The notes below the pieces were generated by a model, which saw only the letters and a list, made by a program, of their open reading frames with translations, made no database searches and was not told where the DNA came from. Source: Phreatobacter stygius (GTDB lineage Bacteria; Pseudomonadota; Alphaproteobacteria; Rhizobiales; Phreatobacteraceae). From it: a stretch of 64,000 nt of DNA. The stretch covers positions 5,283,001 to 5,347,000 of the forward strand of contig NZ_CP039690.1 of assembly GCF_005144885.1 (NCBI RefSeq), read 5' to 3'. Numbering within the stretch: position 1 is the first letter of the stretch; each line of letters opens with the position of its first letter. Below are positions 1-64,000 of the stretch, piece after piece. The position numbers and the translations under genes were made by a program.

Positions 1-159
1 CTGAGGCCTTGCAGCTCTTGATGGCCCGGGTGTCGCATTGCCGGCCGCCGCCGTCTTGGGCTGCACCGCACCTGAATAGTCCTGGAGAGAGGCGGCGCGC
101 TTTCTCACGCCCTGTGGCTGTTGAGCCGCAGCCGGGCGCTCTGCCTCGGCGTCCTCGGT

Positions 160-504
160 CTATGGCGGTTCCGAGGTCAGATCGAGAGACCGGTAGATGG
201 TCTCGATGGTCCTGATGCAGTCCGCCACGTCATGGCGCGAACCATCGCTCAATGTGCCGAGCAGCCGCAGGCCATGCGAGATGAAGATCGACCTGTCGAA
301 CCGGCCGCTCGCGATCCGCAGACCGTGAAGCCTGAGGCTGACCCGTTCGCCGGCCTCGACGCTGCCCTTGATGGTGCGGCACGCGTCACCGATTGCGTGC
401 AAGCGCGGGATCGGGCCGTCGGCGGGCAGGGGCGTCGCCATGGCGCAGACGAGCCACAGCGAGGCGAGTATTCCGCGGGCCGCGCCGAATTTGCGCAGGT
501 GCAT
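160..504 (-). CDS. Small exported protein, unknown function
   Basis: The 114-residue product begins with a basic stretch (MHLRKFGAARG) followed by a hydrophobic core and small residues up to about residue 29, which looks like a Sec signal peptide. The mature part of about 85 residues has two cysteines (GDACRT and VADCIRT) that could pair in the periplasm. I recognise no family. The gene starts 27 bases after the end of the AraC gene on the same strand, so the two could be cotranscribed. The 159 bases before it in the window hold no gene I can support. Confidence 0.5.
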   Translation of the reverse strand: MHLRKFGAARGILASLWLVCAMATPLPADGPIPRLHAIGDACRTIKGSVEAGERVSLRLHGLRIASGRFDRSIFISHGLRLLGTLSDGSRHDVADCIRTIETIYRSLDLTSEPP

Positions 505-531
505 CGGGCGCGCTCCCGATCGGCGCGCCGG

Positions 532-1575
532 CTACCTGGCGCCGCTGGGTGTCGAGCCGAAGCGGCGGCGAAAGCAGCGGTTGAAATAGGACACGTCGCT
601 GAACCCGCTGATCAGCGCGATCTCGCTGATCCTCATGCGGTCATAACGCCGGTCCGAGAGCATTCGGTGGGTTCGCTGCAGGCGCAGTTCGAGAATGCGC
701 TCGGCGAAACTCAAGCCGGTTTCCTGCAGGAGATCATGGACATATCGAACCGACAGGCCAAGCTCCTGGGCAACGCCCTGGGCCGAGATCGCGGGATCGG
801 CGAAATTGTCGCGCATCTTGGCCAGGATGGCCTGCAGCCTTGCCGCGCGCAGGCCGCGCAGGCCGGCCAGTTCCGCCGTCTCGCCCTTGGCGCCGGTCGC
901 CAGGCCGATCAGATCGACGATCGTCTCGGTGGCATGGGTGATGAGGTCGGGCGAGACGATGGCGGGGCCGGCTTCCAGAAAGCGGCAATAGCGCTTGAGC
1001 AGGGCGAGTGCTTCGTTGTCGGCGCCGATCGGCAAAGCCAGCCTGTCGTCGATATGGGCGAAGGCATCTTCGAGCACGGCGCGCGGGATCACCACATTCA
1101 TCCAGATATTCTTGTCGCCACCGGTCATCTTCAACGGCTCGGAGGCCGAGACCAGGGCTGCTTCGCCACGGCGGACGCTGTAGTCGCGACCGACCTGGGC
1201 GCCGCTCAGGATGGTGTCGCCGCAATTGACCAGCAGGAGATAGCCGTCGCGGCCGTCATCCGCGATATTGCGGGCCTTTCGGGTGGCGTGTTTGATCGTG
1301 CCGGCCATCTGCCCGAGCACCAGCTGGCCGACAGCCGTTGCTTCGATCGTTGCTTCGAACGGCAGGTTGCCGGAAGGTTCGTATTCGACCGACCAGATCT
1401 GCGCGACATGGATGTCTTGCCAGAGTGCGAATCGCGCGCGCTCGTCAAGGTGTTCGGGCAGGTCTTTCGATGAAAAAACGTCCTTTTCGAGCAAGTAATG
1501 CGCCTTTTCTGCCCATGCGTCTTCCGCAAGGATACAGTGTATTTGACCGAAATGCGATTTGTACAGGATGGACAA
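532..1575 (-). CDS. AraC-family transcriptional regulator
   Basis: A 347-residue protein with an N-terminal ligand-sensing half (about residues 30-220, AraC-binding-like, cupin type) and a C-terminal double helix-turn-helix (about 245-347). The second HTH carries the family signature: ISEIALISGFSDVSYFNRCF followed by FGSTPS. It is divergent from the shikimate dehydrogenase gene, with about 280 bases between them. By the usual arrangement of AraC regulators it is the best candidate to activate the quinate/shikimate operon to its right, with a pathway compound as effector. That role is inferred from position only. Confidence 0.88.
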   Translation of the reverse strand: MSILYKSHFGQIHCILAEDAWAEKAHYLLEKDVFSSKDLPEHLDERARFALWQDIHVAQIWSVEYEPSGNLPFEATIEATAVGQLVLGQMAGTIKHATRKARNIADDGRDGYLLLVNCGDTILSGAQVGRDYSVRRGEAALVSASEPLKMTGGDKNIWMNVVIPRAVLEDAFAHIDDRLALPIGADNEALALLKRYCRFLEAGPAIVSPDLITHATETIVDLIGLATGAKGETAELAGLRGLRAARLQAILAKMRDNFADPAISAQGVAQELGLSVRYVHDLLQETGLSFAERILELRLQRTHRMLSDRRYDRMRISEIALISGFSDVSYFNRCFRRRFGSTPSGAR

Positions 1576-1855
1576 TACTTATTCGCTGTAGATCAATTTG
1601 AGTGCGATCCAGGACAAGAGTTTGGCCGGGCTGCATAGGGAGCGGCATCGGCGCGGCGAATCGCGTGTGATGCGTGACTGCGCGGGCCGCGAGGAGATGG
1701 CAGTCGTGGTGCGGCGCCGGTGTCGCTGAGCCAGCTGCAGAAATGAACATCATGTTAGGTATCCCTTCCATGTTGGTCATCGCGTTAAGGGCGATCTCGT
1801 GTCAGCATTCGTCACATCCCGCATCAAGGCGGGAGCGGTTTTCGGAGGCAGGCAG

Positions 1856-2779
1856 GTGGCCAGGCAGGGGGCGGACGCCAGGACGAGACGCGTGCTGATC
1901 GGCCTGCTCGGCGCGCCGATCGCAAGCTCGGCTTCGCCCGCCCTGCATGAGGCCGCGGCACGCGCCGCCGGCATCGAGGCCTTCTATCACCTGATCGAGG
2001 TTGCCGGCGCCGACAAGGCGCGGCTCCGGGCCATTCTGGATGGTGTGCGTCAGGTTGGTTTTGCCGGTATCAACGTCACCTTTCCCTACAAGGAAGCGGT
2101 GGTCGAACTGCTCGACGACCTGGCGCCGGTGGCGAAAGCCATGGGCGCGGTCAACACGGTCGTCGTCCGCGACGGCCGGCTGATCGGCCACAACACCGAC
2201 ACGACCGGCTTCCGGACCGCCTATGACCGGCTGATCGCCGCCTCCGGGCCGAAGGCGGCGCCTGCAACCGTGGCGGTGATCGGCGCCGGCGGTGTCGGCC
2301 GGGCCATTGCCTTCGCGCTCGCCCACAAAGGCGGGCCACGCCTGCGGTTGTTCGACCAGGACCGGGCCAAGGCCGAGGATCTGGCCGGCCGGCTGGGGCG
2401 GAGCGCCCGCGTCGCTGTCGCCGGCTCCATCGAAGCCGCGCTTGACGGTACCGACGGTATCGTCAACGCGACGCCGCTCGGCATGGCGCCGGACAACCGA
2501 AGCCCGGTTCCGGCCGCGCTGATCTCGGCCGGCCATGTGGTCGTCGATGTCGTCTATTCCCCGCTGTTCACGCCGCTTCTGACCGAGGCGCACCGGCGCG
2601 GCGCGCGGATCATGACCGGACGGGATCTGGTCATTCATCAGGCCCTTGACGGCTTCCGGCTGTTCACCGGGCTCGAAGGCTCGGAAAGTGCCATGAGCGG
2701 CGCCTTCGACCGGGTCATGGCGGCGCGCGCAACCTCGCCTTTGACGGCGAGCATTCATGCGGAGACAAAAGCCGGCTGA
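1856..2779 (+). CDS. Shikimate/quinate dehydrogenase (AroE/YdiB type)
   Basis: NAD(P)-dependent oxidoreductase for 3-dehydroshikimate/shikimate or dehydroquinate/quinate. Visible motifs are the substrate-site serines with SPALHEAA near the N terminus, INVTFPYKEAV with the catalytic Lys, GAVNTVV, GHNTDTTGF, the Rossmann loop GAGGVGRAIAFAL and NATPLGM. I chose the GTG at 1856 because GGAGG lies 7 bases upstream; this gives 307 residues, a little above the usual 270-290. An upstream GTG at 1799 would add 19 residues without a comparable ribosome-binding site. It heads a set of importer genes and the QuiC-like gene, so a catabolic role (quinate or shikimate oxidation) fits better than the biosynthetic aroE role. 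Confidence 0.85.
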   Translation: MARQGADARTRRVLIGLLGAPIASSASPALHEAAARAAGIEAFYHLIEVAGADKARLRAILDGVRQVGFAGINVTFPYKEAVVELLDDLAPVAKAMGAVNTVVVRDGRLIGHNTDTTGFRTAYDRLIAASGPKAAPATVAVIGAGGVGRAIAFALAHKGGPRLRLFDQDRAKAEDLAGRLGRSARVAVAGSIEAALDGTDGIVNATPLGMAPDNRSPVPAALISAGHVVVDVVYSPLFTPLLTEAHRRGARIMTGRDLVIHQALDGFRLFTGLEGSESAMSGAFDRVMAARATSPLTASIHAETKAG

Positions 2780-2842
2780 ACTCATAATACGGAAGGAAGT
2801 CCGGTCAACGGACCCGCACAAACCGATGGGAGGAATTGGACC

Positions 2843-4009
2843 ATGACGACATCGATCCTGAAATCCTGGATGGCCGGGCTGGCCATGGCCGCGGCCCTGG
2901 TGCTGCCGGCCGGCGCGCAGCAGACGGTTCGGCTGATCAACGTCTCCGAACTATCCGGCGCCGGCGCCACTGCCGGGACCAACTGGAAGAACGGCATCGA
3001 CCTCGCGGTCAGCCATATCAATGCCCGTGGCGGCATTCTCGGGCGGCAGATCCAGATCGTCCACTACGATACTCAGACCAATCCCGGTGCCTCGCGCGCC
3101 GCCGTCCAGCGCGCCATCGACGAGGACACCTATGCCGTTCTTGGCCCGGTGTTCTCCGGGCCGATTGGCGCCTCGATGCAGATCGCCCAGCGCGCCGAGG
3201 TTGCCCAGATCGTCGGCGGCGAGGCGGCTGGCCTCACCCGCCAGGGCAATCAGTTCATCTTCCGCACCTCGCTGTCGCAGGCAGCCGCCATGCCGAAGAT
3301 CGCGACCTATCTGAAAGAAGTGGTCAAGGCGACCAAGGTGGCGGTGATCTTCGTCAACAACGACTTCGGCAAGGGCGGCCGCGACGCCATCATTCCGGAA
3401 CTCACCAGTCGCGGCATGACGATCGCCGCCGACATCTCGACCGAACAGGGCCAGACCGATTTCGCGGCCGATGCCATCCGCATCAAGAATTCCGGTGCCG
3501 ACGCGGTCTTCGTCTACCTGAACGAGGACGAGAGCGCCCGCTTCCTGCGCGCCGCCCGCCAGCAGGGCATCACCGCGCCGCTGGTCGGCGAGACCACGTT
3601 GCTCGGCCAGAAGGTGATCGAGCTTGCCGGTGACGCCGCCAATGGCGCACGCGGCCATGTCGGCCTTTCCATCGATGCACCGGTGCCGGCCTTCCAGGAA
3701 TTCGGCCGGCAGTTCCGTGAGCGCTTCAACGCCACCCCCGACCATAACGGCCTGAAGGGCTATATGGCGGTGTTCATGATCAAATGGGCGACCGAGAAGA
3801 TGGGGCGCTTCGACAAGAAGGATCTCGCGGCGACGCTGCGTGGCGCCACCATCACGCCGGCCATGGAACCGGGCATCCTGATCACCACCCGCATCGAGCC
3901 GAACGGCGATCTCGACCGCGAAAGCTTCCTCGGCGAGGTGATCAACGGCCGCCAGGTGATCAACGTGACCTTGCCCATGCTCAATCCGGCCGGGCGTCCG
4001 GGCGGCTAA
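2843..4009 (+). CDS. ABC transporter substrate-binding protein, HAAT (Leu/Ile/Val-like) family
   Basis: Periplasmic type I binding protein of 388 residues. A Sec signal peptide ends near PAGAQ (residue 26). The mature protein follows the two-lobe HAAT pattern, with NGIDLAVSHINARGGILGR early in lobe 1 and YAVLGPVFSGPIGAS at the first lobe transition. GGAGG lies ahead of the ATG. It is followed, after a repeat-filled 410-base gap, by two LivHM-type permeases and two LivGF-type ATPases. Beside the shikimate dehydrogenase and QuiC genes, quinate, shikimate or a related hydroaromatic acid is the likely ligand, though the family also binds amino acids and aromatic acids. Confidence 0.88.
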   Translation: MTTSILKSWMAGLAMAAALVLPAGAQQTVRLINVSELSGAGATAGTNWKNGIDLAVSHINARGGILGRQIQIVHYDTQTNPGASRAAVQRAIDEDTYAVLGPVFSGPIGASMQIAQRAEVAQIVGGEAAGLTRQGNQFIFRTSLSQAAAMPKIATYLKEVVKATKVAVIFVNNDFGKGGRDAIIPELTSRGMTIAADISTEQGQTDFAADAIRIKNSGADAVFVYLNEDESARFLRAARQQGITAPLVGETTLLGQKVIELAGDAANGARGHVGLSIDAPVPAFQEFGRQFRERFNATPDHNGLKGYMAVFMIKWATEKMGRFDKKDLAATLRGATITPAMEPGILITTRIEPNGDLDRESFLGEVINGRQVINVTLPMLNPAGRPGG

Positions 4010-4102
4010 GGGCGAGGGGAGGGCCAAGACCCCTGCAGGCAGGCGCCACTCTTACCTCTCCGGGAGGGCACCAGTTCACCTATCCACGAGGGCACCACCT
4101 TC

Positions 4103-4260
4103 ACCTCTCCCCGGCGGGGGGAGGTCGGGCGAAGCCCGGGAGAGGGGGAACGGATCTCGCGGAAGCCGACACTCCGCTTTCGCATGGCCCTTGATCGGCA
4201 AGCGCTCGCCCCCTCTCCCGCCGCTGCGCGGCGACCTCTCCCCGCCGGGGAGAGGTGGGG
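4103..4260. repeat. Paired GC-rich palindromic element, type A (copy 1)
   Basis: Two inverted half-elements. The left half (4103-4147) holds a CCTCTCCCC/GGGGGGAGG hairpin followed by a second hairpin and GGGAGAGGGGG. The right half (4209-4260) repeats this in the opposite orientation, starting CCCCCTCTCCCGCC and ending with an ACCTCTCCCC/GGGGAGAGGT hairpin. It fills the gap between the binding-protein gene and the first permease gene of one operon. A near-identical arrangement occurs at 27186-27345. It is non-coding: reading frames through it run only by chance into the permease gene. Confidence 0.75.
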
Positions 4261-4419
4261 GCGGTGTCGCGACGAGGAGAGGTGCGGTGCCCGGGCGAGA
4301 TGAGGCCGGTAATTCCGGCGCAATTCTGCCCGGTTGCCCGTCGACCGCCTGTTCGCAGACCCATTTTTCGACCCCAGAGGCCCGCTTCCCCGGGCCTCGC
4401 CAACCAAGGCTGTCCCGCC

Positions 4420-5298
4420 ATGGCCGAACTTGTCCAAATCCTCATTGCCGGCCTTGCCACCGGCGCGATCTATGCGCTGGCGGCGATCGGCTTCACCCTG
4501 GTCTGGCAGACCTCGCAGACCATCAATTTCGCCCAGGGCGAGTTCGTCATGCTGCCGGCGATCCTGGTGCTGGTCGGCACCATGACCTTCGGCCTGCCGG
4601 TCTGGCTGGCGCTGATCCTTGGCGCCGCCGCCTTCATCCTGTTGTTCGGTTTCGGCTTCAAGCGCCTGCTGGTCGATCAGATGATCACCCAAGGGGTGCT
4701 GCCGCTGGCCTTTGCCACCATGGCCCTGTCGATCCTGATGAAGGAAAGCGCCAAGGACTTCTTCTCGCCCGAGGCGCAGGTGTTTCCCTCGCTCGCGCCC
4801 GCCGGCAATCTCGAACTCCTCGGCACTGCCATTTCCTGGCAGAACATCCTGGTCATCACCGTGGCCTTCGCTGCGATCGGCCTGTTGCAATGGTTCGTCA
4901 CCCGCACCCGCACCGGCCGGCAGATGCAGGCGACCGCGCAGAACCCCTACGTGGCGCTGCTGCTCGGCATTCCCGTCGACCGGATGATCCTCTACACCTT
5001 CCTGATCAATGCCGGCCTTGCCGCCATGGCGAGCTTCCTGGTCTCGCCGATCTATCTCGCCAAATTCTCCAACGGCGACGTCATCGGCCTCTCGGCCTTC
5101 ATCGCGGCGATCGTCGGCGGCTTCAACCAGGTGCGCGGCGCGCTCTGGGGCGGTCTGCTGGTCGGCGTCGTCGACGCGCTCGCCGCCTCCTATGTCTCGA
5201 CCAGCTATCGCATGGCCGTGCCGCTGGTGCTCCTTGTCATCATCATCCTGGTCAAGCCCGAGGGCCTGTTCGGTTCGAAAGAGGAGCGGCGGGTATGA
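4420..5298 (+). CDS. ABC transporter permease, LivH type
   Basis: Inner-membrane subunit of the HAAT importer, 292 residues with about eight hydrophobic segments. The N terminus MAELVQILIAGLATGAIYA is typical of LivH. The frame stays open upstream to 4255 through the repeat element, but the ATG at 4420 gives the normal family length and N terminus. The C terminus (KPEGLFG) is also typical. Its stop overlaps the next start as ATGA, so LivH and LivM are translationally coupled. Confidence 0.9.
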   Translation: MAELVQILIAGLATGAIYALAAIGFTLVWQTSQTINFAQGEFVMLPAILVLVGTMTFGLPVWLALILGAAAFILLFGFGFKRLLVDQMITQGVLPLAFATMALSILMKESAKDFFSPEAQVFPSLAPAGNLELLGTAISWQNILVITVAFAAIGLLQWFVTRTRTGRQMQATAQNPYVALLLGIPVDRMILYTFLINAGLAAMASFLVSPIYLAKFSNGDVIGLSAFIAAIVGGFNQVRGALWGGLLVGVVDALAASYVSTSYRMAVPLVLLVIIILVKPEGLFGSKEERRV

Positions 5299-6290
5299 GC
5301 GTCATCGACACGTCAGGCCGCCCGGCCTCGAGGCTCGGCGCGCTGGTCGCCGGCATCGACGCGGCGCTGGTCACCCTCCTCGTCGGCGCGCTGGTCCTCT
5401 GGTTCCTGCCGGTCAATATGGGCCGCTACGGCACCTATGTGCTGTCGCTCTGGCTGGTCACCGCGGTCGCCGCCATGGGGCTGAACCTGATCCTCGGCTA
5501 TGCCGGGCTGAAGGCGCTCTGCCAGGCGGCCTTTCTCGGCATCGGCGCCTATACCACCGCGCTCCTGACCAAGGCCGGCGTGCCCTGGATCGCCGCTTTC
5601 GGCCTCTCCGGCCTTGCCTGTTTCCTGGTCGGCATCGTCATCGGCTTTCCGGCCCTGCGTGTGCGCGCCCATTATCTCGGCTTCGTCACGCTGGCCTTCG
5701 CCACCGTCGTCTGGCTGATCATGCGCAACGAGCAATGGCTGACCGGCGGAACCTTCGGTCTGTCCAACATTCCGCGCCCCCAGGTGTTCGGCTGGTCGAC
5801 CGATGGCGCGCTCGCCTTCCACCGCTTCGTCGTCGGCGTCACCCTGGTGCTGGCCCTGGCGCTGTGGTGGCTGGTCAGAAGCCCCTGGGGTCGGGCTTTC
5901 CTGGCGCTGCGCGAGAACCCGGTGCGCGCTGCGAGCCTCGGCATCGACACCCGGCTCTATACGCTGATGGCCTTCGCCATCGGCTCGGCCTATGGCGGCT
6001 TTGCCGGAGCCCTCTATGCGCCCTTGGTCGAGTTCATCGACCCGTCGCCCTTCTCGCTGGCAGCCTCGTTCTTCCTGGTGCTGATGGTGATCTGCGGCGG
6101 CGCCGGCTTCATGGTCGGCCCGTTCATCGGCGCGCTGCTGGCGGTGGCCCTGCCGGAATGGCTGCGTTTCACCGGCGGGCTCTATCTCCTGATCTTCGCG
6201 GCCTCCGTGCTGGTGCTGCTGATCTTGTGCCCCGGCGGCATTCTCGGTCTCGGTGAACGCGCCCTTGCAGCCCTGCGGAGGCGGTCATGA
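5295..6290 (+). CDS. ABC transporter permease, LivM type
   Basis: Second membrane subunit, 331 residues with about ten hydrophobic segments. LivM hallmarks are GLNLILGYAGLKALCQAAF, GIGAYTTALL and the cytoplasmic loop ENPVRAASLGID that contacts the ATPase. The start is the ATG that overlaps the LivH stop (ATGA), and the stop overlaps the next start in the same way. A longer frame open from 4191 runs antiparallel to the repeat and out of frame with LivH and is not real upstream of 5295. Confidence 0.9.
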   Translation: MSVIDTSGRPASRLGALVAGIDAALVTLLVGALVLWFLPVNMGRYGTYVLSLWLVTAVAAMGLNLILGYAGLKALCQAAFLGIGAYTTALLTKAGVPWIAAFGLSGLACFLVGIVIGFPALRVRAHYLGFVTLAFATVVWLIMRNEQWLTGGTFGLSNIPRPQVFGWSTDGALAFHRFVVGVTLVLALALWWLVRSPWGRAFLALRENPVRAASLGIDTRLYTLMAFAIGSAYGGFAGALYAPLVEFIDPSPFSLAASFFLVLMVICGGAGFMVGPFIGALLAVALPEWLRFTGGLYLLIFAASVLVLLILCPGGILGLGERALAALRRRS

Positions 6291-7060
6291 ACACGGCTCT
6301 CCAAAATCCTGTTCTCCAAAACCCCGTCCTTTCCGTCCGCAACATCACGCGCCGGTTCGGCGGCATCACCGCGGTTTCCGATGTCTCCTTCGATGTGGCG
6401 CCTGGCGAAGTGCTCGGCCTGATCGGACCGAACGGCTCGGGCAAGTCGACCTTGTTCAACTGCATCCTCGGCCAGATCGAGCCGAGCGAGGGTGAGGTCG
6501 CACTCGACGGCCAGGCGATCACCGGCTTGCGGCCGTCGGAGGTGAACCGGCGCGGCGTCAGCCGCACCTTCCAGCTTCTGCAGGTGTTCCCGGATCTGAC
6601 GGTCAAGGAGAACCTGATCCTGGCCGGCCAGGAACATGTCGGCTCGCTGTTCACAAGGCTGTTCGGCCCGCGCGACGCGGGTTTGAGCGCCAAGGCGGAG
6701 ACCATGATCGGCTTCTTCCGCCTCGGCCATCTCGCCGGCGAGAAGGCGGGCAGGCTCTCTTACGGCCAGCAGAAGCTGCTCGATGCCGCCATGGCCTTCA
6801 TGGCCGGTCCACGCCTCGTCCTGCTCGACGAGCCGGCCGGCGGCGTCAACCCGACCATGCTGGAGGGATTGAAGGAGCGGCTCGCAGCCTACAACCGCGA
6901 GGTCGGCACGACTTTCGTTGTCATCGAGCACAATATGGAATTCGTCATGAGCCTCTGCACCCGGGTCATCGTGCTGGCCGAAGGCCGCATCATCGCGCAA
7001 GGCAAGCCGGAAGAGGTGCGCCGCGACCAGACCGTCATCGACGCCTATTTGGGAGGCTGA
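6287..7060 (+). CDS. ABC transporter ATP-binding protein, LivG type
   Basis: Cytoplasmic ATPase of 257 residues: Walker A GPNGSGKST (about residues 47-55), Q-loop in SRTFQLLQVF, signature LSYGQQKLLD, Walker B LVLLDEPAGGVNP, and H-loop VIEHNMEFV. The GGVNP after Walker B and the C-terminal extension (QGKPEEVRRDQTVIDAYLGG) are typical of LivG. The ATG overlaps the LivM stop (ATGA). The start is preceded in frame by short near-repeats (LQNPVLQNPVL at residues 5-15). Confidence 0.9.
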   Translation: MNTALQNPVLQNPVLSVRNITRRFGGITAVSDVSFDVAPGEVLGLIGPNGSGKSTLFNCILGQIEPSEGEVALDGQAITGLRPSEVNRRGVSRTFQLLQVFPDLTVKENLILAGQEHVGSLFTRLFGPRDAGLSAKAETMIGFFRLGHLAGEKAGRLSYGQQKLLDAAMAFMAGPRLVLLDEPAGGVNPTMLEGLKERLAAYNREVGTTFVVIEHNMEFVMSLCTRVIVLAEGRIIAQGKPEEVRRDQTVIDAYLGG

Positions 7061-7061
7061 C

Positions 7062-7799
7062 ATGGGTTCGGAAAACGCCGTCCTCACGCTCGACCAGGTG
7101 GTCTCTGGTTATGGCCCGATCACCATTCTGAACGGCACCAGCTTCGCGGTGAAGCCCGGCACCATCACCACGGTGATCGGGCCGAATGGTGCCGGCAAAT
7201 CCACCGTGTTCAAGACCGTGTTCGGGCTGTTGAAGGTGCAGTCCGGCCGCATCCGTTTCGATGGTCAGGATATTACCGGGCTCTACCCGGCAAAGCTCAT
7301 CGCGCGCGGCATCACCTATGTGCCGCAGGGCCGCAACGTCTTCCCGGAGATCTCGGTCAGGCACAATCTGGAGCTCGGCGCCGTCGCCATTCCCGGCGTC
7401 ACCGATCTCGACGGCCGGATCGAGCGCGCCATGGACCGCTTTCCCATGCTGCGCGACAAGGCCGATGCCCAGGCCTCGACGTTGTCGGGCGGCCAGCAGA
7501 AGATCCTCGAGGTCGCCCGCGGCCTGCTGCTCGAGCCGAAACTGGTGCTGATCGACGAGCCCTCCATCGGCCTGTCGCCCCTGATGGTGCAGGAGGTGTT
7601 CCAGATCCTGAAAGACCTGCGCGCGCGGGGCGTCACCATCCTGTTGATCGAGCAGAACGCCAAGAGTGCCTTGTCGATCTCGGATGAGGCGATCGTGCTG
7701 GAGCAGGGCCAGACGCGCATGTACGACACCGCGCAAGCCATCCTGGCGGATCCGCGCGTCGGGCAATTGTTCCTCGGCGGTCATGTCGAGGCGGCGTGA
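7062..7799 (+). CDS. ABC transporter ATP-binding protein, LivF type
   Basis: Second ATPase of the importer, 245 residues: Walker A GPNGAGKST, signature LSGGQQKILE, Walker B LVLIDEPSIGLSP, and H-loop region LIEQNAKSALSI. GLSP after Walker B and VPQGRNVFPEI before the signature are LivF features. GGGAGG precedes the ATG, one base after the LivG stop. The gene completes a five-gene importer (binding protein, H, M, G, F). Confidence 0.9.
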   Translation: MGSENAVLTLDQVVSGYGPITILNGTSFAVKPGTITTVIGPNGAGKSTVFKTVFGLLKVQSGRIRFDGQDITGLYPAKLIARGITYVPQGRNVFPEISVRHNLELGAVAIPGVTDLDGRIERAMDRFPMLRDKADAQASTLSGGQQKILEVARGLLLEPKLVLIDEPSIGLSPLMVQEVFQILKDLRARGVTILLIEQNAKSALSISDEAIVLEQGQTRMYDTAQAILADPRVGQLFLGGHVEAA

Positions 7800-7810
7800 G
7801 GGGGAACTTG

Positions 7811-7975
7811 ACCCTCTCCCGCGTCTGCGCGGGAGAGGGTGGCCGCGGAGCGGCCGGGTGAGGGTCGTTGCGTCAACACGTGCCGTGCATTTCGCCTGGA
7901 AATGAGGGGCCGGCCCTCTTCAGACCCTCACCCGCCGGCTGACGCCGGCACCCTCTCCCGCAAACGGGAGAGGGT
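7811..7975. repeat. Paired palindromic element, type B (copy 1)
   Basis: The left half (7811-7866) is ACCCTCTCCCGCG/CGCGGGAGAGGGT followed by a second GGCCGC hairpin and GGGTGAGGGTC. The right half (7924-7975) is the mirror image: GACCCTCACCCGCCGGC, GCCGGC, then ACCCTCTCCCG with its complement CGGGAGAGGGT. About 57 bases of unrelated sequence separate the halves. It sits between livF and the quiC-like gene inside the presumed operon. The same design occurs at 25715-25876. Confidence 0.75.
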
Positions 7976-8038
7976 TGATCACGTTGCGCTTTTTGCCGTT
8001 GGGGCGAGAGTTCGACAGTCTGCGGGAGATACTCATCC

Positions 8039-9925
8039 ATGACCATCCTCTCCATCGCCACCGTCTCGCTCGCCGGCACGCTCACCGAAAAGCTCGAAGC
8101 CATCGCGCTGGCCGGCTTTCGCGGCGTCGAGATTTTCGAGGCCGATCTCCTGTCCTTTCCGGGCTCGCCGGCGGACGTCGCCAGGATTGCCGCCGACCTC
8201 AACCTCGACATCATCACCTTCCAGCCGTTCCGCGATTTCGAGGGCATGCCCGAGCCGAAGCGGGCTCGGGTCTTCGACCGCGCCGAACGCAAATTCGACC
8301 TGATGCAGGAGCTCGGCTGCGACCTGCTTCTCGTCTGTTCCAATGTCTCGCCGGAATCGCTTGGGGGTATCGACCGCGCGGCGGCCGATTTCACCGAGCT
8401 CGGCCAGCGGGCGGCGGCGCGCGGCATCCGCATCGGCTATGAGGCGCTCGCCTGGGGCCGCCACGTCAACGACTATCGCGACGCCTGGGAGATCGTGCGG
8501 CGCGCCGACCATCCGAATGTCGGCATCATCCTCGACACCTTCCATATCCTGGCGCGCGGCACCGACCTCGCCGCCATCAGCGCCATTCCGCGCGACCGCA
8601 TTCCGCTGGTGCAGGTCGCCGACGCGCCGCTGCTGGACATGGACCTGTTGTCCTGGAGCCGGCACTGGCGTTGCATGCCGGGGCAGGGCGACCTGCCCCT
8701 CGATGCCTTCATGGCAGCCCTCGATGCGACCGGCTATGACGGGCTGTTGTCGCTCGAAATCTTCAACGACCGGTTCCGCGCCGGCTCGGCGCGTGGCATC
8801 GCGGTCGACGGCAATCGCTCGCTGATCAACCTGATGGACCGGCTCGCCCGGGCCAGGGGCAAGCCGATCCAGGGCATTCCCGCCATGCCGGCGCGGGCCG
8901 AATGCCTGGGCGTCGCCTTCATCGAATTCGCCATTGGCGAGGATGCGGTCGACAGCTTCGAGACCATGCTCAAGGCGCTCGGCTTCACCAAGGCCGGCCG
9001 GCACCGCTCCAAGGATGTCGGGCTCTGGCGCCAGGGCGACATCCATATCGTGCTCAACTGGGACAAGGAGGGTTTTGCCCACGCCCACTACATCACCCAT
9101 GGCAGCTCGGTCTGCGCCATCGCGCTGAAGGTGGCCGACGCCAAGGCCACCATGGAGCGGGCGCTCGGCCTGCACGACCAGACCTTTGCCCAGGTTGTCC
9201 GGCCTGGCGAGCTCGATATTCCCGCGGTGCGTGGTGTCGGCGGCAGCCTGATCTATTTCGTCGACGAGACCTCGGGTCTCGGCCGATGGTGGGAGGTCGA
9301 TTTCGAACCTGTGCCCGGCGCCGGAGAGGGGGCTGGCCTCGCGACCGTCGACCACATTTCCCAGTCGATGCTCTACGAGGAAATGTTGAGCTGGGTCTTG
9401 TTCTACACCTCGCTGTTCGATGCCGGCAAAGGCCCGGTGCTTGACGTGCTCGACCCCGGCGGCGTCGTGCAGAGCCAGGTGGTGGAAAACCGGACCGGCA
9501 CGCTGCGCCTGGTGCTCAACGCCTCGCAGAGCCATCGCACGCTGTCGGCCCGTTTCCTCACCGACTTCTTCGGCTCCGGCGTCCAGCACATTGCGCTTTC
9601 GACCGGTGACATCCACGCCACCATCGCGAAACTCGAGGCGAACGGCATTTCGCTGCTGCCGATCCCGGAGAATTATTACGACGACCTCGAGGCGCGCACC
9701 GACCTGGAGCCGGCTGCGATCGACCGGCTGAAGGCCGGCAACGTACTCTACGACCGGGATGCCGGCGGCGAATTCTTCCACGCCTATACCGAGACCCTGG
9801 AGGGCGGTCTGTTTTTCGAGATCGTCGAACGCAAGGGCTATTCAGGTTACGGCGCCGTCAATGCGGCGATCCGGCTGGCGGCGCAGACGCGGCTCGCGCC
9901 GACGGTGACCATGCCGCGGCATTAG
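8039..9925 (+). CDS. QuiC-type 3-dehydroshikimate dehydratase fused to an HPPD-like domain
   Basis: A 628-residue two-domain protein. Residues 1-280 are a xylose-isomerase-like TIM barrel with probable metal ligands in GYEALAWG (E134), IILDTFHIL (D165, H168) and LSLEIFND (E239). Residues 290-628 are a VOC/4-hydroxyphenylpyruvate-dioxygenase-like half keeping a facial triad: H in VDHISQSM (about 438), H in GVQHIALS (about 516) and E in FFEIVERKG (about 593). This fusion matches Pseudomonas QuiC1, which dehydrates 3-dehydroshikimate to protocatechuate. The neighbouring shikimate/quinate dehydrogenase supplies that substrate. Whether the second domain is catalytic cannot be told from the sequence. 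Confidence 0.87.
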   Translation: MTILSIATVSLAGTLTEKLEAIALAGFRGVEIFEADLLSFPGSPADVARIAADLNLDIITFQPFRDFEGMPEPKRARVFDRAERKFDLMQELGCDLLLVCSNVSPESLGGIDRAAADFTELGQRAAARGIRIGYEALAWGRHVNDYRDAWEIVRRADHPNVGIILDTFHILARGTDLAAISAIPRDRIPLVQVADAPLLDMDLLSWSRHWRCMPGQGDLPLDAFMAALDATGYDGLLSLEIFNDRFRAGSARGIAVDGNRSLINLMDRLARARGKPIQGIPAMPARAECLGVAFIEFAIGEDAVDSFETMLKALGFTKAGRHRSKDVGLWRQGDIHIVLNWDKEGFAHAHYITHGSSVCAIALKVADAKATMERALGLHDQTFAQVVRPGELDIPAVRGVGGSLIYFVDETSGLGRWWEVDFEPVPGAGEGAGLATVDHISQSMLYEEMLSWVLFYTSLFDAGKGPVLDVLDPGGVVQSQVVENRTGTLRLVLNASQSHRTLSARFLTDFFGSGVQHIALSTGDIHATIAKLEANGISLLPIPENYYDDLEARTDLEPAAIDRLKAGNVLYDRDAGGEFFHAYTETLEGGLFFEIVERKGYSGYGAVNAAIRLAAQTRLAPTVTMPRH

Positions 9926-9940
9926 CGGGCGGCCGGCAAG

Positions 9941-10654
9941 TCAACCCCTCTCGTCATCGCGCGTCGGATAGATCGCGCGGTACCAGATGGCGGTGAGTTC
10001 GTGGGCGAAGGCGTCGGGGTCGTCGCGGGCCTTGGCGAGTGCCGGATTGCCGATGACGAAGGCTTCGCGCAGCACGTCGTCGACCATGCATTCGAGACAG
10101 ACGATGCGCAGTTCGATGGCCGTCTGCGAGGCGATCAGCGGCCCCTGGCGCAGGACATTGCCGAGAATGCGCCGCGCCCAGGAGGCGTTGATCCGCTGGC
10201 GCTCGCGCAACAGTTCCGGCAGCGCATCGCGCAGCTCGCGCACCCGCTCCATCAGCACGGCGTTGCGGGCGAAATAGTCGATGTAATAGCGGTTGGTCCG
10301 GTAGATCGCGTCGAACGGCGTCAGGCTCTGGGTCGCGGTGCGCGGGAACGCGATGGTCCGGTCGTGGAAATCGGTCATCACGTCCCGGACCGCGTCCTCC
10401 TTGGAGCGGAAATATTGGTAGATCGCGGCGCGCGACACGCCGGCCTCGCCCGCGATCTGGTCCATGCTCAATTGCGCGAACGGCACCTGTTCCAGGCAGC
10501 GCGCGGTGGCGTAGCGCGCTAGCCGCCGGGTCCGTTCGCCCTTCCTGAGATCGGGAGCATGGGCTTCCGCCGCCAGGAGGTCGACGAAACGCGGCGCCGA
10601 CGGCAGATGGGTGTCGGGTTCTGGCTCGGCGGCAGGCTCGACTGATGTCGACAT
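9941..10654 (-). CDS. TetR-family transcriptional regulator
   Basis: A 237-residue product if the ATG at 10654 is used; GTG at 10747 and ATG at 10702 are in-frame alternatives. I prefer 10654 because AGGAAAACGAG lies just upstream and because the GTG at 10747 falls inside a likely operator. The TetR HTH is clear: SMDQIAGEAGVSRAAIYQYF then SKEDAV (about residues 50-90). The C-terminal helical half is the ligand and dimer domain. It is divergent from the binding-protein gene at 10794, so it most likely represses that operon. Confidence 0.85.
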   Translation of the reverse strand: MSTSVEPAAEPEPDTHLPSAPRFVDLLAAEAHAPDLRKGERTRRLARYATARCLEQVPFAQLSMDQIAGEAGVSRAAIYQYFRSKEDAVRDVMTDFHDRTIAFPRTATQSLTPFDAIYRTNRYYIDYFARNAVLMERVRELRDALPELLRERQRINASWARRILGNVLRQGPLIASQTAIELRIVCLECMVDDVLREAFVIGNPALAKARDDPDAFAHELTAIWYRAIYPTRDDERG

Positions 10655-10732
10655 GAATTCTCGTTTTCCTGGTCGCGCCGGCGGCTCAGATATCGGGTCC
10701 ATCCGGCTGCATGAATCGCGCTTGCATATTTC

Positions 10733-10775
10733 TGACACACATGTCACTTTTCCGCAAAACTGACACTAGCGTCAG
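10733..10775. promoter_or_regulatory. Two TGAC-N6-GTCA palindromes, probable TetR operators
   Basis: TGACACACATGTCA (10733-10746) and CTGACACTAGCGTCAG (10760-10775) share the arms TGAC/GTCA with a six-base centre. Their centres are 28 bases apart. The second ends 18 bases before the ATG of the binding-protein gene, with GGAGG between them. This placement suits repression of the divergent operon by the adjacent TetR protein and autoregulation. Confidence 0.6.
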
Positions 10776-10793
10776 AAATTGGAGGGTGACGTC

Positions 10794-11846
10794 ATGGCCG
10801 CAAATCTCGATCGCCGATCCGCCTTGAAGGCCGCAGCAGGGTTGGTCGCATCGCCATTCATCGTGACGTCAGCCAATGCCCAAAGTCGGCGCATCGTGGT
10901 GCGCGATCTCGGCATCGGCAGCTCTTTCGTCGACGCCTATGCCAGGCCGTTCGAGCAGGCGACCGGGATCAAGGTCGTGCCGGTGACGGCGCAGCATGAG
11001 CCGGCCGGCCTGATCAAGCAGATGGTCGAGACCAGGACCTTCACCTGGGACATGGCGATCGTCAGCCGGGCGACCGCCGACCAGTTGGCCCAAGACGGCG
11101 CGGGTTATCTCGAGCCGCTCGGCCTGGACGCCGCAGCCGGCTTCCAGGCCTTGCCCGACATGTTCAGGGCGCCCCACTACGCCGCCAATGACGTGGTCGC
11201 CACGGTGCTCGCCTATCGCACCGACAGGGTGAAGAGCCCGCCGAGGTCCTGGGCCGAATTCTGGGATGTCCGGGGTCGCCCCGGCCAGCGCGCCATGCGC
11301 AAATTTCCCTTCGACACCATCGAGCAGGCGCTGCTCGCCGACGGTGTCGATCCCAAGGCGCTCTACCCCTGTGATTTCAACCGCGCCTTCGCCAGCCTCG
11401 ACCGGATCAAGAAGAACATTGCGGTGTGGTGGAGCTCGGGCGCGCAGAGCTCGCAACTGCTGCAGTCCGGCGAGGTCGACTATTGCCCGACATGGAACGG
11501 CCGGGCGCAGGTCGCCATCAATGGCGGCGCGCCGGTCGCGCTGATGTGGGAGCAGGCGCTGTGGCAAACCGAGGGCTGGGCGATCCTGAAGGGGACGCCG
11601 AACGCCGCGCTCTGCCGCGAGTTCATCACCTTCGCGCTTGATCCGGCCCGCCAGGCGGTCTTCGCCTTGGCCACTGGCTATGGCCCGTCGCTCGCCAAGG
11701 CGATCGATTTCGTGCCGGCGGACAAAGCGCGGGCGCTGCCGACCCATCCCGACAACAGCCGCAGCGCGCTGCTCATCGACGTCGGCTTCTGGGCTGGCCA
11801 TCGCGACCGCGCCGCCGACCTGTTCAACCGCTGGATCGTCAGTTGA
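10794..11846 (+). CDS. ABC transporter substrate-binding protein, PotD/FbpA-like
   Basis: Extracellular solute-binding protein (type II, family 1) of 350 residues. The N terminus has a twin-arginine-like motif (DRRSALK), a hydrophobic run and a cut site near SANAQ, so export by Tat is plausible. GGAGG precedes the ATG at 10794; a TTG at 10779 in frame would destroy this spacing. The mature sequence has the PotD-like pattern WSSGAQSSQLLQSGEVD and GYGPS near the end. It is the first gene of an operon with one ATPase, a fused permease, an enoyl-CoA hydratase and an acyl-CoA ligase, so its ligand is more likely an organic acid than a polyamine. Confidence 0.83.
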   Translation: MAANLDRRSALKAAAGLVASPFIVTSANAQSRRIVVRDLGIGSSFVDAYARPFEQATGIKVVPVTAQHEPAGLIKQMVETRTFTWDMAIVSRATADQLAQDGAGYLEPLGLDAAAGFQALPDMFRAPHYAANDVVATVLAYRTDRVKSPPRSWAEFWDVRGRPGQRAMRKFPFDTIEQALLADGVDPKALYPCDFNRAFASLDRIKKNIAVWWSSGAQSSQLLQSGEVDYCPTWNGRAQVAINGGAPVALMWEQALWQTEGWAILKGTPNAALCREFITFALDPARQAVFALATGYGPSLAKAIDFVPADKARALPTHPDNSRSALLIDVGFWAGHRDRAADLFNRWIVS

Positions 11847-11902
11847 GCCCGCCGATCCCGGCCATGGCCCCGTCATCGGAGCCACATTCTCGGAAGTCTT
11901 CC

Positions 11903-12997
11903 ATGCTGATGCCCAATCCGCCCTCCGCCGCCGACACCAAGCTGTCGATCTCAGGCATCGCCAAGCGCTACGGTCCGACCGCGGCGCTGGAGCCAACCAC
12001 GCTCGACGTCCGTCGTGGCGAGTTCCTGACCCTGCTCGGGCCCTCCGGCTCGGGCAAGACCACGCTCCTGATGATGATCGCCGGCCTGGTCGAGCCGTCG
12101 GCCGGCCGCATCCTGTTGGAGGGTGAGGACATCACCGAGCGCCCGGCTTATCGACGCGATATCGGCCTGGTGTTCCAGAACTACGCGCTGTTTCCGCACC
12201 TGACCGTGGCCGAGAACATCGCCTTTCCGCTTGAAATGCGGCACATGCCGCGTCCGGAGATGACCAGGGCCGTGACCGAGGCGCTCGAGCTGGTGAGGCT
12301 GCCGCATCTTGGGCAACGCTATCCGCGGGAACTTTCCGGCGGCCAGCAGCAGCGCGTCGCCTTCGCCCGCGCCATCGTGTTCAAGCCGGCCTTGGTGCTG
12401 ATGGACGAGCCACTGGGCGCGCTCGACAAGAAGCTGCGCGAGGAGCTGAAGCTCGAATTGCGCAAGCTGCATCGCGAGCTCGGCGCCACCATCGTCTATG
12501 TCACCCACGACCAGGACGAGGCGATGCTGCTCTCCGACCGCATTTGCCTGATGGCCAATGCCCGGGTCGCCCAGGTCGATGCCCCCACCGATCTCTATAA
12601 CCGGCCGCGCTCGCGTTTCGCCGCCGAGTTCATCGGCGAGTCCAACATTGCCCATGGGGTGTTGGAGCAGAGCGACGAAACGTGGCGCGTCGCGCTGGAT
12701 GGTGGGCCGCGGCTCGCCTGCGCGGCGCCCACCGCACGCCCGGCCGGGCCGGTTTCCGTACTGATCCGCCCCGAACGCATTCGGCTCGCCAAGGCCGGTC
12801 CCGGTTTTCCGGCCGAGGTCGAGACCGTGCTGGATCTCGGTGGCATCAGGCGCTTCGCGCTGCGCACGCCGGGCGGGCTCGGTTTCGACGTGGTCGAGCT
12901 CGGCAGCGCCACCGCCGGCTTGGCGGTCGGCGACCAGGTCCGCTGTGAGGTCGCGGCTGCCGATGTGGTGCCGTTGAACGAAGGGGCACCGTCATGA
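11903..12997 (+). CDS. ABC transporter ATP-binding protein, PotA-like
   Basis: A 364-residue ATPase: Walker A GPSGSGKTT, signature LSGGQQQRVA, Walker B LVLMDEPLGALD, H-loop VTHDQDEA, and a C-terminal TOBE-like regulatory region from about residue 270 (VLIRPERIRL). It is placed at the ATG of 11903, which has GGAAG 7 bases before it. The frame is open from a TTG at 11843 that overlaps the binding-protein stop, but that adds 20 residues not expected for the family. The stop overlaps the permease start (ATGA). Confidence 0.87.
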   Translation: MLMPNPPSAADTKLSISGIAKRYGPTAALEPTTLDVRRGEFLTLLGPSGSGKTTLLMMIAGLVEPSAGRILLEGEDITERPAYRRDIGLVFQNYALFPHLTVAENIAFPLEMRHMPRPEMTRAVTEALELVRLPHLGQRYPRELSGGQQQRVAFARAIVFKPALVLMDEPLGALDKKLREELKLELRKLHRELGATIVYVTHDQDEAMLLSDRICLMANARVAQVDAPTDLYNRPRSRFAAEFIGESNIAHGVLEQSDETWRVALDGGPRLACAAPTARPAGPVSVLIRPERIRLAKAGPGFPAEVETVLDLGGIRRFALRTPGGLGFDVVELGSATAGLAVGDQVRCEVAAADVVPLNEGAPS

Positions 12998-14742
12998 CGG
13001 CCGCGACGCTTCGCCGGCAGATCTCGACGCTCGTCCTGCTCGTTCCGGTCATCGCGCTGCTCGGCGGCTTCTTCCTGCAGCCGGTGCTGAGCTTCCTGGT
13101 GCGCGGGCTGACCAGCGAGGCGGGCGCGCTCAGCGGCGCCCATGTCGAGCGCCTGTTCGCCAGCGCCGCCTATACCCAGGTGATGTGGACCAGCATCAAG
13201 CTGTCCTTCTGGGTGACTTTGGCCTCGATCGTCATCGGTTATCCCGTCGCCTATCTCCTGGCGACCACCGACAAGACCCGGCGCTCCTATTGGGCGCTGT
13301 TCGTGCTGTTGCCGTTCTGGTCGAGCTTCCTGGTGCGCACCTTCGCCTGGATCGTCATTCTCGGCCGCAATGGGCCGGTCAACGCCATGCTGACCGGCAG
13401 CGGGCTGAGCGAACAGTCGCAGGAACTGCTCTACAGCTGGTTCGCCGTGGTCATCGGCATGACCAATGTGTTGGCGCCCTTCGCTATCCTGACCATGCTC
13501 GGCGTGATGGAGGGTATCGACCGACGCGTGGTGCGGGCCGCCGAAACGCTTGGCGCCCGGCCGGTCCAGGCGTTTTTTCGGGTCTTCCTGCCGCTCTCCA
13601 TGCCAGGCGTCACGGCGGCGGCGCTGATGGTGTTCATCACTGCGCTCGGCTTCTTCATTGCGCCGGCACTGCTCGGCTCGGTGCGTCAGACCATGATCGC
13701 CCAACTGGTCATCCAGCAGATCCTGGAACTGACCAACTGGCCCTTTGCCGCCGCCCTCTGCCTGATGTTGCTCGTCGCCGCCTTCGCGATCTTCGCGCTT
13801 TATGACCGGTTCGTCGGGCTGTCGACGCTGTCAGGCGAGGTCCGCTCGGCCGCCACCTCGGGGTTCACGGCGCGTGCCGCGGGTGCAAGCCGGCGCCTGC
13901 TCGACAGGACCGGCGATGGCCTGGCGCGGCTCGCCGGTGCGGTCATCGGCGACGGCCGGATCGCCTCGCGCGGACGCTCGACCACGATCGCAGCCGTGGT
14001 GGTCGTGGTGTTCCTGCTGGCACCGCTCCTGTTCCTCATTCCGGTCTCGGTCTCAGAGCAAAGCTTCGTCGCCTGGCCACCGCGCGGGCTCACCTTCAAA
14101 TGGTATGCCGAGATCTTTGCTTCCCCGCTCTGGATGGGAGCCGCCGGCCTGTCCTTCCTGGTGGCCTTTCTGACCTCGCTGCTCTGCTTCGCGGTCGCGG
14201 TGCCCGCGGCCTTCGCTTTCCTGCGGCTGACCGGCTGGAGCGCCGGCATGCTGTTCGCGCTGATGGTCTCGCCCTTGATCGTGCCGCGCATGGTGGTCGC
14301 GGTCTCGCTGTTCTACCTTTATGCGCGCTTGGGCCTGGTCGGTACGACACTTGGCCTGGTCATCGGCCACACTGTCATCGCGCTGCCGTTCTTTTTCATT
14401 GCTGTGGTCGCGGTCCTGAAAACCTATGACCGGAGGCTCGACCAGGCCGCCGCTTCGCTTGGCGCCTCGCCCTGGACCACCGCGCGGCGCGTGACCTTGC
14501 CGCTGGTCGGGACCGGCCTCGTTTCGGCCGCGCTCTTTGCCTTCGTCGTCTCGCTCGATGAGCTCAACATCGCACTCTTCGCCTCGGGCGGGTTGAACTC
14601 GACCCTGCCCAAACTGATGTGGGACGAGGCGACGCTGCGCTTCTCCCCGCTGCTCGCCGCGGTCTCCACCCTCGTGCTCGTCGTCATGAGCGTGCTGGTG
14701 ATCGCCGCCCTGCGTCTGCGCACGCACTCAACGGAAGCCTGA
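12994..14742 (+). CDS. Fused ABC permease (PotB-PotC type in one chain)
   Basis: A 582-residue membrane protein with two consecutive permease domains, about residues 1-280 and 325-580. Each carries the EAA-type loop that contacts the ATPase: AAETLGARPVQAFFRVFLPL in the first and AAASLGASPWTTARRVTLPL in the second. The single chain replaces the separate PotB and PotC subunits found in the second importer of this window (27.4-31.5 kb); fused permeases are known among iron and polyamine importers. The start overlaps the ATPase stop (ATGA). A linker of about 45 residues joins the halves. Confidence 0.88.
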   Translation: MTAATLRRQISTLVLLVPVIALLGGFFLQPVLSFLVRGLTSEAGALSGAHVERLFASAAYTQVMWTSIKLSFWVTLASIVIGYPVAYLLATTDKTRRSYWALFVLLPFWSSFLVRTFAWIVILGRNGPVNAMLTGSGLSEQSQELLYSWFAVVIGMTNVLAPFAILTMLGVMEGIDRRVVRAAETLGARPVQAFFRVFLPLSMPGVTAAALMVFITALGFFIAPALLGSVRQTMIAQLVIQQILELTNWPFAAALCLMLLVAAFAIFALYDRFVGLSTLSGEVRSAATSGFTARAAGASRRLLDRTGDGLARLAGAVIGDGRIASRGRSTTIAAVVVVVFLLAPLLFLIPVSVSEQSFVAWPPRGLTFKWYAEIFASPLWMGAAGLSFLVAFLTSLLCFAVAVPAAFAFLRLTGWSAGMLFALMVSPLIVPRMVVAVSLFYLYARLGLVGTTLGLVIGHTVIALPFFFIAVVAVLKTYDRRLDQAAASLGASPWTTARRVTLPLVGTGLVSAALFAFVVSLDELNIALFASGGLNSTLPKLMWDEATLRFSPLLAAVSTLVLVVMSVLVIAALRLRTHSTEA

Positions 14743-14744
14743 AC

Positions 14745-15551
14745 ATGCCCCTCATTTACGCCAAGGACGGCGCCGTCGCGACCTTCACCATCGACAACGG
14801 CAAGGTGAACGTCTTCACCCCGGAGATGCACCGCGAGCTCCATGAGGCGCTGCAGGATTTCGTCGCCGATCCGATGATCCGCGTCGGCATCATGACCGGC
14901 GCCGAGGGGCGCTCGTTCTGCGCCGGCGACGACATCAAGACGCCCTTGCCGGACCTGACCCCGCACGAGGCGCTGGAGGCCCATTTTTTCCCGCACATTC
15001 ATGAGGGGCGCACCGGCCTGACCCGGCCGGGCTGGGAACAGGACGTCATGCGCTTCAAGCGGCTGAAGCCGATCATCGGCGCGGTCGACGGCTATTGTCT
15101 GGGGCAGGGGCTGATCTACCTGCTGCTCCTGACCGATATCCGGCTGGCGACGCCGGAGGCCGAGTTCGGCTTTCCCGAGATCGCCTATGGCATGGCCGGC
15201 GCCGGCGGCATGACCCGGCTCGCGGCTTTGATTCCCCAGGCCGTCGCCATGGAAATGTTATTGCTCGGCGAGCGCATTCCGGCTGATCGCGCCCTGTCTG
15301 CCCATCTGATCAACCGGGTGGTCGAGCGGACCGGCCTGATGGCCGAGGCGCGCGCCATGGCCGAACGCATCGCCGGCCATCCGCCGGTGGCGGTGCGGCT
15401 GGAAATGGAGGTAACCGAACGGGCGCTCGACATGACCCGCGACCAGGCGGTCGACTATGCCGCGACGCTGTTCCGTTTCCAGCGCGTCGCCTATCAGGGT
15501 TATGGCGCCGGAACCGGTTTCTTCGGCACCAAGCATGAGGCTGCCGAATGA
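14745..15551 (+). CDS. Enoyl-CoA hydratase/isomerase family protein
   Basis: A 268-residue crotonase-fold protein. The oxyanion-hole motif is visible as GRSFCAGDDIKT and the second as GAVDGYCLGQGLIYLLLLTD. The usual catalytic Glu positions fall near ATPEAEFGFPEI and MAGAGGMTRLAALI. It starts 2 bases after the permease stop, so the true start is the ATG at 14745 and not further upstream inside the permease. It would act on the CoA thioester made by the ligase encoded next. Confidence 0.87.
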   Translation: MPLIYAKDGAVATFTIDNGKVNVFTPEMHRELHEALQDFVADPMIRVGIMTGAEGRSFCAGDDIKTPLPDLTPHEALEAHFFPHIHEGRTGLTRPGWEQDVMRFKRLKPIIGAVDGYCLGQGLIYLLLLTDIRLATPEAEFGFPEIAYGMAGAGGMTRLAALIPQAVAMEMLLLGERIPADRALSAHLINRVVERTGLMAEARAMAERIAGHPPVAVRLEMEVTERALDMTRDQAVDYAATLFRFQRVAYQGYGAGTGFFGTKHEAAE

Positions 15552-17185
15552 CCAGCATTGATCCGAACAAGGTCGCTGTGGCCAGGGCGCGCACCCGCGC
15601 GCTGGAGGCCGAATTCGAGCCGACCACCATTGGCGCCTTCGTCACCAGGCGCTGCCTGGAGCTCGGCGATACCGTCGCCATCGAGGTCTTCGACCGGCAG
15701 GAGCGGATGACCTATGCCGAGGTCGAGCGCGCCTCCAACCGCATCGGCCATGCCCTGCGCACGCTCGGCATCGCCAAGGGCGACCGGGTCGCTGTCATGC
15801 TGCCGAACCGCATCGCTTATCCCCTGACCTGGCTCGCGCTGGCCAAGATCGGCGCGATCCACGTGCCAGTGAACACCCGCTACACGCCGCGCGAGATCGA
15901 TTATGTGACACGCGATTCCGGCGCCCGCGCCATGATCATCGACCGCCAGTTTCTCGACACGTTCCAAGCCATGGACGAGCGTCCGGAGGGCCTCGACGAC
16001 ACCCGCGTCGTGGTGATCGACGGCGTCGCCCCCGCGGGCATGGCCTCGTTCGAGGCGCTCGTCGCCGCGGCACCCGAAACCTCCTGCCTCGACGCGACTG
16101 TGACGCCGGACGATCTGGTCAATCTGCAATATACGTCGGGCACGACGGGCTTCCCGAAGGGCTGCATGCTCAGCCACGAGTATTGGCTGATCCTGTCGTT
16201 CACCGCCATGCATTGGGACCACATGCGGGCGACCCGGCTGCTGACCGCCCAGCCGTTCTTCTACATGGATCCGCAATGGCATCTGTTGAAGACCTTCCGC
16301 CTCGGCGGCACGCTGTTCGTCGCGCCGCAGCTCTCGGCCTCGCGTTATGTCGGCTGGGTCAAGCAGTTCAGGGTCGATTGGTGCCAGTTTCCCTTGCTCG
16401 CCACCCGCCAGCCCGAAGCGCCCGACGACCGCGACACAGCGCTGAAACAGGTCGCGGCCTTTGGCTGGGACGGCGAGACGTGCCGCGCCTTCAAGCGCCG
16501 CTTCGGGGTGATGGCTCGCGAGAGTTTCGGCATGACCGAGATCGGGCTTGGCACCTGGATGCCGCCCGAACTCGACGAGATGTATGATTCCGCCTCCGTC
16601 GGCATAGACGGGCCGTTTCGTGAGACCTCCATTCGCGACGAGGCGGGCAATCCCGTAACGCCCGGCGAGCGTGGCGAGCTCTGGGTGCGCGGCCGCTCCA
16701 TCCTGCAGGGCTATTGGAACAAGCCGGAGGCCAATGCCGACGCCTTCCGCGAGGGCGGCTGGTTCCGCACCGGCGATGTCTTCGAAGCCGACGCCAACGG
16801 CTTCCTCTGGCTGGTCGGCCGGATCAAGGACATGATCCGCCGCTCCTCCGAAAACATTTCCGCCCGCGAGGTCGAGGCGGTGGTGCGCGAATTGCCCGAG
16901 GTCGAGGACTGCGCCGCGGTGGCCGTGCCGGATCCGAAACGCGGCGAGGAGGTCAAGATCTATATCCAGCTGAAGCACGGCTGCGCGCCGGACGACCTGC
17001 CGTTCCAGCGCGTGCGCGATCACTGCCGGCGTGGGCTCGCCGCCTTCAAGGTGCCGCGCTATTACGCGCTCGTCGACAGCTTCCCGCGCACCGTCTCGAA
17101 CAAGATCGAGAAGCGCAATCTGATCGCCGGGGTGAGCGATTTGAGAACGGACGCCTGGGATGCGGAGGACCAGGTGACGCGGTGA
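15548..17185 (+). CDS. AMP-binding acyl-CoA ligase (CaiC/FadD-like)
   Basis: A 545-residue ANL-superfamily ligase. Core motifs are YTSGTTGFPKGCMLSH (P-loop), ESFGMTEIG, GWFRTGDVFEADANGF, GRIKDMIRRSSENIS and the C-terminal lysine region SNKIEKRN. The overall pattern resembles carnitine/crotonobetaine and medium-chain carboxylate ligases more than acetyl-CoA synthetase. The ATG overlaps the hydratase stop (ATGA). As last gene of the importer operon it probably activates the imported acid, trapping it in the cell. The acid itself cannot be read from the sequence. Confidence 0.88.
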   Translation: MTSIDPNKVAVARARTRALEAEFEPTTIGAFVTRRCLELGDTVAIEVFDRQERMTYAEVERASNRIGHALRTLGIAKGDRVAVMLPNRIAYPLTWLALAKIGAIHVPVNTRYTPREIDYVTRDSGARAMIIDRQFLDTFQAMDERPEGLDDTRVVVIDGVAPAGMASFEALVAAAPETSCLDATVTPDDLVNLQYTSGTTGFPKGCMLSHEYWLILSFTAMHWDHMRATRLLTAQPFFYMDPQWHLLKTFRLGGTLFVAPQLSASRYVGWVKQFRVDWCQFPLLATRQPEAPDDRDTALKQVAAFGWDGETCRAFKRRFGVMARESFGMTEIGLGTWMPPELDEMYDSASVGIDGPFRETSIRDEAGNPVTPGERGELWVRGRSILQGYWNKPEANADAFREGGWFRTGDVFEADANGFLWLVGRIKDMIRRSSENISAREVEAVVRELPEVEDCAAVAVPDPKRGEEVKIYIQLKHGCAPDDLPFQRVRDHCRRGLAAFKVPRYYALVDSFPRTVSNKIEKRNLIAGVSDLRTDAWDAEDQVTR

Positions 17186-17232
17186 GGGCAGGCGCGCGAT
17201 GCGGAATCAATCCTCATCCGGCGCCTCCCAAA

Positions 17233-17378
17233 GCGTCGAGCGAACGCGAGACGCGTTCGCATCTGGCTATGGCGTCGAGCGAACGCGAGATGCGTCCGCA
17301 CTCGCTATGCGCCGCCACCCTCTCCCGCAAGCAGGAGGGGGTTTGCGCGCATCAACCCTCCCGCAAGCGGGAAAGGGC
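17233..17378. repeat. 39-base direct repeat plus degenerate type B palindromes
   Basis: GCGTCGAGCGAACGCGAG occurs at 17233 and again at 17272, giving two near-identical units of 39 bases. They are followed by two short palindromes related to the type B element (CCCTCTCCCGCAAGCAGGAGG near 17318 and CCCTCCCGCAAGCGGG near 17356). This fills most of the 265 bases between the ligase gene and the DUF2946-like gene. I see no gene here. Confidence 0.6.
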
Positions 17379-17450
17379 GGTTCATCCGCGCCACACCCAT
17401 GCCGTTGCCCCCATTGACCTCGAACCTGCTTCGATGCTGATCATCCTGTC

Positions 17451-17852
17451 GTGCTGAACCGCCTGCGCCATCCCGACCTGCGCCCGATCGTCGCCGCGCT
17501 CTATGCGGTGGCGATGTTGTGGCTCGGCCTGGCGCACCGCGCGCCGGCCGTGGCCGCCGCCGGGCATCCGGAAATCCTGCGCATCGCGCTGCCGGACGGT
17601 TCGCTCACCGCATGGTGCCTGAACGATCTGGGGCAAGAACCGGGTCAACAGCCGGGCCATCAGCCGGGCCGGGGCACCGGCCCTTGCGATGCCTGCCTGC
17701 TGATCGCGGCGATCGGCTTGCCGCCGGTTCCGGCCGGCTTGCCGGCCCCCGCCAACATGGCGGTCACGCGGATCGCCGCGCCATCGGTCCTTGCCGGCAC
17801 CATCGGCGCCGTCGACCGGCCGCGCTCGCGCGGGCCGCCAAGCCGCGCCTGA
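17451..17852 (+). CDS. DUF2946-like small exported/membrane protein
   Basis: A 133-residue protein with an N-terminal hydrophobic segment (about residues 13-36) and a paired-cysteine region: one Cys in TAWCLNDLG and two in GPCDACLLI, spaced by a Gln/Pro/His-rich stretch. This resembles DUF2946 proteins, which are often found beside copper genes. It starts with GTG and no strong ribosome-binding site is visible. The exported PfpI-like protein and CopC-CopD follow, which supports a link with metal handling, possibly copper binding through the cysteines. The family match is by eye. Confidence 0.55.
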   Translation: MLNRLRHPDLRPIVAALYAVAMLWLGLAHRAPAVAAAGHPEILRIALPDGSLTAWCLNDLGQEPGQQPGHQPGRGTGPCDACLLIAAIGLPPVPAGLPAPANMAVTRIAAPSVLAGTIGAVDRPRSRGPPSRA

Positions 17853-17989
17853 TCGCCGGCCGACCGGCGCAGCATTCTCATCCGTTCCGATGGCCTGGCG
17901 TGGCACCTGCCGCTCCGGCCGGATTTTCCAGCCCCAAGGCCCGACCAGCCGCGCCGCAGCGCGGCCGGCTCCGCCTGACGGAGATATCC

Positions 17990-18835
17990 ATGCATCGCCG
18001 TGACTTTACCGGTCTCGCGGCGGCCGCCCTGCTGGCTGGCCCCGCTGTTCTCGCCGAACCTCGCACCCCGCTCGCCCAGACCAGCCCAAGGGAGCACGGA
18101 GCCGACATGACCACCCGACAGACCATGACCTGGCAGAAGATGGCTGAACGCAACGACCAGGTGCTGATGCTGGTTTATCCCGAGATGACCGCGCTCGACC
18201 TGGTCGGGCCGCAATATGCCTTCGCCTGCACGCTGGGCGCCAAGGTTCATCTTGTCGGCCAGACGCGCGAACCGGTCATGACCGACACCAAATTCGCTAT
18301 TGTGCCAACCATGACCTTTGACGAAGCGCCCGCCGATCCGACGGTGATCTTTGTGCCCGGCGGCACGACCGGCACGCTCGCCGCCATCAGGGACGAGACG
18401 ACATTGTCTTTCGTCGCCGATCGCGGCGCACGCGCGACCTATGTGACCAGCGTCTGCACCGGTTCGCTGGTGCTGGCGGCCGCCGGCCTGCTGAGCGGTT
18501 ACAGGGCCACGTCCCACTGGGCCGCGCGCGACCTGCTCGCTGCCGGCGGCGCTGAACCGGTCGACGCCCGGGTCGTCATCGACCGCAACCGGATAACCGG
18601 TGCAGGCGTCAGCGCCGGGCTCGATTTCGGGCTGAAACTGGTCGCCATGATGCGCGACGAGGCCTATGCGAGATCGGTCCAGCTGCTGGCGGAATATGCG
18701 CCGGAGCCGCCGTTCAAGGCTGGTACCCCGGCCGAGGCGGGTCCGGAGATCACCGCGCCGCTCCTGGCCATGTTCGAAGGCTTCCGGCGCGACGCGGTGC
18801 TGGCGGTCGGCGCAGCCGCGGGCCGGTCGCGATGA
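17990..18835 (+). CDS. Exported DJ-1/PfpI family protein, isonitrile-hydratase-like
   Basis: A 281-residue protein. The N terminus MHRRDFTGLAAAALLAGP is a Tat-type signal with probable cleavage near VLAEP; the DJ-1/PfpI domain spans about residues 50-245. The nucleophile Cys (about 155) is in SVCTGSLVLAAAGLLSG followed by ATSHW, and acidic residues are in YPEMTALDLVGP. This set matches cyclohexyl-isocyanide hydratase (InhA) better than protease or glyoxalase branches. GGAG precedes the ATG, and the stop overlaps the CopC-CopD start (ATGA). Export is unusual for this family, and the coupling to a copper gene suggests a periplasmic role. Confidence 0.8.
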   Translation: MHRRDFTGLAAAALLAGPAVLAEPRTPLAQTSPREHGADMTTRQTMTWQKMAERNDQVLMLVYPEMTALDLVGPQYAFACTLGAKVHLVGQTREPVMTDTKFAIVPTMTFDEAPADPTVIFVPGGTTGTLAAIRDETTLSFVADRGARATYVTSVCTGSLVLAAAGLLSGYRATSHWAARDLLAAGGAEPVDARVVIDRNRITGAGVSAGLDFGLKLVAMMRDEAYARSVQLLAEYAPEPPFKAGTPAEAGPEITAPLLAMFEGFRRDAVLAVGAAAGRSR

Positions 18836-20478
18836 CGAGCGGGCCAGGCCGCAGGCATGATCAGGTCATGACAGCATCGTCGCATTGGCTCGGCGTGCTG
18901 CTCGCCTTCATGCTGGTCCTTTTCGTGCCGTCCGCGGCTTTCGCCCATGCCTCGCTGGTCAAGGCCGAGCCGGCCGACGGCGCCATGCTGGCCGTGACGC
19001 CGCCGACCGTGGTGCTGCGCTTCAACGAGGCGGTCGCGCCGGCGGTCATTCAGTTGATCGATGCCGAGGGCAAGTCACGGCCCGACATCACGGTGACGGC
19101 CGATGACGATACGATCCGGGTCGGATTGCCTGCGACCCTGCCGCACGGCACCCAGGTGCTGAGCTACCGGATCATTTCGGCCGACGGCCATCCGGTCAGT
19201 GGCGCCGTGCAGTTCTCGATCGGCCGGGTCTCGGGCGCGACATCCGTGGGCGCGCATAACGGCATGTTCGCCGATGCCGGTGCCAGTCTCGGCTGGGCAA
19301 TCTGGCTCAGCCGCTTCGGCGTCTATCTCGGCCTGTTCGCCGGCATTGGCGGCGCCTTTTTCATGGCCGTTCTGGCGTCGGCCCGGCAACCGGCGCCGGC
19401 GGCGCTGGCCGCACTCGGGCTCGGCCTGGCCAGCGCGATCGCCTCGCTCGGCGTCCAGGGCCTCGACCTCCTCGGGCTCGGCTTCGGCGATCTTGCCACG
19501 TCGGCGCCCTGGCGCGCGGCGTTGGCCACCTCGCTTGGACCCTCGCTCGGGCTTGGCGCCGCCGCGATGCTGGCCGGCCTGGCGGCCTTGATCTGCCGGT
19601 CGGACCGGCTTGCCCGGGTTCTGGCGGTATCGGGCCTGATCGGCGTCGGCCTTTCGCTCGCCGCAACCGGCCATGCCGCCCATGCCCCGCCGCAGGTTCT
19701 GACGCGCTCGGCGGTGTTCCTGCACGGCATCGGCGCGGCCTATTGGGCTGGCGCGCTGCTGCCGCTCGCGCTCATGGCGCGCCGCCCGGGGCCGGAACTT
19801 CTGGCCGCGCTGTCCAGGTTTTCCCGCCTGGCCGTCCCGCTCGTTGCCGTCCTGGCGTTGAGCGGCTTGGGCCTCGCGGTCATCCAGCTCGACCGGCCGG
19901 CGGCGCTGATCGACACCGCCTATGGCCAGGTGCTCACGGCCAAGCTCGTGCTGGTCGCACTGCTCCTGGCGCTTGCGGCGTTCAACCGTTTCCGGTTGAC
20001 CCCGGCCTTGCCGCGGGCGCCGTCGAACACCCGGGCCCTCATCCGCTCCATCGGTGCGGAAGTCGTGCTGGTCCTGGCCATTCTCGGCCTTGTCGCCGGC
20101 TGGCGCTTCACCCCGCCGCCGCGTGTCACCGCGGCCGTCGCCGCCGCCCGTGTCCCGGTCAACCTGCATATCCACACGGACAAGGGCATGGTCGACATCG
20201 TGGTGTCGCCCGGAGCGGTCGGGCCGAACAGCTTCGACCTGCAATTCCTGTCGGCCGATTTCGGCCTGCTCGCGCCGAGGGACGTCCGGCTGACCCTTGC
20301 CCAATCGGCGCGTGGCATCGCGCCCTTCATGCGCCGGGCGACCCGGCGTGCCGACGGCAACTGGGAGCTGCGCGACATGGTGTTGCCCTTTGCCGGCCGC
20401 TGGCAGGTGACGGTGGATGCCTATGTCACCGATTTCGATCTGGTGACGCTCGACGGCGAGCTCGAGGTGAAACCGTGA
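18832..20478 (+). CDS. CopC-CopD fusion, copper resistance/uptake protein
   Basis: A 548-residue protein in three parts. The first is a signal peptide ending AFA, then a CopC domain (about residues 39-140) whose mature N terminus is HASLVKAEPADGA, placing a copper-binding His first, with a second His in SADGHPVSG. The second is a CopD membrane domain of about eight segments (about 155-430). The third is a periplasmic beta-rich tail (about 440-548) of the kind seen in other CopC-CopD fusions. The upstream ATG at 18832 overlaps the PfpI stop; an ATG at 18868 would remove 12 residues and give a more normal signal peptide. It probably moves or buffers copper across the inner membrane. Confidence 0.85.
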   Translation: MTSGPGRRHDQVMTASSHWLGVLLAFMLVLFVPSAAFAHASLVKAEPADGAMLAVTPPTVVLRFNEAVAPAVIQLIDAEGKSRPDITVTADDDTIRVGLPATLPHGTQVLSYRIISADGHPVSGAVQFSIGRVSGATSVGAHNGMFADAGASLGWAIWLSRFGVYLGLFAGIGGAFFMAVLASARQPAPAALAALGLGLASAIASLGVQGLDLLGLGFGDLATSAPWRAALATSLGPSLGLGAAAMLAGLAALICRSDRLARVLAVSGLIGVGLSLAATGHAAHAPPQVLTRSAVFLHGIGAAYWAGALLPLALMARRPGPELLAALSRFSRLAVPLVAVLALSGLGLAVIQLDRPAALIDTAYGQVLTAKLVLVALLLALAAFNRFRLTPALPRAPSNTRALIRSIGAEVVLVLAILGLVAGWRFTPPPRVTAAVAAARVPVNLHIHTDKGMVDIVVSPGAVGPNSFDLQFLSADFGLLAPRDVRLTLAQSARGIAPFMRRATRRADGNWELRDMVLPFAGRWQVTVDAYVTDFDLVTLDGELEVKP

Positions 20479-20688
20479 GGCGGCCATCGGCTTGACCGCC
20501 GTCCCCGCCGCGACGGACCGTCGTGCCCTTGTTGTCGTGCCATTCTGCCTGTTGTCGCAGCCGGATCGCCGTTTTATTACCTTAGGGAAAGTAGTTCTTC
20601 TGAAGTTGCACTATTTAAGATTTATTCAGAAGTATTTGCAACGTTGAGGTGCTGACCGCCCGTCAGGGCTGGAGACCCGGAGTGCAAC
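20479..20688. other. Intergenic, AT-rich island
   Basis: No gene. The stretch 20570-20645 is markedly AT-rich compared with its surroundings and contains CTTCTGAAG and TTCAGAAG, related short palindromic words about 35 bases apart. It probably holds the promoter of the c-di-GMP gene that follows, but I cannot define -35/-10 boxes with confidence. Confidence 0.35.
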
Positions 20689-23109
20689 ATGCTGCAGGTC
20701 TATGGCTGCTTTGTCACTCAACATGACCTGAGGCTGGTTGCGCTAGCTGCGGTGGTCTGCGCGCTTGCCTCCTATACCGCGGTCAGCCTGGTTCATCACG
20801 TCCGCGCCAGCGAAGGTCAGGTGCTGCGCCACCGGCTTTGGCTTCCGATCGCGGCGATCGCCACCGGCTTCGGCATCTGGGCAACCCATTTCATCGCCAT
20901 GCTCGCGTTCCAGCCGGGCTTGCCGAGCGGCTACAATATCGCCTTGACCGTGCTGTCGCTGCTGGCTGCCATCGTGCTCACAGGTGTCGGTCTCGCGATC
21001 GGTGTGTCGCGCATTGGCCATGGCCGCCTGATCGGCGGCGCTGTCGTCGGCGGCGGCATCGCCGCGATGCACTATACCGGCATGGCCGCCTTTGAGATTG
21101 CCGGCCGGATCGAATGGGATCCGGTGCTGGTGCTGGTATCGATCGTGCTCGGCGCGGCGCTTGGCGCCCTGGCCCTGCAGATCGGTCTCAGCGTCAATTC
21201 CCAGAAGTGCAAGATCCTTGGCGCCGCCACCCTGACGGTGGCGATCTGCAGCCATCATTTCACCGCCATGGGGGCCGCCGCGATCATCCCCGATCCGATG
21301 GTTGTCGTGTCCCCCTTGGCGCTCCCGGCGGAATGGCTTTCGATCGCGGTCGCGCTCGCCTCGGCAACGATCATCCTCTTGGCCCTGGCCGGCCTCTCGT
21401 TCGATCTGCGCAATCGCCGCGAGATCGCGATGTTGAACCGGATGCGCGAATTGGCGGATGCCGCCGTCGAGGGGCTGATCGTCTGCGACGACGAGACGAT
21501 CGTCGCCGCCAACAAGAGCTTCCGCGAGCTTGGCCACGACAGCGCCGGCAGCGCCATCGGCCGGAGGCTCGCCGCCTTCTTTCCCGATGCCGCGATCCTC
21601 GCGCGCCTGGCCGCCATGTCGGACCACCCGCTGGAGGCGAACCTGCTGGCGCTGAGCGGCGAGACCATCCCGGTGGAGTTGATCCAGCATGTCATCACCT
21701 ATGCCGGGCGTCCTCATCGCGTGATCGCGGTGCGCGACCTGCGGGACCGCAAGAAGGCCGAGCAGCAGATCCATTTCCTGGCTCATCACGACTCGCTGAC
21801 GACCTTGCCGAACCGGACCAGTTTCAACCGGAAGCTGGAGCTCGAGCTTGCCGCCCATGGTGCATCGGGCCGCTGCTTCGCCGTGATCTTTCTCGACCTC
21901 GATCGTTTCAAGGAGATCAACGATCTGTTCGGCCATCTGGCCGGCGACGCCGTGCTGCAGTTCGTTTCCCAGAAGGTCAGGGACGTGCTCGGCGCCGACC
22001 AGATGGTGGCGCGCCTGGGCGGCGACGAGTTTGCGATTATCGCCCCCAATCTCGGCGCGCCGATGGAAGCCGGGCACATTGCCGAGACCATTCTCGAAGC
22101 CCTCGGCACGCCCGACAGCAGCTTGCCCGCGGGGATCTCGATCGGCACCAGCATTGGCATCGCGATCTATCCGAACGACGCCACCGACCGCAGCACGCTC
22201 CTGAGTTATGCCGACGCGGCGCTCTATGAGGCGAAAGCCGAGGGCCGGGGCATCTTTCGTTTCTTCGAAGCGGCGATGGGAACGCATCTGCGCGAACGGC
22301 GCCAGATCGAGCACGATCTCAGGCACGCCATTCCGCGCGACGAGCTTCGTCTGGTCTTCCAGCCGCAGACCCGGCTCAATTCGGAGGAGATCCTGGGGTT
22401 CGAGGTCCTGCTTCGGTGGCGGCACGGCACGCGGGGCGACATTTCGCCAAGCGTCTTCATTCCCGTCGCCGAAGAGTGCGGCGTCATTCTCCAGCTTGGC
22501 GAATGGGTGCTCCGCACGGCCTGCGCGGAAGCCGCATCGTGGCACCAGCCGCTGGCCATCGCGGTCAACGTCTCGCGGGTGCAGTTGCATAACGGCAACC
22601 TGCCGCAGCTCGTCCAGGAGATCCTGGCGACCACCGGCCTCGCCCCGGAACGGCTCGAGCTGGAGGTCACCGAAACGGCCCTGATCAAGGACTTCGACCG
22701 GGCGCTTGCCACATTGCAGCAGATCAAGGCGCTCGGCGTGAAGCTCGCCATGGACGATTTCGGCACGGGCTATTCGTCGCTATCGAACCTCAGGGCTTTT
22801 CCGTTCGACAAGATCAAGATCGACCAGTCCTTCGTCCGCTCGGTCGATTCCAACGAGCAGTCGGCGACCATCGTGCGCGCCATTGTCGGCTTGGCCAAGG
22901 GCCTGAACCTGCCGGTGCTGGCCGAAGGGGTCGAGACCGCCGACGAACTCAGGTTCTTGTGCCGCGAGGATTGCAACGAGGCCCAGGGTTATTATCTCGG
23001 GCGCCCCGGACCGATCGAGCAGTTCCGTTATCTGGTCGATCGCGAGACCGCCGATTCCGAAGTGGTGTGGGGACCAAGCCAGCGGATCGTGTCGGCCAGA
23101 CTGGGCTGA
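20689..23109 (+). CDS. MHYT-GGDEF-EAL cyclic-di-GMP protein
   Basis: An 806-residue inner-membrane signalling protein. The MHYT sensor (about residues 1-240) has the three repeats WATHFIAMLAF, AAMHYTGMAAF and CSHHFTAMGAA. A PAS-like linker (about 250-345) follows. The GGDEF domain (about 365-525) has intact RLGGDEFAII (residues 444-448 for GGDEF), and the positions where an RxxD inhibitory site would sit are G and Q, so that site is missing. The EAL domain (about 545-790) has EVLLRW, NVSRVQLH, EVTETALI, MDDFGTGYSSL, DKIKID and AEGVET, so the metal and catalytic residues look intact. MHYT domains are proposed to sense diatomic gases or bind copper, of interest next to CopC-CopD. Confidence 0.92.
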   Translation: MLQVYGCFVTQHDLRLVALAAVVCALASYTAVSLVHHVRASEGQVLRHRLWLPIAAIATGFGIWATHFIAMLAFQPGLPSGYNIALTVLSLLAAIVLTGVGLAIGVSRIGHGRLIGGAVVGGGIAAMHYTGMAAFEIAGRIEWDPVLVLVSIVLGAALGALALQIGLSVNSQKCKILGAATLTVAICSHHFTAMGAAAIIPDPMVVVSPLALPAEWLSIAVALASATIILLALAGLSFDLRNRREIAMLNRMRELADAAVEGLIVCDDETIVAANKSFRELGHDSAGSAIGRRLAAFFPDAAILARLAAMSDHPLEANLLALSGETIPVELIQHVITYAGRPHRVIAVRDLRDRKKAEQQIHFLAHHDSLTTLPNRTSFNRKLELELAAHGASGRCFAVIFLDLDRFKEINDLFGHLAGDAVLQFVSQKVRDVLGADQMVARLGGDEFAIIAPNLGAPMEAGHIAETILEALGTPDSSLPAGISIGTSIGIAIYPNDATDRSTLLSYADAALYEAKAEGRGIFRFFEAAMGTHLRERRQIEHDLRHAIPRDELRLVFQPQTRLNSEEILGFEVLLRWRHGTRGDISPSVFIPVAEECGVILQLGEWVLRTACAEAASWHQPLAIAVNVSRVQLHNGNLPQLVQEILATTGLAPERLELEVTETALIKDFDRALATLQQIKALGVKLAMDDFGTGYSSLSNLRAFPFDKIKIDQSFVRSVDSNEQSATIVRAIVGLAKGLNLPVLAEGVETADELRFLCREDCNEAQGYYLGRPGPIEQFRYLVDRETADSEVVWGPSQRIVSARLG

Positions 23110-23253
23110 CCGGACGGGGCGGGCGCGGCCGCCCGACGGCCGGCGGTCACAAGCCGTCGAGGATCCCCGTCGAATATTGACTTTCGGCGCCGGCTGTTGA
23201 GATGGTCGCGCGCCGTGCAATGAGCGCCCGGCGCATGGGCCGGGGGGCCATTC

Positions 23254-23613
23254 ATGACGACCGCGATATCGCGTATTGGCGCAAGCGTTCTGGTCTGCCT
23301 CGCGCTGGCTGGCGCCATTGGCCAGGCAGAGGCGAACCAGACCGCCAGCCAGTTCCTCACCTCCTTCCGCGCCCGGGACGCCAGGAGCGTCAGCTTTCTG
23401 GTCGGGCTGACCGAAGGCTTCGGCTGGGCCAATGCGCAATTGCGCGCCTCGAACCAGCGCATGCTGTTCTGCGCGCCGCGCGATGTCGGTTTCACGCCCC
23501 TGCAGCATGCCGACATCCTGGCGGCCTACCTGCGCCGGCAGCCGCGCCGCAGTGATGTCGACGTCGGCCTGGTCATGCTGGCGGCCCTGGCCGAACAGTT
23601 TCCCTGCCGCTGA
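23254..23613 (+). CDS. Rap1a/Tai-like exported small protein
   Basis: A 119-residue protein with a signal peptide (cut near AEANQ, about residue 29) and the pattern of Rap1a/Tai-type proteins: a Cys-Pro pair in FCAPRD, the stretch VGFTPLQHADILAAYL, and the terminal Cys in EQFPCR. In Serratia such proteins are immunity proteins for type VI amidase effectors, but in alphaproteobacteria they are common without a known partner, and no effector gene is visible here. The stop codon is the first TGA of a TGAGC tandem repeat. Confidence 0.65.
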   Translation: MTTAISRIGASVLVCLALAGAIGQAEANQTASQFLTSFRARDARSVSFLVGLTEGFGWANAQLRASNQRMLFCAPRDVGFTPLQHADILAAYLRRQPRRSDVDVGLVMLAALAEQFPCR

Positions 23614-23645
23614 GCTGAGCTGAGCTGAGCTGAGCTGAGCTGAGC
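23611..23645. repeat. TGAGC pentanucleotide repeat, seven perfect copies
   Basis: Seven perfect TGAGC units in tandem, followed by a CGAGC variant. It begins at the stop codon of the Rap1a-like gene. Such arrays are prone to replication slippage. Because the stop lies in the first unit, changes in copy number should not alter the protein. Confidence 0.9.
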
Positions 23646-23682
23646 CGAGCCGTGGCAGGCCGATGCCGGCCGCTGCGCGAGG

Positions 23683-24246
23683 CTACGCTTCGCCGGTGAG
23701 CCAGGCCACGGCATCCAGCACCTCGGTTGCGATCTCCCGAGCGCTCCGGCCGTCGGTCTCGACGATCAGCTGAGCGCCGGGGGCCTCCGCAGCCATGCGC
23801 CGGGCCTGCCGCAGTGTTCGCTGGATCTGCTCGTCCTTGCCGGATCCGACCTCGCGCCTGTCGAGCCGCTCGACCAGTGTCGCGTCGCCGGCCGTCAGCC
23901 TCAGCACGGTGATCTCGGCGTCGGGTATGGCGGCCGTGATCCAGCGGCGATCGAACTCCAGATGCATCATGACGCCGGACAGGATGAGGCGTGTATGGCC
24001 GAGCGCCCGGTAGGTCGACCAGAGCGCCGCGAGATTGACCCCGCTGACATCGGTCGTGCCGGGCGACAGCGTTTCGAGCTCTTCGCGCGACGGTTTCGGG
24101 AACACGCGGTCGAGCTCGTCGGTCTCGATCGCCACATGCGGGATCCGCATGTCGGCGAGCCGGCTGCCGATCTCCCAGGCGAGCGTCGACTTGCCGATGC
24201 CGGCCGGGCCGGTGACGAGCAGGATACGGGCGGGGGTGTCGGTCAT
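23683..24246 (-). CDS. Small P-loop NTPase/nucleoside-kinase-like protein
   Basis: 187 residues with Walker A VTGPAGIGKST near the N terminus, a possible substrate-site DELDRVF, a hydrophobic strand RLILSGVMM (Walker B-like) and a Lid-like basic region RLDRREVGSG. The fold looks like AAA_18/adenylylsulfate- or shikimate-kinase-like phosphotransferases; the substrate is unknown. It starts 7 bases after the TetR stop on the same strand, so the two are probably cotranscribed. Confidence 0.65.
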   Translation of the reverse strand: MTDTPARILLVTGPAGIGKSTLAWEIGSRLADMRIPHVAIETDELDRVFPKPSREELETLSPGTTDVSGVNLAALWSTYRALGHTRLILSGVMMHLEFDRRWITAAIPDAEITVLRLTAGDATLVERLDRREVGSGKDEQIQRTLRQARRMAAEAPGAQLIVETDGRSAREIATEVLDAVAWLTGEA

Positions 24247-24253
24247 GCGCGTG

Positions 24254-25033
24254 TCAATTCTGAATCCTTGCGCCTCTCGTCCGGCGCCTGACGGTGCCGC
24301 CTTTTCCGATCGGGACAGGAGCGATCGGAGCTTTTGGTGTCGCCTTCAGTTGCTCGCGCGCGCCGCGTGGGGCGACCGATGCCTTTGCCTTCTGGCCGTG
24401 CTTCACCTCCAGGCTCGCGGCGGCGAGCCTGATCCATGCCTCCAGCAGCCGGTCGTTCACCGTGTCGTCGAGGTTGAAGCTGGCATGGATCGCCATGCCG
24501 CGCAGCACACTCAAATTGAGGTGCAGGAAGTTCTCCCGGCCGATCTCGGCACCGAGCGAGCCGACATCGTCATAACCGATGACGTGAGCCCAGAGCGCGT
24601 CGCGCTTCTTGACCCATTCGGCGAGTACGCCGCGCAGCCGGTCCTGCAGCACGGCGTCGCTGCGCGCGGCCATCATCAGTTCGATCGCCGCCACATAGGT
24701 CGGCTTGGAAAAGACGTCGTACCAGAGGTGGCGGAGATAATCGGCGAGCGGGATCGGCGTGGCATATTTGCCGACAAAGGCCAGGCGGCCGGCCTCCCAC
24801 TGCTTCAGGAGGTGGTCGAAACCACCGACCAGCATGTCGGCCTTGCTCGGGAAATGGTGCGACAGCGCCCCGCGCGACACCCGTGCCTGCGCCGCCACCA
24901 GGCCGGTCGACAGCCGGTCGTAACCAACGGCGCAAAGCGTCTCGAGCACCGCGTCGGCGAGCCTCAGCCGCATGGCGGCGGTTCGTTCGGCCTGGGTGCG
25001 TCTGACGCGTTTCGGCGGCTTCTGCTCGGTCAT
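24254..25033 (-). CDS. TetR-family transcriptional regulator
   Basis: A 259-residue regulator. The HTH spans about residues 20-65, with AVGYDRLSTGLVAAQARVS and GALSHHFPSKADML. The C-terminal part is the effector and dimer domain. A basic, low-complexity tail (KTKGQK-like, then GGTVRRRTRG) follows. It lies 21 bases after the exported GAF gene and at the end of the ABC/M24 gene row on the same strand, so it may control that row or its own pair. Confidence 0.83.
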   Translation of the reverse strand: MTEQKPPKRVRRTQAERTAAMRLRLADAVLETLCAVGYDRLSTGLVAAQARVSRGALSHHFPSKADMLVGGFDHLLKQWEAGRLAFVGKYATPIPLADYLRHLWYDVFSKPTYVAAIELMMAARSDAVLQDRLRGVLAEWVKKRDALWAHVIGYDDVGSLGAEIGRENFLHLNLSVLRGMAIHASFNLDDTVNDRLLEAWIRLAAASLEVKHGQKAKASVAPRGAREQLKATPKAPIAPVPIGKGGTVRRRTRGARIQN

Positions 25034-25054
25034 TTCAAGTCCTGCATCATCCCG

Positions 25055-25660
25055 TCACGCGCGGCTGACGATCTCCATCAAGGCGGGGACCGTCATCTGG
25101 GCGAAGGCGGAGAGCGCCGGCATGTCGTCCTCGCGATACCATTCGGCCTGGTGCAGAAGGTTGAGCGAGCCGATGGTTCGGCCGTTCCAACGCACCGGAT
25201 AGTTCACCGCGCTCTCGCAGCCACGCGAGCGGATCAGCTCATGGTCGAAGAAGGCCCGCTTGACGTCGTCATAGGTCCGGCAGATGCGCGGCCGTCCGGC
25301 CATGATCACCTCCCGGTAGAACTCGCCTTCCTTGACCAGCGGCTTGGCGCCGCCGGTCGGGTAGGGGCCGGGCTGGTTGGTGTAGAAGCGCTGGTTTTCG
25401 TTTTTCGACCAGTTGATCACCAGCACGGTGAACAGCTTGTGGCCGATCGCCGCCGCCAGCGCCTTGTCGAGCGCGGCGAGGCTGGCATTGGGCTGACCCT
25501 CGGCCATCGAGGCCGTCGCGACATCGATCAGGTGCGGCAGCGCGGGCGCGCGGGCCGGTGGCGCGGGGGCTGGGTTCTGGGCCAGAGCAGACGTGGCGCC
25601 CACGCCGGCCAGCGTCGCGCCCAGCGCGAGGGTCCGGCGGCTGATGATTGGTTGGGTCAT
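25055..25660 (-). CDS. Exported GAF-domain protein
   Basis: 201 residues from the ATG at 25660, which has AGGA upstream; a longer frame to 25726 runs into the palindromic repeat and is not supported. The N terminus SRRTLALGATLAGVGA is a Tat-like signal with cleavage near SALAQ. The rest is a single GAF domain (about residues 50-200) with WSKNENQRFYTNQP, SRGCESAVNYPV and TIGSLNLLH. Free-standing exported GAF proteins are uncommon. It may bind a small molecule in the periplasm for the neighbouring importer. Confidence 0.65.
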   Translation of the reverse strand: MTQPIISRRTLALGATLAGVGATSALAQNPAPAPPARAPALPHLIDVATASMAEGQPNASLAALDKALAAAIGHKLFTVLVINWSKNENQRFYTNQPGPYPTGGAKPLVKEGEFYREVIMAGRPRICRTYDDVKRAFFDHELIRSRGCESAVNYPVRWNGRTIGSLNLLHQAEWYREDDMPALSAFAQMTVPALMEIVSRA

Positions 25661-25714
25661 GGTCGTTTCCTCGTTCTTGTGTCGCTTCGGCTCAGAAAAA
25701 AAAAGCTCACCTGG

Positions 25715-25876
25715 ACCCTCTCCCAAAGGGAGAGGGTGCCCGCGTCAGCGGGCGGGTGAGGGGCCGTCCATCTCCGGAGGAGGCAGCAAGCAGTGTGCGC
25801 GTTAGCGCGAATTCTTGACGCTTACGCCCCTCACCCGGCGCCTGACGGCGCCACCCTCTCCCTTTGGGAGAGGGTT
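25715..25876. repeat. Paired palindromic element, type B (copy 2)
   Basis: The left half (25715-25762) holds ACCCTCTCCC/GGGAGAGGGT, a GCCCGC/GCGGGC hairpin and GGGTGAGGGGC. The right half (25827-25876) is the inverted copy ending with ACCCTCTCCC/GGGAGAGGGT. The 64 bases between are unique. It separates the M24 gene from the GAF gene on the minus strand and could act as a processing or attenuation site. Confidence 0.75.
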
Positions 25877-25924
25877 GATTCAGGGCGGTTGCCTCGATGG
25901 TGCCCCGTCGTCAGTACGACCCCC

Positions 25925-27115
25925 TCAATTGATCGTCTGGCGCGCGATGTCCTTCGGCGCCTTGGTGAGAATTTCGGGCGTCTTGCCGACCACCACCGTG
26001 TCGTCGTGGCGGAAGCCGCCGAGGCCCCATTCATAGATGCCGGGTTCGGCCGAATAGACCTCGTTGGCGATCAAGGGCCGCGTGTTGAAGGCCATGTCCT
26101 CGGGGAATTCATGGCCGAGCGTGCCCATGCCGTGGCCGGTGCGGTGCAGGATCAGTTCGGCGACACCCTCGCGCTCCAGAACCGCCTGGGCGGCCGCGTC
26201 GATGGCGCAGACCGGCTGGCCGGTGACGGCCGCTTCGCAGGCCGCCTCATTGGCCGCGCGTGAGGCCTCATAGAGCTTGATCTGGCGCTGGGACGGCTTG
26301 CCGCAGAACCAGGTGCGTTCGTTTTCGACCACCAGGCCGTTGACCCGCGGAATGACGATATTGACCAGGCCGTGGCCCTCCTCGATGCGCGCGCCGGACG
26401 AGCGGCCGTCGCCATGGGGAGCGCAGCTCGGCGGCCCGGACAGCGTCCAGCAGCGCAGGATTTCCAAGGCTTCGCCGGGAAAGCGCCTGGCCGATTCCTC
26501 GGCCATCAGCGCCGCCATCGACATGTCCAGCTCCTGCACCAGGCGGCCTGGGCGGATGTTCTCGCGATAGCGGTCCTGCACCCAGTCGGTCAGCGCGGCG
26601 ATCTCGCGCATCAGCTGAATCTCTTCGGCATGCTTGACCCAGCGCAGCCGGCGGCATTCGGCGGTCGCCGCCTCGATCTTCAGGTGCGGCAGGAGGCTGG
26701 CCACTTTGCCGAAGGCGCCGCCACCGGCATCGACGCCGATGCGCGTACGGTCAAGGCCCGTTTCCTTCAGCTTGGCCGCGACGACCTCGGCCCACTGGCT
26801 GGCGAGCGGCAGGCGCGCGCCGATGCGCGGATGCTCGGCATAGAAGCTGGCATCGGTGACCCACAGGTGCTGGGCTTCCAGCGTGAAGCGCCAGTGATTG
26901 GTCGAGAGCTCGTTGAGAATGGCGAAGGGCTCGCCATTGCGCGGCACCACGCAGACGATCGGCCGTTCCCAGGGCTGCACGTCGGTGGCGAAATTGGTGA
27001 CGAACTGGAAGAAGTCGCCCTGGGTGAAGGCGAGCGCGTCATAACCTTCGCGATCCATCATGTCGCGCATCAGGCCGTAGCGGTAATCGCGGACGGCGGT
27101 GCCGAGAAAAGCCAT
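25925..27115 (-). CDS. M24-family (creatinase/Xaa-Pro-peptidase-like) protein with altered metal ligands
   Basis: 396 residues. The N-terminal creatinase-like domain (about 1-150) begins DYRYGLMRDMMDREGYDAL; the C-terminal pita-bread domain (about 155-390) has HRTGHGMGTLGHEFPED and YSAEPGIYEWG. In metal-dependent M24 peptidases two Asp ligands lie in a VLLDLG...SDxTRT block. The matching stretch here is LVNIVIP...VENERTW, with no Asp in either place. Creatinase and ectoine hydrolase (DoeA) also lack the usual ligands and keep an ERT-like motif, so an amidinohydrolase/cyclic-amidine function is more likely than peptidase. It lies downstream of a polyamine-type importer that may supply its substrate. 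Confidence 0.78.
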   Translation of the reverse strand: MAFLGTAVRDYRYGLMRDMMDREGYDALAFTQGDFFQFVTNFATDVQPWERPIVCVVPRNGEPFAILNELSTNHWRFTLEAQHLWVTDASFYAEHPRIGARLPLASQWAEVVAAKLKETGLDRTRIGVDAGGGAFGKVASLLPHLKIEAATAECRRLRWVKHAEEIQLMREIAALTDWVQDRYRENIRPGRLVQELDMSMAALMAEESARRFPGEALEILRCWTLSGPPSCAPHGDGRSSGARIEEGHGLVNIVIPRVNGLVVENERTWFCGKPSQRQIKLYEASRAANEAACEAAVTGQPVCAIDAAAQAVLEREGVAELILHRTGHGMGTLGHEFPEDMAFNTRPLIANEVYSAEPGIYEWGLGGFRHDDTVVVGKTPEILTKAPKDIARQTIN

Positions 27116-27185
27116 GGGAGAGCCTCAACGAGTTGGGATTAAGGGCCGTAGAAGGACGCAGCGGACGATGAAGGGCTCCGCCCTT

Positions 27186-27345
27186 CACCCCCCCGGCGGG
27201 GGGGGGCGGCCGAAGGCCGGGAGAGGGGAGCTGGTGCTCTCCGGGCAGGCACCATGCGCAGCAGGCGAAGTCCTGACCGAGAAGGGCAGTTCCCCCTCTC
27301 CCGACCGCCGAGGGGCGGTCGACCTCCCCCCGCCGGGGGGAGGTG
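27186..27345. repeat. Paired GC-rich palindromic element, type A (copy 2)
   Basis: The left half (27186-27230) has CACCCCCCCGG/CGGGGGGGG and GGCCGAAGGCC hairpins then GGGAGAGGGGA. The right half (27292-27345) has CCCCCTCTCCCGACCGCC, GGCGGTCGACC and a CCTCCCCCC/GGGGGGAGG hairpin. The plan matches the element at 4103-4260. It occupies the gap between the permease gene and the M24 gene. Homopolymer G/C runs here are prone to sequencing error. Confidence 0.75.
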
Positions 27346-27394
27346 AGGGCGGTGGTTCATAGGTCCTTGGGGCCACGTATCCTCTCCCCACGCT

Positions 27395-28225
27395 TCACCG
27401 TCTGTAGCGTCGGCCGAGCACGGTGCTGCCGACCGCGGTCAGCGTCAGCGTCACGATCAGCAGCAGGAAGGCGAGCGCCGCGCCGAACGGCCAGTTATTG
27501 CCCTTGACGAACTGGTCGTAGACCGCCGGCGCCATCATCTTGAACTGCGGCCCGCCGAGCAGCACCGGCGTCGCATAGGCATTCATGCAGAGGATGAAGA
27601 CGAGCACCGAGCCGGCGGCGACGCCGGGCATGGCGAGCGGCAGCACCACCCGGCGGAACACGGTTACCGGCCGGGCGCCGAGATTGGCCGCCGCCTCTTC
27701 GGTCTGGCGCGGAATGCCTTCGATGACCGCCGCGAGCGTCAGGATCATGTAGGGCAGCACCACCGCCACGATGCCGACCACCACCGCGCCGGTCGTGTAC
27801 ATCATCTGGAACGACGACGAGATGATGCCGGTGCCCTTCAGCGTGGCATTGATCGCGCCGTCGGTGCCGAGCAGGGCGAGCCAGCCGGCCGAGCGGATGA
27901 CATTGCCGACGAACAGCGGAAACAGCGTCAGGATGGTGACGACGCTCTTCCACCGGCTCTGCATGCGGGCGAGCGAATAGGCCGCGGGAAAGCCGATGAT
28001 CAAGGCGATCAGCGTGCAGGCGAAGGCCATCAGAAGTGTCGAGCTGAGCACGTTCTGGTAGTACGGATCGCGAAACGCCTGGGCGTAATTGTCCAGCGTC
28101 AGCGCCTCCACCATCAGCTCGGTCGGGCTGAAGCGGTTGAGCGAGATGCGGAACAGAATGGCCATCGGCGCCGCCAGCAGCGCCAGGACCAGAAGACCCG
28201 CGGGCAGGATGAGAAGGGCCATCAT
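27395..28225 (-). CDS. ABC transporter permease, PotB-like
   Basis: 276-277 residues with about six membrane segments. The ATPase-contact loop is EEAAANLGARPVTVFRRVVL. The frame is open to 28318 but its first 31 codons are the 7-base repeat element (reading PFAISHSPFAG), so the start is the ATG pair at 28225/28222, with GGTGAC upstream. It is the fourth gene of the minus-strand importer, after PotC-, PotA- and PotD-like genes. Confidence 0.85.
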   Translation of the reverse strand: MMALLILPAGLLVLALLAAPMAILFRISLNRFSPTELMVEALTLDNYAQAFRDPYYQNVLSSTLLMAFACTLIALIIGFPAAYSLARMQSRWKSVVTILTLFPLFVGNVIRSAGWLALLGTDGAINATLKGTGIISSSFQMMYTTGAVVVGIVAVVLPYMILTLAAVIEGIPRQTEEAAANLGARPVTVFRRVVLPLAMPGVAAGSVLVFILCMNAYATPVLLGGPQFKMMAPAVYDQFVKGNNWPFGAALAFLLLIVTLTLTAVGSTVLGRRYRR

Positions 28226-28230
28226 GTCAC

Positions 28231-28371
28231 CGGCGAATGGCGAATGGCTGATGGCGAATGGAGGCTGTTCGGCACATCGGTCGGTCGTCCCTGGTGGTTG
28301 GCTCTGCGGGCATCTCACGCGAGCCTCGAATGCGGGGCAGCCCCATTCGCTATTCGCTATTCGTCATTCGC
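28231..28371. repeat. 7-base-unit inverted repeat element (copy a)
   Basis: The left arm is built of GGCGAAT/GGCGAATGG units (28231-28260) and the right arm of ATTCGCT/ATTCGTC units (28342-28371), about 80 bases apart. It sits between the PotD-like and PotB-like genes of one operon. The inner GGGGCATGATGC/GCATCATGCCCC palindrome seen in other copies is reduced here to GCCCCATTCGC. Confidence 0.75.
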
Positions 28372-28373
28372 TT

Positions 28374-29411
28374 TCAGCCTTTGAACTGCTTGTTCCAGAA
28401 ATCCAGGATCTGGCTCTGGCTACGCGTGACATAGGCGAAGTCGGGCGTCAGCAGCCGGGCGCGTTCGGCGTCCGACAGCGCCAGCTGCTGGGCAAGTTCC
28501 GGCGGCAGCGTGGCGGTGGTGACCGTCGGCACATAGCCCATGCGGTCGGCGAAACCGGCCTGCGCCTTGGGATCCAGCATGGCATCGAGGTAGCGCCAGG
28601 CATTGTCCTTGTTGCGGGCGTTTTTCGGCACGCCCGCCTCGAACACGATGGTGGTCGCGCCTTCCGCCGGCACCACGTGCTTCAAGGGAATGCCGGCCTT
28701 CTGCCACATGAAGCCGCGCGCCATCCACATGACGGTGAGCCAGACCTCCTCGGCCTTCAGCGCCGCGGCCAGCGCCTCGTTGGACGGATAGAGCTTCACG
28801 TCGAGCGAGCGCCATTCCATCAGCTTCTTCTGGGCCGGCTCGTAGTTCGACACGCTGCCGCCGCCGGCCAGCGCCGCGGATTCGGTATTGGCGAGGTAGA
28901 GAATGTCCGAAAGCCCGACCCGGCCGCGCCATTTCGGATCGAACAGGTCGGCGTAGGACTTCGGCGGCACCGGCACCTTGTTCGGATTGTAGAGGATCAC
29001 CCGGTAGGAATAGATGTGCGGGATGGCGTAGCTCTTGCGCAGCGCCGGGATGATCGCGCTCGCCCCCTTCACCTTGTCGAGCGGCACCTCGTCGAACACG
29101 CCCTGCTGGGCGATCAGGTACATGTCGCTGTCGGACAGGCAGGCGACGTCCATGGCGCCGCGCCGGCTTTGCCGTTCGGCGATCAGCTTGGTCTTGCGCG
29201 GGTCGGCATTGGCGAGGTCCTGCAGGATCTCGACGCCTTGCGGCTTCATCAGCGGGGTGTCGATCATCTGGCGCAGCAGCTCGCCATAATCGCCGCCCCA
29301 GGTGCCGATGATCGCCTGGTTGGCTTGGGCCTCGGCCAGGCCGGGCAGGCCGGCGGTATAGGCTGCGAGCGCACCGGCGCCCATCAATGTATCGCGACGG
29401 GTCAGGCTCAT
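28374..29411 (-). CDS. ABC transporter substrate-binding protein, PotD-like
   Basis: A 345-residue type II periplasmic binding protein. The N terminus MSLTRRDTLMGAGALAAYTAG is a Tat-type signal with cleavage near AEAQA. The mature part has the PotD-like VGLSDILYLANTE and MEWRSLDVKLYPSNE. It starts 2 bases after the ATPase stop. The substrate is unknown: polyamines are possible, but the linked creatinase-like M24 protein points to a guanidino or cyclic-amidine compound. Confidence 0.85.
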   Translation of the reverse strand: MSLTRRDTLMGAGALAAYTAGLPGLAEAQANQAIIGTWGGDYGELLRQMIDTPLMKPQGVEILQDLANADPRKTKLIAERQSRRGAMDVACLSDSDMYLIAQQGVFDEVPLDKVKGASAIIPALRKSYAIPHIYSYRVILYNPNKVPVPPKSYADLFDPKWRGRVGLSDILYLANTESAALAGGGSVSNYEPAQKKLMEWRSLDVKLYPSNEALAAALKAEEVWLTVMWMARGFMWQKAGIPLKHVVPAEGATTIVFEAGVPKNARNKDNAWRYLDAMLDPKAQAGFADRMGYVPTVTTATLPPELAQQLALSDAERARLLTPDFAYVTRSQSQILDFWNKQFKG

Positions 29412-29413
29412 GA

Positions 29414-30532
29414 TCAGGCTCCTTGGTGCAGATCTTGGCGGTGCAGATCTTGGTGGTGGATGTCGTCGGTCGGCGGCAGGATGCGGGCGGCGGCCTGGTC
29501 CCAGCTCACCGTCACCGGTTCGCCCGGGCGCAGGCCTTTCAAGGGGTCGTCGCCGGCCGGCGTCGCCTGGACGGCGAGCAGGCTGAGGCCGCCGAGGTCG
29601 AGGTGATATTCGGTCTGGGCGCCGAGATAGGTCACGGCGGAAAGGCGCGCCGGCACGCCGGACTGCTGGTCGGGCCGACTGCCGGCCTGGAGCAGGATCC
29701 GTTCGGGGCGGAGCGCTATCGTTCCGGCCGCCGTTTTCGCCGTATCGGTGGCGCAGGGGATGAGCACGCCGGAGCCGGCACGGAACTGGCCGTCGGCCTC
29801 GACCGCGCCCTCGATCAGGTTGCAGCGGCCGACGAAGCCGGCGACGAAGGCATCGGCCGGGCGTTCGTAGAGGTCTTCCGCCGTGCCGATCTGGCGCACC
29901 CGGCCGCGGTCCATCACGACGAGCCGGTCGGCCATGGTCAGCGCCTCCTCCTGGTCGTGGGTGACGATCAGGGTGGTCAGGCCGAGCCGCTGCTGCAGGT
30001 TGCGGATTTCGAGCCGCACCTCGCCACGCAGTTTGGCGTCGAGATTGGACAAGGGCTCGTCGAGCAGGAAGACGGCGGGGTTGATGACCAGCGCGCGGGC
30101 CAGCGCCACGCGCTGCTGCTGGCCGCCGGAAAGCTCGCGGGGCAGCCGCTGGCTCAGGTGATCGAGCCGCACCATGCGCAGCACCTCGGCAATGCGCGTG
30201 TCGCGTTCGGCCTGGCCGACCTTGCGCATTTCCAGGCCGAAGGAGATGTTTTCGGCCACCGTCATATGCGGGAACAGGGCATAGGACTGGAACACCATGC
30301 CGGTGTCGCGGGCATGCGGCGGCTTGGCCGTCACGTCCTCGCCGCCGATGATCACCCGGCCGGCGGTGGGTTTGATGAAACCCGCCACCATGCGCAGCGT
30401 CGTGGTCTTGCCGCAGCCCGACGGCCCGAGCAGCGCCACCAGCTCGCCCTCGGCCACATCGAGGTCGACGCCGGCGACGGCGAGCGCCTCGTTGTAGCGC
30501 TTGGAGAGCTGTTCGAGCCTGAGATTGCCCAT
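29414..30532 (-). CDS. ABC transporter ATP-binding protein, PotA-like
   Basis: A 372-residue ATPase with Walker A GPSGCGKTT, signature LSGGQQQRVA, Walker B VFLLDEPLSNLD, H-loop VTHDQEEA and a C-terminal TOBE domain (from about 280, ALRPERILLQ). It lies 16 bases downstream of the PotC-like gene. The C terminus has a short direct duplication (HHQDLHRQDLHQ), matching repeats of CAGATCTTGG in the DNA at 29428-29455. Confidence 0.88.
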   Translation of the reverse strand: MGNLRLEQLSKRYNEALAVAGVDLDVAEGELVALLGPSGCGKTTTLRMVAGFIKPTAGRVIIGGEDVTAKPPHARDTGMVFQSYALFPHMTVAENISFGLEMRKVGQAERDTRIAEVLRMVRLDHLSQRLPRELSGGQQQRVALARALVINPAVFLLDEPLSNLDAKLRGEVRLEIRNLQQRLGLTTLIVTHDQEEALTMADRLVVMDRGRVRQIGTAEDLYERPADAFVAGFVGRCNLIEGAVEADGQFRAGSGVLIPCATDTAKTAAGTIALRPERILLQAGSRPDQQSGVPARLSAVTYLGAQTEYHLDLGGLSLLAVQATPAGDDPLKGLRPGEPVTVSWDQAAARILPPTDDIHHQDLHRQDLHQGA

Positions 30533-30548
30533 CGTGCGTCCTTGAAAC

Positions 30549-31457
30549 CTAGAGAACCCTGGACAGCTTCACGAACCGGTCGGTGATCAGCATGAGGGCG
30601 CCGATCAGCACGATCTGGACGGTCGCGACCGCTGCCAGTGTCGGATCCATGCGGAATTCCAGATAGTTGAGCATCGCCACCGGCAGCGTGGTCAGCCCCG
30701 GGCCGACCAGCAGCAAGGTGATCTCGAGATTCTCGAAACTGGCGATGAAGGAAAAGATCGAGGCCGCCACGATGCCCGGCCTGAGCATCGGCAAGGTGAT
30801 GCGGGTGAACACCACGAAAGGGCTGGCGCCGAGATTGGCGGCGGCTTCTTCCGGCGCCCGGTCGAGGCCCTGCAGGCTGGCGGTGGCGAGCCGCACCGTC
30901 CAGGGAATGGTCAACAGCACATGGGCCGCGACCAGGCCGACAATGGTGGCGTTGACGTCGTGGTCGAGGGCGTTTTCGAGCTTCAGGTAGAACATGTAGA
31001 GCGCCGCGCCCGCCACCACGCCGGGCATGGCGAGCGGGCCGAGCAGCAGGCTGTTGATCGCCGGCTTGCCGGGCAGGCTGGAGCGCACCAGGGCGAGCGC
31101 GGCTGCCGTGCCGAGCGGCACGCCGATGATCGTCGCGGCGAGCGCCACCTTCAGGCTGGTCTCGAAGCCACGGGCGAATTCCCGTTTCGACCAGGCATTG
31201 ACATACCATTGGAAGGTCAGCCCGCTCGGCGGGAAGGAGACGATCTCGTCAGCGAAGAACGAGGTGATCACCACCAGCACGACCGGCGCGAAAATCAGGG
31301 CGTAGGCCGCGATCACGGCGAGCCGGAAGGCGATGCGGCCGGCGCTGGCCAGGATCGGCGCCGAAGCGGCGGGCAGGGTGGCCGTGCCCGAAGCCGGGCC
31401 GGCCGTGGCTTCGGCAAGACGCAGGGGGTCGTCGGATGCCCTCATGAGGTGGCTCAT
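30549..31457 (-). CDS. ABC transporter permease, PotC-like
   Basis: 302 residues with about six membrane segments after a 35-residue cytoplasmic N terminus rich in Ala and Pro. The ATPase-contact loop is EEAAANLGASPFVVFTRITLPML. I use the ATG at 31457, which has GAGG about 8 bases upstream; ATG 31445 is an alternative. As the first gene of the importer its upstream gap (31458-31738) probably holds the promoter, unless transcription reads in from the Bug gene. Confidence 0.87.
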   Translation of the reverse strand: MSHLMRASDDPLRLAEATAGPASGTATLPAASAPILASAGRIAFRLAVIAAYALIFAPVVLVVITSFFADEIVSFPPSGLTFQWYVNAWSKREFARGFETSLKVALAATIIGVPLGTAAALALVRSSLPGKPAINSLLLGPLAMPGVVAGAALYMFYLKLENALDHDVNATIVGLVAAHVLLTIPWTVRLATASLQGLDRAPEEAAANLGASPFVVFTRITLPMLRPGIVAASIFSFIASFENLEITLLLVGPGLTTLPVAMLNYLEFRMDPTLAAVATVQIVLIGALMLITDRFVKLSRVL

Positions 31458-31616
31458 CCTGCCTCGCGCGGGGGCGCACGAGGTCGTTTCAAATGTCGGG
31501 AAAATCCGCAGGGCCGGCAGCTGCCGTCACGGCTGATACATTCAGACTGACCTGCTTGTAAGTATGAGTCAAGCGGGGCCGGATGGGGCTGCGGGAGAAA
31601 ATTTTTAAGGCGCGGA

Positions 31617-31690
31617 CCGGGCGAATGGCGCGTGGCGAATGGCGAGTGGGGATGCGCACGAACCTTCTCCCTTGGACGGAGAGGGTTCGT
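31617..31690. repeat. 7-base-unit element (copy b, partial) with a palindrome
   Basis: GGCGAATGGCGCGTGGCGAATGG-type units at 31617-31650 form only one arm. They are followed by an AACCTTCTCCC/GGAGAGGGTT hairpin (31660-31688) related to the type B element. There is no opposite arm. It lies in the 281-base gap between the Bug gene and the PotC-like gene. Confidence 0.6.
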
Positions 31691-31738
31691 TGGCGTCTTT
31701 CCATTCGAGGCCGGCATGAGGGCCACCCTGCGCCACCC

Positions 31739-32713
31739 TCAATCCGGCGTGATGCCGGCGGCGCTCACCACCCGGCCCCATTTCTCCACCTCCTGGCGGA
31801 TATAGGCGGCGAAGCGCTCGGGTGGGCCGCCCTGGATCTCGATGCCGAGCGTGGTCAAGGCCATCCGCACGTCGGGGGCCTCGAGCGCGGCATTGATCTC
31901 GCGGTTCAGCCGCGCGACGATCTCGCGCGGCGTGCCGGCCGGCGCCAGGATGCCGCCCCAGGTATTGGCGTCGTAACCGGCAAGGCCGGTCTCGGCGAGC
32001 GTCGGGATGGCCGGCAGCGACGGCGAGCGGCTGGTGGTGGTCACCGCGAGCGCCCGGACGCCGCCCGACTGGACGTGCGGCAGGATGGCGGTGATCGTGT
32101 CGAAGATGATCTGGGTGCGGCCGACCAGGAGGTCGCTATGGGCGGCCGTGCTGCCGCGATAGGGCACGTGCAGCATGGTGGTTCCGGTCATCGACTTGAA
32201 CAGCTCGGCCGCCATGTGCAGCGAACTGCCCTTGCCCGACGAGGCGAAGGTGGCGGTGGTCGGATTGGCCTTGATCCAGGCGATCAGCTCGGGAACCGTG
32301 GTGGCCGGCACCGAGGGGTGAATGGCCAGTACCAGCGGCACCACATGGGTGAACACGACAGGTTCGAAATCGGCGATCGGGTCATAAGGCAACTGCCGGA
32401 ACAGATGCTTGTTGGTGGCGTGGCTGGAGGCGACGATGACCAGCGTATGGCCGTCGGGCGCGCTCTTGGCGACCACGTCGGTGCCCAGATTGTTGGAGGC
32501 GCCCGGCCGGTTCTCCACCACCACCGCCTGGCCCATGAAGATCTGCAGCTTGTCGGCGACACGCCGGGCGATGACGTCGATTGCGCCGCCGGGTGTTGCC
32601 GGCACGATGATGCGGATCATCTGCGACGGATAGGTCTGGGCCTGTGGTTGCGACGGCCAGATCAGGGCCATGCTCGCGAGCAAGGCGCCCAAGACAATGT
32701 GAGGTATTGGCAT
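31739..32713 (-). CDS. Tripartite tricarboxylate transporter (Bug/TctC) substrate-binding protein
   Basis: A 324-residue periplasmic protein with a signal peptide ending QPQAQ (about residue 26). Bug-family marks are MIRIIVPATPGGAIDVIARR, VVVENRPGASNNLGTD and LPAIPTLAETGLAGYD. No TctA/TctB membrane genes are nearby, which is common for Bug proteins that share transporters or act as sensors. It is divergent from the threonine-synthase-like gene, with a 336-base gap. Confidence 0.88.
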   Translation of the reverse strand: MPIPHIVLGALLASMALIWPSQPQAQTYPSQMIRIIVPATPGGAIDVIARRVADKLQIFMGQAVVVENRPGASNNLGTDVVAKSAPDGHTLVIVASSHATNKHLFRQLPYDPIADFEPVVFTHVVPLVLAIHPSVPATTVPELIAWIKANPTTATFASSGKGSSLHMAAELFKSMTGTTMLHVPYRGSTAAHSDLLVGRTQIIFDTITAILPHVQSGGVRALAVTTTSRSPSLPAIPTLAETGLAGYDANTWGGILAPAGTPREIVARLNREINAALEAPDVRMALTTLGIEIQGGPPERFAAYIRQEVEKWGRVVSAAGITPD

Positions 32714-33049
32714 ATGGCATTCCTCCCTGTTCGTTTTTATTGATCGGCCTCTGCTCTTGTTTTTGGGTGAGCAGTTCTTGGCCGATACTCTGGAGGGCAG
32801 GGCGACAAGTCAATGATTGCAGCCGCATGGCGCCATCGATAGCCGTGCGCAAAACCATGCCGTCGCCATGCTCAGCGGGCCGGCGCATTTTTTGGTGCGT
32901 CCCGGCACCGCGCAAGGCGCCGGCCCTCACGGCCAATGGCGAAATCGCATAACCTCGCGGCAATCCCCGAGGCCGAATCTCGGCTCCGGATATTGGCATC
33001 TGCGCTGCCCGGGCTTTCGCAGGGCCCGCGGCACGAGGGAGTTCCGAGC
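32714..33049. promoter_or_regulatory. Divergent intergenic region, Bug gene / threonine-synthase-like gene
   Basis: Shared upstream region of two divergent genes. The part next to the Bug gene (32725-32780) is comparatively T-rich. The frame of the threonine-synthase-like gene stays open back to 32936, but GGGAG ahead of the GTG at 33050 supports the later start. I cannot name an operator. Confidence 0.3.
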
Positions 33050-34210
33050 GTGAACGATCAAGGCAACGACCTGCCGGCGACATCAGCCTATCTCGACATG
33101 GACACGGCTGAGCACCTGCCGCTCGACCGGCCGGTCTGGCGTTCGGCCTCGGGCCGGCCCTTGATGATCACGCCGCTTGCCGGCATCCGGCGCGGCGATA
33201 TCGACCGCTCCAACCGTTCGCTCTGGCGTTACGCCAAGAGCCTGCCGCTGCACGTCGCCGAACCGATCAGCCTGGGCGAGGGCTGCACGCCGCTGGTCGA
33301 GCGCAAGGTCGACGGCGCCGGCGTGTTCTGCAAGCTCGAATGGGTGATGCCGACGGGCAGTTTCAAGGACCGCGGTGCTTCGGTCATGCTCTCGGTGCTG
33401 CGCCAGCAGGGCATCGATGCCGTACTGGAGGACAGTTCCGGCAATGGCGGCGCGGCCATTGCCGGTTATGCCGCGGCCGGCGGCATGAAGGCCAAGATCC
33501 TGGTGCCGGCTTCGACGCAACCCGGCAAGACCGTGCAGATGCGCGCCTATGGCGCCGAGGTCGAACTCGTCGAGGGGCCACGCCAGGCAACCGCCGATGC
33601 GGCGGTGCGCCAGTCCGACACGATCTTTTACGCCAGCCACAACTGGCAGGCCTTTTTCCTGCAGGGCACCAAGACGCTCGCCTACGAACTCTGGGAGGAC
33701 TTGGGCTTTCGCGCGCCGGACAATGTCATCATACCCCTGGGCGCGGGCAGCAATGTACTCGGCTGCGACATCGGTTTCGGCGAACTGAAGCGCTCCGGCG
33801 AGATCGACCGGCTGCCGCGATTGTTCGGTGTCCAGCCGGAGCGCTGCGCGCCGATCCATGCAAGCTTCGTCGCCGGCGTCGACATGCCGGTGCCGGTCGA
33901 GATCGGCCCGACCATTGCCGAAGGCACGGCGATCGCCCAGCCGGTGCGGCTGAAGGAAGTGATCGCGGCGCTTCGCCGCTCGGGCGGGCGGACGGTCACG
34001 GTCTCGGAAGCGGCGCTCGAGGCGGCGCTCTGGCAGTCGGCGCGGGAAGGGCTCTATGTCGAGCCGACCTCGGCCGGCACTTTTGCCGCCTACAGACAGT
34101 TGCTGGCGGCAGGCGTGATCGGCCGGGACCAGACGACCGTGCTGGTGCTCACCGGCTCGGGGCTCAAGGCGACGCAGCGGGTGGCCGGGCTGATGGGGGT
34201 CGAGATGTGA
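33050..34210 (+). CDS. Threonine-synthase-like PLP-dependent enzyme
   Basis: 386 residues of fold-type II PLP enzyme. The Schiff-base Lys is in PTGSFKDRGASVML, the phosphate/substrate loop is EDSSGNGGAAIAGYAA, and the C-terminal LVLTGSGLKAT is typical of threonine synthase. The start is the GTG at 33050 with GGGAG upstream; an ATG at 32936 is in frame but would add 38 residues that look like intergenic DNA. Because it lies outside a Thr operon and opposite a Bug transporter gene, it may act on another amino acid (threonine synthase, dehydratase or diaminopropionate-lyase-like). Confidence 0.8.
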   Translation: MNDQGNDLPATSAYLDMDTAEHLPLDRPVWRSASGRPLMITPLAGIRRGDIDRSNRSLWRYAKSLPLHVAEPISLGEGCTPLVERKVDGAGVFCKLEWVMPTGSFKDRGASVMLSVLRQQGIDAVLEDSSGNGGAAIAGYAAAGGMKAKILVPASTQPGKTVQMRAYGAEVELVEGPRQATADAAVRQSDTIFYASHNWQAFFLQGTKTLAYELWEDLGFRAPDNVIIPLGAGSNVLGCDIGFGELKRSGEIDRLPRLFGVQPERCAPIHASFVAGVDMPVPVEIGPTIAEGTAIAQPVRLKEVIAALRRSGGRTVTVSEAALEAALWQSAREGLYVEPTSAGTFAAYRQLLAAGVIGRDQTTVLVLTGSGLKATQRVAGLMGVEM

Positions 34211-34212
34211 AA

Positions 34213-34287
34213 CGGGCGAGTGGCGAATGGGGATGATGCCAAAGGCTTCGCGCAAACCCTATTCGCCACTCGCTATTCGCCATTCCC
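34213..34287. repeat. 7-base-unit inverted repeat element (copy c)
   Basis: The left arm GGCGAGTGGCGAATGGGG then ATGATGCC starts 3 bases after the threonine-synthase-like stop. The right arm (ATTCGCCACTCGCTATTCGC and ATTCCCCC) ends 2 bases before the LuxR stop. The whole gap between these convergent genes is this element, so it may serve as a bidirectional terminator. Confidence 0.75.
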
Positions 34288-34288
34288 C

Positions 34289-35395
34289 CTACCGCCTCAG
34301 GCTTGCGGTCCCGGTCAGGAGCCGCACCAGGTCGGCCTGGCGATGGGTGCCGGTCTTGGCCATGACCGCCTTCAGCTGGCTGCGAATGGTCTCGCGGCCG
34401 AGGCCGTGGCGGGCGGCGAGGCTGTCCAGCGTGTCGCCGGCGGCGAGGCCCTTGGCGACGCGGGCTTCCGCCGCGGTCAGGTCGAACAGGCCCTGCAGCA
34501 CGCCGGAATCGATCCGGTTGGCCTTGGCGACCGGTGCGCAGACGAGCAGCCAGCGGGTGGCCGAGAAAATGTCATGGGCGGCGCCGGCGATCGGCACCAG
34601 ATGCACCACCATGGGCGTGGCCTCGGCGCTGGCCGGCACCGGGAAGGTGAGCCCGGCAACGCCCAGGCGGAGCGCTTCGAGCCCCTGATTGAACAGCTTG
34701 TCGGCTTCGCGGTCGGCGAATTTCAGGCGTTCGCGCCGGTCCAGCGCAACCTCGGGGATCAGCGCCTGGAACAGGTCGTTGGCGACCTTCAGCCGGCCCT
34801 CGACCGACAGCGCCGCGGCCGGCAGGCCGATCGCCGCCAGGGCCTGGACGGCGGCGCGGGCCTGTTCCAGCCGCAGCCGCGCGGCGAGAAAGGCGGCGCG
34901 CGCCAGATGTGGCCGCAACTGCGTCAGCCGGTCGAGATGGACCCGCTCGACCGGGCCCATGACATGGGGGCGGTGCACCGACACGGTGACATGGGTATCG
35001 GTCGGACCGGAAATGACCGTGCCGCCGCTCCAGGCCAGCCCGTTCGGCCGCATGAACTCCTGGTAAAAGGGCGACTCGTCGATCTCGCGCTGGTGGAACA
35101 CGTCGAATTCGCCAATAAAATCCGGCAGGCTGCGGGCGATGGCGCGATCGGACAGCGGATTGCGCGCGCCCCAGCCGTCGCGCACATAGATGTCCATGGC
35201 CTCGACGATCGTCGGGTTGCCGATCCAGTTGGCGACCTCGGTGCCGTCGGTCGAGATCAGCACCGCGGCGCGGCAATCGGCATGTGCGGCCAGTGCGTCC
35301 AGCACGCCGGGCCAGAACTCGGGCACGGCGGCCGCCTCATAGATCCGGTCGATCAGGTCGCCGTCGTCACGCGGCGTCGCGTCCTGTCTCTGCAT
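34289..35395 (-). CDS. LuxR-type HTH transcriptional regulator
   Basis: 368 residues from the ATG at 35395 (GAGGG upstream); an upstream GTG at 35419 is possible. The C-terminal LuxR HTH (about residues 300-362) has LTAAEARVAKGLAAGDTL, LGRETIRSQLKAVM and GTHRQADLVRLL. The N-terminal 290 residues look like a PAS/GAF-type sensor without a receiver Asp pattern. This architecture is common in Hyphomicrobiales as orphan regulators; the targets are unknown. Confidence 0.82.
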   Translation of the reverse strand: MQRQDATPRDDGDLIDRIYEAAAVPEFWPGVLDALAAHADCRAAVLISTDGTEVANWIGNPTIVEAMDIYVRDGWGARNPLSDRAIARSLPDFIGEFDVFHQREIDESPFYQEFMRPNGLAWSGGTVISGPTDTHVTVSVHRPHVMGPVERVHLDRLTQLRPHLARAAFLAARLRLEQARAAVQALAAIGLPAAALSVEGRLKVANDLFQALIPEVALDRRERLKFADREADKLFNQGLEALRLGVAGLTFPVPASAEATPMVVHLVPIAGAAHDIFSATRWLLVCAPVAKANRIDSGVLQGLFDLTAAEARVAKGLAAGDTLDSLAARHGLGRETIRSQLKAVMAKTGTHRQADLVRLLTGTASLRR

Positions 35396-35516
35396 GGCGG
35401 GCCCTCGAGGCACGGGCACGGCGCGCGGCCGATTCCACCAAGGGGTGACACAGCCATGACGGCCTGTCGTCTCATTCCGCGCAATTCACAGAAAAATTTG
35501 CGAGAAAGGGTGCGGC

Positions 35517-35672
35517 GAATGGCGAGTAGCGAACGGGCGAATGGCGAATGGGGCATGCGCGAAGCGGGCGATAGACCGACCACACGAAGGCAGAGCATCG
35601 ATCACGCGGCGTTTCGCATCATGCCCCATTCGCCACTCGCTATTCGCCACTTGCTATTCGCTACTCGCCAAA
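35517..35672. repeat. 7-base-unit inverted repeat element (copy d)
   Basis: The left arm (35517-35557) is GGCGAAT, GGCGAGT, AGCGAAC units ending GGGGCATGCGC. The right arm (35620-35672) starts GCATCATGCCCC and continues ATTCGCC ACTCGCT ATTCGCC units. Its outer end overlaps the 3' end of the SRPBCC gene, whose last codons and stop (GGC GAG TAG) are part of the repeat. Confidence 0.8.
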
Positions 35673-36095
35673 CAGCCTTTCCATCCGGTCGAGCGCCTCG
35701 CCCCAGCCGCCCTGGTGCCGGTCGCGCGCGGCCTCGTCGAAGAACTGTTCGTGGGTGAGGGTGAGCAAGGTGCCGGTGCCGTCGGGCGAGAGCTTGACCG
35801 TGACCAGCGATTCCCGCTCGGGCGTCGAGCGCCAGGCCCAGGAAAAGACCAGCTTTTCCGGATAGGCGACCTCGCGATAGACGCCGCCGACCTGGTGCTC
35901 CTCGCCATCGGGCGTGTGGCTGATCACCAGGAAGCGACCGCCGACCCGGGCGTCGAGTTCGGCCGCCGAGGTGACCGTGTCCTTCGGGCCCCACCAGCGC
36001 ATCAGCAGGGCCGGCTCGGTGAAGGCGCTCCACACTTTGGCCGGCGGCGCTTTCAGGTGGCGGCGCAATGTCAGGCTCGGCTTGTCCGGCATCAT
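35661..36095 (-). CDS. SRPBCC/AHSA1-domain protein
   Basis: 144 residues of a single START-like/AHSA1 domain: FTEPALLMRWWGPKDTV, GGRFLVISHTPDGEEH, GVYREVAYPEKLVFSWAW and FDEAARDRHQGGWGEALDRM. The ATG overlaps the ArsR stop (ATGA), the usual coupling of ArsR-type repressors to SRPBCC proteins. The C terminus (LFGE) is encoded by the repeat element. Its function is probably lipid or hydrophobic ligand binding; it is not an established enzyme. Confidence 0.87.
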   Translation of the reverse strand: MMPDKPSLTLRRHLKAPPAKVWSAFTEPALLMRWWGPKDTVTSAAELDARVGGRFLVISHTPDGEEHQVGGVYREVAYPEKLVFSWAWRSTPERESLVTVKLSPDGTGTLLTLTHEQFFDEAARDRHQGGWGEALDRMERLFGE

Positions 36096-36433
36096 TGGTC
36101 CTCGGGTGGCTGGTCGAGCAGCGCTTCGAGCCGGTCGAGGCCTTCGGACCAGAAGCGCTCGTAACGGGCAAGCCAGGCCATGGCTTCCTCCATCGGACCG
36201 GGCGTCAGCCGGCAGGCGACCGTGCGGCCGGTCTTTTCCCGCGCGATCAGGCCGGCATCGGAAAGCACGTCGAGATGTTTCATGATCGCCGGCAGCGAGA
36301 CCGGAAACGGCCGGGCGAGCTCGCTCACCGACAGGCTGGCGGTCTCGTCGAGGCGGGCGAGCAAGGCCCGGCGTGTCGGGTCGGCCAGCGCCGAAAAGGT
36401 GCGGTCGAGGGTCGCGTCGTGTAACTTAACCAT
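36092..36433 (-). CDS. ArsR-family regulator
   Basis: 113-residue winged-helix repressor with TFSALADPTRRALLARL, the recognition region LPAIMKHLDVLSDAGLI and the wing REKTGRTVACRLT. No metal-binding Cys pair (ELCVCDL type) is present, so it is not a metal sensor of the SmtB class. Its gene precedes and overlaps the SRPBCC gene. A short AT-rich stretch with TTAAGTTTAAGG-type sequence directly upstream (36424-36448) is a likely promoter/operator: TTAACcatagaGTTAA is a palindrome at 36425-36439. Confidence 0.87.
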   Translation of the reverse strand: MVKLHDATLDRTFSALADPTRRALLARLDETASLSVSELARPFPVSLPAIMKHLDVLSDAGLIAREKTGRTVACRLTPGPMEEAMAWLARYERFWSEGLDRLEALLDQPPEDQ

Positions 36434-36439
36434 AGAGTT
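36425..36439. promoter_or_regulatory. TTAAC-N5-GTTAA palindrome, probable ArsR operator
   Basis: TTAACCATAGAGTTAA-like dyad at the start of the ArsR gene, overlapping its start codon region. The arms TTAAC and GTTAA are perfect complements and stand out in high-GC DNA. Autoregulation by the encoded repressor is likely. Confidence 0.5.
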
Positions 36440-36473
36440 AAGTTTAAGGGCGGAGCGGGGGAAGTGTCAAGAC

Positions 36474-36618
36474 AGCGAGTGGCTGATGGCGAATGGCGAA
36501 TGGGGCATGATGCGGCGAGTGCGGCGCGCAAACCCTCTCCCGCCGGGAGAGTGTTGGTTTCGTTGAGCTCTTATCGTTGATCACCGCGCTCGCGGCATCA
36601 TGCCCTATTCGCCGCTCG
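36474..36618. repeat. 7-base-unit inverted repeat element (copy e) with nested palindrome
   Basis: The left arm (36476-36520) ends GGGGCATGATGCGGCG. The right arm (36594-36618) starts GGCATCATGCCC and continues TATTCGCCGCTCGCCCC. The 70 bases between contain ACCCTCTCCCGCCGGGAGAGTGTT (split at 36534-36556), a type B-like hairpin. The outer end stops 3 bases before the QueE stop codon. Confidence 0.75.
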
Positions 36619-36621
36619 CCC

Positions 36622-37254
36622 CTAACGAATTCCAATCCGCTTATGGGTTTGCACGCTCAGGCGCCATTGCGGGTGCGCCAGGCAATAGGCGACGGCGAGC
36701 GCGGTATTGTCTTGCTGCTGCGGTCCGTCCATCGGCTGCAGGCAGAAATGGTCGAAGCTGAGATCGGCGAACTGCTCCGGCATGGCCGCGGGCTGCGGAT
36801 AGACCAACTTCAGTTCGTGGCCGTGGCGTTGCTTCAATTCGGTGCCGGCCTTCGGGCTGACGCAGATCCAGTCGAGCCCCTCGGGCGCGGCGATCGTGCC
36901 ATTGGTCTCGACCGCGATGCTGAAACGTTCAGCATGCAAAGCACCGATCAGCGCGGCGTCGACCTGCAGCAGGGGCTCGCCGCCGGTCAGCACGCAGAAG
37001 CGCCGGTCGGGCGCGCCGGTCCATTCCGCGGCAATTGCCCGGGCCAGCGCCTGCGCCGTGGCATAGCGGCCGCCCTTGGTGCCGTCGAGCCCGACAAAAT
37101 CGGTGTCGCAGAACCGGCACTGGGCGCTCGCCCGGTCTGCCTCGCGGCCGGACCACAGGTTGCAGCCGGCGAAACGGCAGAACACCGCCGCGCGGCCGGC
37201 CTGCGCGCCCTCGCCCTGCAGGGTGAGGAAGATCTCCTTCACCGCATAACTCAT
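36622..37254 (-). CDS. queE: 7-carboxy-7-deazaguanine synthase
   Basis: Radical SAM enzyme of 210 residues in the queuosine/preQ0 pathway, converting carboxytetrahydropterin to 7-carboxy-7-deazaguanine. The N terminus VKEIFLTLQGEG is diagnostic. The [4Fe-4S] cysteines are spaced CX14CX2C (C in AGCNLW, then AQCRFCD), the spacing known from Burkholderia-type QueE, not CX3CX2C. GGEPLLQ, ETNGT, VSPKAG and the C-terminal LQPMDG complete the pattern. queC and queD are not in the window. Confidence 0.92.
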   Translation of the reverse strand: MSYAVKEIFLTLQGEGAQAGRAAVFCRFAGCNLWSGREADRASAQCRFCDTDFVGLDGTKGGRYATAQALARAIAAEWTGAPDRRFCVLTGGEPLLQVDAALIGALHAERFSIAVETNGTIAAPEGLDWICVSPKAGTELKQRHGHELKLVYPQPAAMPEQFADLSFDHFCLQPMDGPQQQDNTALAVAYCLAHPQWRLSVQTHKRIGIR

Positions 37255-37446
37255 GCCGGCATGTCCGAGGCGAAAAGGGGCATGGGCGAACGAACCTGGC
37301 TCTCAGGATACCCAAGGAACGGATTGTGATGGGTTTTGGCCGCGCCCGGGCGCGCCGCCGGCCTTCTAGCAGCAAGGCCACGGCCGCGCGACCGGAAAAT
37401 GCCGCTCTCAAGGGCGAGGGCCGATCAGCCCGGGCTTCGGCATCAT

Positions 37447-37479
37447 CCCCATTCGCCATTCGCTACTCGCCACTCGCCC
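37447..37479. repeat. 7-base-unit element, right arm only (copy f)
   Basis: GCATCATCCCCATTCGCCATTCGC-type arm: ATTCGCC, ATTCGCT, ACTCGCC, ACTCGCC units. No left arm is found. It lies directly outside the porin terminator. Confidence 0.65.
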
Positions 37480-37480
37480 C

Positions 37481-37513
37481 AAAACGCAAACGGGCCGCCC
37501 GAAGGCGGCCCGT
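37481..37513 (-). terminator. Rho-independent terminator of the porin gene
   Basis: CGGGCCGCC, loop CGAA, GGCGGCCCG at 37491-37512. Read on the minus strand it is followed by TTTGCGTTTT, and it lies 24 bases after the porin stop codon. Confidence 0.75.
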
Positions 37514-37536
37514 CCGTGACGATCCCTGGCGGGAGA

Positions 37537-38265
37537 TCAGTAGCGGCCGAACATGCCGCCGCCGCCGGTGTTGAACAGATAGTTCACGCCGAGCTTGACG
37601 GTGTGGATGTTCTGGCTGACCCGATCGCCCGCAACGAAGACGTTCGAGCGATCGCCGAAGCCGTAATAGAGATATTCGAGCTTGGCAGTCCAGTTCGGGG
37701 TGAAGGCATATTCGACGCCGCCACCGAGAGTGTAGCCGACGCGGGTGGAGTTGCTCGAGACATTGAGCGCCGGGACGGCGACGGACGAATACCGGTCATT
37801 GAAGGTCGCGACGCCGAGACCGCCGGTAGCGTAGATCAAGACGCGGTCGAAGGCGTAGCCGGCGCGCAGGCGCAGCGAGCCGAGGAACGGCGTCGACGAG
37901 CGACGCGCGTCACCGGCGTAGATGCCGGCCGGATCGGCGAAGACCGTCTTGCTGTTGCTGGCGGCCGACAGGTCACCCTCGACACCGAGGACGAACTGAT
38001 TGATCTGCCAGTTGTAGCCGGCCTGGACGCCGCCGAACACGCCGCTGGTGCTCAGGCCGCTGCTGAAGGCCACGAGCGACGGGTCGGTGTAGTTCGAGCG
38101 GGCGCCAGCCCAGCCGACATGGGCGCCGACATAGAAGCCGGTCCAGGTGAAGACAGGCGCGATGATCGCGGAGGGCACTTCGACGCGGCGCGGGCCGAGG
38201 TCGGCGGCCTGCGCGCCCGATGCCAGGGCGGCCAGAGCGGTGCCTGCGAGGAGAAGCTTCTTCAT
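37537..38265 (-). CDS. Outer-membrane beta-barrel protein (Omp25/RopB-like)
   Basis: 242 residues from the ATG at 38265 (AAGGGA upstream). The signal peptide MKKLLLAGTALAALASGAQA is followed by ADLGPRR and the repeated barrel pattern WTGFYVGAHVGWAG, GVFGGVQAGYNWQ, LRLRAGYAFDRVLIYATGG and YLYYGFGD. This is the small eight-stranded porin-family barrel of Hyphomicrobiales. The last residue is aromatic (GRY), as expected for BAM recognition. The frame is open to 38568 but the extension has no signal-peptide sense. Confidence 0.9.
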   Translation of the reverse strand: MKKLLLAGTALAALASGAQAADLGPRRVEVPSAIIAPVFTWTGFYVGAHVGWAGARSNYTDPSLVAFSSGLSTSGVFGGVQAGYNWQINQFVLGVEGDLSAASNSKTVFADPAGIYAGDARRSSTPFLGSLRLRAGYAFDRVLIYATGGLGVATFNDRYSSVAVPALNVSSNSTRVGYTLGGGVEYAFTPNWTAKLEYLYYGFGDRSNVFVAGDRVSQNIHTVKLGVNYLFNTGGGGMFGRY

Positions 38266-38583
38266 GGGTCGTTCCCTTCTGTCACTCGAACGGGCCATCC
38301 GCTTGTGGCGATAGGCGGCTGGCAGGGCCTGTTTCCCGAGGGCCGGAACCGACCCGTGTCGCATTGCGACAGGGCCGATGAGCCACCCGGAATGTGCGGA
38401 CAACGCGGAGAAGGCGTGGCGGTTCCGTGGCAGGGAAAGGTTCGAACCAAGATGCTGGCGAGGACCGGCCGCTTGTGTCGCAATGGCCACAGGTCGGGGC
38501 GCGGCCGCCCTGCGTATCTGGCCTTGACGGGCCGGCCCCGAGTGGCAAGGTTCGCCGCTTTTCCGCATTGCAGGAGGCCGCTC
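38266..38583. promoter_or_regulatory. Divergent intergenic region of the porin and a small exported protein
   Basis: 318 bases between two divergent starts. No repeat family member is present. The stretch includes long chance reading frames in both directions but no gene I can support. Promoters for both neighbours should be here. Confidence 0.3.
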
Positions 38584-39018
38584 ATGATCGGCAAGACAGT
38601 CGGCAAGATAGTCGAAAAGCCCTCAGCAAGATCGACCGGCCGGCGCCTGGTGTCGCGCCTGGCGCTCAGCGCCTTCGGGCTGGCCTTGGCCGGCGCGGCC
38701 ATGGCCGCCACGACGCTGCCGCTGGAGCCGGGCCTCTACCTGCCCGCCGATGTGCGCTGCGGCAACGAGCAGGCGGAAACCGAGGTCTTCCGCATCGACG
38801 CCCGCGGCATTTCCACCAACCGCATGGCCTGCACGGTGCAGCCCGCCGCCGGCCGGGCCAATACTTTCGAGGCCACCTGCCGCGAGGGCGAGGACGTCGG
38901 CGAAACCGCAACGCCAGGGGATGGCCCCACCGTCAAGCGGGTGATCCGGGTGCTGTCGCGCCGGACCCTGACGCTGGACGGCGAGAATTTTAGGTTCTGC
39001 CAGGTGCTGGATGATTGA
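38584..39018 (+). CDS. Small exported protein, unknown function
   Basis: 144 residues. CAGGAGG precedes the ATG. A long n-region (GKTVGKIVEKPSARSTGRR) and hydrophobic core (LALSAFGLALAGAAMAA) form a signal peptide to about residue 43. The mature part of about 100 residues has four Cys (VRCGNEQ, MACTVQ, ATCREG, RFCQVL), probably two disulfides. I recognise no family; it resembles other short Cys-containing periplasmic proteins of this order. Confidence 0.6.
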   Translation: MIGKTVGKIVEKPSARSTGRRLVSRLALSAFGLALAGAAMAATTLPLEPGLYLPADVRCGNEQAETEVFRIDARGISTNRMACTVQPAAGRANTFEATCREGEDVGETATPGDGPTVKRVIRVLSRRTLTLDGENFRFCQVLDD

Positions 39019-39260
39019 GGGGGGCGATGCTGTCCGGTACCGAGCGCGCCTCGACGCCCCCTGCAACGAGGTCTCGCTTGCCGAGGAGGGGCCGACCGTC
39101 TCCTGCTGTACCGGCTTGGCCGGTTTGCCGCTCACTTGGATCAGCCCTTAAGCCCTTCGGTGCTGTTGGAGCTTGAACTAACCGTCGCGGCGAAGGAATG
39201 TAAAAAACTTGTGCGCGACTCAGGGGTCAGCGACCCCGGCGCAAGTATTGGGGTGGGGCG

Positions 39261-41831
39261 TTGATTCAAGGTGGCCTTTTTACGCGAGATTTCCTTGAAG
39301 AGGGCATCAAAGGACAAGCTGCCTGGCAGCAAATAGATGATGCAGAGCTGCGCCGGCTTAAAGACATGGCTGTGTCGCTCTTCGCGAAAATCACGTCGAC
39401 CAAAAGCCCGAATGAGGCGGTTACTGAGAAGGATCTGATCTACCCGCTTCTGTCGACGATCGGCTGGGGTGATCTGGTGCTGGTCCAGCAGAGCGCTTCG
39501 AAGAAGGGCCGGAGCGATGTTCCGGACGGGCTTCTTTTCGCGGATGAGACCGCATTCGCGAACGGTAGACGCGAACTCGACAGCTGGCTGCGGTTCCGCC
39601 ATGGCATCTGTCTGGTTGAATCGAAGAAGTGGAACCGCGTCCTCGACCGTGAGGAGAAAGGCGCAAAGTCCCACGAGGGCGTACCCTCGACGCAGATGTT
39701 ACGCTATTTGCGTCGAGCAGACGATATCACGAGTGGCAAGCTACGATGGGGTATCCTGACCAACGGTCGACACTGGAGACTCTACCATCAGGGTGCACTG
39801 TCGGTCTCGGAAGATTTTCTTGAAATCGACCTTGGCAAGGTCCTTGACCTGCCCGGGTGCGGGCTTGACTTGATCGATGTCCGAGGCCGGACTCCGGCTG
39901 AAATCGAGGCTTTGCGAGAGCATCTCTTCAAGCTTTTCGTGGTGATCTTTGGTCGCGATGCGTTCGTGCCGCAAGACGGCAGGCTTACCTTCCATCAAAT
40001 CGCGCTCCAAGAAGGACGGAAATGGGAAACGCGAGTCGCTCGCGACCTTGCAGACAAAGTCTTCGACGAGGTGTTTCCCCTTCTCGCCGACGCCCTCGCC
40101 AAATCCGATCCGCAGCGAGACAAAGCTTTCGGATCGGCCTATCTCAACGAAGTCCGCCAAGCAGCACTGATCCTGCTCTATCGGATCCTTTTCGTGCTCT
40201 ACGCTGAAGATCGCAATCTGCTTCCCGATGAGTCCGGTCTCTATGCCGACTATTGTCTGACGCGGGTTCGCCAGGAAGTGGCTGAGCGCAAGAGCGCACG
40301 CAAGCCTTTTCCGGCCTCAGCCAAGACATATTGGCCGCGTCTGCAATCGATCTTTCGAGCCATTGCAGAGGGTGACGACGATCTCGGCATTCCGCCTTAC
40401 AACGGTGGCCTTTTCGACAAGGACGCTGCGCCGATCTTGGAGCGAGTTGCTCTTAACGACGCCGTCGTTGCTGACGTTGTCTTTCGATTGTCGCACGAAC
40501 ACGATCCGAAGTCCGCTCGACCACCCAAATACATCAACTACCGTGACTTGTCGGTGCAGCAGCTCGGCTCGGTCTACGAGCAGATTCTCGAACACGGACT
40601 TCGCCTGAATGACGACGGCACCGTGGGCATTGCCGCCGACGCGTCCGGCCGGAAAACATCGGGATCCTATTACACGCCCGAGGAACTGGTTGGCCTGATC
40701 ATAGAACGCGCGGTCGGCCCGCTGGTCGACGAGCGTCTTTCCTGTTTCCGCGAGAAAGCCGCCGCTGCAGCTCATGACGCTCGTCCAATCCGTAGCCGTC
40801 TCGACGAACTCACGGATCTTGATCCTGCATCGCGCTTGCTCGATCTGAAAGTCTGTGACCCCGCGATGGGCTCGGGCCATTTCTTGGTCAGCCTCGTCGA
40901 CTGGCTCGCGGACAGCGTTCTGGCCGCGATGGCTGAAGCGGCAGCGATCGTCACTTTCGCCGATTACGTTTCTCCATTGGCCGGCCGGATCGACGCGATC
41001 CGAACAAAGATTCTGGGCGAAGCCAAATCGCACAAATGGCCGATCGTCGAAGCGCAGCTTGACGATCGCCATATCGTCCGCCGCATGGTGCTGAAACGGG
41101 TTGTCTATGGCGTCGACAAGAATCCGATGGCCGTGGAGCTCGCAAAGGTGGCTCTTTGGCTCCATTCCTTCACAGTCGGAGCTCCTCTCTCGTTCCTCGA
41201 CCATCACCTACGATGTGGCGACAGTGTCGTCGGCGCTTGGGCGCGGCCGATGGTGGACAAGCTTGAGGGATTGGGCGCCCTCTTTTCGAATGGGCTGATC
41301 ACACGTGTCGAGCAGGTCAGTAAGGTCATGGCTCAAATCGAGGGCACGACCGATAATGACATCGCCGAGGTGACGGAATCGAAGTCGAAGTTCCGAATCG
41401 TCGCTGAGGCAACCGACCCGGTTGCAAGCTTCTTCTCGCTCATGACGGCCGAGACGCTGATGGGCGTGCTTGATGCAGCGCCCCGGAAGGAGCCCGAACC
41501 GATCGAACACCTAATTGAGGCGAACAAGTCCGAGAAGGTGATCAAGAAGGCGGCCACCGACCGGCAAGCTTCGAGCGCGCAGCTGGTTTACGGCTCGCCC
41601 TTGACGGGACCTTCGGCGACCCAATCCGTATCGCGACCGGTGAGACCCGCATCACGCCGAAGGACACTGCGAGGCAGTTCTCGCTTCTCGAAAAGGAGGA
41701 AAGGAAGGGCCGGAAGCCGGAGCTGTTCGATAACATGGGCGTCAATGCCCGCCGACGCGTCATCGCCGACGACTTGGTCACCGAAATGCGTACCATTGCC
41801 GCCCAGCATCGCTTCTTCCACTGGGAGATAG
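39261..41831 (+). CDS. Type IIG R-M, N-terminal part: nuclease, linker and SAM-binding motif
   Basis: The sense part covers about residues 1-770; beyond about 41,580 the frame is nonsense. It starts at TTG 39261 with GGGGTGGGG upstream. A PD-(D/E)XK-like nuclease lies at about 60-130: YPLLSTIGWGDLVLV, GRSDVPDGLLF and CLVESKKW. A helical linker follows (about 200-450) with YRILFVLYAEDRNLLP. The methyltransferase part has SGSYYTPEELVG and motif I, CDPAMGSGHFLVSLVDWLAD (about residue 535), then GVDKNPMAVELAKVALWLHS. This is the Eco57I/MmeI-like layout. NPPY is absent from this piece. Confidence 0.75.
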   Translation: MIQGGLFTRDFLEEGIKGQAAWQQIDDAELRRLKDMAVSLFAKITSTKSPNEAVTEKDLIYPLLSTIGWGDLVLVQQSASKKGRSDVPDGLLFADETAFANGRRELDSWLRFRHGICLVESKKWNRVLDREEKGAKSHEGVPSTQMLRYLRRADDITSGKLRWGILTNGRHWRLYHQGALSVSEDFLEIDLGKVLDLPGCGLDLIDVRGRTPAEIEALREHLFKLFVVIFGRDAFVPQDGRLTFHQIALQEGRKWETRVARDLADKVFDEVFPLLADALAKSDPQRDKAFGSAYLNEVRQAALILLYRILFVLYAEDRNLLPDESGLYADYCLTRVRQEVAERKSARKPFPASAKTYWPRLQSIFRAIAEGDDDLGIPPYNGGLFDKDAAPILERVALNDAVVADVVFRLSHEHDPKSARPPKYINYRDLSVQQLGSVYEQILEHGLRLNDDGTVGIAADASGRKTSGSYYTPEELVGLIIERAVGPLVDERLSCFREKAAAAAHDARPIRSRLDELTDLDPASRLLDLKVCDPAMGSGHFLVSLVDWLADSVLAAMAEAAAIVTFADYVSPLAGRIDAIRTKILGEAKSHKWPIVEAQLDDRHIVRRMVLKRVVYGVDKNPMAVELAKVALWLHSFTVGAPLSFLDHHLRCGDSVVGAWARPMVDKLEGLGALFSNGLITRVEQVSKVMAQIEGTTDNDIAEVTESKSKFRIVAEATDPVASFFSLMTAETLMGVLDAAPRKEPEPIEHLIEANKSEKVIKKAATDRQASSAQLVYGSPLTGPSATQSVSRPVRPASRRRTLRGSSRFSKRRKGRAGSRSCSITWASMPADASSPTTWSPKCVPLPPSIASSTGR

Positions 41832-43495
41832 GCTTTCCTAACGTTTGGTCAAACCTCCTGTCGACTCAGCCCGCTGGCGGCTTCGACGCAGTCATCGGCA
41901 ACCCGCCCTATGTTCGCCAGGAACTTCTCGGTGAAACCAAGCCAGCCTTAAAGAAGGCATACCGAGCCTACGACGGCATGGCCGACATCTACGTCTATTT
42001 TTACGAACAGGGCCTCCGGCTCCTTCGCCCCGGGGGCCGTATGAGTTATGTCGTCACCAACAAGTGGCTGAAGGCCGGTTACGCTGAAGCCTTGCGCGAT
42101 CTCTTCACGGATCCCGCGCGCGCCAAGCTCGAATTCGTCGCAGACTTCGGCCATGCCAAGCACTTCTTTCCCGACGCGGATGTGTTTCCGAGTGTCGTGG
42201 TCGTGCGCAAGCCGGTGCTGTCGGCCGCGTTCCCCGTGTCCGATGCCGGCAACACGCCGGCTCCGACTGCCCAGATCTGTGTCATCCCACGTGATCTCGT
42301 TCCCGAGAAAGGCCTCTCGGCCGCGGTTGCTGAGGCGAGCTATCCACTGCCGCTCGCTCTCTTCTCGAAGGAGAGCTGGACGCTGGAGCCGCCGGCAGTG
42401 ATCGCGCTCTTGGAAAAGATCCGGCGCAACGGCGTTCCAATGGCAGAGTATGCGGGTGTGAAGCCCTACCGCGGCGTGCTGACTGGTTTCAACGAGGCGT
42501 TTCTGATTAACACCGCGACACGCGATCAGCTTGTACGTGACGATCCGAAATGTGCCGACATCATCAAGCCCTATTTGCGCGGACAAGACATTGAGCGCTG
42601 GTCCGCGTCATGGGATGGTTTATGGATGATCTTTGCTCGTCGAGGTATCGACATTTCCAAGTTTCCGAGCATAAAGCAGCACCTGGAGTGTTATCGACCG
42701 CAACTTGAACCAAAGCCTGTTAACTGGAAGCCGACAATTCCTGGTGAGGAGTGGCCAGGTCGTAAGGATGGCTCTTACAAGTGGTTTGAAATACAAGACT
42801 CTATCGAGTATTATTTAGAATTCGAAAAGCATAAAATCATATATCAAGAAATTCAATATTCCCCACTTTACGCCTATGATTCGACCGGATTGTTTGGAAA
42901 TAATAAAACGTTTCTGATTGCCAAGCGAGATCAGTATCTACTCGCTGCGCTGAATTCTCCGCTAATGTGGTGGCACAATTGGCGTTACCTTCCTCATATG
43001 AAGGATGAGGCACTTACGCCCGTGGGTGTCAAAATGGAGAGTCTGCCAATTGCGCAAGTTAATTATGATTGCGCTGCTACAGCAGAAGACTACGTAGCGC
43101 AAATATTGACGCTTATGCCAAAGAAGCGCGAGCCGGCAACAGCTCTCATGGACTGGCTTCGCGTCGAATTCGGTCTTGACAGGCCCGGGCGACAGCTTGC
43201 CGAGGCGCATCGCCTTGACGCCGATGCTTTCGTAGCCGTCGTTCGCGCCGCTTTGCCGAAGCGGCAGAAGCTCTCGGCCGCTGATGTCGCACGCCTTCGC
43301 GGGGAATGGATCGACACCGTCGCCCCGGCACGAGCCGCGGCCGACGAAATCCTCGCCCTCGAACGCCGACTGGCCGACCTCGTCAACGCGGCTTACGGCC
43401 TGTCCCCCGATGAAGTGAAGCTCATGTGGCAGACCGCTCCCCCCCGCATGCCGCTCAATCCCTCCGAGGAACTGCGGCGGTTGGGTCTGCAGTGA
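41735..43495 (+). CDS. Type IIG R-M, C-terminal part: catalytic NPPY motif and target recognition
   Basis: 586 residues from ATG 41735; sense coding in this frame reaches back to about 41,560. The methyltransferase motif IV is FDAVIGNPPYVRQE, followed by YVYFYEQGLRLLRPGGRMSY and a TaqI-like C-terminal specificity domain (about residues 220-480), with PYLRGQDIERW. The stretch 42,760-43,080 is clearly AT-richer than the rest, as if the recognition domain had been exchanged. A GGAG lies 12 bases before the ATG, so separate translation is conceivable but weakly supported. Confidence 0.75.
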   Translation: MGVNARRRVIADDLVTEMRTIAAQHRFFHWEIGFPNVWSNLLSTQPAGGFDAVIGNPPYVRQELLGETKPALKKAYRAYDGMADIYVYFYEQGLRLLRPGGRMSYVVTNKWLKAGYAEALRDLFTDPARAKLEFVADFGHAKHFFPDADVFPSVVVVRKPVLSAAFPVSDAGNTPAPTAQICVIPRDLVPEKGLSAAVAEASYPLPLALFSKESWTLEPPAVIALLEKIRRNGVPMAEYAGVKPYRGVLTGFNEAFLINTATRDQLVRDDPKCADIIKPYLRGQDIERWSASWDGLWMIFARRGIDISKFPSIKQHLECYRPQLEPKPVNWKPTIPGEEWPGRKDGSYKWFEIQDSIEYYLEFEKHKIIYQEIQYSPLYAYDSTGLFGNNKTFLIAKRDQYLLAALNSPLMWWHNWRYLPHMKDEALTPVGVKMESLPIAQVNYDCAATAEDYVAQILTLMPKKREPATALMDWLRVEFGLDRPGRQLAEAHRLDADAFVAVVRAALPKRQKLSAADVARLRGEWIDTVAPARAAADEILALERRLADLVNAAYGLSPDEVKLMWQTAPPRMPLNPSEELRRLGLQ

Positions 43496-43816
43496 CAATG
43501 GGGACAAAACCCAATTGCGAGCCACCCACGCACAGCACAACGCGCCCACGATGAGTACAATCGTATCCAGGTCACGCGCCATGGCATGTCGGCTTAGAAC
43601 TCGACTCGCGGACTTTTGATCCGCCAAGGCGGGATTTGCTGCGGCGCGCCTATGGGGCCAACTCGGTCGTTCAACGATGACGCCCGATTTTTTGCACGAC
43701 AAGCGAGTCTCGCGAACTGGTGGCCTGGTCACGTCCACAATTCTGACCACTCAGGCGTCGTCGGAGGATCTCTTTCCCTGAAGGGATTGTGGCATCGAGA
43801 TCGTGGCTATCCGTCG
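43496..43816. other. Intergenic, no gene seen
   Basis: 321 bases between the R-M gene and the convergent MFS gene. It contains GCGGACTTTTGATCCGC (43608-43624), a stem-loop like a tRNA anticodon arm, without any other tRNA part. Low coding character in all frames. Confidence 0.4.
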
Positions 43817-45028
43817 TCATTTACCCCGTCCCCTCAGCGCCCAGCCGATCCCAACCCCCATCACCCCGGCCAGCGCCACCGGCACGGCCGCGGCAGACCA
43901 GCCGAAGCTTGCGACCACGCCGCCGACCAGGACCGGGCCGAGCACCTGGCCGAGATTGTTGCCCTGGATGACCAGGCCGACCGAGATCGGCGCAAGCGTT
44001 GGCAAGGGCGCGAGCGCCGGCGCGCCGCCGAGCACGGTGGGCGGCAACAGGCCGCCGACCGCGGAGAAGATGACGAACAGCAGGAAGACCAGCAAGGGCG
44101 GGGTGGTTTCGAGGAAGATGAACAGGCCGGTCAGGCCCATCACGCCGCTGGCTGCCGCCACCAGCACCCAGCGCGGCACGCCACGGGCGATCAACGGGCC
44201 GCTTAAGAGATTGCCGATGACATTGGCGCCGATGGCGAGCGCGCTCAAGCCGCCGGCGGCTGATATCGACACGCCCAGACGCTCGGTCAGCAGGATCGGC
44301 AGGAAACCGACGGCGGCGAAATATTGCAGGTTATAGGCGGCGAAGGCGAGCGCCAGCAGGCCGGGCCCGCCGGCCGCGATGGTGGCGCCGGTGTCGCGCG
44401 CGGTGCGGGCGAACGACAAGGGCTCGGCCGAGACCGGGCCGGGCCTGATGACGATGGCGAAGACGACCGCCGCGGCGAGCGCCAGTGCGCCATTGGCGAG
44501 CCACAGGTTCTGCCAGCTCGAAAAGGCCGGCCCGGCGATCAGCGCGATCGCGATGCCGGCGGCCATGAAGGTGCTCCAGATGCCGAAGGCGAGATCGCGG
44601 TCTTGCGGCGCGGCGACGCGGCCGAGCAGCACCGGCGCCGGCACCGCGATCAAGAGGAAACCGAAACCCTCGACGATGCGGCTCAAGACCAGCGGCCAGA
44701 GCCCGCCGGCAAAGGCGCCGGCAAGGCTGCCGAGCGCGAGCGCGAACAGGCCGTTGAGGATCAGCGCCCGGTCGCCGAAGCGGCCGGTGAGCGCGCCGAC
44801 CGGAATGCCGCCGGCGACGCCGATCAGCGCGAACACCGCCATCACCCAGCCGCCTTCGGCCAGCGTCAGGCCGAGATCGGCCTGCAATTGCGGCAGGGCG
44901 ATCGCCGCCTTGCCCACCTGCAGCGCCGCCACCACGCTCACCGCCACCACCAGCGCCACGGCCGGCCAGTCGGTCGCCGTTACAAGCGCGAAAACCCGCG
45001 TGGCGCGGGGAAGCCTGTCCATGCCCAT
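43817..45028 (-). CDS. Major facilitator superfamily transporter
   Basis: 403 residues with twelve predicted membrane segments. The MFS loop 2-3 signature is GALTGRFGDRALI. The general pattern is that of CynX/NimT-like or drug-efflux MFS proteins; the substrate is unknown. A small stretch of basic residues starts the protein (MGMDRLPRATR). It is convergent with the R-M gene and divergent from the hydrolase-TPR gene, with a 244-base gap. Confidence 0.85.
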   Translation of the reverse strand: MGMDRLPRATRVFALVTATDWPAVALVVAVSVVAALQVGKAAIALPQLQADLGLTLAEGGWVMAVFALIGVAGGIPVGALTGRFGDRALILNGLFALALGSLAGAFAGGLWPLVLSRIVEGFGFLLIAVPAPVLLGRVAAPQDRDLAFGIWSTFMAAGIAIALIAGPAFSSWQNLWLANGALALAAAVVFAIVIRPGPVSAEPLSFARTARDTGATIAAGGPGLLALAFAAYNLQYFAAVGFLPILLTERLGVSISAAGGLSALAIGANVIGNLLSGPLIARGVPRWVLVAAASGVMGLTGLFIFLETTPPLLVFLLFVIFSAVGGLLPPTVLGGAPALAPLPTLAPISVGLVIQGNNLGQVLGPVLVGGVVASFGWSAAAVPVALAGVMGVGIGWALRGRGK

Positions 45029-45272
45029 GCTGATCCGTCCTGCGGCGCGGGTTGCACGCCAGCACGGTACTCAACAGGAGATGGGGCCAGGGCGCATCAT
45101 GCAAGGACGTATGCTGGCCATACGGTTTCGTTGAAGCACCGGAGCGATCGCGCTTTCCCTACCGAGAGGGCCGGTCGATCGGGTCGGGCCGTCGAGTCCA
45201 GAGTTTTCGATGGTTGTATCCGGCTTTCATTTACTATCAATTGCTGATGAAACACTGCGGAAGAGGGCCGCA

Positions 45273-48248
45273 ATGTCGCAATTGATCAAGCTCGCCGGCT
45301 GGTCGGGCCAGGCGCGCGGCAATATCGTCTTCGTTCATGGCCTCATGGGCAATGCCTATCGCACCTGGTCGGCCGGCGAATTGGCCAAGTCGCTGTGGCC
45401 GCGCTGGCTGGCCGAAGATGTCGTCGGGCTGAATGCCTATACGCTGAGCTATGAGGCGCCGGCGACCAATTGGCTCGGCACCGGCATGGCGCTGCAGGAT
45501 CGCGCGGTGAATGTGCTGGAGGCGCTGCTCGGCGAGGCCGCGCTCAGCCGATCGCCGCTCATCTTCGTCTGCCACAGCCTGGGCGGCCTTCTGGTCAAGC
45601 AGGTGATCCTCGACCTGCAACAGCAGGCCGGACGCCGTCCGGAGGCCGCGGCACTGCTCGCCCGGGTGCGCCAGGTCGTGTTCATCGCCACGCCGCATAG
45701 TGGTTCGCGGCAGGCCGGCTGGCTCGTTCGCCTGCGCTTCTTCCTCTGGCCGACCGCGGTGGTGCGCGGCCTGATCGAGAATGATCCGGTTTTGCGCAAG
45801 CTCAATGTCGATTTCCGGGGCTTTGCCGCCGATCCCGGACGGCAGATCGCCTACCGCATCTTTTACGAGACGCAACTGACCGAGTTCGGGGTCATCGTCG
45901 CCGAGGCGAGCGCCGATCCCGGCTTGCCGGGCCTGCCGCCGGTGTCGATCGATGCCGACCATATCAGCATCGCCAAGCCGGCCAGCCGGCACGCCTTGCT
46001 CTATCAGCGCACGCGCGACTTCGTGGCGGACGGGCTGGGTGGGCGCGACGAACCTGATGGTGCCGGTGAGTTCGAGCGCTTCGACCTGGTCGACCTGCCG
46101 CGACAGCAATCCTGGAACCTGTTGCCCAGGGCGTTCAGGCTTGCGGCGGTTCTGCTGGTTCTGGCCGGCGCCGGCAAGGTCGTCGATGCGCTGGTCTTCG
46201 CGCCGGCGCGGGTCGAACAGCGCCGGCAGGCCGAGCTCGGCCGCATCGAAGCCCAACGCCAGGCCGACATCCACCGCATGGAACAGCAGCGCCAGGTGGA
46301 GGCCGAGCGCGCCGAGGCGGCCAGGAGGGAGGCCGAGCGGGTGGCGGCGTCCCGCCATGACAGCCTGCTGGCTGCCATCGCCGCCGACAAGGGCGTGCCG
46401 CGCGAAGTCCTGGTCCGCCACCTCGTCCGCCTCGGCGCCGGCGACGATATCAAGCCGGACGACATTCCGCGCTTTCTGGAGAAATTCGCCACCGAATACG
46501 CCGACCTCAGGGCGCAATTGCAAAGGGCGACCGGCGACAGCGCCGAAATCCAGGGCCTTCGCACGCAGGCCCTGGCGCGCATGGAGGCGGGCGACCTGGC
46601 GGGCGCCCGCGACCTGCTGCGCGCGGCGCGCAAGCGCCTGACGGAAATCCGCCAGGACAGCGCCGTGCGAGAGGCTGAATTGCTCTCGGAAGAGGCGAGG
46701 ATCGAGCTCTTGCGGCTGGACTATCGTGCCGCCGCGGCAGCCTTTGCCGAGGCGGCCAGGCTGGTCGCTTTCGACGCCGGGCGTTCCGCCGATTACATCC
46801 GCCGGCAGGCCGATGCGCTGGACGGGCAGGGCGGAGACTTCGGCGACAAGCCGGCGCTGGAAGAGGCGATCGCGCTCTGGAAGGCGGCCGCGGCCTTGCG
46901 TCCGCGCGACACCGCACCACTGGACTATGGCCGCGCCATGCTGGGCCTCGCCAATTCGCTGGATCGCCTGGGCGAGCGCGAGACCGACGGCGACTGGCTG
47001 AGCCAGGCCGTCCAGGCCTATCGGCAGGCCCTCGAAACGATCCCCCGGGAGACGGCTCCGGACGAATGGGCGTCGGTGCTCGAAGGGCTCGGCAATTGCC
47101 TGCTCCACGTCAGCGCTCGCGTCGGCGGATCGACCGTGGCGCAGCACGCCGTCGCCGCCTACGAGGGCGCCCTGACGGTCAGGACGCGGGACCGCAACCC
47201 GGTCGTCTGGGCCCGAACCTATGCCAATCTGGGCAATGCCTATCTGACGATCGCCTTGGCGAGCCCGGCCAGGGTCTGGCTCGACCGGGCGATTGCCACC
47301 TACCAGGAGACACTGACGGTGCTGACCCGCGAGCAGTGGCCCGGTGAATGGGCCGCGCTCCAGTCGAACCTCGGCAATGCCTTGTCGGAGGCCGGCCGGC
47401 GCGAGAAGTCGGCTGACCGCCATGAGGCGGCGGTTCGGGCCTATCGGGCGGCGCTGACGGTCAAGACGCGCGAACGCGGGCCGGTCGACTGGTCGGCAAC
47501 CAAATATAACCTGGCAGGCACGCTGCTGGACCTCGGGCGGCTGGGCGACAGCCGATGGCTGGTCGAGGCGGTTGCCGAATATCGCGAGGCGATCAGCGCC
47601 ATCGACAAGCAGAATGTGCCGTTGCGCTGGGCCACCAGCCATACCAACCTGGGCAATGCCTTGTCCGAGCTCGCGACCCGCGAGCGCAGCAACGCGCGGT
47701 TCGAGGAGGCCCTGGCGGCCTATCGCGAGGCCCTGACGGTCTGGCCGAAGGAGATGGGTGGCTGGGCCCTGTCTCAGCAAGGGGTGGTCAACGTGCTCTG
47801 GCAGCTGGGTCGCGATGGCGAAGGGCCCGGCAGGTTCGAAGAGGCCTTGCCGATCGCCCGGCAACTGGCTGAGCGCCGCTCACGCGCGACAGCACCGCGG
47901 GCCTGGGCGTCGAGCCACTATGACCTTGGCGTGGTCTATCTGTGGATCGGCTTGAGAAAGCCCAGCGAGCCGGACCTGGAGGCGGCCATCGCGGCTTATG
48001 GGCAAGCTCTCGGCGTCTATGACCGGGCCGCCACGCCGGCGCAATGGGCGCGCGCCCATGGCAGCCAGGGTGTCGCCATGCGATGGCTCGCGGGGCTGCG
48101 CAAGGACGCCTCGCTCGCCCAGGCCGCGGCCGATCACATTTCGCCGGCGCTCGACCTGTTGCGCATGCATGGCGAGGCAGACGATGTGTCCTTCTTCGAG
48201 ACCGAATTGCGCGAGGCGACCGCGCTGCAGGAGCGCCTGAGGCCTTGA
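45273..48248 (+). CDS. Alpha/beta hydrolase - membrane segment - coiled coil - TPR protein
   Basis: 991 residues from ATG 45273 (GGAAGAGG upstream). Residues 1-270 are a SERAC1-like alpha/beta hydrolase: NIVFVHGLMGNAYRTW, the nucleophile Ser in FVCHSLGGLLVKQV, VVFIATPHSGS, and the His in DADHISIAKPAS. A single hydrophobic helix (about 288-308) is followed by a charged coiled coil rich in Arg/Glu/Gln (about 310-365), a short helical block with DKGVPREVLVRHLVRLG, and then eight or so TPR-type repeats to the end, each with a WA...NLGNAL core and Y..AL.V.... It is probably a membrane-tied lipase/esterase whose TPR array binds a partner. No partner gene is obvious. Confidence 0.85.
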   Translation: MSQLIKLAGWSGQARGNIVFVHGLMGNAYRTWSAGELAKSLWPRWLAEDVVGLNAYTLSYEAPATNWLGTGMALQDRAVNVLEALLGEAALSRSPLIFVCHSLGGLLVKQVILDLQQQAGRRPEAAALLARVRQVVFIATPHSGSRQAGWLVRLRFFLWPTAVVRGLIENDPVLRKLNVDFRGFAADPGRQIAYRIFYETQLTEFGVIVAEASADPGLPGLPPVSIDADHISIAKPASRHALLYQRTRDFVADGLGGRDEPDGAGEFERFDLVDLPRQQSWNLLPRAFRLAAVLLVLAGAGKVVDALVFAPARVEQRRQAELGRIEAQRQADIHRMEQQRQVEAERAEAARREAERVAASRHDSLLAAIAADKGVPREVLVRHLVRLGAGDDIKPDDIPRFLEKFATEYADLRAQLQRATGDSAEIQGLRTQALARMEAGDLAGARDLLRAARKRLTEIRQDSAVREAELLSEEARIELLRLDYRAAAAAFAEAARLVAFDAGRSADYIRRQADALDGQGGDFGDKPALEEAIALWKAAAALRPRDTAPLDYGRAMLGLANSLDRLGERETDGDWLSQAVQAYRQALETIPRETAPDEWASVLEGLGNCLLHVSARVGGSTVAQHAVAAYEGALTVRTRDRNPVVWARTYANLGNAYLTIALASPARVWLDRAIATYQETLTVLTREQWPGEWAALQSNLGNALSEAGRREKSADRHEAAVRAYRAALTVKTRERGPVDWSATKYNLAGTLLDLGRLGDSRWLVEAVAEYREAISAIDKQNVPLRWATSHTNLGNALSELATRERSNARFEEALAAYREALTVWPKEMGGWALSQQGVVNVLWQLGRDGEGPGRFEEALPIARQLAERRSRATAPRAWASSHYDLGVVYLWIGLRKPSEPDLEAAIAAYGQALGVYDRAATPAQWARAHGSQGVAMRWLAGLRKDASLAQAAADHISPALDLLRMHGEADDVSFFETELREATALQERLRP

Positions 48249-48347
48249 GCCCGCGTCTTGCCGGTCCGGCGCGCGCCTCGCCCGGCGCCGCGACAGGTCC
48301 GGCCGCCGGCTTCGGTTACGCCCAGGGGTCCGGCTGGTTTGCATCCG

Positions 48348-49097
48348 CTAGCCCGAGGCAGAACCTTGCTTCCGCAGGCGCAGCAGTTCCGGCATGGCGA
48401 TGACCGCGGCGATCGCGCGGCGTTCGTCCATATCAGGCATGGCGATCAGCCGGTCGAGACAGGCGGCGATCTCGGCATCGCCGCGCAGTTCGGCGACAAG
48501 TTCGGCGAGCGCGCGCCCGGCGCGCTCTTCGGCCCATTGTTCGTCGCGATCATAGACCTGATCGAGCGCGGAGCGGTCGTCCGGGCCGGCGGGCGCGGTG
48601 ACGCCGGCCCGATGCTGCAGGCGCCTGATGCGGGCGGTCCTCAGGTCGTCCTCGGCGTAGTCGAGATAGACGAGGTGGCCGGAAAGGCTCGCAAAGCGCG
48701 GGTCGGGCGAAGCGCGCTCCTCGGCCCGCAGCGCGGTCAGCGCCGCGATCCGCGAAGCATCCGGCCCCCGGGCCCCGGCTGGTCCCTCGGTGAGCCAGGC
48801 ATAGGCCCTGACATGGCGCGGCTCGATGTCGACAATGGTGAACCCTGTCGCGCGCAGCGTATGGGCGAGCTTCGGCCGGTGGCCGGTCAGCTCCAGGCCG
48901 ACCTGGCTCACGCCGTGGCGGGTCAGCACGGAGGCAAAGGCGCGCCAGCCGTCGCGGTCGTCGCCGGCATGCCAGCGCTCGGCCACATCCTGCACGGCCA
49001 GTTCGAAGGTGGCGCCGGCCGTGCTGATCCCGGCGGTCTTCACTCTCTCTGCGGTCATCGTCATGTGTCCGATGCCGTCCAAGCGAACTGCCATCAT
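48348..49097 (-). CDS. IS110-family transposase-derived DEDD-domain protein
   Basis: 249 residues resembling only the N-terminal RuvC-like (DEDD) half of IS110 transposases. TAGISTAGATFELAV matches the IS110 start pattern GIDVSKATxxxAV, with the first catalytic Asp replaced by Ser25. QVGLELTGHRP keeps the Glu (E69), and GARGPDASRIAAL matches the KTDxxDAxxLA block (D113). The C-terminal Transposase_20 half is absent; a helical tail of unrelated sequence ends the protein. Alternative starts are at 49064 and 49058. I see no IS ends around it. It is probably a domesticated or inactivated derivative. Confidence 0.6.
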   Translation of the reverse strand: MMAVRLDGIGHMTMTAERVKTAGISTAGATFELAVQDVAERWHAGDDRDGWRAFASVLTRHGVSQVGLELTGHRPKLAHTLRATGFTIVDIEPRHVRAYAWLTEGPAGARGPDASRIAALTALRAEERASPDPRFASLSGHLVYLDYAEDDLRTARIRRLQHRAGVTAPAGPDDRSALDQVYDRDEQWAEERAGRALAELVAELRGDAEIAACLDRLIAMPDMDERRAIAAVIAMPELLRLRKQGSASG

Positions 49098-49136
49098 GCC
49101 GACGTCACAGGCGATCTTGCAAGGACGTTCCGCCTG

Positions 49137-50291
49137 CTACCGGTCCAGCGCCTTGGCCTCGGCCGGTGCTGCGGCCCGTCCCTCCACCGTCTTCGGCTTG
49201 GCCCAGGGTTCGCTCTTGGTGAGCCTGGCAGCCCAAGCCGCCGCCACCACGCCCGCCAGCCCGGCGAGATTGACCAGCGCGACGGTGCCGGCGTCGCGGC
49301 CCCAGATGTCGAGCGTTATGCCGCCGATCCAGGCAAGCGCGGTACAGGCGAGGAAGGCCGGCAACGACTGGGTGCCGACCAGGGTCAAGAGTTTCGCGGC
49401 CTCGGTGTCGAGCAGGAAAGGCGCGCGGTCCAACAGCGACAGGCTGAGATAGGCGAGCGCCAGGAAATGAATGAGCCGGACCGGGTGCAGATTGGTCCAG
49501 GTGTTGAGCGGCAGGCTCGCCGCCTGGATGTCGATGAGGACGGGCAGGTGGTCGGTGAAGCCCCAGAAATTGAACGGGATCGAAACGACCACGATCACGG
49601 CGGCAAGTGCCACCAGGGGCCGCCGGTTCAGCGCCGGCGGCCTCCACCAGCCGAGCCCGATGGCGAAGCCGAGGAAGAACAGGGCCTGCCAGGCGAAGGG
49701 ATTGAAGAACCAGGGCTGGCCATTGTCCGGCCGGCCGGGCATGGCGAGCCCGAAGACCGAAGCTGCCAGATAGAGCGCGGTCGACAGCGCGAAGGGCGCG
49801 ACCGGATGCAGCCGATAGGCCGCGATCATCACGGGCACCAGCGCCAGCACCACCACATAGAGCGGCAGGATGTCGAGCAGCATGGGCACATAGGTGAGGG
49901 TGACGAGCCCGCCGATCGCCTGGGCCGGCTCAGCGATGACATAGGCCAGTGCCTGCATGGCGTGACTGCCCGGCGGCGCGGCGAGCACGGTAATGCCGGC
50001 GAGCACCACGAACAGGCAGAGGTGGGCCCAGTAGATCTGCCAGATGCGGCGCGCGATCTTCAGGGTGCCGTTCCAGAAGCCGGCGATGAAAAAGGTCCGG
50101 CCGAAAGCGATGGCGCTGGCAAAGCCCGAGCCGAAAATGAACAGCTCGGTCGCCGAGGAAAAGCCGAAACGCGCGGGGATCCAGGCGAGCCAGGGATTGC
50201 CGGGCATATGGGCAATGAAGATGATCAGCATGCACAGGCCGCGGAACACATCGAGGCGCTGGTCGCGCGGGCGCTTGGCGGCTGGGGTCAT
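49137..50291 (-). CDS. OpgC-family membrane acyltransferase
   Basis: 384 residues with about ten membrane segments. The N terminus RDQRLDVFRGLCMLIIFIAH matches the OpgC pattern (RDxRLDxFRGL...HI), followed by FSSATELFIFGSGF, and NPFAWQALFFLGFAIG later. OpgC succinylates osmoregulated periplasmic glucans in alphaproteobacteria and gammaproteobacteria. No opgG/opgH gene is in the window, so the acceptor here is not certain. A polar tail (AKPKTVEGRAAAPAEAK) ends the protein. Confidence 0.82.
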   Translation of the reverse strand: MTPAAKRPRDQRLDVFRGLCMLIIFIAHMPGNPWLAWIPARFGFSSATELFIFGSGFASAIAFGRTFFIAGFWNGTLKIARRIWQIYWAHLCLFVVLAGITVLAAPPGSHAMQALAYVIAEPAQAIGGLVTLTYVPMLLDILPLYVVVLALVPVMIAAYRLHPVAPFALSTALYLAASVFGLAMPGRPDNGQPWFFNPFAWQALFFLGFAIGLGWWRPPALNRRPLVALAAVIVVVSIPFNFWGFTDHLPVLIDIQAASLPLNTWTNLHPVRLIHFLALAYLSLSLLDRAPFLLDTEAAKLLTLVGTQSLPAFLACTALAWIGGITLDIWGRDAGTVALVNLAGLAGVVAAAWAARLTKSEPWAKPKTVEGRAAAPAEAKALDR

Positions 50292-50560
50292 GCGGATGGG
50301 TCCGGTGCGGCGGCTGGCCTTGAGGCGGTTACGCTGACGGGAGGCTGATCGTTACGGGCGGGCGAGGGAGAGCTAATCTCTGCGCCTTCGGGCGCCTGGG
50401 CCACGGAGCGCGGTGGCGCTCGCGACGAGCCGCAGTTCACCACTTCGATGAGGTTTCCCCATCGCCCTCACGTTTTGGTGATGGCGCCGTCCGTAACGGC
50501 ATCTCCCCGGTCGCGAATGGGTTCTCAGCGGCGCCGGAGCGCCACGCCCGGAGACCCGCC

Positions 50561-51076
50561 ATGACCATGCCCAGCGCCAGCCCGACCAGCCCGGTCATGC
50601 CCGCCCGTTTCGCCGGCCTGGTCGTTCCCAATGCCCGGCAGCTTGCGGCCCTGGCGATCGGCGGTCTTGCCGGCCTCGGCCTCTGGGAGATCTGGGCCTC
50701 CGTGCCGACGCCTCTGGTGGCGGGTGGCCCGCTGGAGCCGCCGGCGCTGATCAAGGCCCTGTTCGCTTATCGCCTGGGCGTCGAGCCCTCGGATGTCGTC
50801 GCCAGGGCGTTGCATTATCTCACCGGCGTCATCGGTTATCCGCTGGCCTATTTCCTTCTCACCCGCAACGGCGTCTCGCTCGGCCGGCCACTCGACGGCT
50901 GGCTCTGGGGCCTCGCCACCACCTTCATCGCGCTCGGCATTTTTGCCCCGCTCGCCGGCCTGCCGTTCCTGCTGCTCGCCTGGGGCGGCCAGCTCACCTT
51001 GATGAGCACGATCGGCCACACGCTTTATGGCGCGCTCGCCGCCTATCTCTTCGAGCTCATGAACGACCGGACCTGA
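50561..51076 (+). CDS. Four-segment membrane protein, unknown function
   Basis: 171 residues with about four hydrophobic segments: LAALAIGGLAGLGLWEIWA, ALHYLTGVIGYPLAYFLL, LWGLATTFIALGIFAPLAGL, and a C-terminal STIGHTLYGALAAYLFELM. HYLTGVIGYP and TIGHTLYG carry conserved-looking His. Similar proteins of unknown role occur in this order. The 269 bases before it (50292-50560) hold no gene I can support. Confidence 0.6.
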   Translation: MTMPSASPTSPVMPARFAGLVVPNARQLAALAIGGLAGLGLWEIWASVPTPLVAGGPLEPPALIKALFAYRLGVEPSDVVARALHYLTGVIGYPLAYFLLTRNGVSLGRPLDGWLWGLATTFIALGIFAPLAGLPFLLLAWGGQLTLMSTIGHTLYGALAAYLFELMNDRT

Positions 51077-51169
51077 GCCGGAATCGCCGGCAAGGAACCA
51101 AAGGCGCGCCTTGCCGTTGTCACGCTAGCCGGCCACCGGTCCGCCGGCAGCCCCGAGCAGGAGCCCGCC

Positions 51170-51487
51170 ATGGCCACCAAAGCCGCGCCCAAAACGACCA
51201 AAGCCAAAACGACTACAGCCAAGACCGACGGTCAGCAGCCGGAAAGCCTCGCCACTTTCGGCGCCGCCGCGCGCAAGGGCGGCAAGAAGCCGGCCGATGT
51301 CGGCCTGGTCGCGACCTCCGAGACCGCGCCCATCCCGGCCTCGCTCAAGGCCAAGCAGAAGGCTGCCACCAAGGTGCTGCAGCGTGGCGTCACGGGCAAG
51401 GACAGGGGCGCCGACAAGGCGGCCAAGGCCTTGCCGGACCGCACGCGCAAAGGTGCCAAGGGCACCAAGGGCGCCACCACGCGCTAG
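51170..51487 (+). CDS. Lysine/alanine-rich small protein
   Basis: 105 residues with an AGGAG ribosome-binding site. The N terminus is a low-complexity Lys/Thr/Ala stretch (KTTKAKTTTAKT) like histone-H1-type tails; the middle (ESLATFGAAARKGGKKPA) is followed by more Lys-rich sequence and KGAKGTKGATTR. It is predicted to be disordered and very basic, so DNA or RNA binding is possible. No family is recognised. Confidence 0.55.
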   Translation: MATKAAPKTTKAKTTTAKTDGQQPESLATFGAAARKGGKKPADVGLVATSETAPIPASLKAKQKAATKVLQRGVTGKDRGADKAAKALPDRTRKGAKGTKGATTR

Positions 51488-51777
51488 CCGCCGGACCAGC
51501 GCGCCGCGGTTGCGACGAAGGTCAGGAGCCCGGCGGCCAGCAGGGCGCCGGCGATCGCCCAGAGCCAGAAGGTGAGGCGCTGCCGGCGTCGCACCGGCAG
51601 GCGGCCGAGGCCCAGCGGCCCGCGCGGCGCGGGCTCTTGATGGGCATGGTGCAGTCGAGCAGGCCAGAACAGGCTGCGCCAGGACGGGCTAAGCCAAGAC
51701 GTGCTGAGCCAAGACGTGCCGGGCCGGGAAGCGATAAGCCGGGAAGCGATAAGCCGGGAAGCCATATGCCGGGACAT
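51484..51777 (-). CDS. Small membrane protein with a repeat-encoded N terminus
   Basis: 97 residues. The last 40 (LGRLPVRRRQRLTFWLW then a membrane helix AGALLAAGLLTFVATAA) resemble the 46-residue protein encoded at 51993-52133. The first 45 residues (SRLIASRLIASRPG, TSWLSTSWLS) are encoded by 15-base tandem repeats. The real start may therefore lie inside, but no in-frame ATG follows the repeats. It overlaps the end of the Lys-rich gene on the other strand by 4 bases. Confidence 0.4.
   Translation of the reverse strand: MSRHMASRLIASRLIASRPGTSWLSTSWLSPSWRSLFWPARLHHAHQEPAPRGPLGLGRLPVRRRQRLTFWLWAIAGALLAAGLLTFVATAARWSGG
51690..51770. repeat. 15-base tandem repeats (two unit types)
   Basis: GCCGGGAAGCGATAA occurs twice exactly at 51723 and 51738, with variants at 51753 and 51768. 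Directly before it, AGCCAAGACGTGCTG-like units occur twice (from 51693). The period of 15 keeps reading frames open in both directions. Confidence 0.8.
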
Positions 51778-51992
51778 GGGACATCTCCCAAAACTGAACG
51801 CGGGAGTCCATTTGCGGGACCATTTTCGCGCCGGATCTCAACCCTCTGAGGCGTCCGGCGCTGTGCTGTGGCGCACGATGCAACAATGAGGCCCGGCCAT
51901 AGCGGGCCTGCGACAGCGCCGGCCCGGCCAGCAAACGGCCTGCCGAAGGCGCCGCGTCTAGGTCGTGCCGCCATCCATTATGAGGACACGAC

Positions 51993-52133
51993 CTAGGGCG
52001 TCGGCGCGGCGGTCAGCAAGGTGAACAGGCCAGCGGCCACGGCCGCCGCCACGACGGCGACCATCCAGAAGCGCGAGCGCTCCATCCGCGATGGCGGCAG
52101 GCGGTTGACGCCGAGTTGGGTATGCCAGGTCAT
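51993..52133 (-). CDS. 46-residue membrane protein
   Basis: Starts MTWHTQLGVNRLPPSRMERS and continues into one membrane helix (FWMVAVVAAAVAAGLFTLL) with a short tail. The layout RLP, basic cluster, helix of about 20 and TAAP end is shared with the protein at 51484-51777, so the two look like paralogues in tandem. No function is known. Confidence 0.5.
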   Translation of the reverse strand: MTWHTQLGVNRLPPSRMERSRFWMVAVVAAAVAAGLFTLLTAAPTP

Positions 52134-52247
52134 CGTCTCGCCTCCGTCGGCTTTGAGTGCGTGGGCACGCCAGGCGCCCTGAATCTGTCTACGCGGCGGC
52201 AGCCGTTCTGGATGCAGAGCATTGCGGCAAGCTTGCAGCGGGCGAGC

Positions 52248-52412
52248 AAGGGCGAATGGCGTATGGCGAGTAGCGAATGGCGAGTAGCGAATGGGGCATG
52301 CGGTGACCAACGCCGTGCTCTCTCTTTCTCTGTCTCGGACCAAGGGCAATCGCTGCGCTCTTCGCATCGTGCCCCATTCGCCATTCGCCCTCATTCGCCC
52401 TCCGCTATTCGC
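52248..52412. repeat. 7-base-unit inverted repeat element (copy g)
   Basis: Left arm (52250-52303): GGCGAAT, GGCGTAT, GGCGAGT, AGCGAAT units ending GGGGCATGCGG. Right arm (52365-52412): GCATCGTGCCCC, ATTCGCC, ATTCGCCC units. About 60 unique bases lie between. The right arm overlaps the 3' end of the gene at 52391-52702, whose last codons (GAG GGC GAA TGA) are repeat sequence. Confidence 0.8.
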
Positions 52413-52702
52413 CCGTCCACCCGCGCGCCGAGCTGCCGGCGGATCGCCTGTTCGATCAGGTCCCAATGCGGCGCCTGGCGCTCCACCCGGGTGAAGCGCC
52501 GTGACAGCCGGCCGCCGGCCAGCGCCAGCGCTTCGGAGGTTTCCAGATAGATCTCGCTGACCTGCCAATCGCCCTCGGCATCGACGATCAGGTCGGCCGA
52601 GCCATGGGCGAACAGGTGCACGTCATGAGCCCGGCCGTCGCCGCCGGCGACCCGTGGCAGGATCGGCAGCTCGTCCAGGGCAAGCTCGAGATGGCGGCGC
52701 AT
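52391..52702 (-). CDS. Small conserved-looking protein, unknown function
   Basis: 103 residues from ATG 52702 (GGGAGA upstream; the frame is open to 52759). Acidic and soluble, with LELALDELPILP, HDVHLFAHGSADLIVD and DWQVSEIYLETSEAL. I recognise no family. The last residues (IAEGE) come from the repeat element. The 262-base gap to the next gene (52703-52964) shows nothing I can name. Confidence 0.5.
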   Translation of the reverse strand: MRRHLELALDELPILPRVAGGDGRAHDVHLFAHGSADLIVDAEGDWQVSEIYLETSEALALAGGRLSRRFTRVERQAPHWDLIEQAIRRQLGARVDGRIAEGE

Positions 52703-52964
52703 GGGGTCTCCCGGAGGCTTGCGGCGGCAATGACAATATGAAAGCATTGCTTGAATCAATGTTCAAGGGAAACTTTGGCGAACGGGCTGAAAGCATGAAA
52801 GCGACACTCCGGCAGGGCAGGGGAGCACTATCCACAACCCCAAGCTTTGTTCTTGATATGTTCTCTTCCTCGGAGTCAAGATGCTGGCCTCACCCGCGTG
52901 AGATCCGAGACACCGACGAGCACGACAAGGCAGCGCAACACGGCGGATATGGACGAGGCATGGC

Positions 52965-53210
52965 ATGACGGTGGCGACCTGGTTTGTGGTCCAGCCCTAT
53001 GAGCGGTCGAAAAAGGGCCGGATGATCCAGCGCGATGCGCGCGAATGGCAATCGGCGGAAGCGGCCTGCCGCGAGGGCTTGCGGGTCGCGGCACAAGGCG
53101 GCGTGGCGGTCGCCTTTATCCGCACCGGCGATCCCGAGACCGGCGAATTCGCCGAGGCGGTCATCCTTGGGGTGTATGGCGCGCTGCCGGACGAGGTCCT
53201 GGCGGTGTGA
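52965..53210 (+). CDS. Small soluble protein, unknown function
   Basis: 81 residues: TWFVVQPYERSKKGR, then an alternating helix and strand pattern with GVAVAFIRTGDPETGEF and AVILGVYGALPDEVLAV. It has balanced composition and third-position GC bias like its neighbours, so it is probably a real gene. No family recognised. Confidence 0.5.
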   Translation: MTVATWFVVQPYERSKKGRMIQRDAREWQSAEAACREGLRVAAQGGVAVAFIRTGDPETGEFAEAVILGVYGALPDEVLAV

Positions 53211-53322
53211 CCATGGCGCTCGAACGCGGTCGGGTGGAACAACGTGGCCGGTCCGGTTGCGCGAGCGGCGCCTTGGCGCGATGCCACAAGGCGCCGGGGC
53301 GAGGCGGCGTTGAGCTCACGGC

Positions 53323-53364
53323 ATCAAGCTCTTGATATCAAGCTCATGATATCAAGCTCTTGGC
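53323..53364. repeat. 14-base tandem repeat, three units
   Basis: ATCAAGCTCTTGAT, ATCAAGCTCATGAT and ATCAAGCTCTTGGC at 53323, 53337 and 53351. Each unit is itself partly palindromic around AAGCTC/T and GATATC junctions. A related hairpin occurs on the other side of the small gene at 53405-53611. Confidence 0.8.
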
Positions 53365-53404
53365 GTGGATCTGTTGAATCGGCATGGCAAGGTGCGGCCC
53401 TGCC

Positions 53405-53611
53405 TCACCCCCGCTCGCGCCGTTCGATCTCCAGCGCCACCCGTTCCCAGTGCCAGCCGTCGCGCGTCTCGTCGCTTTCGCCGGCGGCCTGCGCGGCGGC
53501 CGCGCGCGAGCGCGCTTCCTCGACGGCCTTGGCCTGGAAGTCCCGGATCAACTGATCGGCATCGGCGCGGATCCGCCGTTTTGCCGCCTGGCGCTTCTTG
53601 AAGGATGACAA
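53405..53611 (-). CDS. Small charged helical protein, unknown function
   Basis: 68 residues: KKRQAAKRRIRADADQL, RDFQAKAVEEARSRAAAAQ, ending WHWERVALEIERRERG. Highly charged and alpha-helical, without membrane segments. It lies between two GATATC-containing repeats. Whether it is translated is uncertain. Confidence 0.4.
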   Translation of the reverse strand: MSSFKKRQAAKRRIRADADQLIRDFQAKAVEEARSRAAAAQAAGESDETRDGWHWERVALEIERRERG

Positions 53612-53752
53612 AGCTCGCGGTCCGCTTGTGGCCGGCTGGCGCGCCGGCCCGCTCCCGTTCGCTCAAGCGCAGGGCCCCGTCAACCCCGCCGGCTCGCAGG
53701 TTTTGCGGCAGGGTTGCCGCCGGCCGCCCGCGGCCGACCATCCGAGAGGGAC

Positions 53753-53778
53753 GTAAGCTCAGGATATCAAGAGCTTAC
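53753..53778. terminator. Perfect 8-bp hairpin, possible terminator
   Basis: GTAAGCTC, then AGGATATCAA, then GAGCTTAC. The arms are exact complements. It lies 32 bases after the stop of the lipoprotein gene (minus strand) and shares GATATCAAG with the tandem repeat at 53323. There is no T-run, so termination is only possible. Confidence 0.35.
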
Positions 53779-53810
53779 GCCACCGTCCCGAATCGGCGTC
53801 CGAGACAGTC

Positions 53811-54140
53811 TCAGCGCATATGCGGCACCGAAAGCCGTGACTGCGAGCCGGAGCAGGCCCGGTCATGGGCCGAGCGTGGCCGGTGCAGGTAGCCGCGCTG
53901 CGCCATGCACTGCACGCCGCTCGACTGATAAGGCTCGGCGGCGATGCCGCAGATCTGCTTGGCGGTTTCGAAGGCGTTGACCAGATCCTGCCGGCCGGCG
54001 GCGCGCTGGCAATCGGCGCGGCCCCAGACCGCCGGTTCGCCGGGGGGCGGCGGCGGCGGTGGCGGCGAAGTCTGGCAGGCGGCAAGGGCAAAAGCGGAAA
54101 AGGCGAGGCAGGCGAGAAGGGGGGCAGTCGTCAGGCGCAT
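53811..54140 (-). CDS. Small lipoprotein
   Basis: 109 residues. Lipoprotein signal: hydrophobic core LLACLAFSAFALAAC with lipobox LAAC (Cys about residue 22), then a Pro-rich linker (SPPPPPPPPGEP). The mature part has further Cys in ADCQRA, QICGIA, VQCMAQ and RACSGS. I recognise no family. It is preceded by a 320-base gap (54141-54460) without a supported gene. Confidence 0.55.
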   Translation of the reverse strand: MRLTTAPLLACLAFSAFALAACQTSPPPPPPPPGEPAVWGRADCQRAAGRQDLVNAFETAKQICGIAAEPYQSSGVQCMAQRGYLHRPRSAHDRACSGSQSRLSVPHMR

Positions 54141-54460
54141 GAAATCGTCTCCTCGTCGAACAACCTGATATGCGGCTCTGGGTTCCCGGATCGGGACCGT
54201 CGGAGCGATCCGGGCCTATCGGGCGTCAGAAGGCGCGGACCCGAAAGTCCGCTCGGGGAAAGCGTCGGCCGGGAACGATCCGGGCGGCCGGGCTCCGGGT
54301 CTCGGTCTGTCGGTGGCCACCTTTGGTCAAGGTCTCGCCGGCCGGCGTTTCAGCGCCGGGCGGCCAGCTGAGGTTTCGTGTTTCGTTCAGGCCCGCGCCG
54401 TGATTGCGAGCTTCGTGCGCAACCCAGGATAAGTGATTCCCTGGCGCTGTCGCGCCCGTT
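54141..54460. other. Intergenic, no gene seen
   Basis: About 320 bases upstream of the lipoprotein gene and downstream of the two-gene membrane pair. Frames through it lack consistent codon bias and ribosome-binding sites. It should contain the lipoprotein promoter. Confidence 0.35.
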
Positions 54461-54661
54461 TCAGCCGGGTCTCCCCGTCCGGCGCCGGGCGGGACCCCGG
54501 CCGAGCCGGGCAGCCTGGCGGTGCAGGCGCTCGAGCACCGCCGTCTCGGCCCTGAAGTGCTGGAGCCCGGCAAAACCGAGCCAGGCCAGCCAGGCGACCA
54601 GTCCCATGGTGATCAGCAGGGCGCCGTCGATATTGACCCCGATCGGCAGCACGTCGTCCAT
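54461..54661 (-). CDS. Small membrane protein
   Basis: 66 residues from ATG 54661, with GGGAGAG upstream: MDDVLPIGVNIDGALLITMG then a hydrophobic helix (ALLITMGLVAWLAWLGFAGL) and a basic tail (RLGRGPARRRTGRPG). It starts 13 bases after the stop of the coiled-coil membrane gene, so the two probably form an operon. Confidence 0.5.
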   Translation of the reverse strand: MDDVLPIGVNIDGALLITMGLVAWLAWLGFAGLQHFRAETAVLERLHRQAARLGRGPARRRTGRPG

Positions 54662-54674
54662 GATGCTCTCCCGT

Positions 54675-54989
54675 CTATGCGCCGCCCTTGCGGTCGACCT
54701 TGCCCAGCATCCGGTCCCAGAAAAAGGTCTCCGGCGCCGCGCCCCATTCGTCATCGAGGCGCCGCTCGACGCGCCCCATGCGGCCGCGCAGCGCGGCGAT
54801 GCTGCGCGCCCGGTCCTCGTCGCGATCGGCGGCCTTGCGCAAGGCTTCCTCGATCGCCTGCAGGTGGGCGCGCTGGCCGGCCAGGCCCAGCACCTGCATC
54901 CAGAGCGAGGCGGCAATGAGCAACAAGAGTAAAATAAAGATCAAAATGACGACGTCTATTCCTATCTCACGCAAGAGCCAGCTGGTCAT
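54675..54989 (-). CDS. Membrane-anchored coiled-coil small protein
   Basis: 104 residues: N-terminal membrane helix (GIDVVILIFILLLLLIAAS), then a heptad-type helix HLQAIEEALRKAADRDEDRA and RSIAALRGRMGRVERRLDDE. This layout is reminiscent of phage DUF2730-like or lysis accessory proteins, but also of ordinary bacterial membrane proteins. The gene start region is AT-rich (TAAAATAAAGATCAAAATG), unlike the neighbours. Confidence 0.5.
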   Translation of the reverse strand: MTSWLLREIGIDVVILIFILLLLLIAASLWMQVLGLAGQRAHLQAIEEALRKAADRDEDRARSIAALRGRMGRVERRLDDEWGAAPETFFWDRMLGKVDRKGGA

Positions 54990-55186
54990 CAGGACCTCCG
55001 GTCGCTAGGCGCAAGTGAATAGCCCAGATCGACGGTTTACGGGGATGGAACATCGCGTAAAACACAAGAAATGTGACCGCAGCAAGTCATCTGGGGATGA
55101 GCGTGAGCTTTGCCTTGACCTCTAAAATTGCCCGGCGCGTCTTTACCGAATGGAAGGGGTGTTGTGGGAGCGAATGGGGAAGGGGG

Positions 55187-55313
55187 AAGGGGGAATGGCG
55201 AGTGGCGAATGGGGCATGATGCGAAGCGCATCTTGAATGACCTCGTCCGGAGGGGAGCGTTCGCGGCGCGCTCCGCCGCATCCCCATTCGCTACTCGCCA
55301 CGCGCTACTCGCC
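55187..55313. repeat. 7-base-unit inverted repeat element (copy h)
   Basis: Left arm (55193-55225): GGAATGGCGAGTGGCGAAT units ending GGGGCATGATGCG. Right arm (55280-55313): GCATCCCC, ATTCGCT, ACTCGCC, ACGCGCT, ACTCGCC units. The outer end lies 3 bases before the stop of the gene at 55317-56081. Confidence 0.75.
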
Positions 55314-55316
55314 CCC

Positions 55317-56081
55317 TCAATTCTGCGCGAGGAAATGCCGCACGAGTTGGCAGACATCGGCGGCATCGTCGGCGGGAAGCATGAAATAGCAGGATGTATC
55401 GCCCTCCCTGACGATACGCACGGTGTCGTTGAGCAATTCGATCGTGCTGATCCGCTCATAAGACTGCGCCAGAGAACTGGCATCCCCGACGAACAGGATG
55501 CGGCGATCGGTGACCACGAACCGGCCGATGCTGATGGTTGCCGGCTGTTCGACCTCTTGGTATCGCCCGCGCAGCGTGTCGACCCAATAATTGATCCGCC
55601 AGATCACCGGGACCACCGCGACATATCCGGAGCTGCCGATCTGCTCGCGAACCCAGCGCTTCTCGATCCAGGTCGAGCCGCAGGCATAATAGGCGCTCTC
55701 GCCGCGCTGCAGGTTGACCTTGGCCAGTTCGTCCGGCAGCGCCAGCGGCCTCATGCCGTTGGCGAGGTTCCAGTTGGTGGTGAACAGCGTCATGTCATAG
55801 GGATCAAGCTCGGCGCCTTCGCCGATCGATGCCGAGATATGGTTGATCGCCTCGATTGCCACAGGATCCAGCCGGCGCTCGGCGGCGGCCCGCTTGCCGA
55901 TCTGTTTCATCCGGACCTGCGCGCGTTTGCGCTGCAGGACGGCGAAGCGCTCCGGCGGGACGCCGCCGGCCTCTGCCAGGGCGGCAAGCCCGGCCAGTTC
56001 CTCCGTCGTCAGCCGGGTGTCGGCATAGGCGCTGCGGAGCGCGACGCGCAGCGGCCGCTCCCTGAACCAGCGGAACAGCAT
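55317..56081 (-). CDS. Conserved-looking soluble protein, unknown function
   Basis: 254 residues from ATG 56081 (GGAGG upstream; a frame to 56165 exists). Sequence features are FRWFRERPLRVALRSAYAD, a central helix with MKQIGKRAAAERRLDP, and a C-terminal beta-rich half (SIGRFVVTDRRILFVGD, SYERISTIELL) with the pattern of bacterial PH-like domains. It lies downstream of the XRE-S24 repressor, with 31 bases between, in the same direction. Confidence 0.6.
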   Translation of the reverse strand: MLFRWFRERPLRVALRSAYADTRLTTEELAGLAALAEAGGVPPERFAVLQRKRAQVRMKQIGKRAAAERRLDPVAIEAINHISASIGEGAELDPYDMTLFTTNWNLANGMRPLALPDELAKVNLQRGESAYYACGSTWIEKRWVREQIGSSGYVAVVPVIWRINYWVDTLRGRYQEVEQPATISIGRFVVTDRRILFVGDASSLAQSYERISTIELLNDTVRIVREGDTSCYFMLPADDAADVCQLVRHFLAQN

Positions 56082-56112
56082 TTTCCCTCCGAGATGCCTG
56101 GAATCGGCAGGT

Positions 56113-56823
56113 TCACCGCCGGTTATATTTGCCCACCACCCGGTGGCAGATGGGCCAGTCGACACGGGCGACGTCGAACTGTTTTTCCGGTCGGAACTGC
56201 TCGAGCTTCCACATCCGGTCGTTCCAGCTGATCAGGTTCTTGATGATCGCCTCGGCCTCGCCATTGGGCCCGTGGTCGTAGAACACATGCACCTCGTCGC
56301 GCGCCGGCTGCATATGCGGATTGATCAGCGCCATGTCGCCCCAGCGATAGGCCGGCGACATCGAGTCGCCATAGACCATGATGCCATAGGCGCCCTTGAC
56401 GCCCTCCAGGATCGCCGGGCGCTTGACCACTTCGATCGGGTCGAAGGTGACGATCAGGTGGCCTTCGCCGCCCTGGGCCGCGGCATAGATCGGGAAGTCG
56501 CGCGCGCCGACCAGATCGGCGCCCGGCACGATCGCCGGGGCGAAGGGCGCGATCACCGGGGCTGGGCCTTGCGCCTCCGAGCGATCCGGGCCGAGCCCGG
56601 AGGTCAGCCAGTCGCGCTGCACGCCGAGCAGGTCGGCAGCCTGCTGCAGGCGGTCGATCTCCGGGTCGGTCCGGCCCTGTTCCCATTGCGATACGGCCTG
56701 CGAGGAGACGCCGAGCGCCTCGCCGAGCTGGCCTTGCGTCCAGCCGCGCTGCTTGCGCGCCGCCCGGATGCGGTCGCCACGCGTCAGGGGAGCCGTCGTC
56801 GAAACCGTCGCTGGATCTGCCAT
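56113..56823 (-). CDS. Phage-type repressor: XRE HTH plus S24 autoprotease (CI-like)
   Basis: 236 residues from ATG 56823. The XRE HTH (about 15-70) has RIRAARKQRGWTQGQLGEAL and SSQAVSQWEQGRTDPEI. The S24 peptidase domain (about 115-230) has IYAAAQGGEGHLI at the cleavage region, the nucleophile Ser in MVYGDSMSPAYRWGD and a Lys in EAIIKNLI. Such repressors are inactivated by RecA-stimulated self-cleavage. It is divergent from a LexA-type DNA-binding protein, and the 134 bases between contain three direct repeats. No phage structural genes are nearby. Confidence 0.85.
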   Translation of the reverse strand: MADPATVSTTAPLTRGDRIRAARKQRGWTQGQLGEALGVSSQAVSQWEQGRTDPEIDRLQQAADLLGVQRDWLTSGLGPDRSEAQGPAPVIAPFAPAIVPGADLVGARDFPIYAAAQGGEGHLIVTFDPIEVVKRPAILEGVKGAYGIMVYGDSMSPAYRWGDMALINPHMQPARDEVHVFYDHGPNGEAEAIIKNLISWNDRMWKLEQFRPEKQFDVARVDWPICHRVVGKYNRR

Positions 56824-56857
56824 GGGCCGCTTCCGGAGCTGTCCTGGGGTGCATACT

Positions 56858-56920
56858 AAAGCGGTGCTTGATTTAGTCCACAAAGTGATGCTTGATTATT
56901 TTGAAAGTGTTGCTTAAATT
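56858..56920. promoter_or_regulatory. Three direct repeats AAAGyGnTGCTTrA, probable operators
   Basis: AAAGCGGTGCTTGATTT (56858), AAAGTGATGCTTGATTA (56882) and AAAGTGTTGCTTAAATT (56904). The spacings are 24 and 22 bases, close to two turns of the helix, so the sites lie on one face of the DNA. They fill the gap between the repressor and the LexA-type gene. The stretch is AT-rich and should also contain both promoters. Confidence 0.75.
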
Positions 56921-56957
56921 CCTGATCTCGATTCACCCCTTCGTCCGAGGACGTCAG

Positions 56958-57320
56958 ATGGGCCTCACCAAGCGACAGGCGGCTCTGCTCGCCTTCATCA
57001 AATCCGAACTCGACCAGGGCTTGCCGCCGCCGTCCTACGTCGAAATGGCCAGCCACCTGCGGCTCGCCTCGCTCTCGGGCATCAACCGGCTGGTGAAAGG
57101 CCTGGAGACCCGCGGCCTGATCCGCCGCATTGCCGGCTGCGCCCGCTCCATTGCCGTCGTTCAGGACGGCCCGAAACCCGGAACCATCCCGGTCGCGCTG
57201 CCGGAATTTACCTATCGGCGCGCCGAGGCTTCGGCCGCCGCCCAGGGCATCCCGGTCAGCGAACTCGTCGCGACCCTGATCCTGGCGGCAACCAGGCCGG
57301 ATGCCGGAGCTGGCCGATGA
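56958..57320 (+). CDS. LexA-type DNA-binding domain protein without autoprotease
   Basis: 120 residues from ATG 56958, with GAGG upstream. Residues 1-66 follow the LexA DNA-binding domain: LTKRQAALLAFIKSELDQG, PSYVEMASHLRLASLSGIN, GLETRGLIRRIAGCARSI. The rest (about 70-120) is a short helical tail, not the S24 protease of LexA. It is divergent from the XRE-S24 repressor and its stop overlaps the start of a 36-codon ORF (ATGA). It may act as an anti-repressor or second repressor of a phage-like switch. Confidence 0.75.
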   Translation: MGLTKRQAALLAFIKSELDQGLPPPSYVEMASHLRLASLSGINRLVKGLETRGLIRRIAGCARSIAVVQDGPKPGTIPVALPEFTYRRAEASAAAQGIPVSELVATLILAATRPDAGAGR

Positions 57321-57427
57321 CGTCTGGCGCGGTGATCCCTCGGGCGACGGAAACGCCAGCCTGTCCACCCAGAGCCCGGCTCTTGTTCGAAGGCAGCGCG
57401 TTTTGCATGGAGGATGTCAGGTCATGA
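57317..57427 (+). CDS. 36-residue ORF coupled by ATGA on both sides
   Basis: Starts MTSGAVIPRATETPACPP and ends EGSAFCMEDVRS. Its ATG overlaps the stop of the LexA-type gene (ATGA at 57317-57320) and its TGA overlaps the ATG of the next gene (ATGA at 57424-57427). The double overlap fits a translationally coupled leader or micro-protein. There are two Cys. I recognise no family, and the coding bias is hard to judge at this length. Confidence 0.45.
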   Translation: MTSGAVIPRATETPACPPRARLLFEGSAFCMEDVRS

Positions 57428-57981
57428 CCAAGCTCAGGGGACGGAAGCGCAAGGACGTCAAGCGCCAGCCGAACGGCCAGCCGTCGCGCGCCGGCCGCCA
57501 GGATGAGATCTTCGCCGTCGCGCGCAACCAGCCGCACCGGCGCGGCCTTGCCAATTTCCGTGACGAGCGTGCCGCCGACCCGCTCGGGCGGCTGGCGATG
57601 GCGGGCCTGATCGACGCCGAAGCCTATGAGGCTGGCAAGGCCTGGCGGATCCTGGTTGCCCAGTGCCGGCGCGCGCTGGACGCGCCGCTGCCCGACCCGA
57701 AGAGCCTCGCCGCCGGGCCGATGGCGGCGTCTCCGGGGCTTGCCGAGGCCGGGACCGGCGGTCTCGACACACGGGCGCCGGAAGAGCGCGACCGCGCCAC
57801 CCGCCGGCGCTGGGCCGAAGCGAACGCCGTTCTGCGTGACGAGGGTTATCAGGTCGCGGCCGAGGTCGAGAGCGTGGCGGTCGACGGCCGCGAGGCCCGC
57901 AACCTGCCCAACCTGGCGCGCGGCCTCGCCGTGCTCGCCTGGCATTTCGGCATTGCCGAGGGCCGGCGAAGGGCCGGGTAG
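57424..57981 (+). CDS. Small protein of phage-like gene row, unknown function
   Basis: 185 residues from ATG 57424, with GGAGG about 10 bases upstream. The N terminus is very basic (MTKLRGRKRKDVKRQPNGQ). A stretch DPLGRLAMAGLIDAEAYEAG then WRILVAQCRRAL occurs in Hyphomicrobiales phage-related and DUF6456-like proteins. It ends LARGLAVLAWHFGIAEG. It is the third gene in the coupled row after the LexA-type gene, so a DNA-binding or replication-accessory role is possible. Confidence 0.55.
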   Translation: MTKLRGRKRKDVKRQPNGQPSRAGRQDEIFAVARNQPHRRGLANFRDERAADPLGRLAMAGLIDAEAYEAGKAWRILVAQCRRALDAPLPDPKSLAAGPMAASPGLAEAGTGGLDTRAPEERDRATRRRWAEANAVLRDEGYQVAAEVESVAVDGREARNLPNLARGLAVLAWHFGIAEGRRRAG

Positions 57982-57996
57982 GGAAGGCGGGTGGGG

Positions 57997-58152
57997 AATG
58001 GCGAGTGGCGAATAGCGAATGGCGAGTGGCGAGTGGGGCATGATGCGAGGGGCGCGGCGATCAATCCTCTCTCGTGGAAAGGGATTGGTCCCGAATGGTC
58101 ACCACCCATGCGGATTCATTCCCTATTCGCCACTCGCTATTCGCCACTCGCC
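57997..58152. repeat. 7-base-unit inverted repeat element (copy i)
   Basis: Left arm (57997-58046): GGCGAGT, GGCGAAT, AGCGAAT, GGCGAGT, GGCGAGT units ending GGGGCATGATGCG. Right arm (58118-58152): CCCTATTCGCCACTCGCTATTCGC units. The middle holds a degenerate AATCCTCTCTCG hairpin. The right arm overlaps the end of the VanZ-like gene, whose last codons TGG GCG AGT GGC GAA TAG are repeat sequence. Confidence 0.8.
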
Positions 58153-58511
58153 CACAGCCGATTGACGATCCCGGCCGCGACCAGGCCGATGAAGCCGCCG
58201 GCGGCCTTGACCGCGAAATCGGCGAACCTGCCGTGCCGGCCGGGCGCCAGTTCCTGCATCAGCTCGAAGACGGCGGCGCTGCCAAGGACCAGGGCCAGCA
58301 CCAGCGCCCAGCGCTTGGGATAGGCAAGGCCGAACAGCCCGCCGATGACGGCAAAGGCGAGCAAGCGTTCCAGCCCGGCGGAATGGCCGGTGACCGGGCG
58401 CAGTTGCATGGGCCCGATCGTGGCGACGAACACCGCCGCCAGCAGGGCCCAGGCGGCCCCGCGGATCAGAAGGGATGCCAAACCGGGCGACGTCAAACCG
58501 GAAGATGTCAA
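58137..58511 (-). CDS. VanZ-like small membrane protein
   Basis: 124 residues from TTG 58511, which has AGGA 7 bases upstream; the frame is open to a GTG at 58790 through 12-base tandem repeats that encode WRPS-type repeats and are unlikely to be translated. About four membrane segments; VanZ-like features are ATIGPMQLRPVTGHSAGLER and a helix with VFELMQELAPGRHGRFADFA. VanZ-type proteins lower sensitivity to some glycopeptides in Gram-positives, but their role in alphaproteobacteria is unknown. Confidence 0.6.
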   Translation of the reverse strand: MTSSGLTSPGLASLLIRGAAWALLAAVFVATIGPMQLRPVTGHSAGLERLLAFAVIGGLFGLAYPKRWALVLALVLGSAAVFELMQELAPGRHGRFADFAVKAAGGFIGLVAAGIVNRLWASGE

Positions 58512-58591
58512 GGCGATGTCCTGGCCGTTGCCTGCATCGCTCCTGATAACATCGGCGATCGGGCGGAAGCATGGCGGCGCGTGTCGCCAAG

Positions 58592-58669
58592 TCGGGTGCC
58601 AAGTCGGGCGCCAAGTCGGGCGCCAACTCGGGCGCCAACTCGGGCGCCAACTCGGGCGCCAAGCCGGGC
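58592..58669. repeat. 12-base tandem repeat, six units
   Basis: Units TCGGGCGCCAAC/G starting at 58592, 58604, 58616, 58628, 58640 and 58652 (first with T at position 6). It lies upstream of the VanZ-like gene within the gap 58512-59040, which holds no other feature I can support. A second imperfect series with 15-base period (GATGCCAAACCGGGC-like) follows at about 58475-58520 on the coding side. Confidence 0.85.
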
Positions 58670-59040
58670 ATCGCCGGCTATCCTGCGTCGGCCGGCTCCG
58701 CAAGAGCTGGACGACCTTCACCCGGGCCGGCGCGGGGCGATCCGCCACCGGGATCACGCGGTCGCGGGTCCGCGATCGAGATCTTTGCACACGCGGTTTT
58801 GATCGTCTCCACGGGCTGCGTGAAGGCTCGCTGCGCGTTCATCATTTGGGCGAGATTGTGGCAATTATGCGGTTTATTCTGTGTGGGCACCGGCGCGGCG
58901 CAGGTGAAACGCCGTGTGGCCAATGGTCGCTTGCGGTTATGGCTTACCGCTCGACAAGGATCGCTTAAGGCTTTCGCGCCATTCTGTTCACTATCAAGTC
59001 ACTCGCGTTGCATGCCTTCGAAGCCTATCCTTCTCGTCTC

Positions 59041-59355
59041 ATGGAAAGGCAGCCTGTCATGGCGGATGTCCCTCCGGGCCGTTCATTTTCCGCAGCCGAC
59101 CGCATCGTCATGCGCGCGATCTATCGCCGCTGCTGCGCCGATCTCGGCCTTGCCGGCGGCACCAGCAGCCGGCATCAGGCGCTCGCCCGCACCATCATGC
59201 AGCATTATGTCGCTGGCGCCACCGATCCCGAACGGCTGGCGGCTCTGGCGCTCGGCGAGGCCCGCAAGGCCGCCCGCAGGGCGACTGCCCGGCCGCGTAC
59301 GCCCTGGGCCAGCCTGATGGCGCTGCTCGGGTGGCTCCAGCCGCGGCAGGCCTGA
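59041..59355 (+). CDS. Small protein, paralogue of 61798-62088
   Basis: 104 residues from ATG 59041 (or 98 from 59059). Core: FSAADRIVMRAIYRRCCADLGL, SRHQALARTIMQHYVAGATD and PERLAALALGEA. The same order of elements (helix with C-x(4)-LG, basic residue run, then A-I-[MV]-Q-H-Y, then a terminal segment) is found in the protein at 61798. An N-terminal helical pair may form a small helical bundle. No family name known. Confidence 0.55.
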   Translation: MERQPVMADVPPGRSFSAADRIVMRAIYRRCCADLGLAGGTSSRHQALARTIMQHYVAGATDPERLAALALGEARKAARRATARPRTPWASLMALLGWLQPRQA

Positions 59356-59444
59356 AATCAAGGTTCGGCTGGCCAGAACAAGATGTTCCGGCCAGACGCA
59401 CGCGCGGCCGGTTGGGCTGGAAGCACAAGCGTCAGCCGGGCCTT

Positions 59445-59792
59445 CTAGAACCAGCGGCGGGGTGGGGCCATCTTGGCCGCCGGCCGCAGTGTCATCTGGG
59501 CGCCTTCACCCTCGACCGGGCTGACCGTCGCGACATAACAGGGCATCAAGCCGACACTGATCCGCGACGGGGAAATCTTCGGCTCCAGCAGCGGCCGATA
59601 ACCCATGGCGTTCTGCGGCAACGAGGCCGCGATGATCTCGGCGGGCGTCAGGTGGCTGGCGGCGAGCCGCTGCAGCATCCGGATGATGCCCTTTTCGGTC
59701 AGTGTGCCGAGCCTGATCTCGGCTGTGTAGATGCGGCCGCTCTTGCCGCTGCCTTCGATCGTCAGAATGCGCTGGCCCGGGCAGTCTCGCAT
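59445..59792 (-). CDS. Small protein, unknown function
   Basis: 115 residues from ATG 59792, with AGGTGAG upstream; a TTG at 59807 adds five residues. Mixed strand and helix: GQRILTIEGSGKSGRIYTAE, TEKGIIRMLQRLAASHLTP, and a C-terminal basic tail (MTLRPAAKMAPPRRWF). No family recognised. Confidence 0.5.
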   Translation of the reverse strand: MRDCPGQRILTIEGSGKSGRIYTAEIRLGTLTEKGIIRMLQRLAASHLTPAEIIAASLPQNAMGYRPLLEPKISPSRISVGLMPCYVATVSPVEGEGAQMTLRPAAKMAPPRRWF

Positions 59793-60027
59793 CGCGCTCA
59801 CCTGCAATCAAACCGCTGATTCCAGATGCTGCTACAACCGTTGAGATGTGCAAGCGGTACCATGGTCACGACTATCACGTTTGCGTGATTATTTGCAAGG
59901 CAATCGACCCCGAAGGCGCGAAATGCGGGCCGGGCCCACGCCGGCGAGCAAGGCTCACCGGCGCGGAAATTGTTCGTCGGATTGTATCAGTTTTTGTCCG
60001 CGGGCCACCTGCGATTGGCCAACAGGC

Positions 60028-60441
60028 CTAATAGATCGTCCAGTTTCCCGGCGTCATCAGTTCCAGCAGGTGGCCGTCCGGATCGCGGAAATAGCTGCTC
60101 TGGCCGCCGCGCTCCCACGTCGTGCGGCCTTCGATCACCACGTCGTGCTGGGCCAGCCGGTCGTCCCACCAGGCCAGCGCCTCCTGATCGACGGCGAAGC
60201 AGATGTGCAGCGGCCCGGCGCCGTCATGCGGCGGGATGGTGCCGCCCGGCAGCGTCTGGGTTCGCAGCGAGGCGCCACGCTTGAAGATCAGCAGCACGTT
60301 CGCGCCGCCGACGTCATAAGCGAACAGGGTCCGGGTTTTCAAAAGCGGCGTGAGTTGCATGACGGTTTCATAAAACCGCGCCGCGCGCTCGAGGTCGTCG
60401 ACATAGATCGAGGTCTCGAGGATACGATTGAGTTTTGGCAT
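60028..60441 (-). CDS. VOC-family (glyoxalase/bleomycin-resistance-like) protein
   Basis: 137 residues from ATG 60441. Two betaalphabetabetabeta units: ILETSIYVDDLERAARFYE at the start, LHICFAVD in the second unit, and SSYFRDPDGHLLELMTPG at the end. Possible metal ligands are His in PLHICFAV and the Glu of LLELMT, with others less clear. The family includes glyoxalase, fosfomycin- and bleomycin-resistance proteins and ring-cleavage dioxygenases; the substrate is unknown. Confidence 0.85.
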   Translation of the reverse strand: MPKLNRILETSIYVDDLERAARFYETVMQLTPLLKTRTLFAYDVGGANVLLIFKRGASLRTQTLPGGTIPPHDGAGPLHICFAVDQEALAWWDDRLAQHDVVIEGRTTWERGGQSSYFRDPDGHLLELMTPGNWTIY

Positions 60442-60618
60442 GGAAGCGTCTCCGCTCGCCGGCCGATGCCGGCAAGGCCATTTTTGCCGGAAGCCGCCCT
60501 TGGACTGCAGTGGCCGGCGCGACCGGCTGCGGTCGCCACAAAGCACGGCCACACCTGCGCCGCTGCCGGCGCGGTGGGTTCGATCGGGCTCAGGTCGGTC
60601 AGGCCAGGGCCCGGTCCG

Positions 60619-60849
60619 TCACCAGCCATGGCCGCGTCTGCGGCCCCAGCCATAGCCGCGGCCGCGCCGGTGCCGTCGATGGCCCGGCGGGATCCAGCCG
60701 GAGCGGCGGCGCTGGCCGGGCGGTCCCATTCCGTCCGGCCCCCAGCCGCGCCCCTGGGCCTCGGCTTCGGGGCTGAGAGCGGTCAGGCCGACAAGGCTCG
60801 CCAGCGCACCGAAGATCATGGCGCGGCGGCTTTGAATCACGTCCGACAT
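60619..60849 (-). CDS. Small exported Gly/Arg-rich protein
   Basis: 76 residues from ATG 60849, with GGGAGA upstream; a longer frame to 61077 exists without signal-peptide logic. Tat-like signal: QSRRAMIFGALASLVGLTAL with cleavage near AEAQ. The mature part is GRGWGPDGMGPP and RRRSGWIPPGHRRHRRGRGY, low-complexity and basic. Unknown role. Confidence 0.45.
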   Translation of the reverse strand: MSDVIQSRRAMIFGALASLVGLTALSPEAEAQGRGWGPDGMGPPGQRRRSGWIPPGHRRHRRGRGYGWGRRRGHGW

Positions 60850-61036
60850 CAACTTGTCTCCCGGGCAGTTGCCCTTTTGCCCAGACGAGGCGAATGGGCG
60901 CGTGGACCCAACGCGCCGGCAGCCATTCGGGTTCCCGCCGCAACGCCAGGCCAGGCCTCGCCGATTTGCGCTTGCCTTCTTGGTGAAAACAGAACATAAC
61001 AAGAACGAACAGGCGCGAGCCAGGAGATGTGAGTCC

Positions 61037-61339
61037 ATGACCCAGGCAGCCAGACTGCAGGTGGTGCCGGTTTTCACGGCGACCGAAGACCAGAAGCGCG
61101 AATGGCCGGCCGAAGGCCAGTTCCGTGAGGACGGCCCCGGTTATGATGTCGGCCTGTCGCCGCCCGGCGTGCCCTATGTACCGACCGACGAAGACGTCGA
61201 AGCGGTGCTGGCGGAGTTCGACGGCGATCCGAAGCGGGCGATCCGTGCCTTGCTCGAGGATATCGGCGTGCTGGCCGATGACCGGCGCAAAAACGTCTCC
61301 TACGGTTCGATCTACGGTCACCTCGAAGTGGTGAAATAG
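61037..61339 (+). CDS. Small protein, unknown function
   Basis: 100 residues from ATG 61037 (CAGGAG upstream). Sequence: FTATEDQKREWPAEGQFRED, GVPYVPTDEDVEAVLAEF, DDRRKNVSYGSIYGHLEV. Acidic and soluble; the middle part resembles short helical domains seen in orphan Hyphomicrobiales proteins. No family recognised. Confidence 0.5.
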   Translation: MTQAARLQVVPVFTATEDQKREWPAEGQFREDGPGYDVGLSPPGVPYVPTDEDVEAVLAEFDGDPKRAIRALLEDIGVLADDRRKNVSYGSIYGHLEVVK

Positions 61340-61797
61340 CGGCTGCCGCGCAAGCGACAGAGCCCTGCCGCACCGGCCCGCAACGACGAAAGCCACCTGT
61401 CTCCAGATGGCTTTCGCGGTGTCTTTTCGCTGCATGATGCGTGGACGACAGGGGGTGGGCCGCCGGCAGTCCGCGCGGGCGATGGCGACGCGTGCCAATG
61501 GCCGACGAGCGGCCATATCCGGGAAACGATATCGGGCGCGCAGGGTTCCCTGCCGTTCAAGCTTTTTTGATCGGGTCCGGGGACCTGGTCGGAAGCCTCG
61601 AAAATCCGCTGGAAAAGCCGATCTTCCGTCGTTTTCGGCAGTTGCATCGCCGTGGTGGCAACCTGCGGCTGAAACAGGGCAGGCGACGCGAATCATCTCT
61701 TGACGCGCGACGCATGCCTGTCACATTGCCTTACTATTTGTCTGATATGCGCAGTGATCTCCGATCGACGTAGGAAGCCAACGAAAGGGAGCCGACC
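61340..61797. other. Intergenic, possible terminator near its start
   Basis: 458 bases. CGAAAGCCACCT, loop GTCTCC, AGATGGCTTTCG at about 61387-61416 forms a stem of 12 with one mismatch, followed by a short T-rich stretch (GTCTTTTC); it may terminate the gene at 61037. Long chance frames run across the rest. The promoter of the gene at 61798 should lie in the last 100 bases. Confidence 0.4.
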
Positions 61798-62088
61798 ATG
61801 CGCAGCGCTCTCGCCGATCTCGACATTGACGACATTTTCGGGCCCGAAATCTTGACCCAGATGCAGCAAGTGTTCGATGCGACCTGCCGGGAACTCGGCG
61901 GCGCCGGCAACGAGCCGCGCATTCGCCGGGCGATCGCCGTGGCCATTGTCCAGCACTACGAACTCGGCATCCGCTCGCCGCTGGCGGTGACCGCCTCGGC
62001 GGTCAATACCGGCCGCAGCGCCCGCGGCCATACTCCCCAGGGCCCGCTCGTGTGGTGGAAGCCGGACACCGTGCAAGCGGCGGCGTGA
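61798..62088 (+). CDS. Small protein, paralogue of 59041-59355
   Basis: 96 residues, with AAAGGGAG before the ATG. Core: FGPEILTQMQQVFDATCREL, NEPRIRRAIAVAIVQHYELG, RSPLAVTASAVNTGRSAR. It shares its layout with the protein at 59041. The gene ends 45 bases before a strong terminator. Confidence 0.6.
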   Translation: MRSALADLDIDDIFGPEILTQMQQVFDATCRELGGAGNEPRIRRAIAVAIVQHYELGIRSPLAVTASAVNTGRSARGHTPQGPLVWWKPDTVQAAA

Positions 62089-62133
62089 GCCGGCGGCGAG
62101 CCGCGACTGACGCTGCTCCGGAGTAACCCCGAT

Positions 62134-62163
62134 AACCCTCTCCCGACCGGAGAGGGTTTTTTT
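62134..62163 (+). terminator. Strong rho-independent terminator
   Basis: AACCCTCTCC, loop CGACC, GGAGAGGGTT, then a run of seven T (62157-62163). Perfect 10-bp stem. The stem is the same CCCTCTCC/GGAGAGGG core found in the type B palindromes, so those elements may have derived from or act as terminators. Confidence 0.9.
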
Positions 62164-62322
62164 GGCTCTCAGCCCTGCGCCACATCCGACACGCCGTCGG
62201 CCCTCTGCCATGCGCGCCCAGAGCAGAAATTGGTCGCAAAGGGGCTGCAGAAGGCGGCGCCTGCGCGACCGCGCTCGGCGCCATTTCGAGCGAAGCGCGG
62301 AGGCTTCACATTGGCCGGACTC

Positions 62323-63156
62323 ATGCACGAAACCGCGCGATCCGATGACGACTTTAATGAAGACCTTCTGCCAGACCTTCCGGCCGGCAGAACCTGGGTT
62401 CCGGTCGGCAGCGGCGAATCCGGTGACAAAGTGTATTGCCGCAGTGATGGCGTGGCCTATGCCAAACTCTCGCAGGGGCTGGGCGCGGCTCGCCTCGATG
62501 GCGAGCGGCGCCGCACCGAATGGCTCGCTGCCACCGGTCTTGGGTCTCTCACCGTGCTCGACTGGAGGATGTCGGACAGCGGCGCCTGCCTTGTCACCAG
62601 GACCGTCCCGGGCGTGTCCGCGAGCGAGCTCTCCGCTTCCGCGTTGAGCGCTGCATGGCCGTCCATTGCCCGGCAGATCAAGGCGCTGCACGACCTTCCG
62701 GTCGCCGATTGTCCGTTCGAGCGCGGTCTGTCGACAATGGTCGATCGCGCCGCGGACGTTGTCGGGCGGGGCGCCGTCAACCCCGACTTCCTCGACCCGG
62801 ACCAGCGGGCCATTCCTGCCGCTGTCCTTCTCGCGCGCCTGCAGGCGGACATGCCCAGGCGGCTCGCTCAGGAGGCCGGCGACCTTGTTGTCTGCCACGG
62901 CGATGCCTGCCTGCCGAATGTCATGGTCGATCCCGATACGTATCGCTGCACCGGTCTGATCGACCTCGGGCGCCTTGGAACGGCCGACCGTTATGTCGAC
63001 CTTGCGCTGCTCCTCGCCAATGCCAGGGAAAGCTGGACCTCGCCGGGGGATGCGCCGGCGGCACGGGCCCGTCTCTTCGACATCCATGCCATCGCGCAGC
63101 CCGACCAGGAACGGCTGGATTTCTACCTTCGCCTGGACCCTCTGACCTGGGGATGA
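62323..63156 (+). CDS. APH(3'')-like aminoglycoside (streptomycin) phosphotransferase
   Basis: 277 residues from ATG 62323. It matches APH(3'')-Ib (StrA) throughout: PVGSGESGDKVYCRSDG, AYAKLS with the ATP-site Lys (about 48), TRTVPGVSASELS, PFERGLSTM, NPDFLDPDQ, the catalytic VCHGDACLPNVMVDP (about 188-202), CTGLIDLGRLGTADRY, and the identical C terminus FYLRLDPLTWG. All kinase residues are present. The start lacks a strong ribosome-binding site. Expression from its own promoter is unproved. No mobile element adjoins it, so it looks like a chromosomal, possibly ancestral-type gene. Confidence 0.85.
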   Translation: MHETARSDDDFNEDLLPDLPAGRTWVPVGSGESGDKVYCRSDGVAYAKLSQGLGAARLDGERRRTEWLAATGLGSLTVLDWRMSDSGACLVTRTVPGVSASELSASALSAAWPSIARQIKALHDLPVADCPFERGLSTMVDRAADVVGRGAVNPDFLDPDQRAIPAAVLLARLQADMPRRLAQEAGDLVVCHGDACLPNVMVDPDTYRCTGLIDLGRLGTADRYVDLALLLANARESWTSPGDAPAARARLFDIHAIAQPDQERLDFYLRLDPLTWG

Positions 63157-63335
63157 TCGTGGACGAGACGTCACGGCGACCCGGCCCGCAGGGTTTGGTT
63201 GGAGATCTTGTTCCGGCCGGCGAACTCCGGGCCACCGGGCGCAGCGCGCCCGACATTTGCGAATCCCGGCCGCTGAAATACAGTTTTTTGGCTGGTAGGT
63301 CCGTGATCGTGGCCACCTGAGGATCGAGCGCAGCA

Positions 63336-63863
63336 ATGGCTTCGACAGACCGCGCCGTGACCGTGACGCTCACCGAGGACGACTATGCCGCGGCGAACAA
63401 GTTGCATGTGTTGAATGAATATCGCCGCCCCTGGTCTCTGATCGCGATCGCCTGCATTGTCGTCATTTATTGCCTTTTCATCTATGCATCCGTCACGGGC
63501 TTTCGTTCATTTGCCATCCCTGGCCTCTATGTCCATATTATTTTTATCGCACTGCTCGCGTTGCCGGCGGTGAACTACCTGGTGCTGGCGCCCTATACGG
63601 CGCGCAAGACCTTTCGGCAGCAGAAGACGCTGCATCACCCCATCACCTATTCCTGGTCGGAGGCCGGTCTCAAAGCGACAAATGTCAGCGGCGAATGGCT
63701 GGTGCCTTGGACCGACTATCTCAAGTGGAGCGAGGACGACCGCGTCGTGCTGTTCTATCAGGCGCCGCGCCTGTTCCAGATGTTGCCGAAGCGCGCAGTC
63801 ACGGCCGAGCAGCTGGCCGATGTCATGCAATGTGCTGCCCTGTCGAAGGACGTGACGCCATGA
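63336..63863 (+). CDS. YcxB-like membrane protein
   Basis: 175 residues. Two membrane segments (about 33-52 and 62-85: SLIAIACIVVIYCLFIYAS and VHIIFIALLALPAVNYLVL), then a cytoplasmic YcxB-type domain with SWSEAGLKATNVSGEWLVPW and FQMLPKRAVTAEQL. Its stop overlaps the RidA-like start (ATGA). The function of YcxB proteins is unknown. Confidence 0.8.
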   Translation: MASTDRAVTVTLTEDDYAAANKLHVLNEYRRPWSLIAIACIVVIYCLFIYASVTGFRSFAIPGLYVHIIFIALLALPAVNYLVLAPYTARKTFRQQKTLHHPITYSWSEAGLKATNVSGEWLVPWTDYLKWSEDDRVVLFYQAPRLFQMLPKRAVTAEQLADVMQCAALSKDVTP

Positions 63864-64000
63864 CGATCGATTTTATCGGCCAGCCGGGACCGGATTCGGC
63901 ACGGCCCTATAGCGCGGCAACCCGCGCGGCGGGCCTGGTCTTCGTCTCCGGCCGCACCGCGCCGCATGACCCGGCGAACGGCATCCATCGCGGCGACACC
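63860..64000 (+). CDS. RidA-family protein (partial, cut by the window end)
   Basis: 47 residues are visible: MTIDFIGQPGPDSARPYSAA, then GLVFVSGRTAPHDPANG, typical of the RidA/YjgF fold start (FVSGQ-type strand and DP-x-G turn). RidA proteins hydrolyse reactive enamine/imine intermediates. It is translationally coupled to the YcxB-like gene (ATGA). The catalytic Arg lies beyond the window. Confidence 0.75.
   Translation, partial: MTIDFIGQPGPDSARPYSAATRAAGLVFVSGRTAPHDPANGIHRGDT

Follow-up and report, generated by a model that had tools for sequence, protein, structure and literature searches.

Alpha/beta-hydrolases are among the listed effectors of bDLD3 conflict systems, in which they are proposed to act on membrane lipids (Kaur et al., PMC8195603). 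Fungal NLRs use lipases of the sesB/SERAC1-like kind, also in company with TPR arrays (PMC4986451), and metacaspases, too, occur in fusions with TPR and with Amidase_2 domains (PMC3501461). The protein described here brings a hydrolase and a TPR array together in one chain by way of a membrane helix, a coiled coil and a short helical adaptor. It is encoded in a 64,000-nucleotide stretch of Phreatobacter stygius DNA, the whole of which is called the window. Its parts and its principle are known; what looks new is their assembly, which is anchored in the membrane, has no NTPase and carries TPR arrays that are exchanged.

Anatomy of the window protein

The reading frame is intact and, TGA included, runs from 45273 to 48248, specifying 991 amino acids. 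Its features are the following.

45273-48248, plus strand: whole gene, hydrolase-TM-coiled coil-adaptor-TPR (open reading frame; N terminus kept in the relatives L039, L040, L032 and L003)
45273-46034, plus strand: alpha/beta-hydrolase, DUF676 / SERAC1-like, aa 1-254 (DUF676, PDLC02918, predicted structure)
45576-45578, plus strand: catalytic Ser102 (AGC) in an H-S-x-G-G elbow (invariant in 36 relatives)
45867-45869, plus strand: Glu199, candidate catalytic acid, a presumed role (invariant in 36 relatives)
45960-45962, plus strand: catalytic His230 (CAT; invariant in 36 relatives)
46119-46196, plus strand: single transmembrane helix, aa 283-308 (AlphaFold2 helix; hydropathy)
46209-46391, plus strand: long coiled-coil helix, aa 313-373 (AlphaFold2)
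46401-46649, plus strand: helical adaptor common to caspase-TPR proteins, aa 377-459 (leave-one-out profile, E 1.1e-5)
46662-46898, plus strand: degenerate helical hairpins, aa 464-542 (AlphaFold2)
46917-48167, plus strand: nine regular 47-residue TPR hairpins, aa 549-965 (Pfam, AlphaFold2, Foldseek, autocorrelation)
48177-48239, plus strand: C-terminal capping helix, aa 969-989 (AlphaFold2)

An alternative in-frame ATG at 45210 is an unlikely start because the window protein and its relatives share the N terminus MSxLIKxxxW; GAAGAGGG stands directly 5' of 45273. The order of parts is that of an AlphaFold2 model of the 991-residue protein (35-sequence alignment; mean pLDDT 81.6, pTM 0.54): hydrolase 1-254, helix 283-308, helix 313-373, adaptor to 459, hairpins to 965, and cap.

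The N-terminal domain matches DUF676 over residues 18-146 (Pfam E 7.6e-7; 29.3 bits against a curated cutoff of 20.3) and the PADLOC profile PDLC02918 over residues 15-253 (E 1.3e-18); no described system could be traced from the PADLOC name DUF626_VIII. Ser102, Glu199 and His230 are invariant across an alignment of 36 relatives, and the SERAC1-like hydrolase with an intact Ser-His pair that an earlier, sequence-only reading of this DNA had placed here is borne out. Predicted alone (pLDDT 87.6), the domain has a fold that matches esterases, lipases and thioesterases. A profile of it detects BlEst2 (the best match, E 6.6e-8), triacylglycerol lipases and the phospholipase PlaB (E 0.004); by family the enzyme would be a lipid or thioester esterase. 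No close relative of the hydrolase is encoded in the phage records searched. The window protein has no NCBIfam or PHROGs match, and phmmer comparison of the whole protein with the PDB returns TPR chains only.

The region between hydrolase and repeats consists of the membrane helix, the coiled coil and the helical adaptor, and is not a P-loop NTPase. The chain had been read as free of an NTPase, and indeed no NTPase family is found in it by Pfam at E<=0.1, nor is an EAD or Death-like adaptor domain. (The middle component, ABC ATPase and CTD of ABC-3C systems are likewise absent from the window protein and its neighbours.) The single membrane segment and the coiled coil of the same reading are also there: hydropathy and AlphaFold2 agree on one hydrophobic helix at about 283-308 (Kyte-Doolittle 2.15 over 290-308; 1.85-2.9 in relatives), one such helix is found in every close relative examined, and the long helix 313-373 follows it in the model.

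What had been described as an adaptor-like block is a real, recurrent module. A profile made from other proteins (leave-one-out) finds it in the window protein at E 1.1e-5, the best of 2000 shuffles reaching 0.32. When the search is made with a single sequence it finds the host only, among 385 genomes; a five-row profile finds 12 of 397. Proteins bearing the adaptor are mostly caspases, nearly all of them with an N-terminal hydrophobic, signal-peptide-like segment. The others have helical N termini, and L120 has a signal-like segment and a beta-motif. A profile made from caspases only does not detect the window adaptor, and the link between adaptor and caspases is not significant without the bridging sequences L008, L039 and L041.

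TPR units of the window protein lie above the Pfam cutoff. The period of the array is 47 residues (autocorrelation 0.24 at 47, <=0.12 elsewhere), that of L039 and L041 is 48, and Foldseek likens the array to the TPR superhelices of O-GlcNAc transferase and LGN. The array stands as first read; its count, put at about eight, becomes nine regular hairpins plus three degenerate ones.

The hydrolase and its partners

One scan of GTDB genomes yielded 72 loci, for which architectures were taken from open reading frames and representatives were tested with Pfam. The hydrolase is joined to bDLD3 in L043 (Pfam, E 1.3e-24), to ABC-3C CTD9 in L050 and L070 (E 8e-30), to NB-ARC and TPR in L068 (E 4e-15) and to NACHT and TPR in L054 (E 1e-7), and L042 has a weak AAA/nSTAND3 match. 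On a conjugative Rhizobium plasmid (L140) a hydrolase-CTD9 gene is followed by genes for the ABC-3C middle component and an AAA-family ATPase. A Lelliottia plasmid relative of about 1375 residues, annotated as an alpha/beta-fold hydrolase, has a P-loop-like motif visible in its sequence behind the hydrolase. Attachment to many different immune-type switches makes the hydrolase an effector as Kaur et al. use the term, and, judged by these partnerships, the family is a recurrent, exchangeable effector in immune-type systems.

Other partners occur. In L034, L035, L046 and L052 the hydrolase heads proteins of about 1540 residues; their long C-terminal part, searched in L046 only, has no NCBIfam match. 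In L003 (1501-3312, genome G004) the hydrolase and a membrane helix are followed by Amidase_2, which replaces TPR, a fusion that parallels the metacaspase-Amidase_2 fusions of PMC3501461.

Comparison of the window protein with its Methylocella relative L039 shows hydrolases that are 60% identical over 252 residues, TM-to-adaptor regions that are 27% identical, and TPR arrays whose similarity goes no further than E 0.008. The window array scores 283 bits with L004, 204 bits with L029, which is a caspase protein, and 158 bits with the TPR gene that adjoins the hydrolase in L040. That hydrolases so similar carry TPR arrays of unrelated subfamilies implies that the repeat array has been exchanged; on the evidence of these alignments, TPR arrays are swapped on a constant hydrolase.

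The sequence-only reading was aware of no described system with this exact architecture, but the plan is not unique. It recurs in L039 (970 residues) and in a Methylocystis MAG (L041), whose gene is frameshifted in the record; both run from the hydrolase through a membrane helix and a coiled coil to the adaptor and the TPR array. Elsewhere the plan is split. L136 has a TM-TPR gene, a hydrolase-TM gene and another TM-TPR gene in tandem, with gaps of 24 and 81 bp, and this three-gene set adjoins an integrase and a serine recombinase in a mobile island. In L040 a gap of 143 bp separates the end of a TPR reading frame from the hydrolase-TM frame that follows it, and another piece of TPR is found upstream of an apparent inserted transposase gene. 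Fusion (window, L039, L041) together with adjacency (L136, L040) is good evidence for joint action of enzyme and repeat array.

In all three genes of L136 (8036-13025, genome G349) the membrane helix is followed by a motif like PGTVTQTGTGNVIGSGN, whose likeness to the amyloid signalling motifs of bacteria would make it a candidate homotypic link. An Undibacterium plasmid relative is a hydrolase-TPR protein with a third type of TPR and without a membrane helix; at this locus (L138, 9001-12509) the gene is followed by a TPR reading frame that resembles its frameshifted continuation.

Genomic surroundings

The restriction gene at 39261-43495, named as a neighbour by the sequence-only reading, is Type IIG-like R-M in two overlapping reading frames, with a frameshift near 41.6 kb as sequenced. 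It is not directly adjacent to the hydrolase gene: an MFS gene on the opposite strand stands between them, and this gene and the frameshift together rule out an operon. A shared compositional island is ruled out as well, since the hydrolase gene has background GC (0.65-0.71) and the restriction gene low GC (0.54-0.59), which argues against their arrival together on one such island. The other neighbour named, an IS110 derivative, does have a match at 48348-49097, but a weak one (E 5e-4, below the Pfam cutoff).

In a genome of the same genus (G003) the flanks are syntenic, but the interval between the MFS and OpgC genes is 2.0 kb, compared with 4.0 kb in the window, and the hydrolase gene is absent. 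The window's 4.8 kb with the restriction gene are replaced there by 11.7 kb encoding an MmeI-type restriction enzyme, a DEAD/ResIII helicase, a T5orf172 protein and an XRE-M78 protein (L134 6874-15358, contig C71). Thus the make-up of the region differs from strain to strain, and the neighbouring site, one gene away from the hydrolase gene, is occupied by different restriction systems. The G003 site that matches the window's restriction gene has the look of a strain-variable defence hotspot.

The hydrolase is accessory: among 397 genomes from the order, 10 have it, and the syntenic G003 does not. A second copy in the host genome (L002/L137) is truncated and lies beside transposase genes; this copy of the hydrolase N terminus (L137 9771-10223) ends at about residue 121 and adjoins an IS3-like transposase. 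The loci of other homologues are mixed. Some stand amid housekeeping genes (L041, with recA and alaS; L135; L137), and others lie in the mobile island of L136, on plasmids, or beside a prophage remnant, as does the Methylocella hydrolase-TPR gene (L039 4379-8242), next to which are genes assigned by PHROGs to the phage internal virion and to DNA ejection.

Interpretation and comparison with described systems

That the window protein is an NTPase-free, membrane-anchored immune-type effector, a lipid esterase gated by a TPR sensor, has in our judgement an even chance of being right. The hypothesis of the sequence-only reading, a defence effector switched on through TPR, survives in kind, in that STAND NTPases, Death-like domains and ABC-3C parts are all found fused to this family; the TPR array, however, probably lies across the membrane from the enzyme.

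In the relatives that join it to ATPases the hydrolase must work in the cytosol, and a cytosolic hydrolase followed by a single span would put the TPR half in the periplasm. Charges flanking the helix favour N-in in L039, L040, L041 and L032; those of the window protein are balanced and leave its topology undecided. A periplasmic TPR half would fit the exported caspases that carry the adaptor-TPR module. TPR binding would then probably occur on the opposite side of the membrane from the enzyme, unlike in a cytosolic NLR. The helix-free Undibacterium relative indicates that TPR can work in the cytosol and that periplasmic TPR is not to be generalised. Amidase_2 of L003 was considered as proof of a periplasmic C-terminal half and dropped: its best NCBIfam match is AmpD, below cutoff, and the amidase AmpD is cytosolic.

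On this reading the N-terminal serine hydrolase would be tethered in the cytosol to the inner membrane by its one helix, while the coiled coil and the adaptor that come after it would keep the protein as an inactive oligomer. The TPR superhelix, probably periplasmic, would be the sensor, and its trigger would be a product of a phage or of a mobile element, or else a sign of envelope damage. Binding would rearrange or cluster the oligomer and activate the hydrolase next to the inner leaflet; by damaging or remodelling the membrane, the active enzyme would arrest or kill the infected cell. We infer phage defence and lipid cleavage for the window protein, and with them its substrate, oligomerisation, membrane side, trigger and outcome. 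A more specific form of the reading, which we offer tentatively and consider doubtful as a whole, is a transmembrane immune receptor-lipase: its TPR array, periplasmic and exchangeable, would sense an attack by phage or on the envelope and turn on the esterase in the cytosol with no nucleotide-driven switch.

The same immune-type effector might instead be wholly cytosolic, its helix lying on or looped into the membrane and its TPR array sensing a cytosolic phage product, as an NLR minus the NTPase might. The balanced charges of the window protein, the helix-free plasmid relative and the cytosolic NB-ARC/NACHT relatives speak for this arrangement; we nevertheless think it unlikely, because a helix of normal length is kept in the close relatives examined, most with N-in charge bias, and most adaptor-TPR caspases have signal-peptide-like N termini. 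BepA and LapB are TPR-bearing envelope quality-control proteins, and on their model the window protein could be an envelope-maintenance enzyme, its periplasmic TPR scaffold recruiting partners and its hydrolase trimming lipids or acylated proteins. The combination of membrane helix and TPR, the relative with Amidase_2 in place of TPR and the loci amid housekeeping genes are consistent with such a role, but a distribution as patchy as 10 genomes in 397, the swapping of TPR arrays and a family relationship to STAND, ABC-3C and Death-domain effectors ill suit housekeeping and make it improbable. Least probable is a programmed-death or developmental signalling protein, comparable to the caspase-TPR proteins of bacteria, that is used against stress and not against phage: the adaptor-TPR module is shared with caspases, and metacaspases are also joined to TPR and Amidase_2 (PMC3501461), but no stress-gene context was found and the hydrolase family is most widespread in conflict-system architectures.

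If the reading as an NTPase-free immune-type effector is correct, a single effector enzyme serves NTPase switches, Death-like adaptors, ABC-3C modules and a direct repeat sensor, and the window protein becomes a good test case for whether immune-type activation needs an NTPase. A sensor across the membrane would allow a response before or during genome injection. The swapping of TPR arrays while the enzyme stays the same, and the division of the plan among three genes in L136, would be natural experiments on how the parts communicate.

Among described systems, ABC-3C hydrolase-CTD9 proteins have a homologous N-terminal hydrolase (L050, L070; operon in L140), but CTD9, middle component and ABC ATPase are missing from the window system. 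Caspase-TPR proteins of the same order have the same short helical adaptor and TPR subfamily; their effector is a Peptidase_C14 caspase with a signal-peptide-like N terminus, in contrast with the hydrolase and membrane helix of the window protein. The bDLD3/STAND conflict systems (PMC8195603) use the same hydrolase family (L043, L045, L054, L068), whereas the window protein has neither a Death-like/EAD domain nor an NTPase; its hydrolase is instead tied directly to TPR, with a membrane helix in the chain. Fungal sesB-like NLRs (PMC4986451), likened here by domain plan, have a NACHT or NB-ARC switch in place of the window protein's switchless, membrane-anchored arrangement, and are alike in having an N-terminal lipase-type hydrolase and a C-terminal TPR array of variable repeats. 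With STAND/NLR proteins in general, whose P-loop NTPase it lacks, the window protein shares the placement of an effector at the N terminus and of superhelical repeats at the C terminus.
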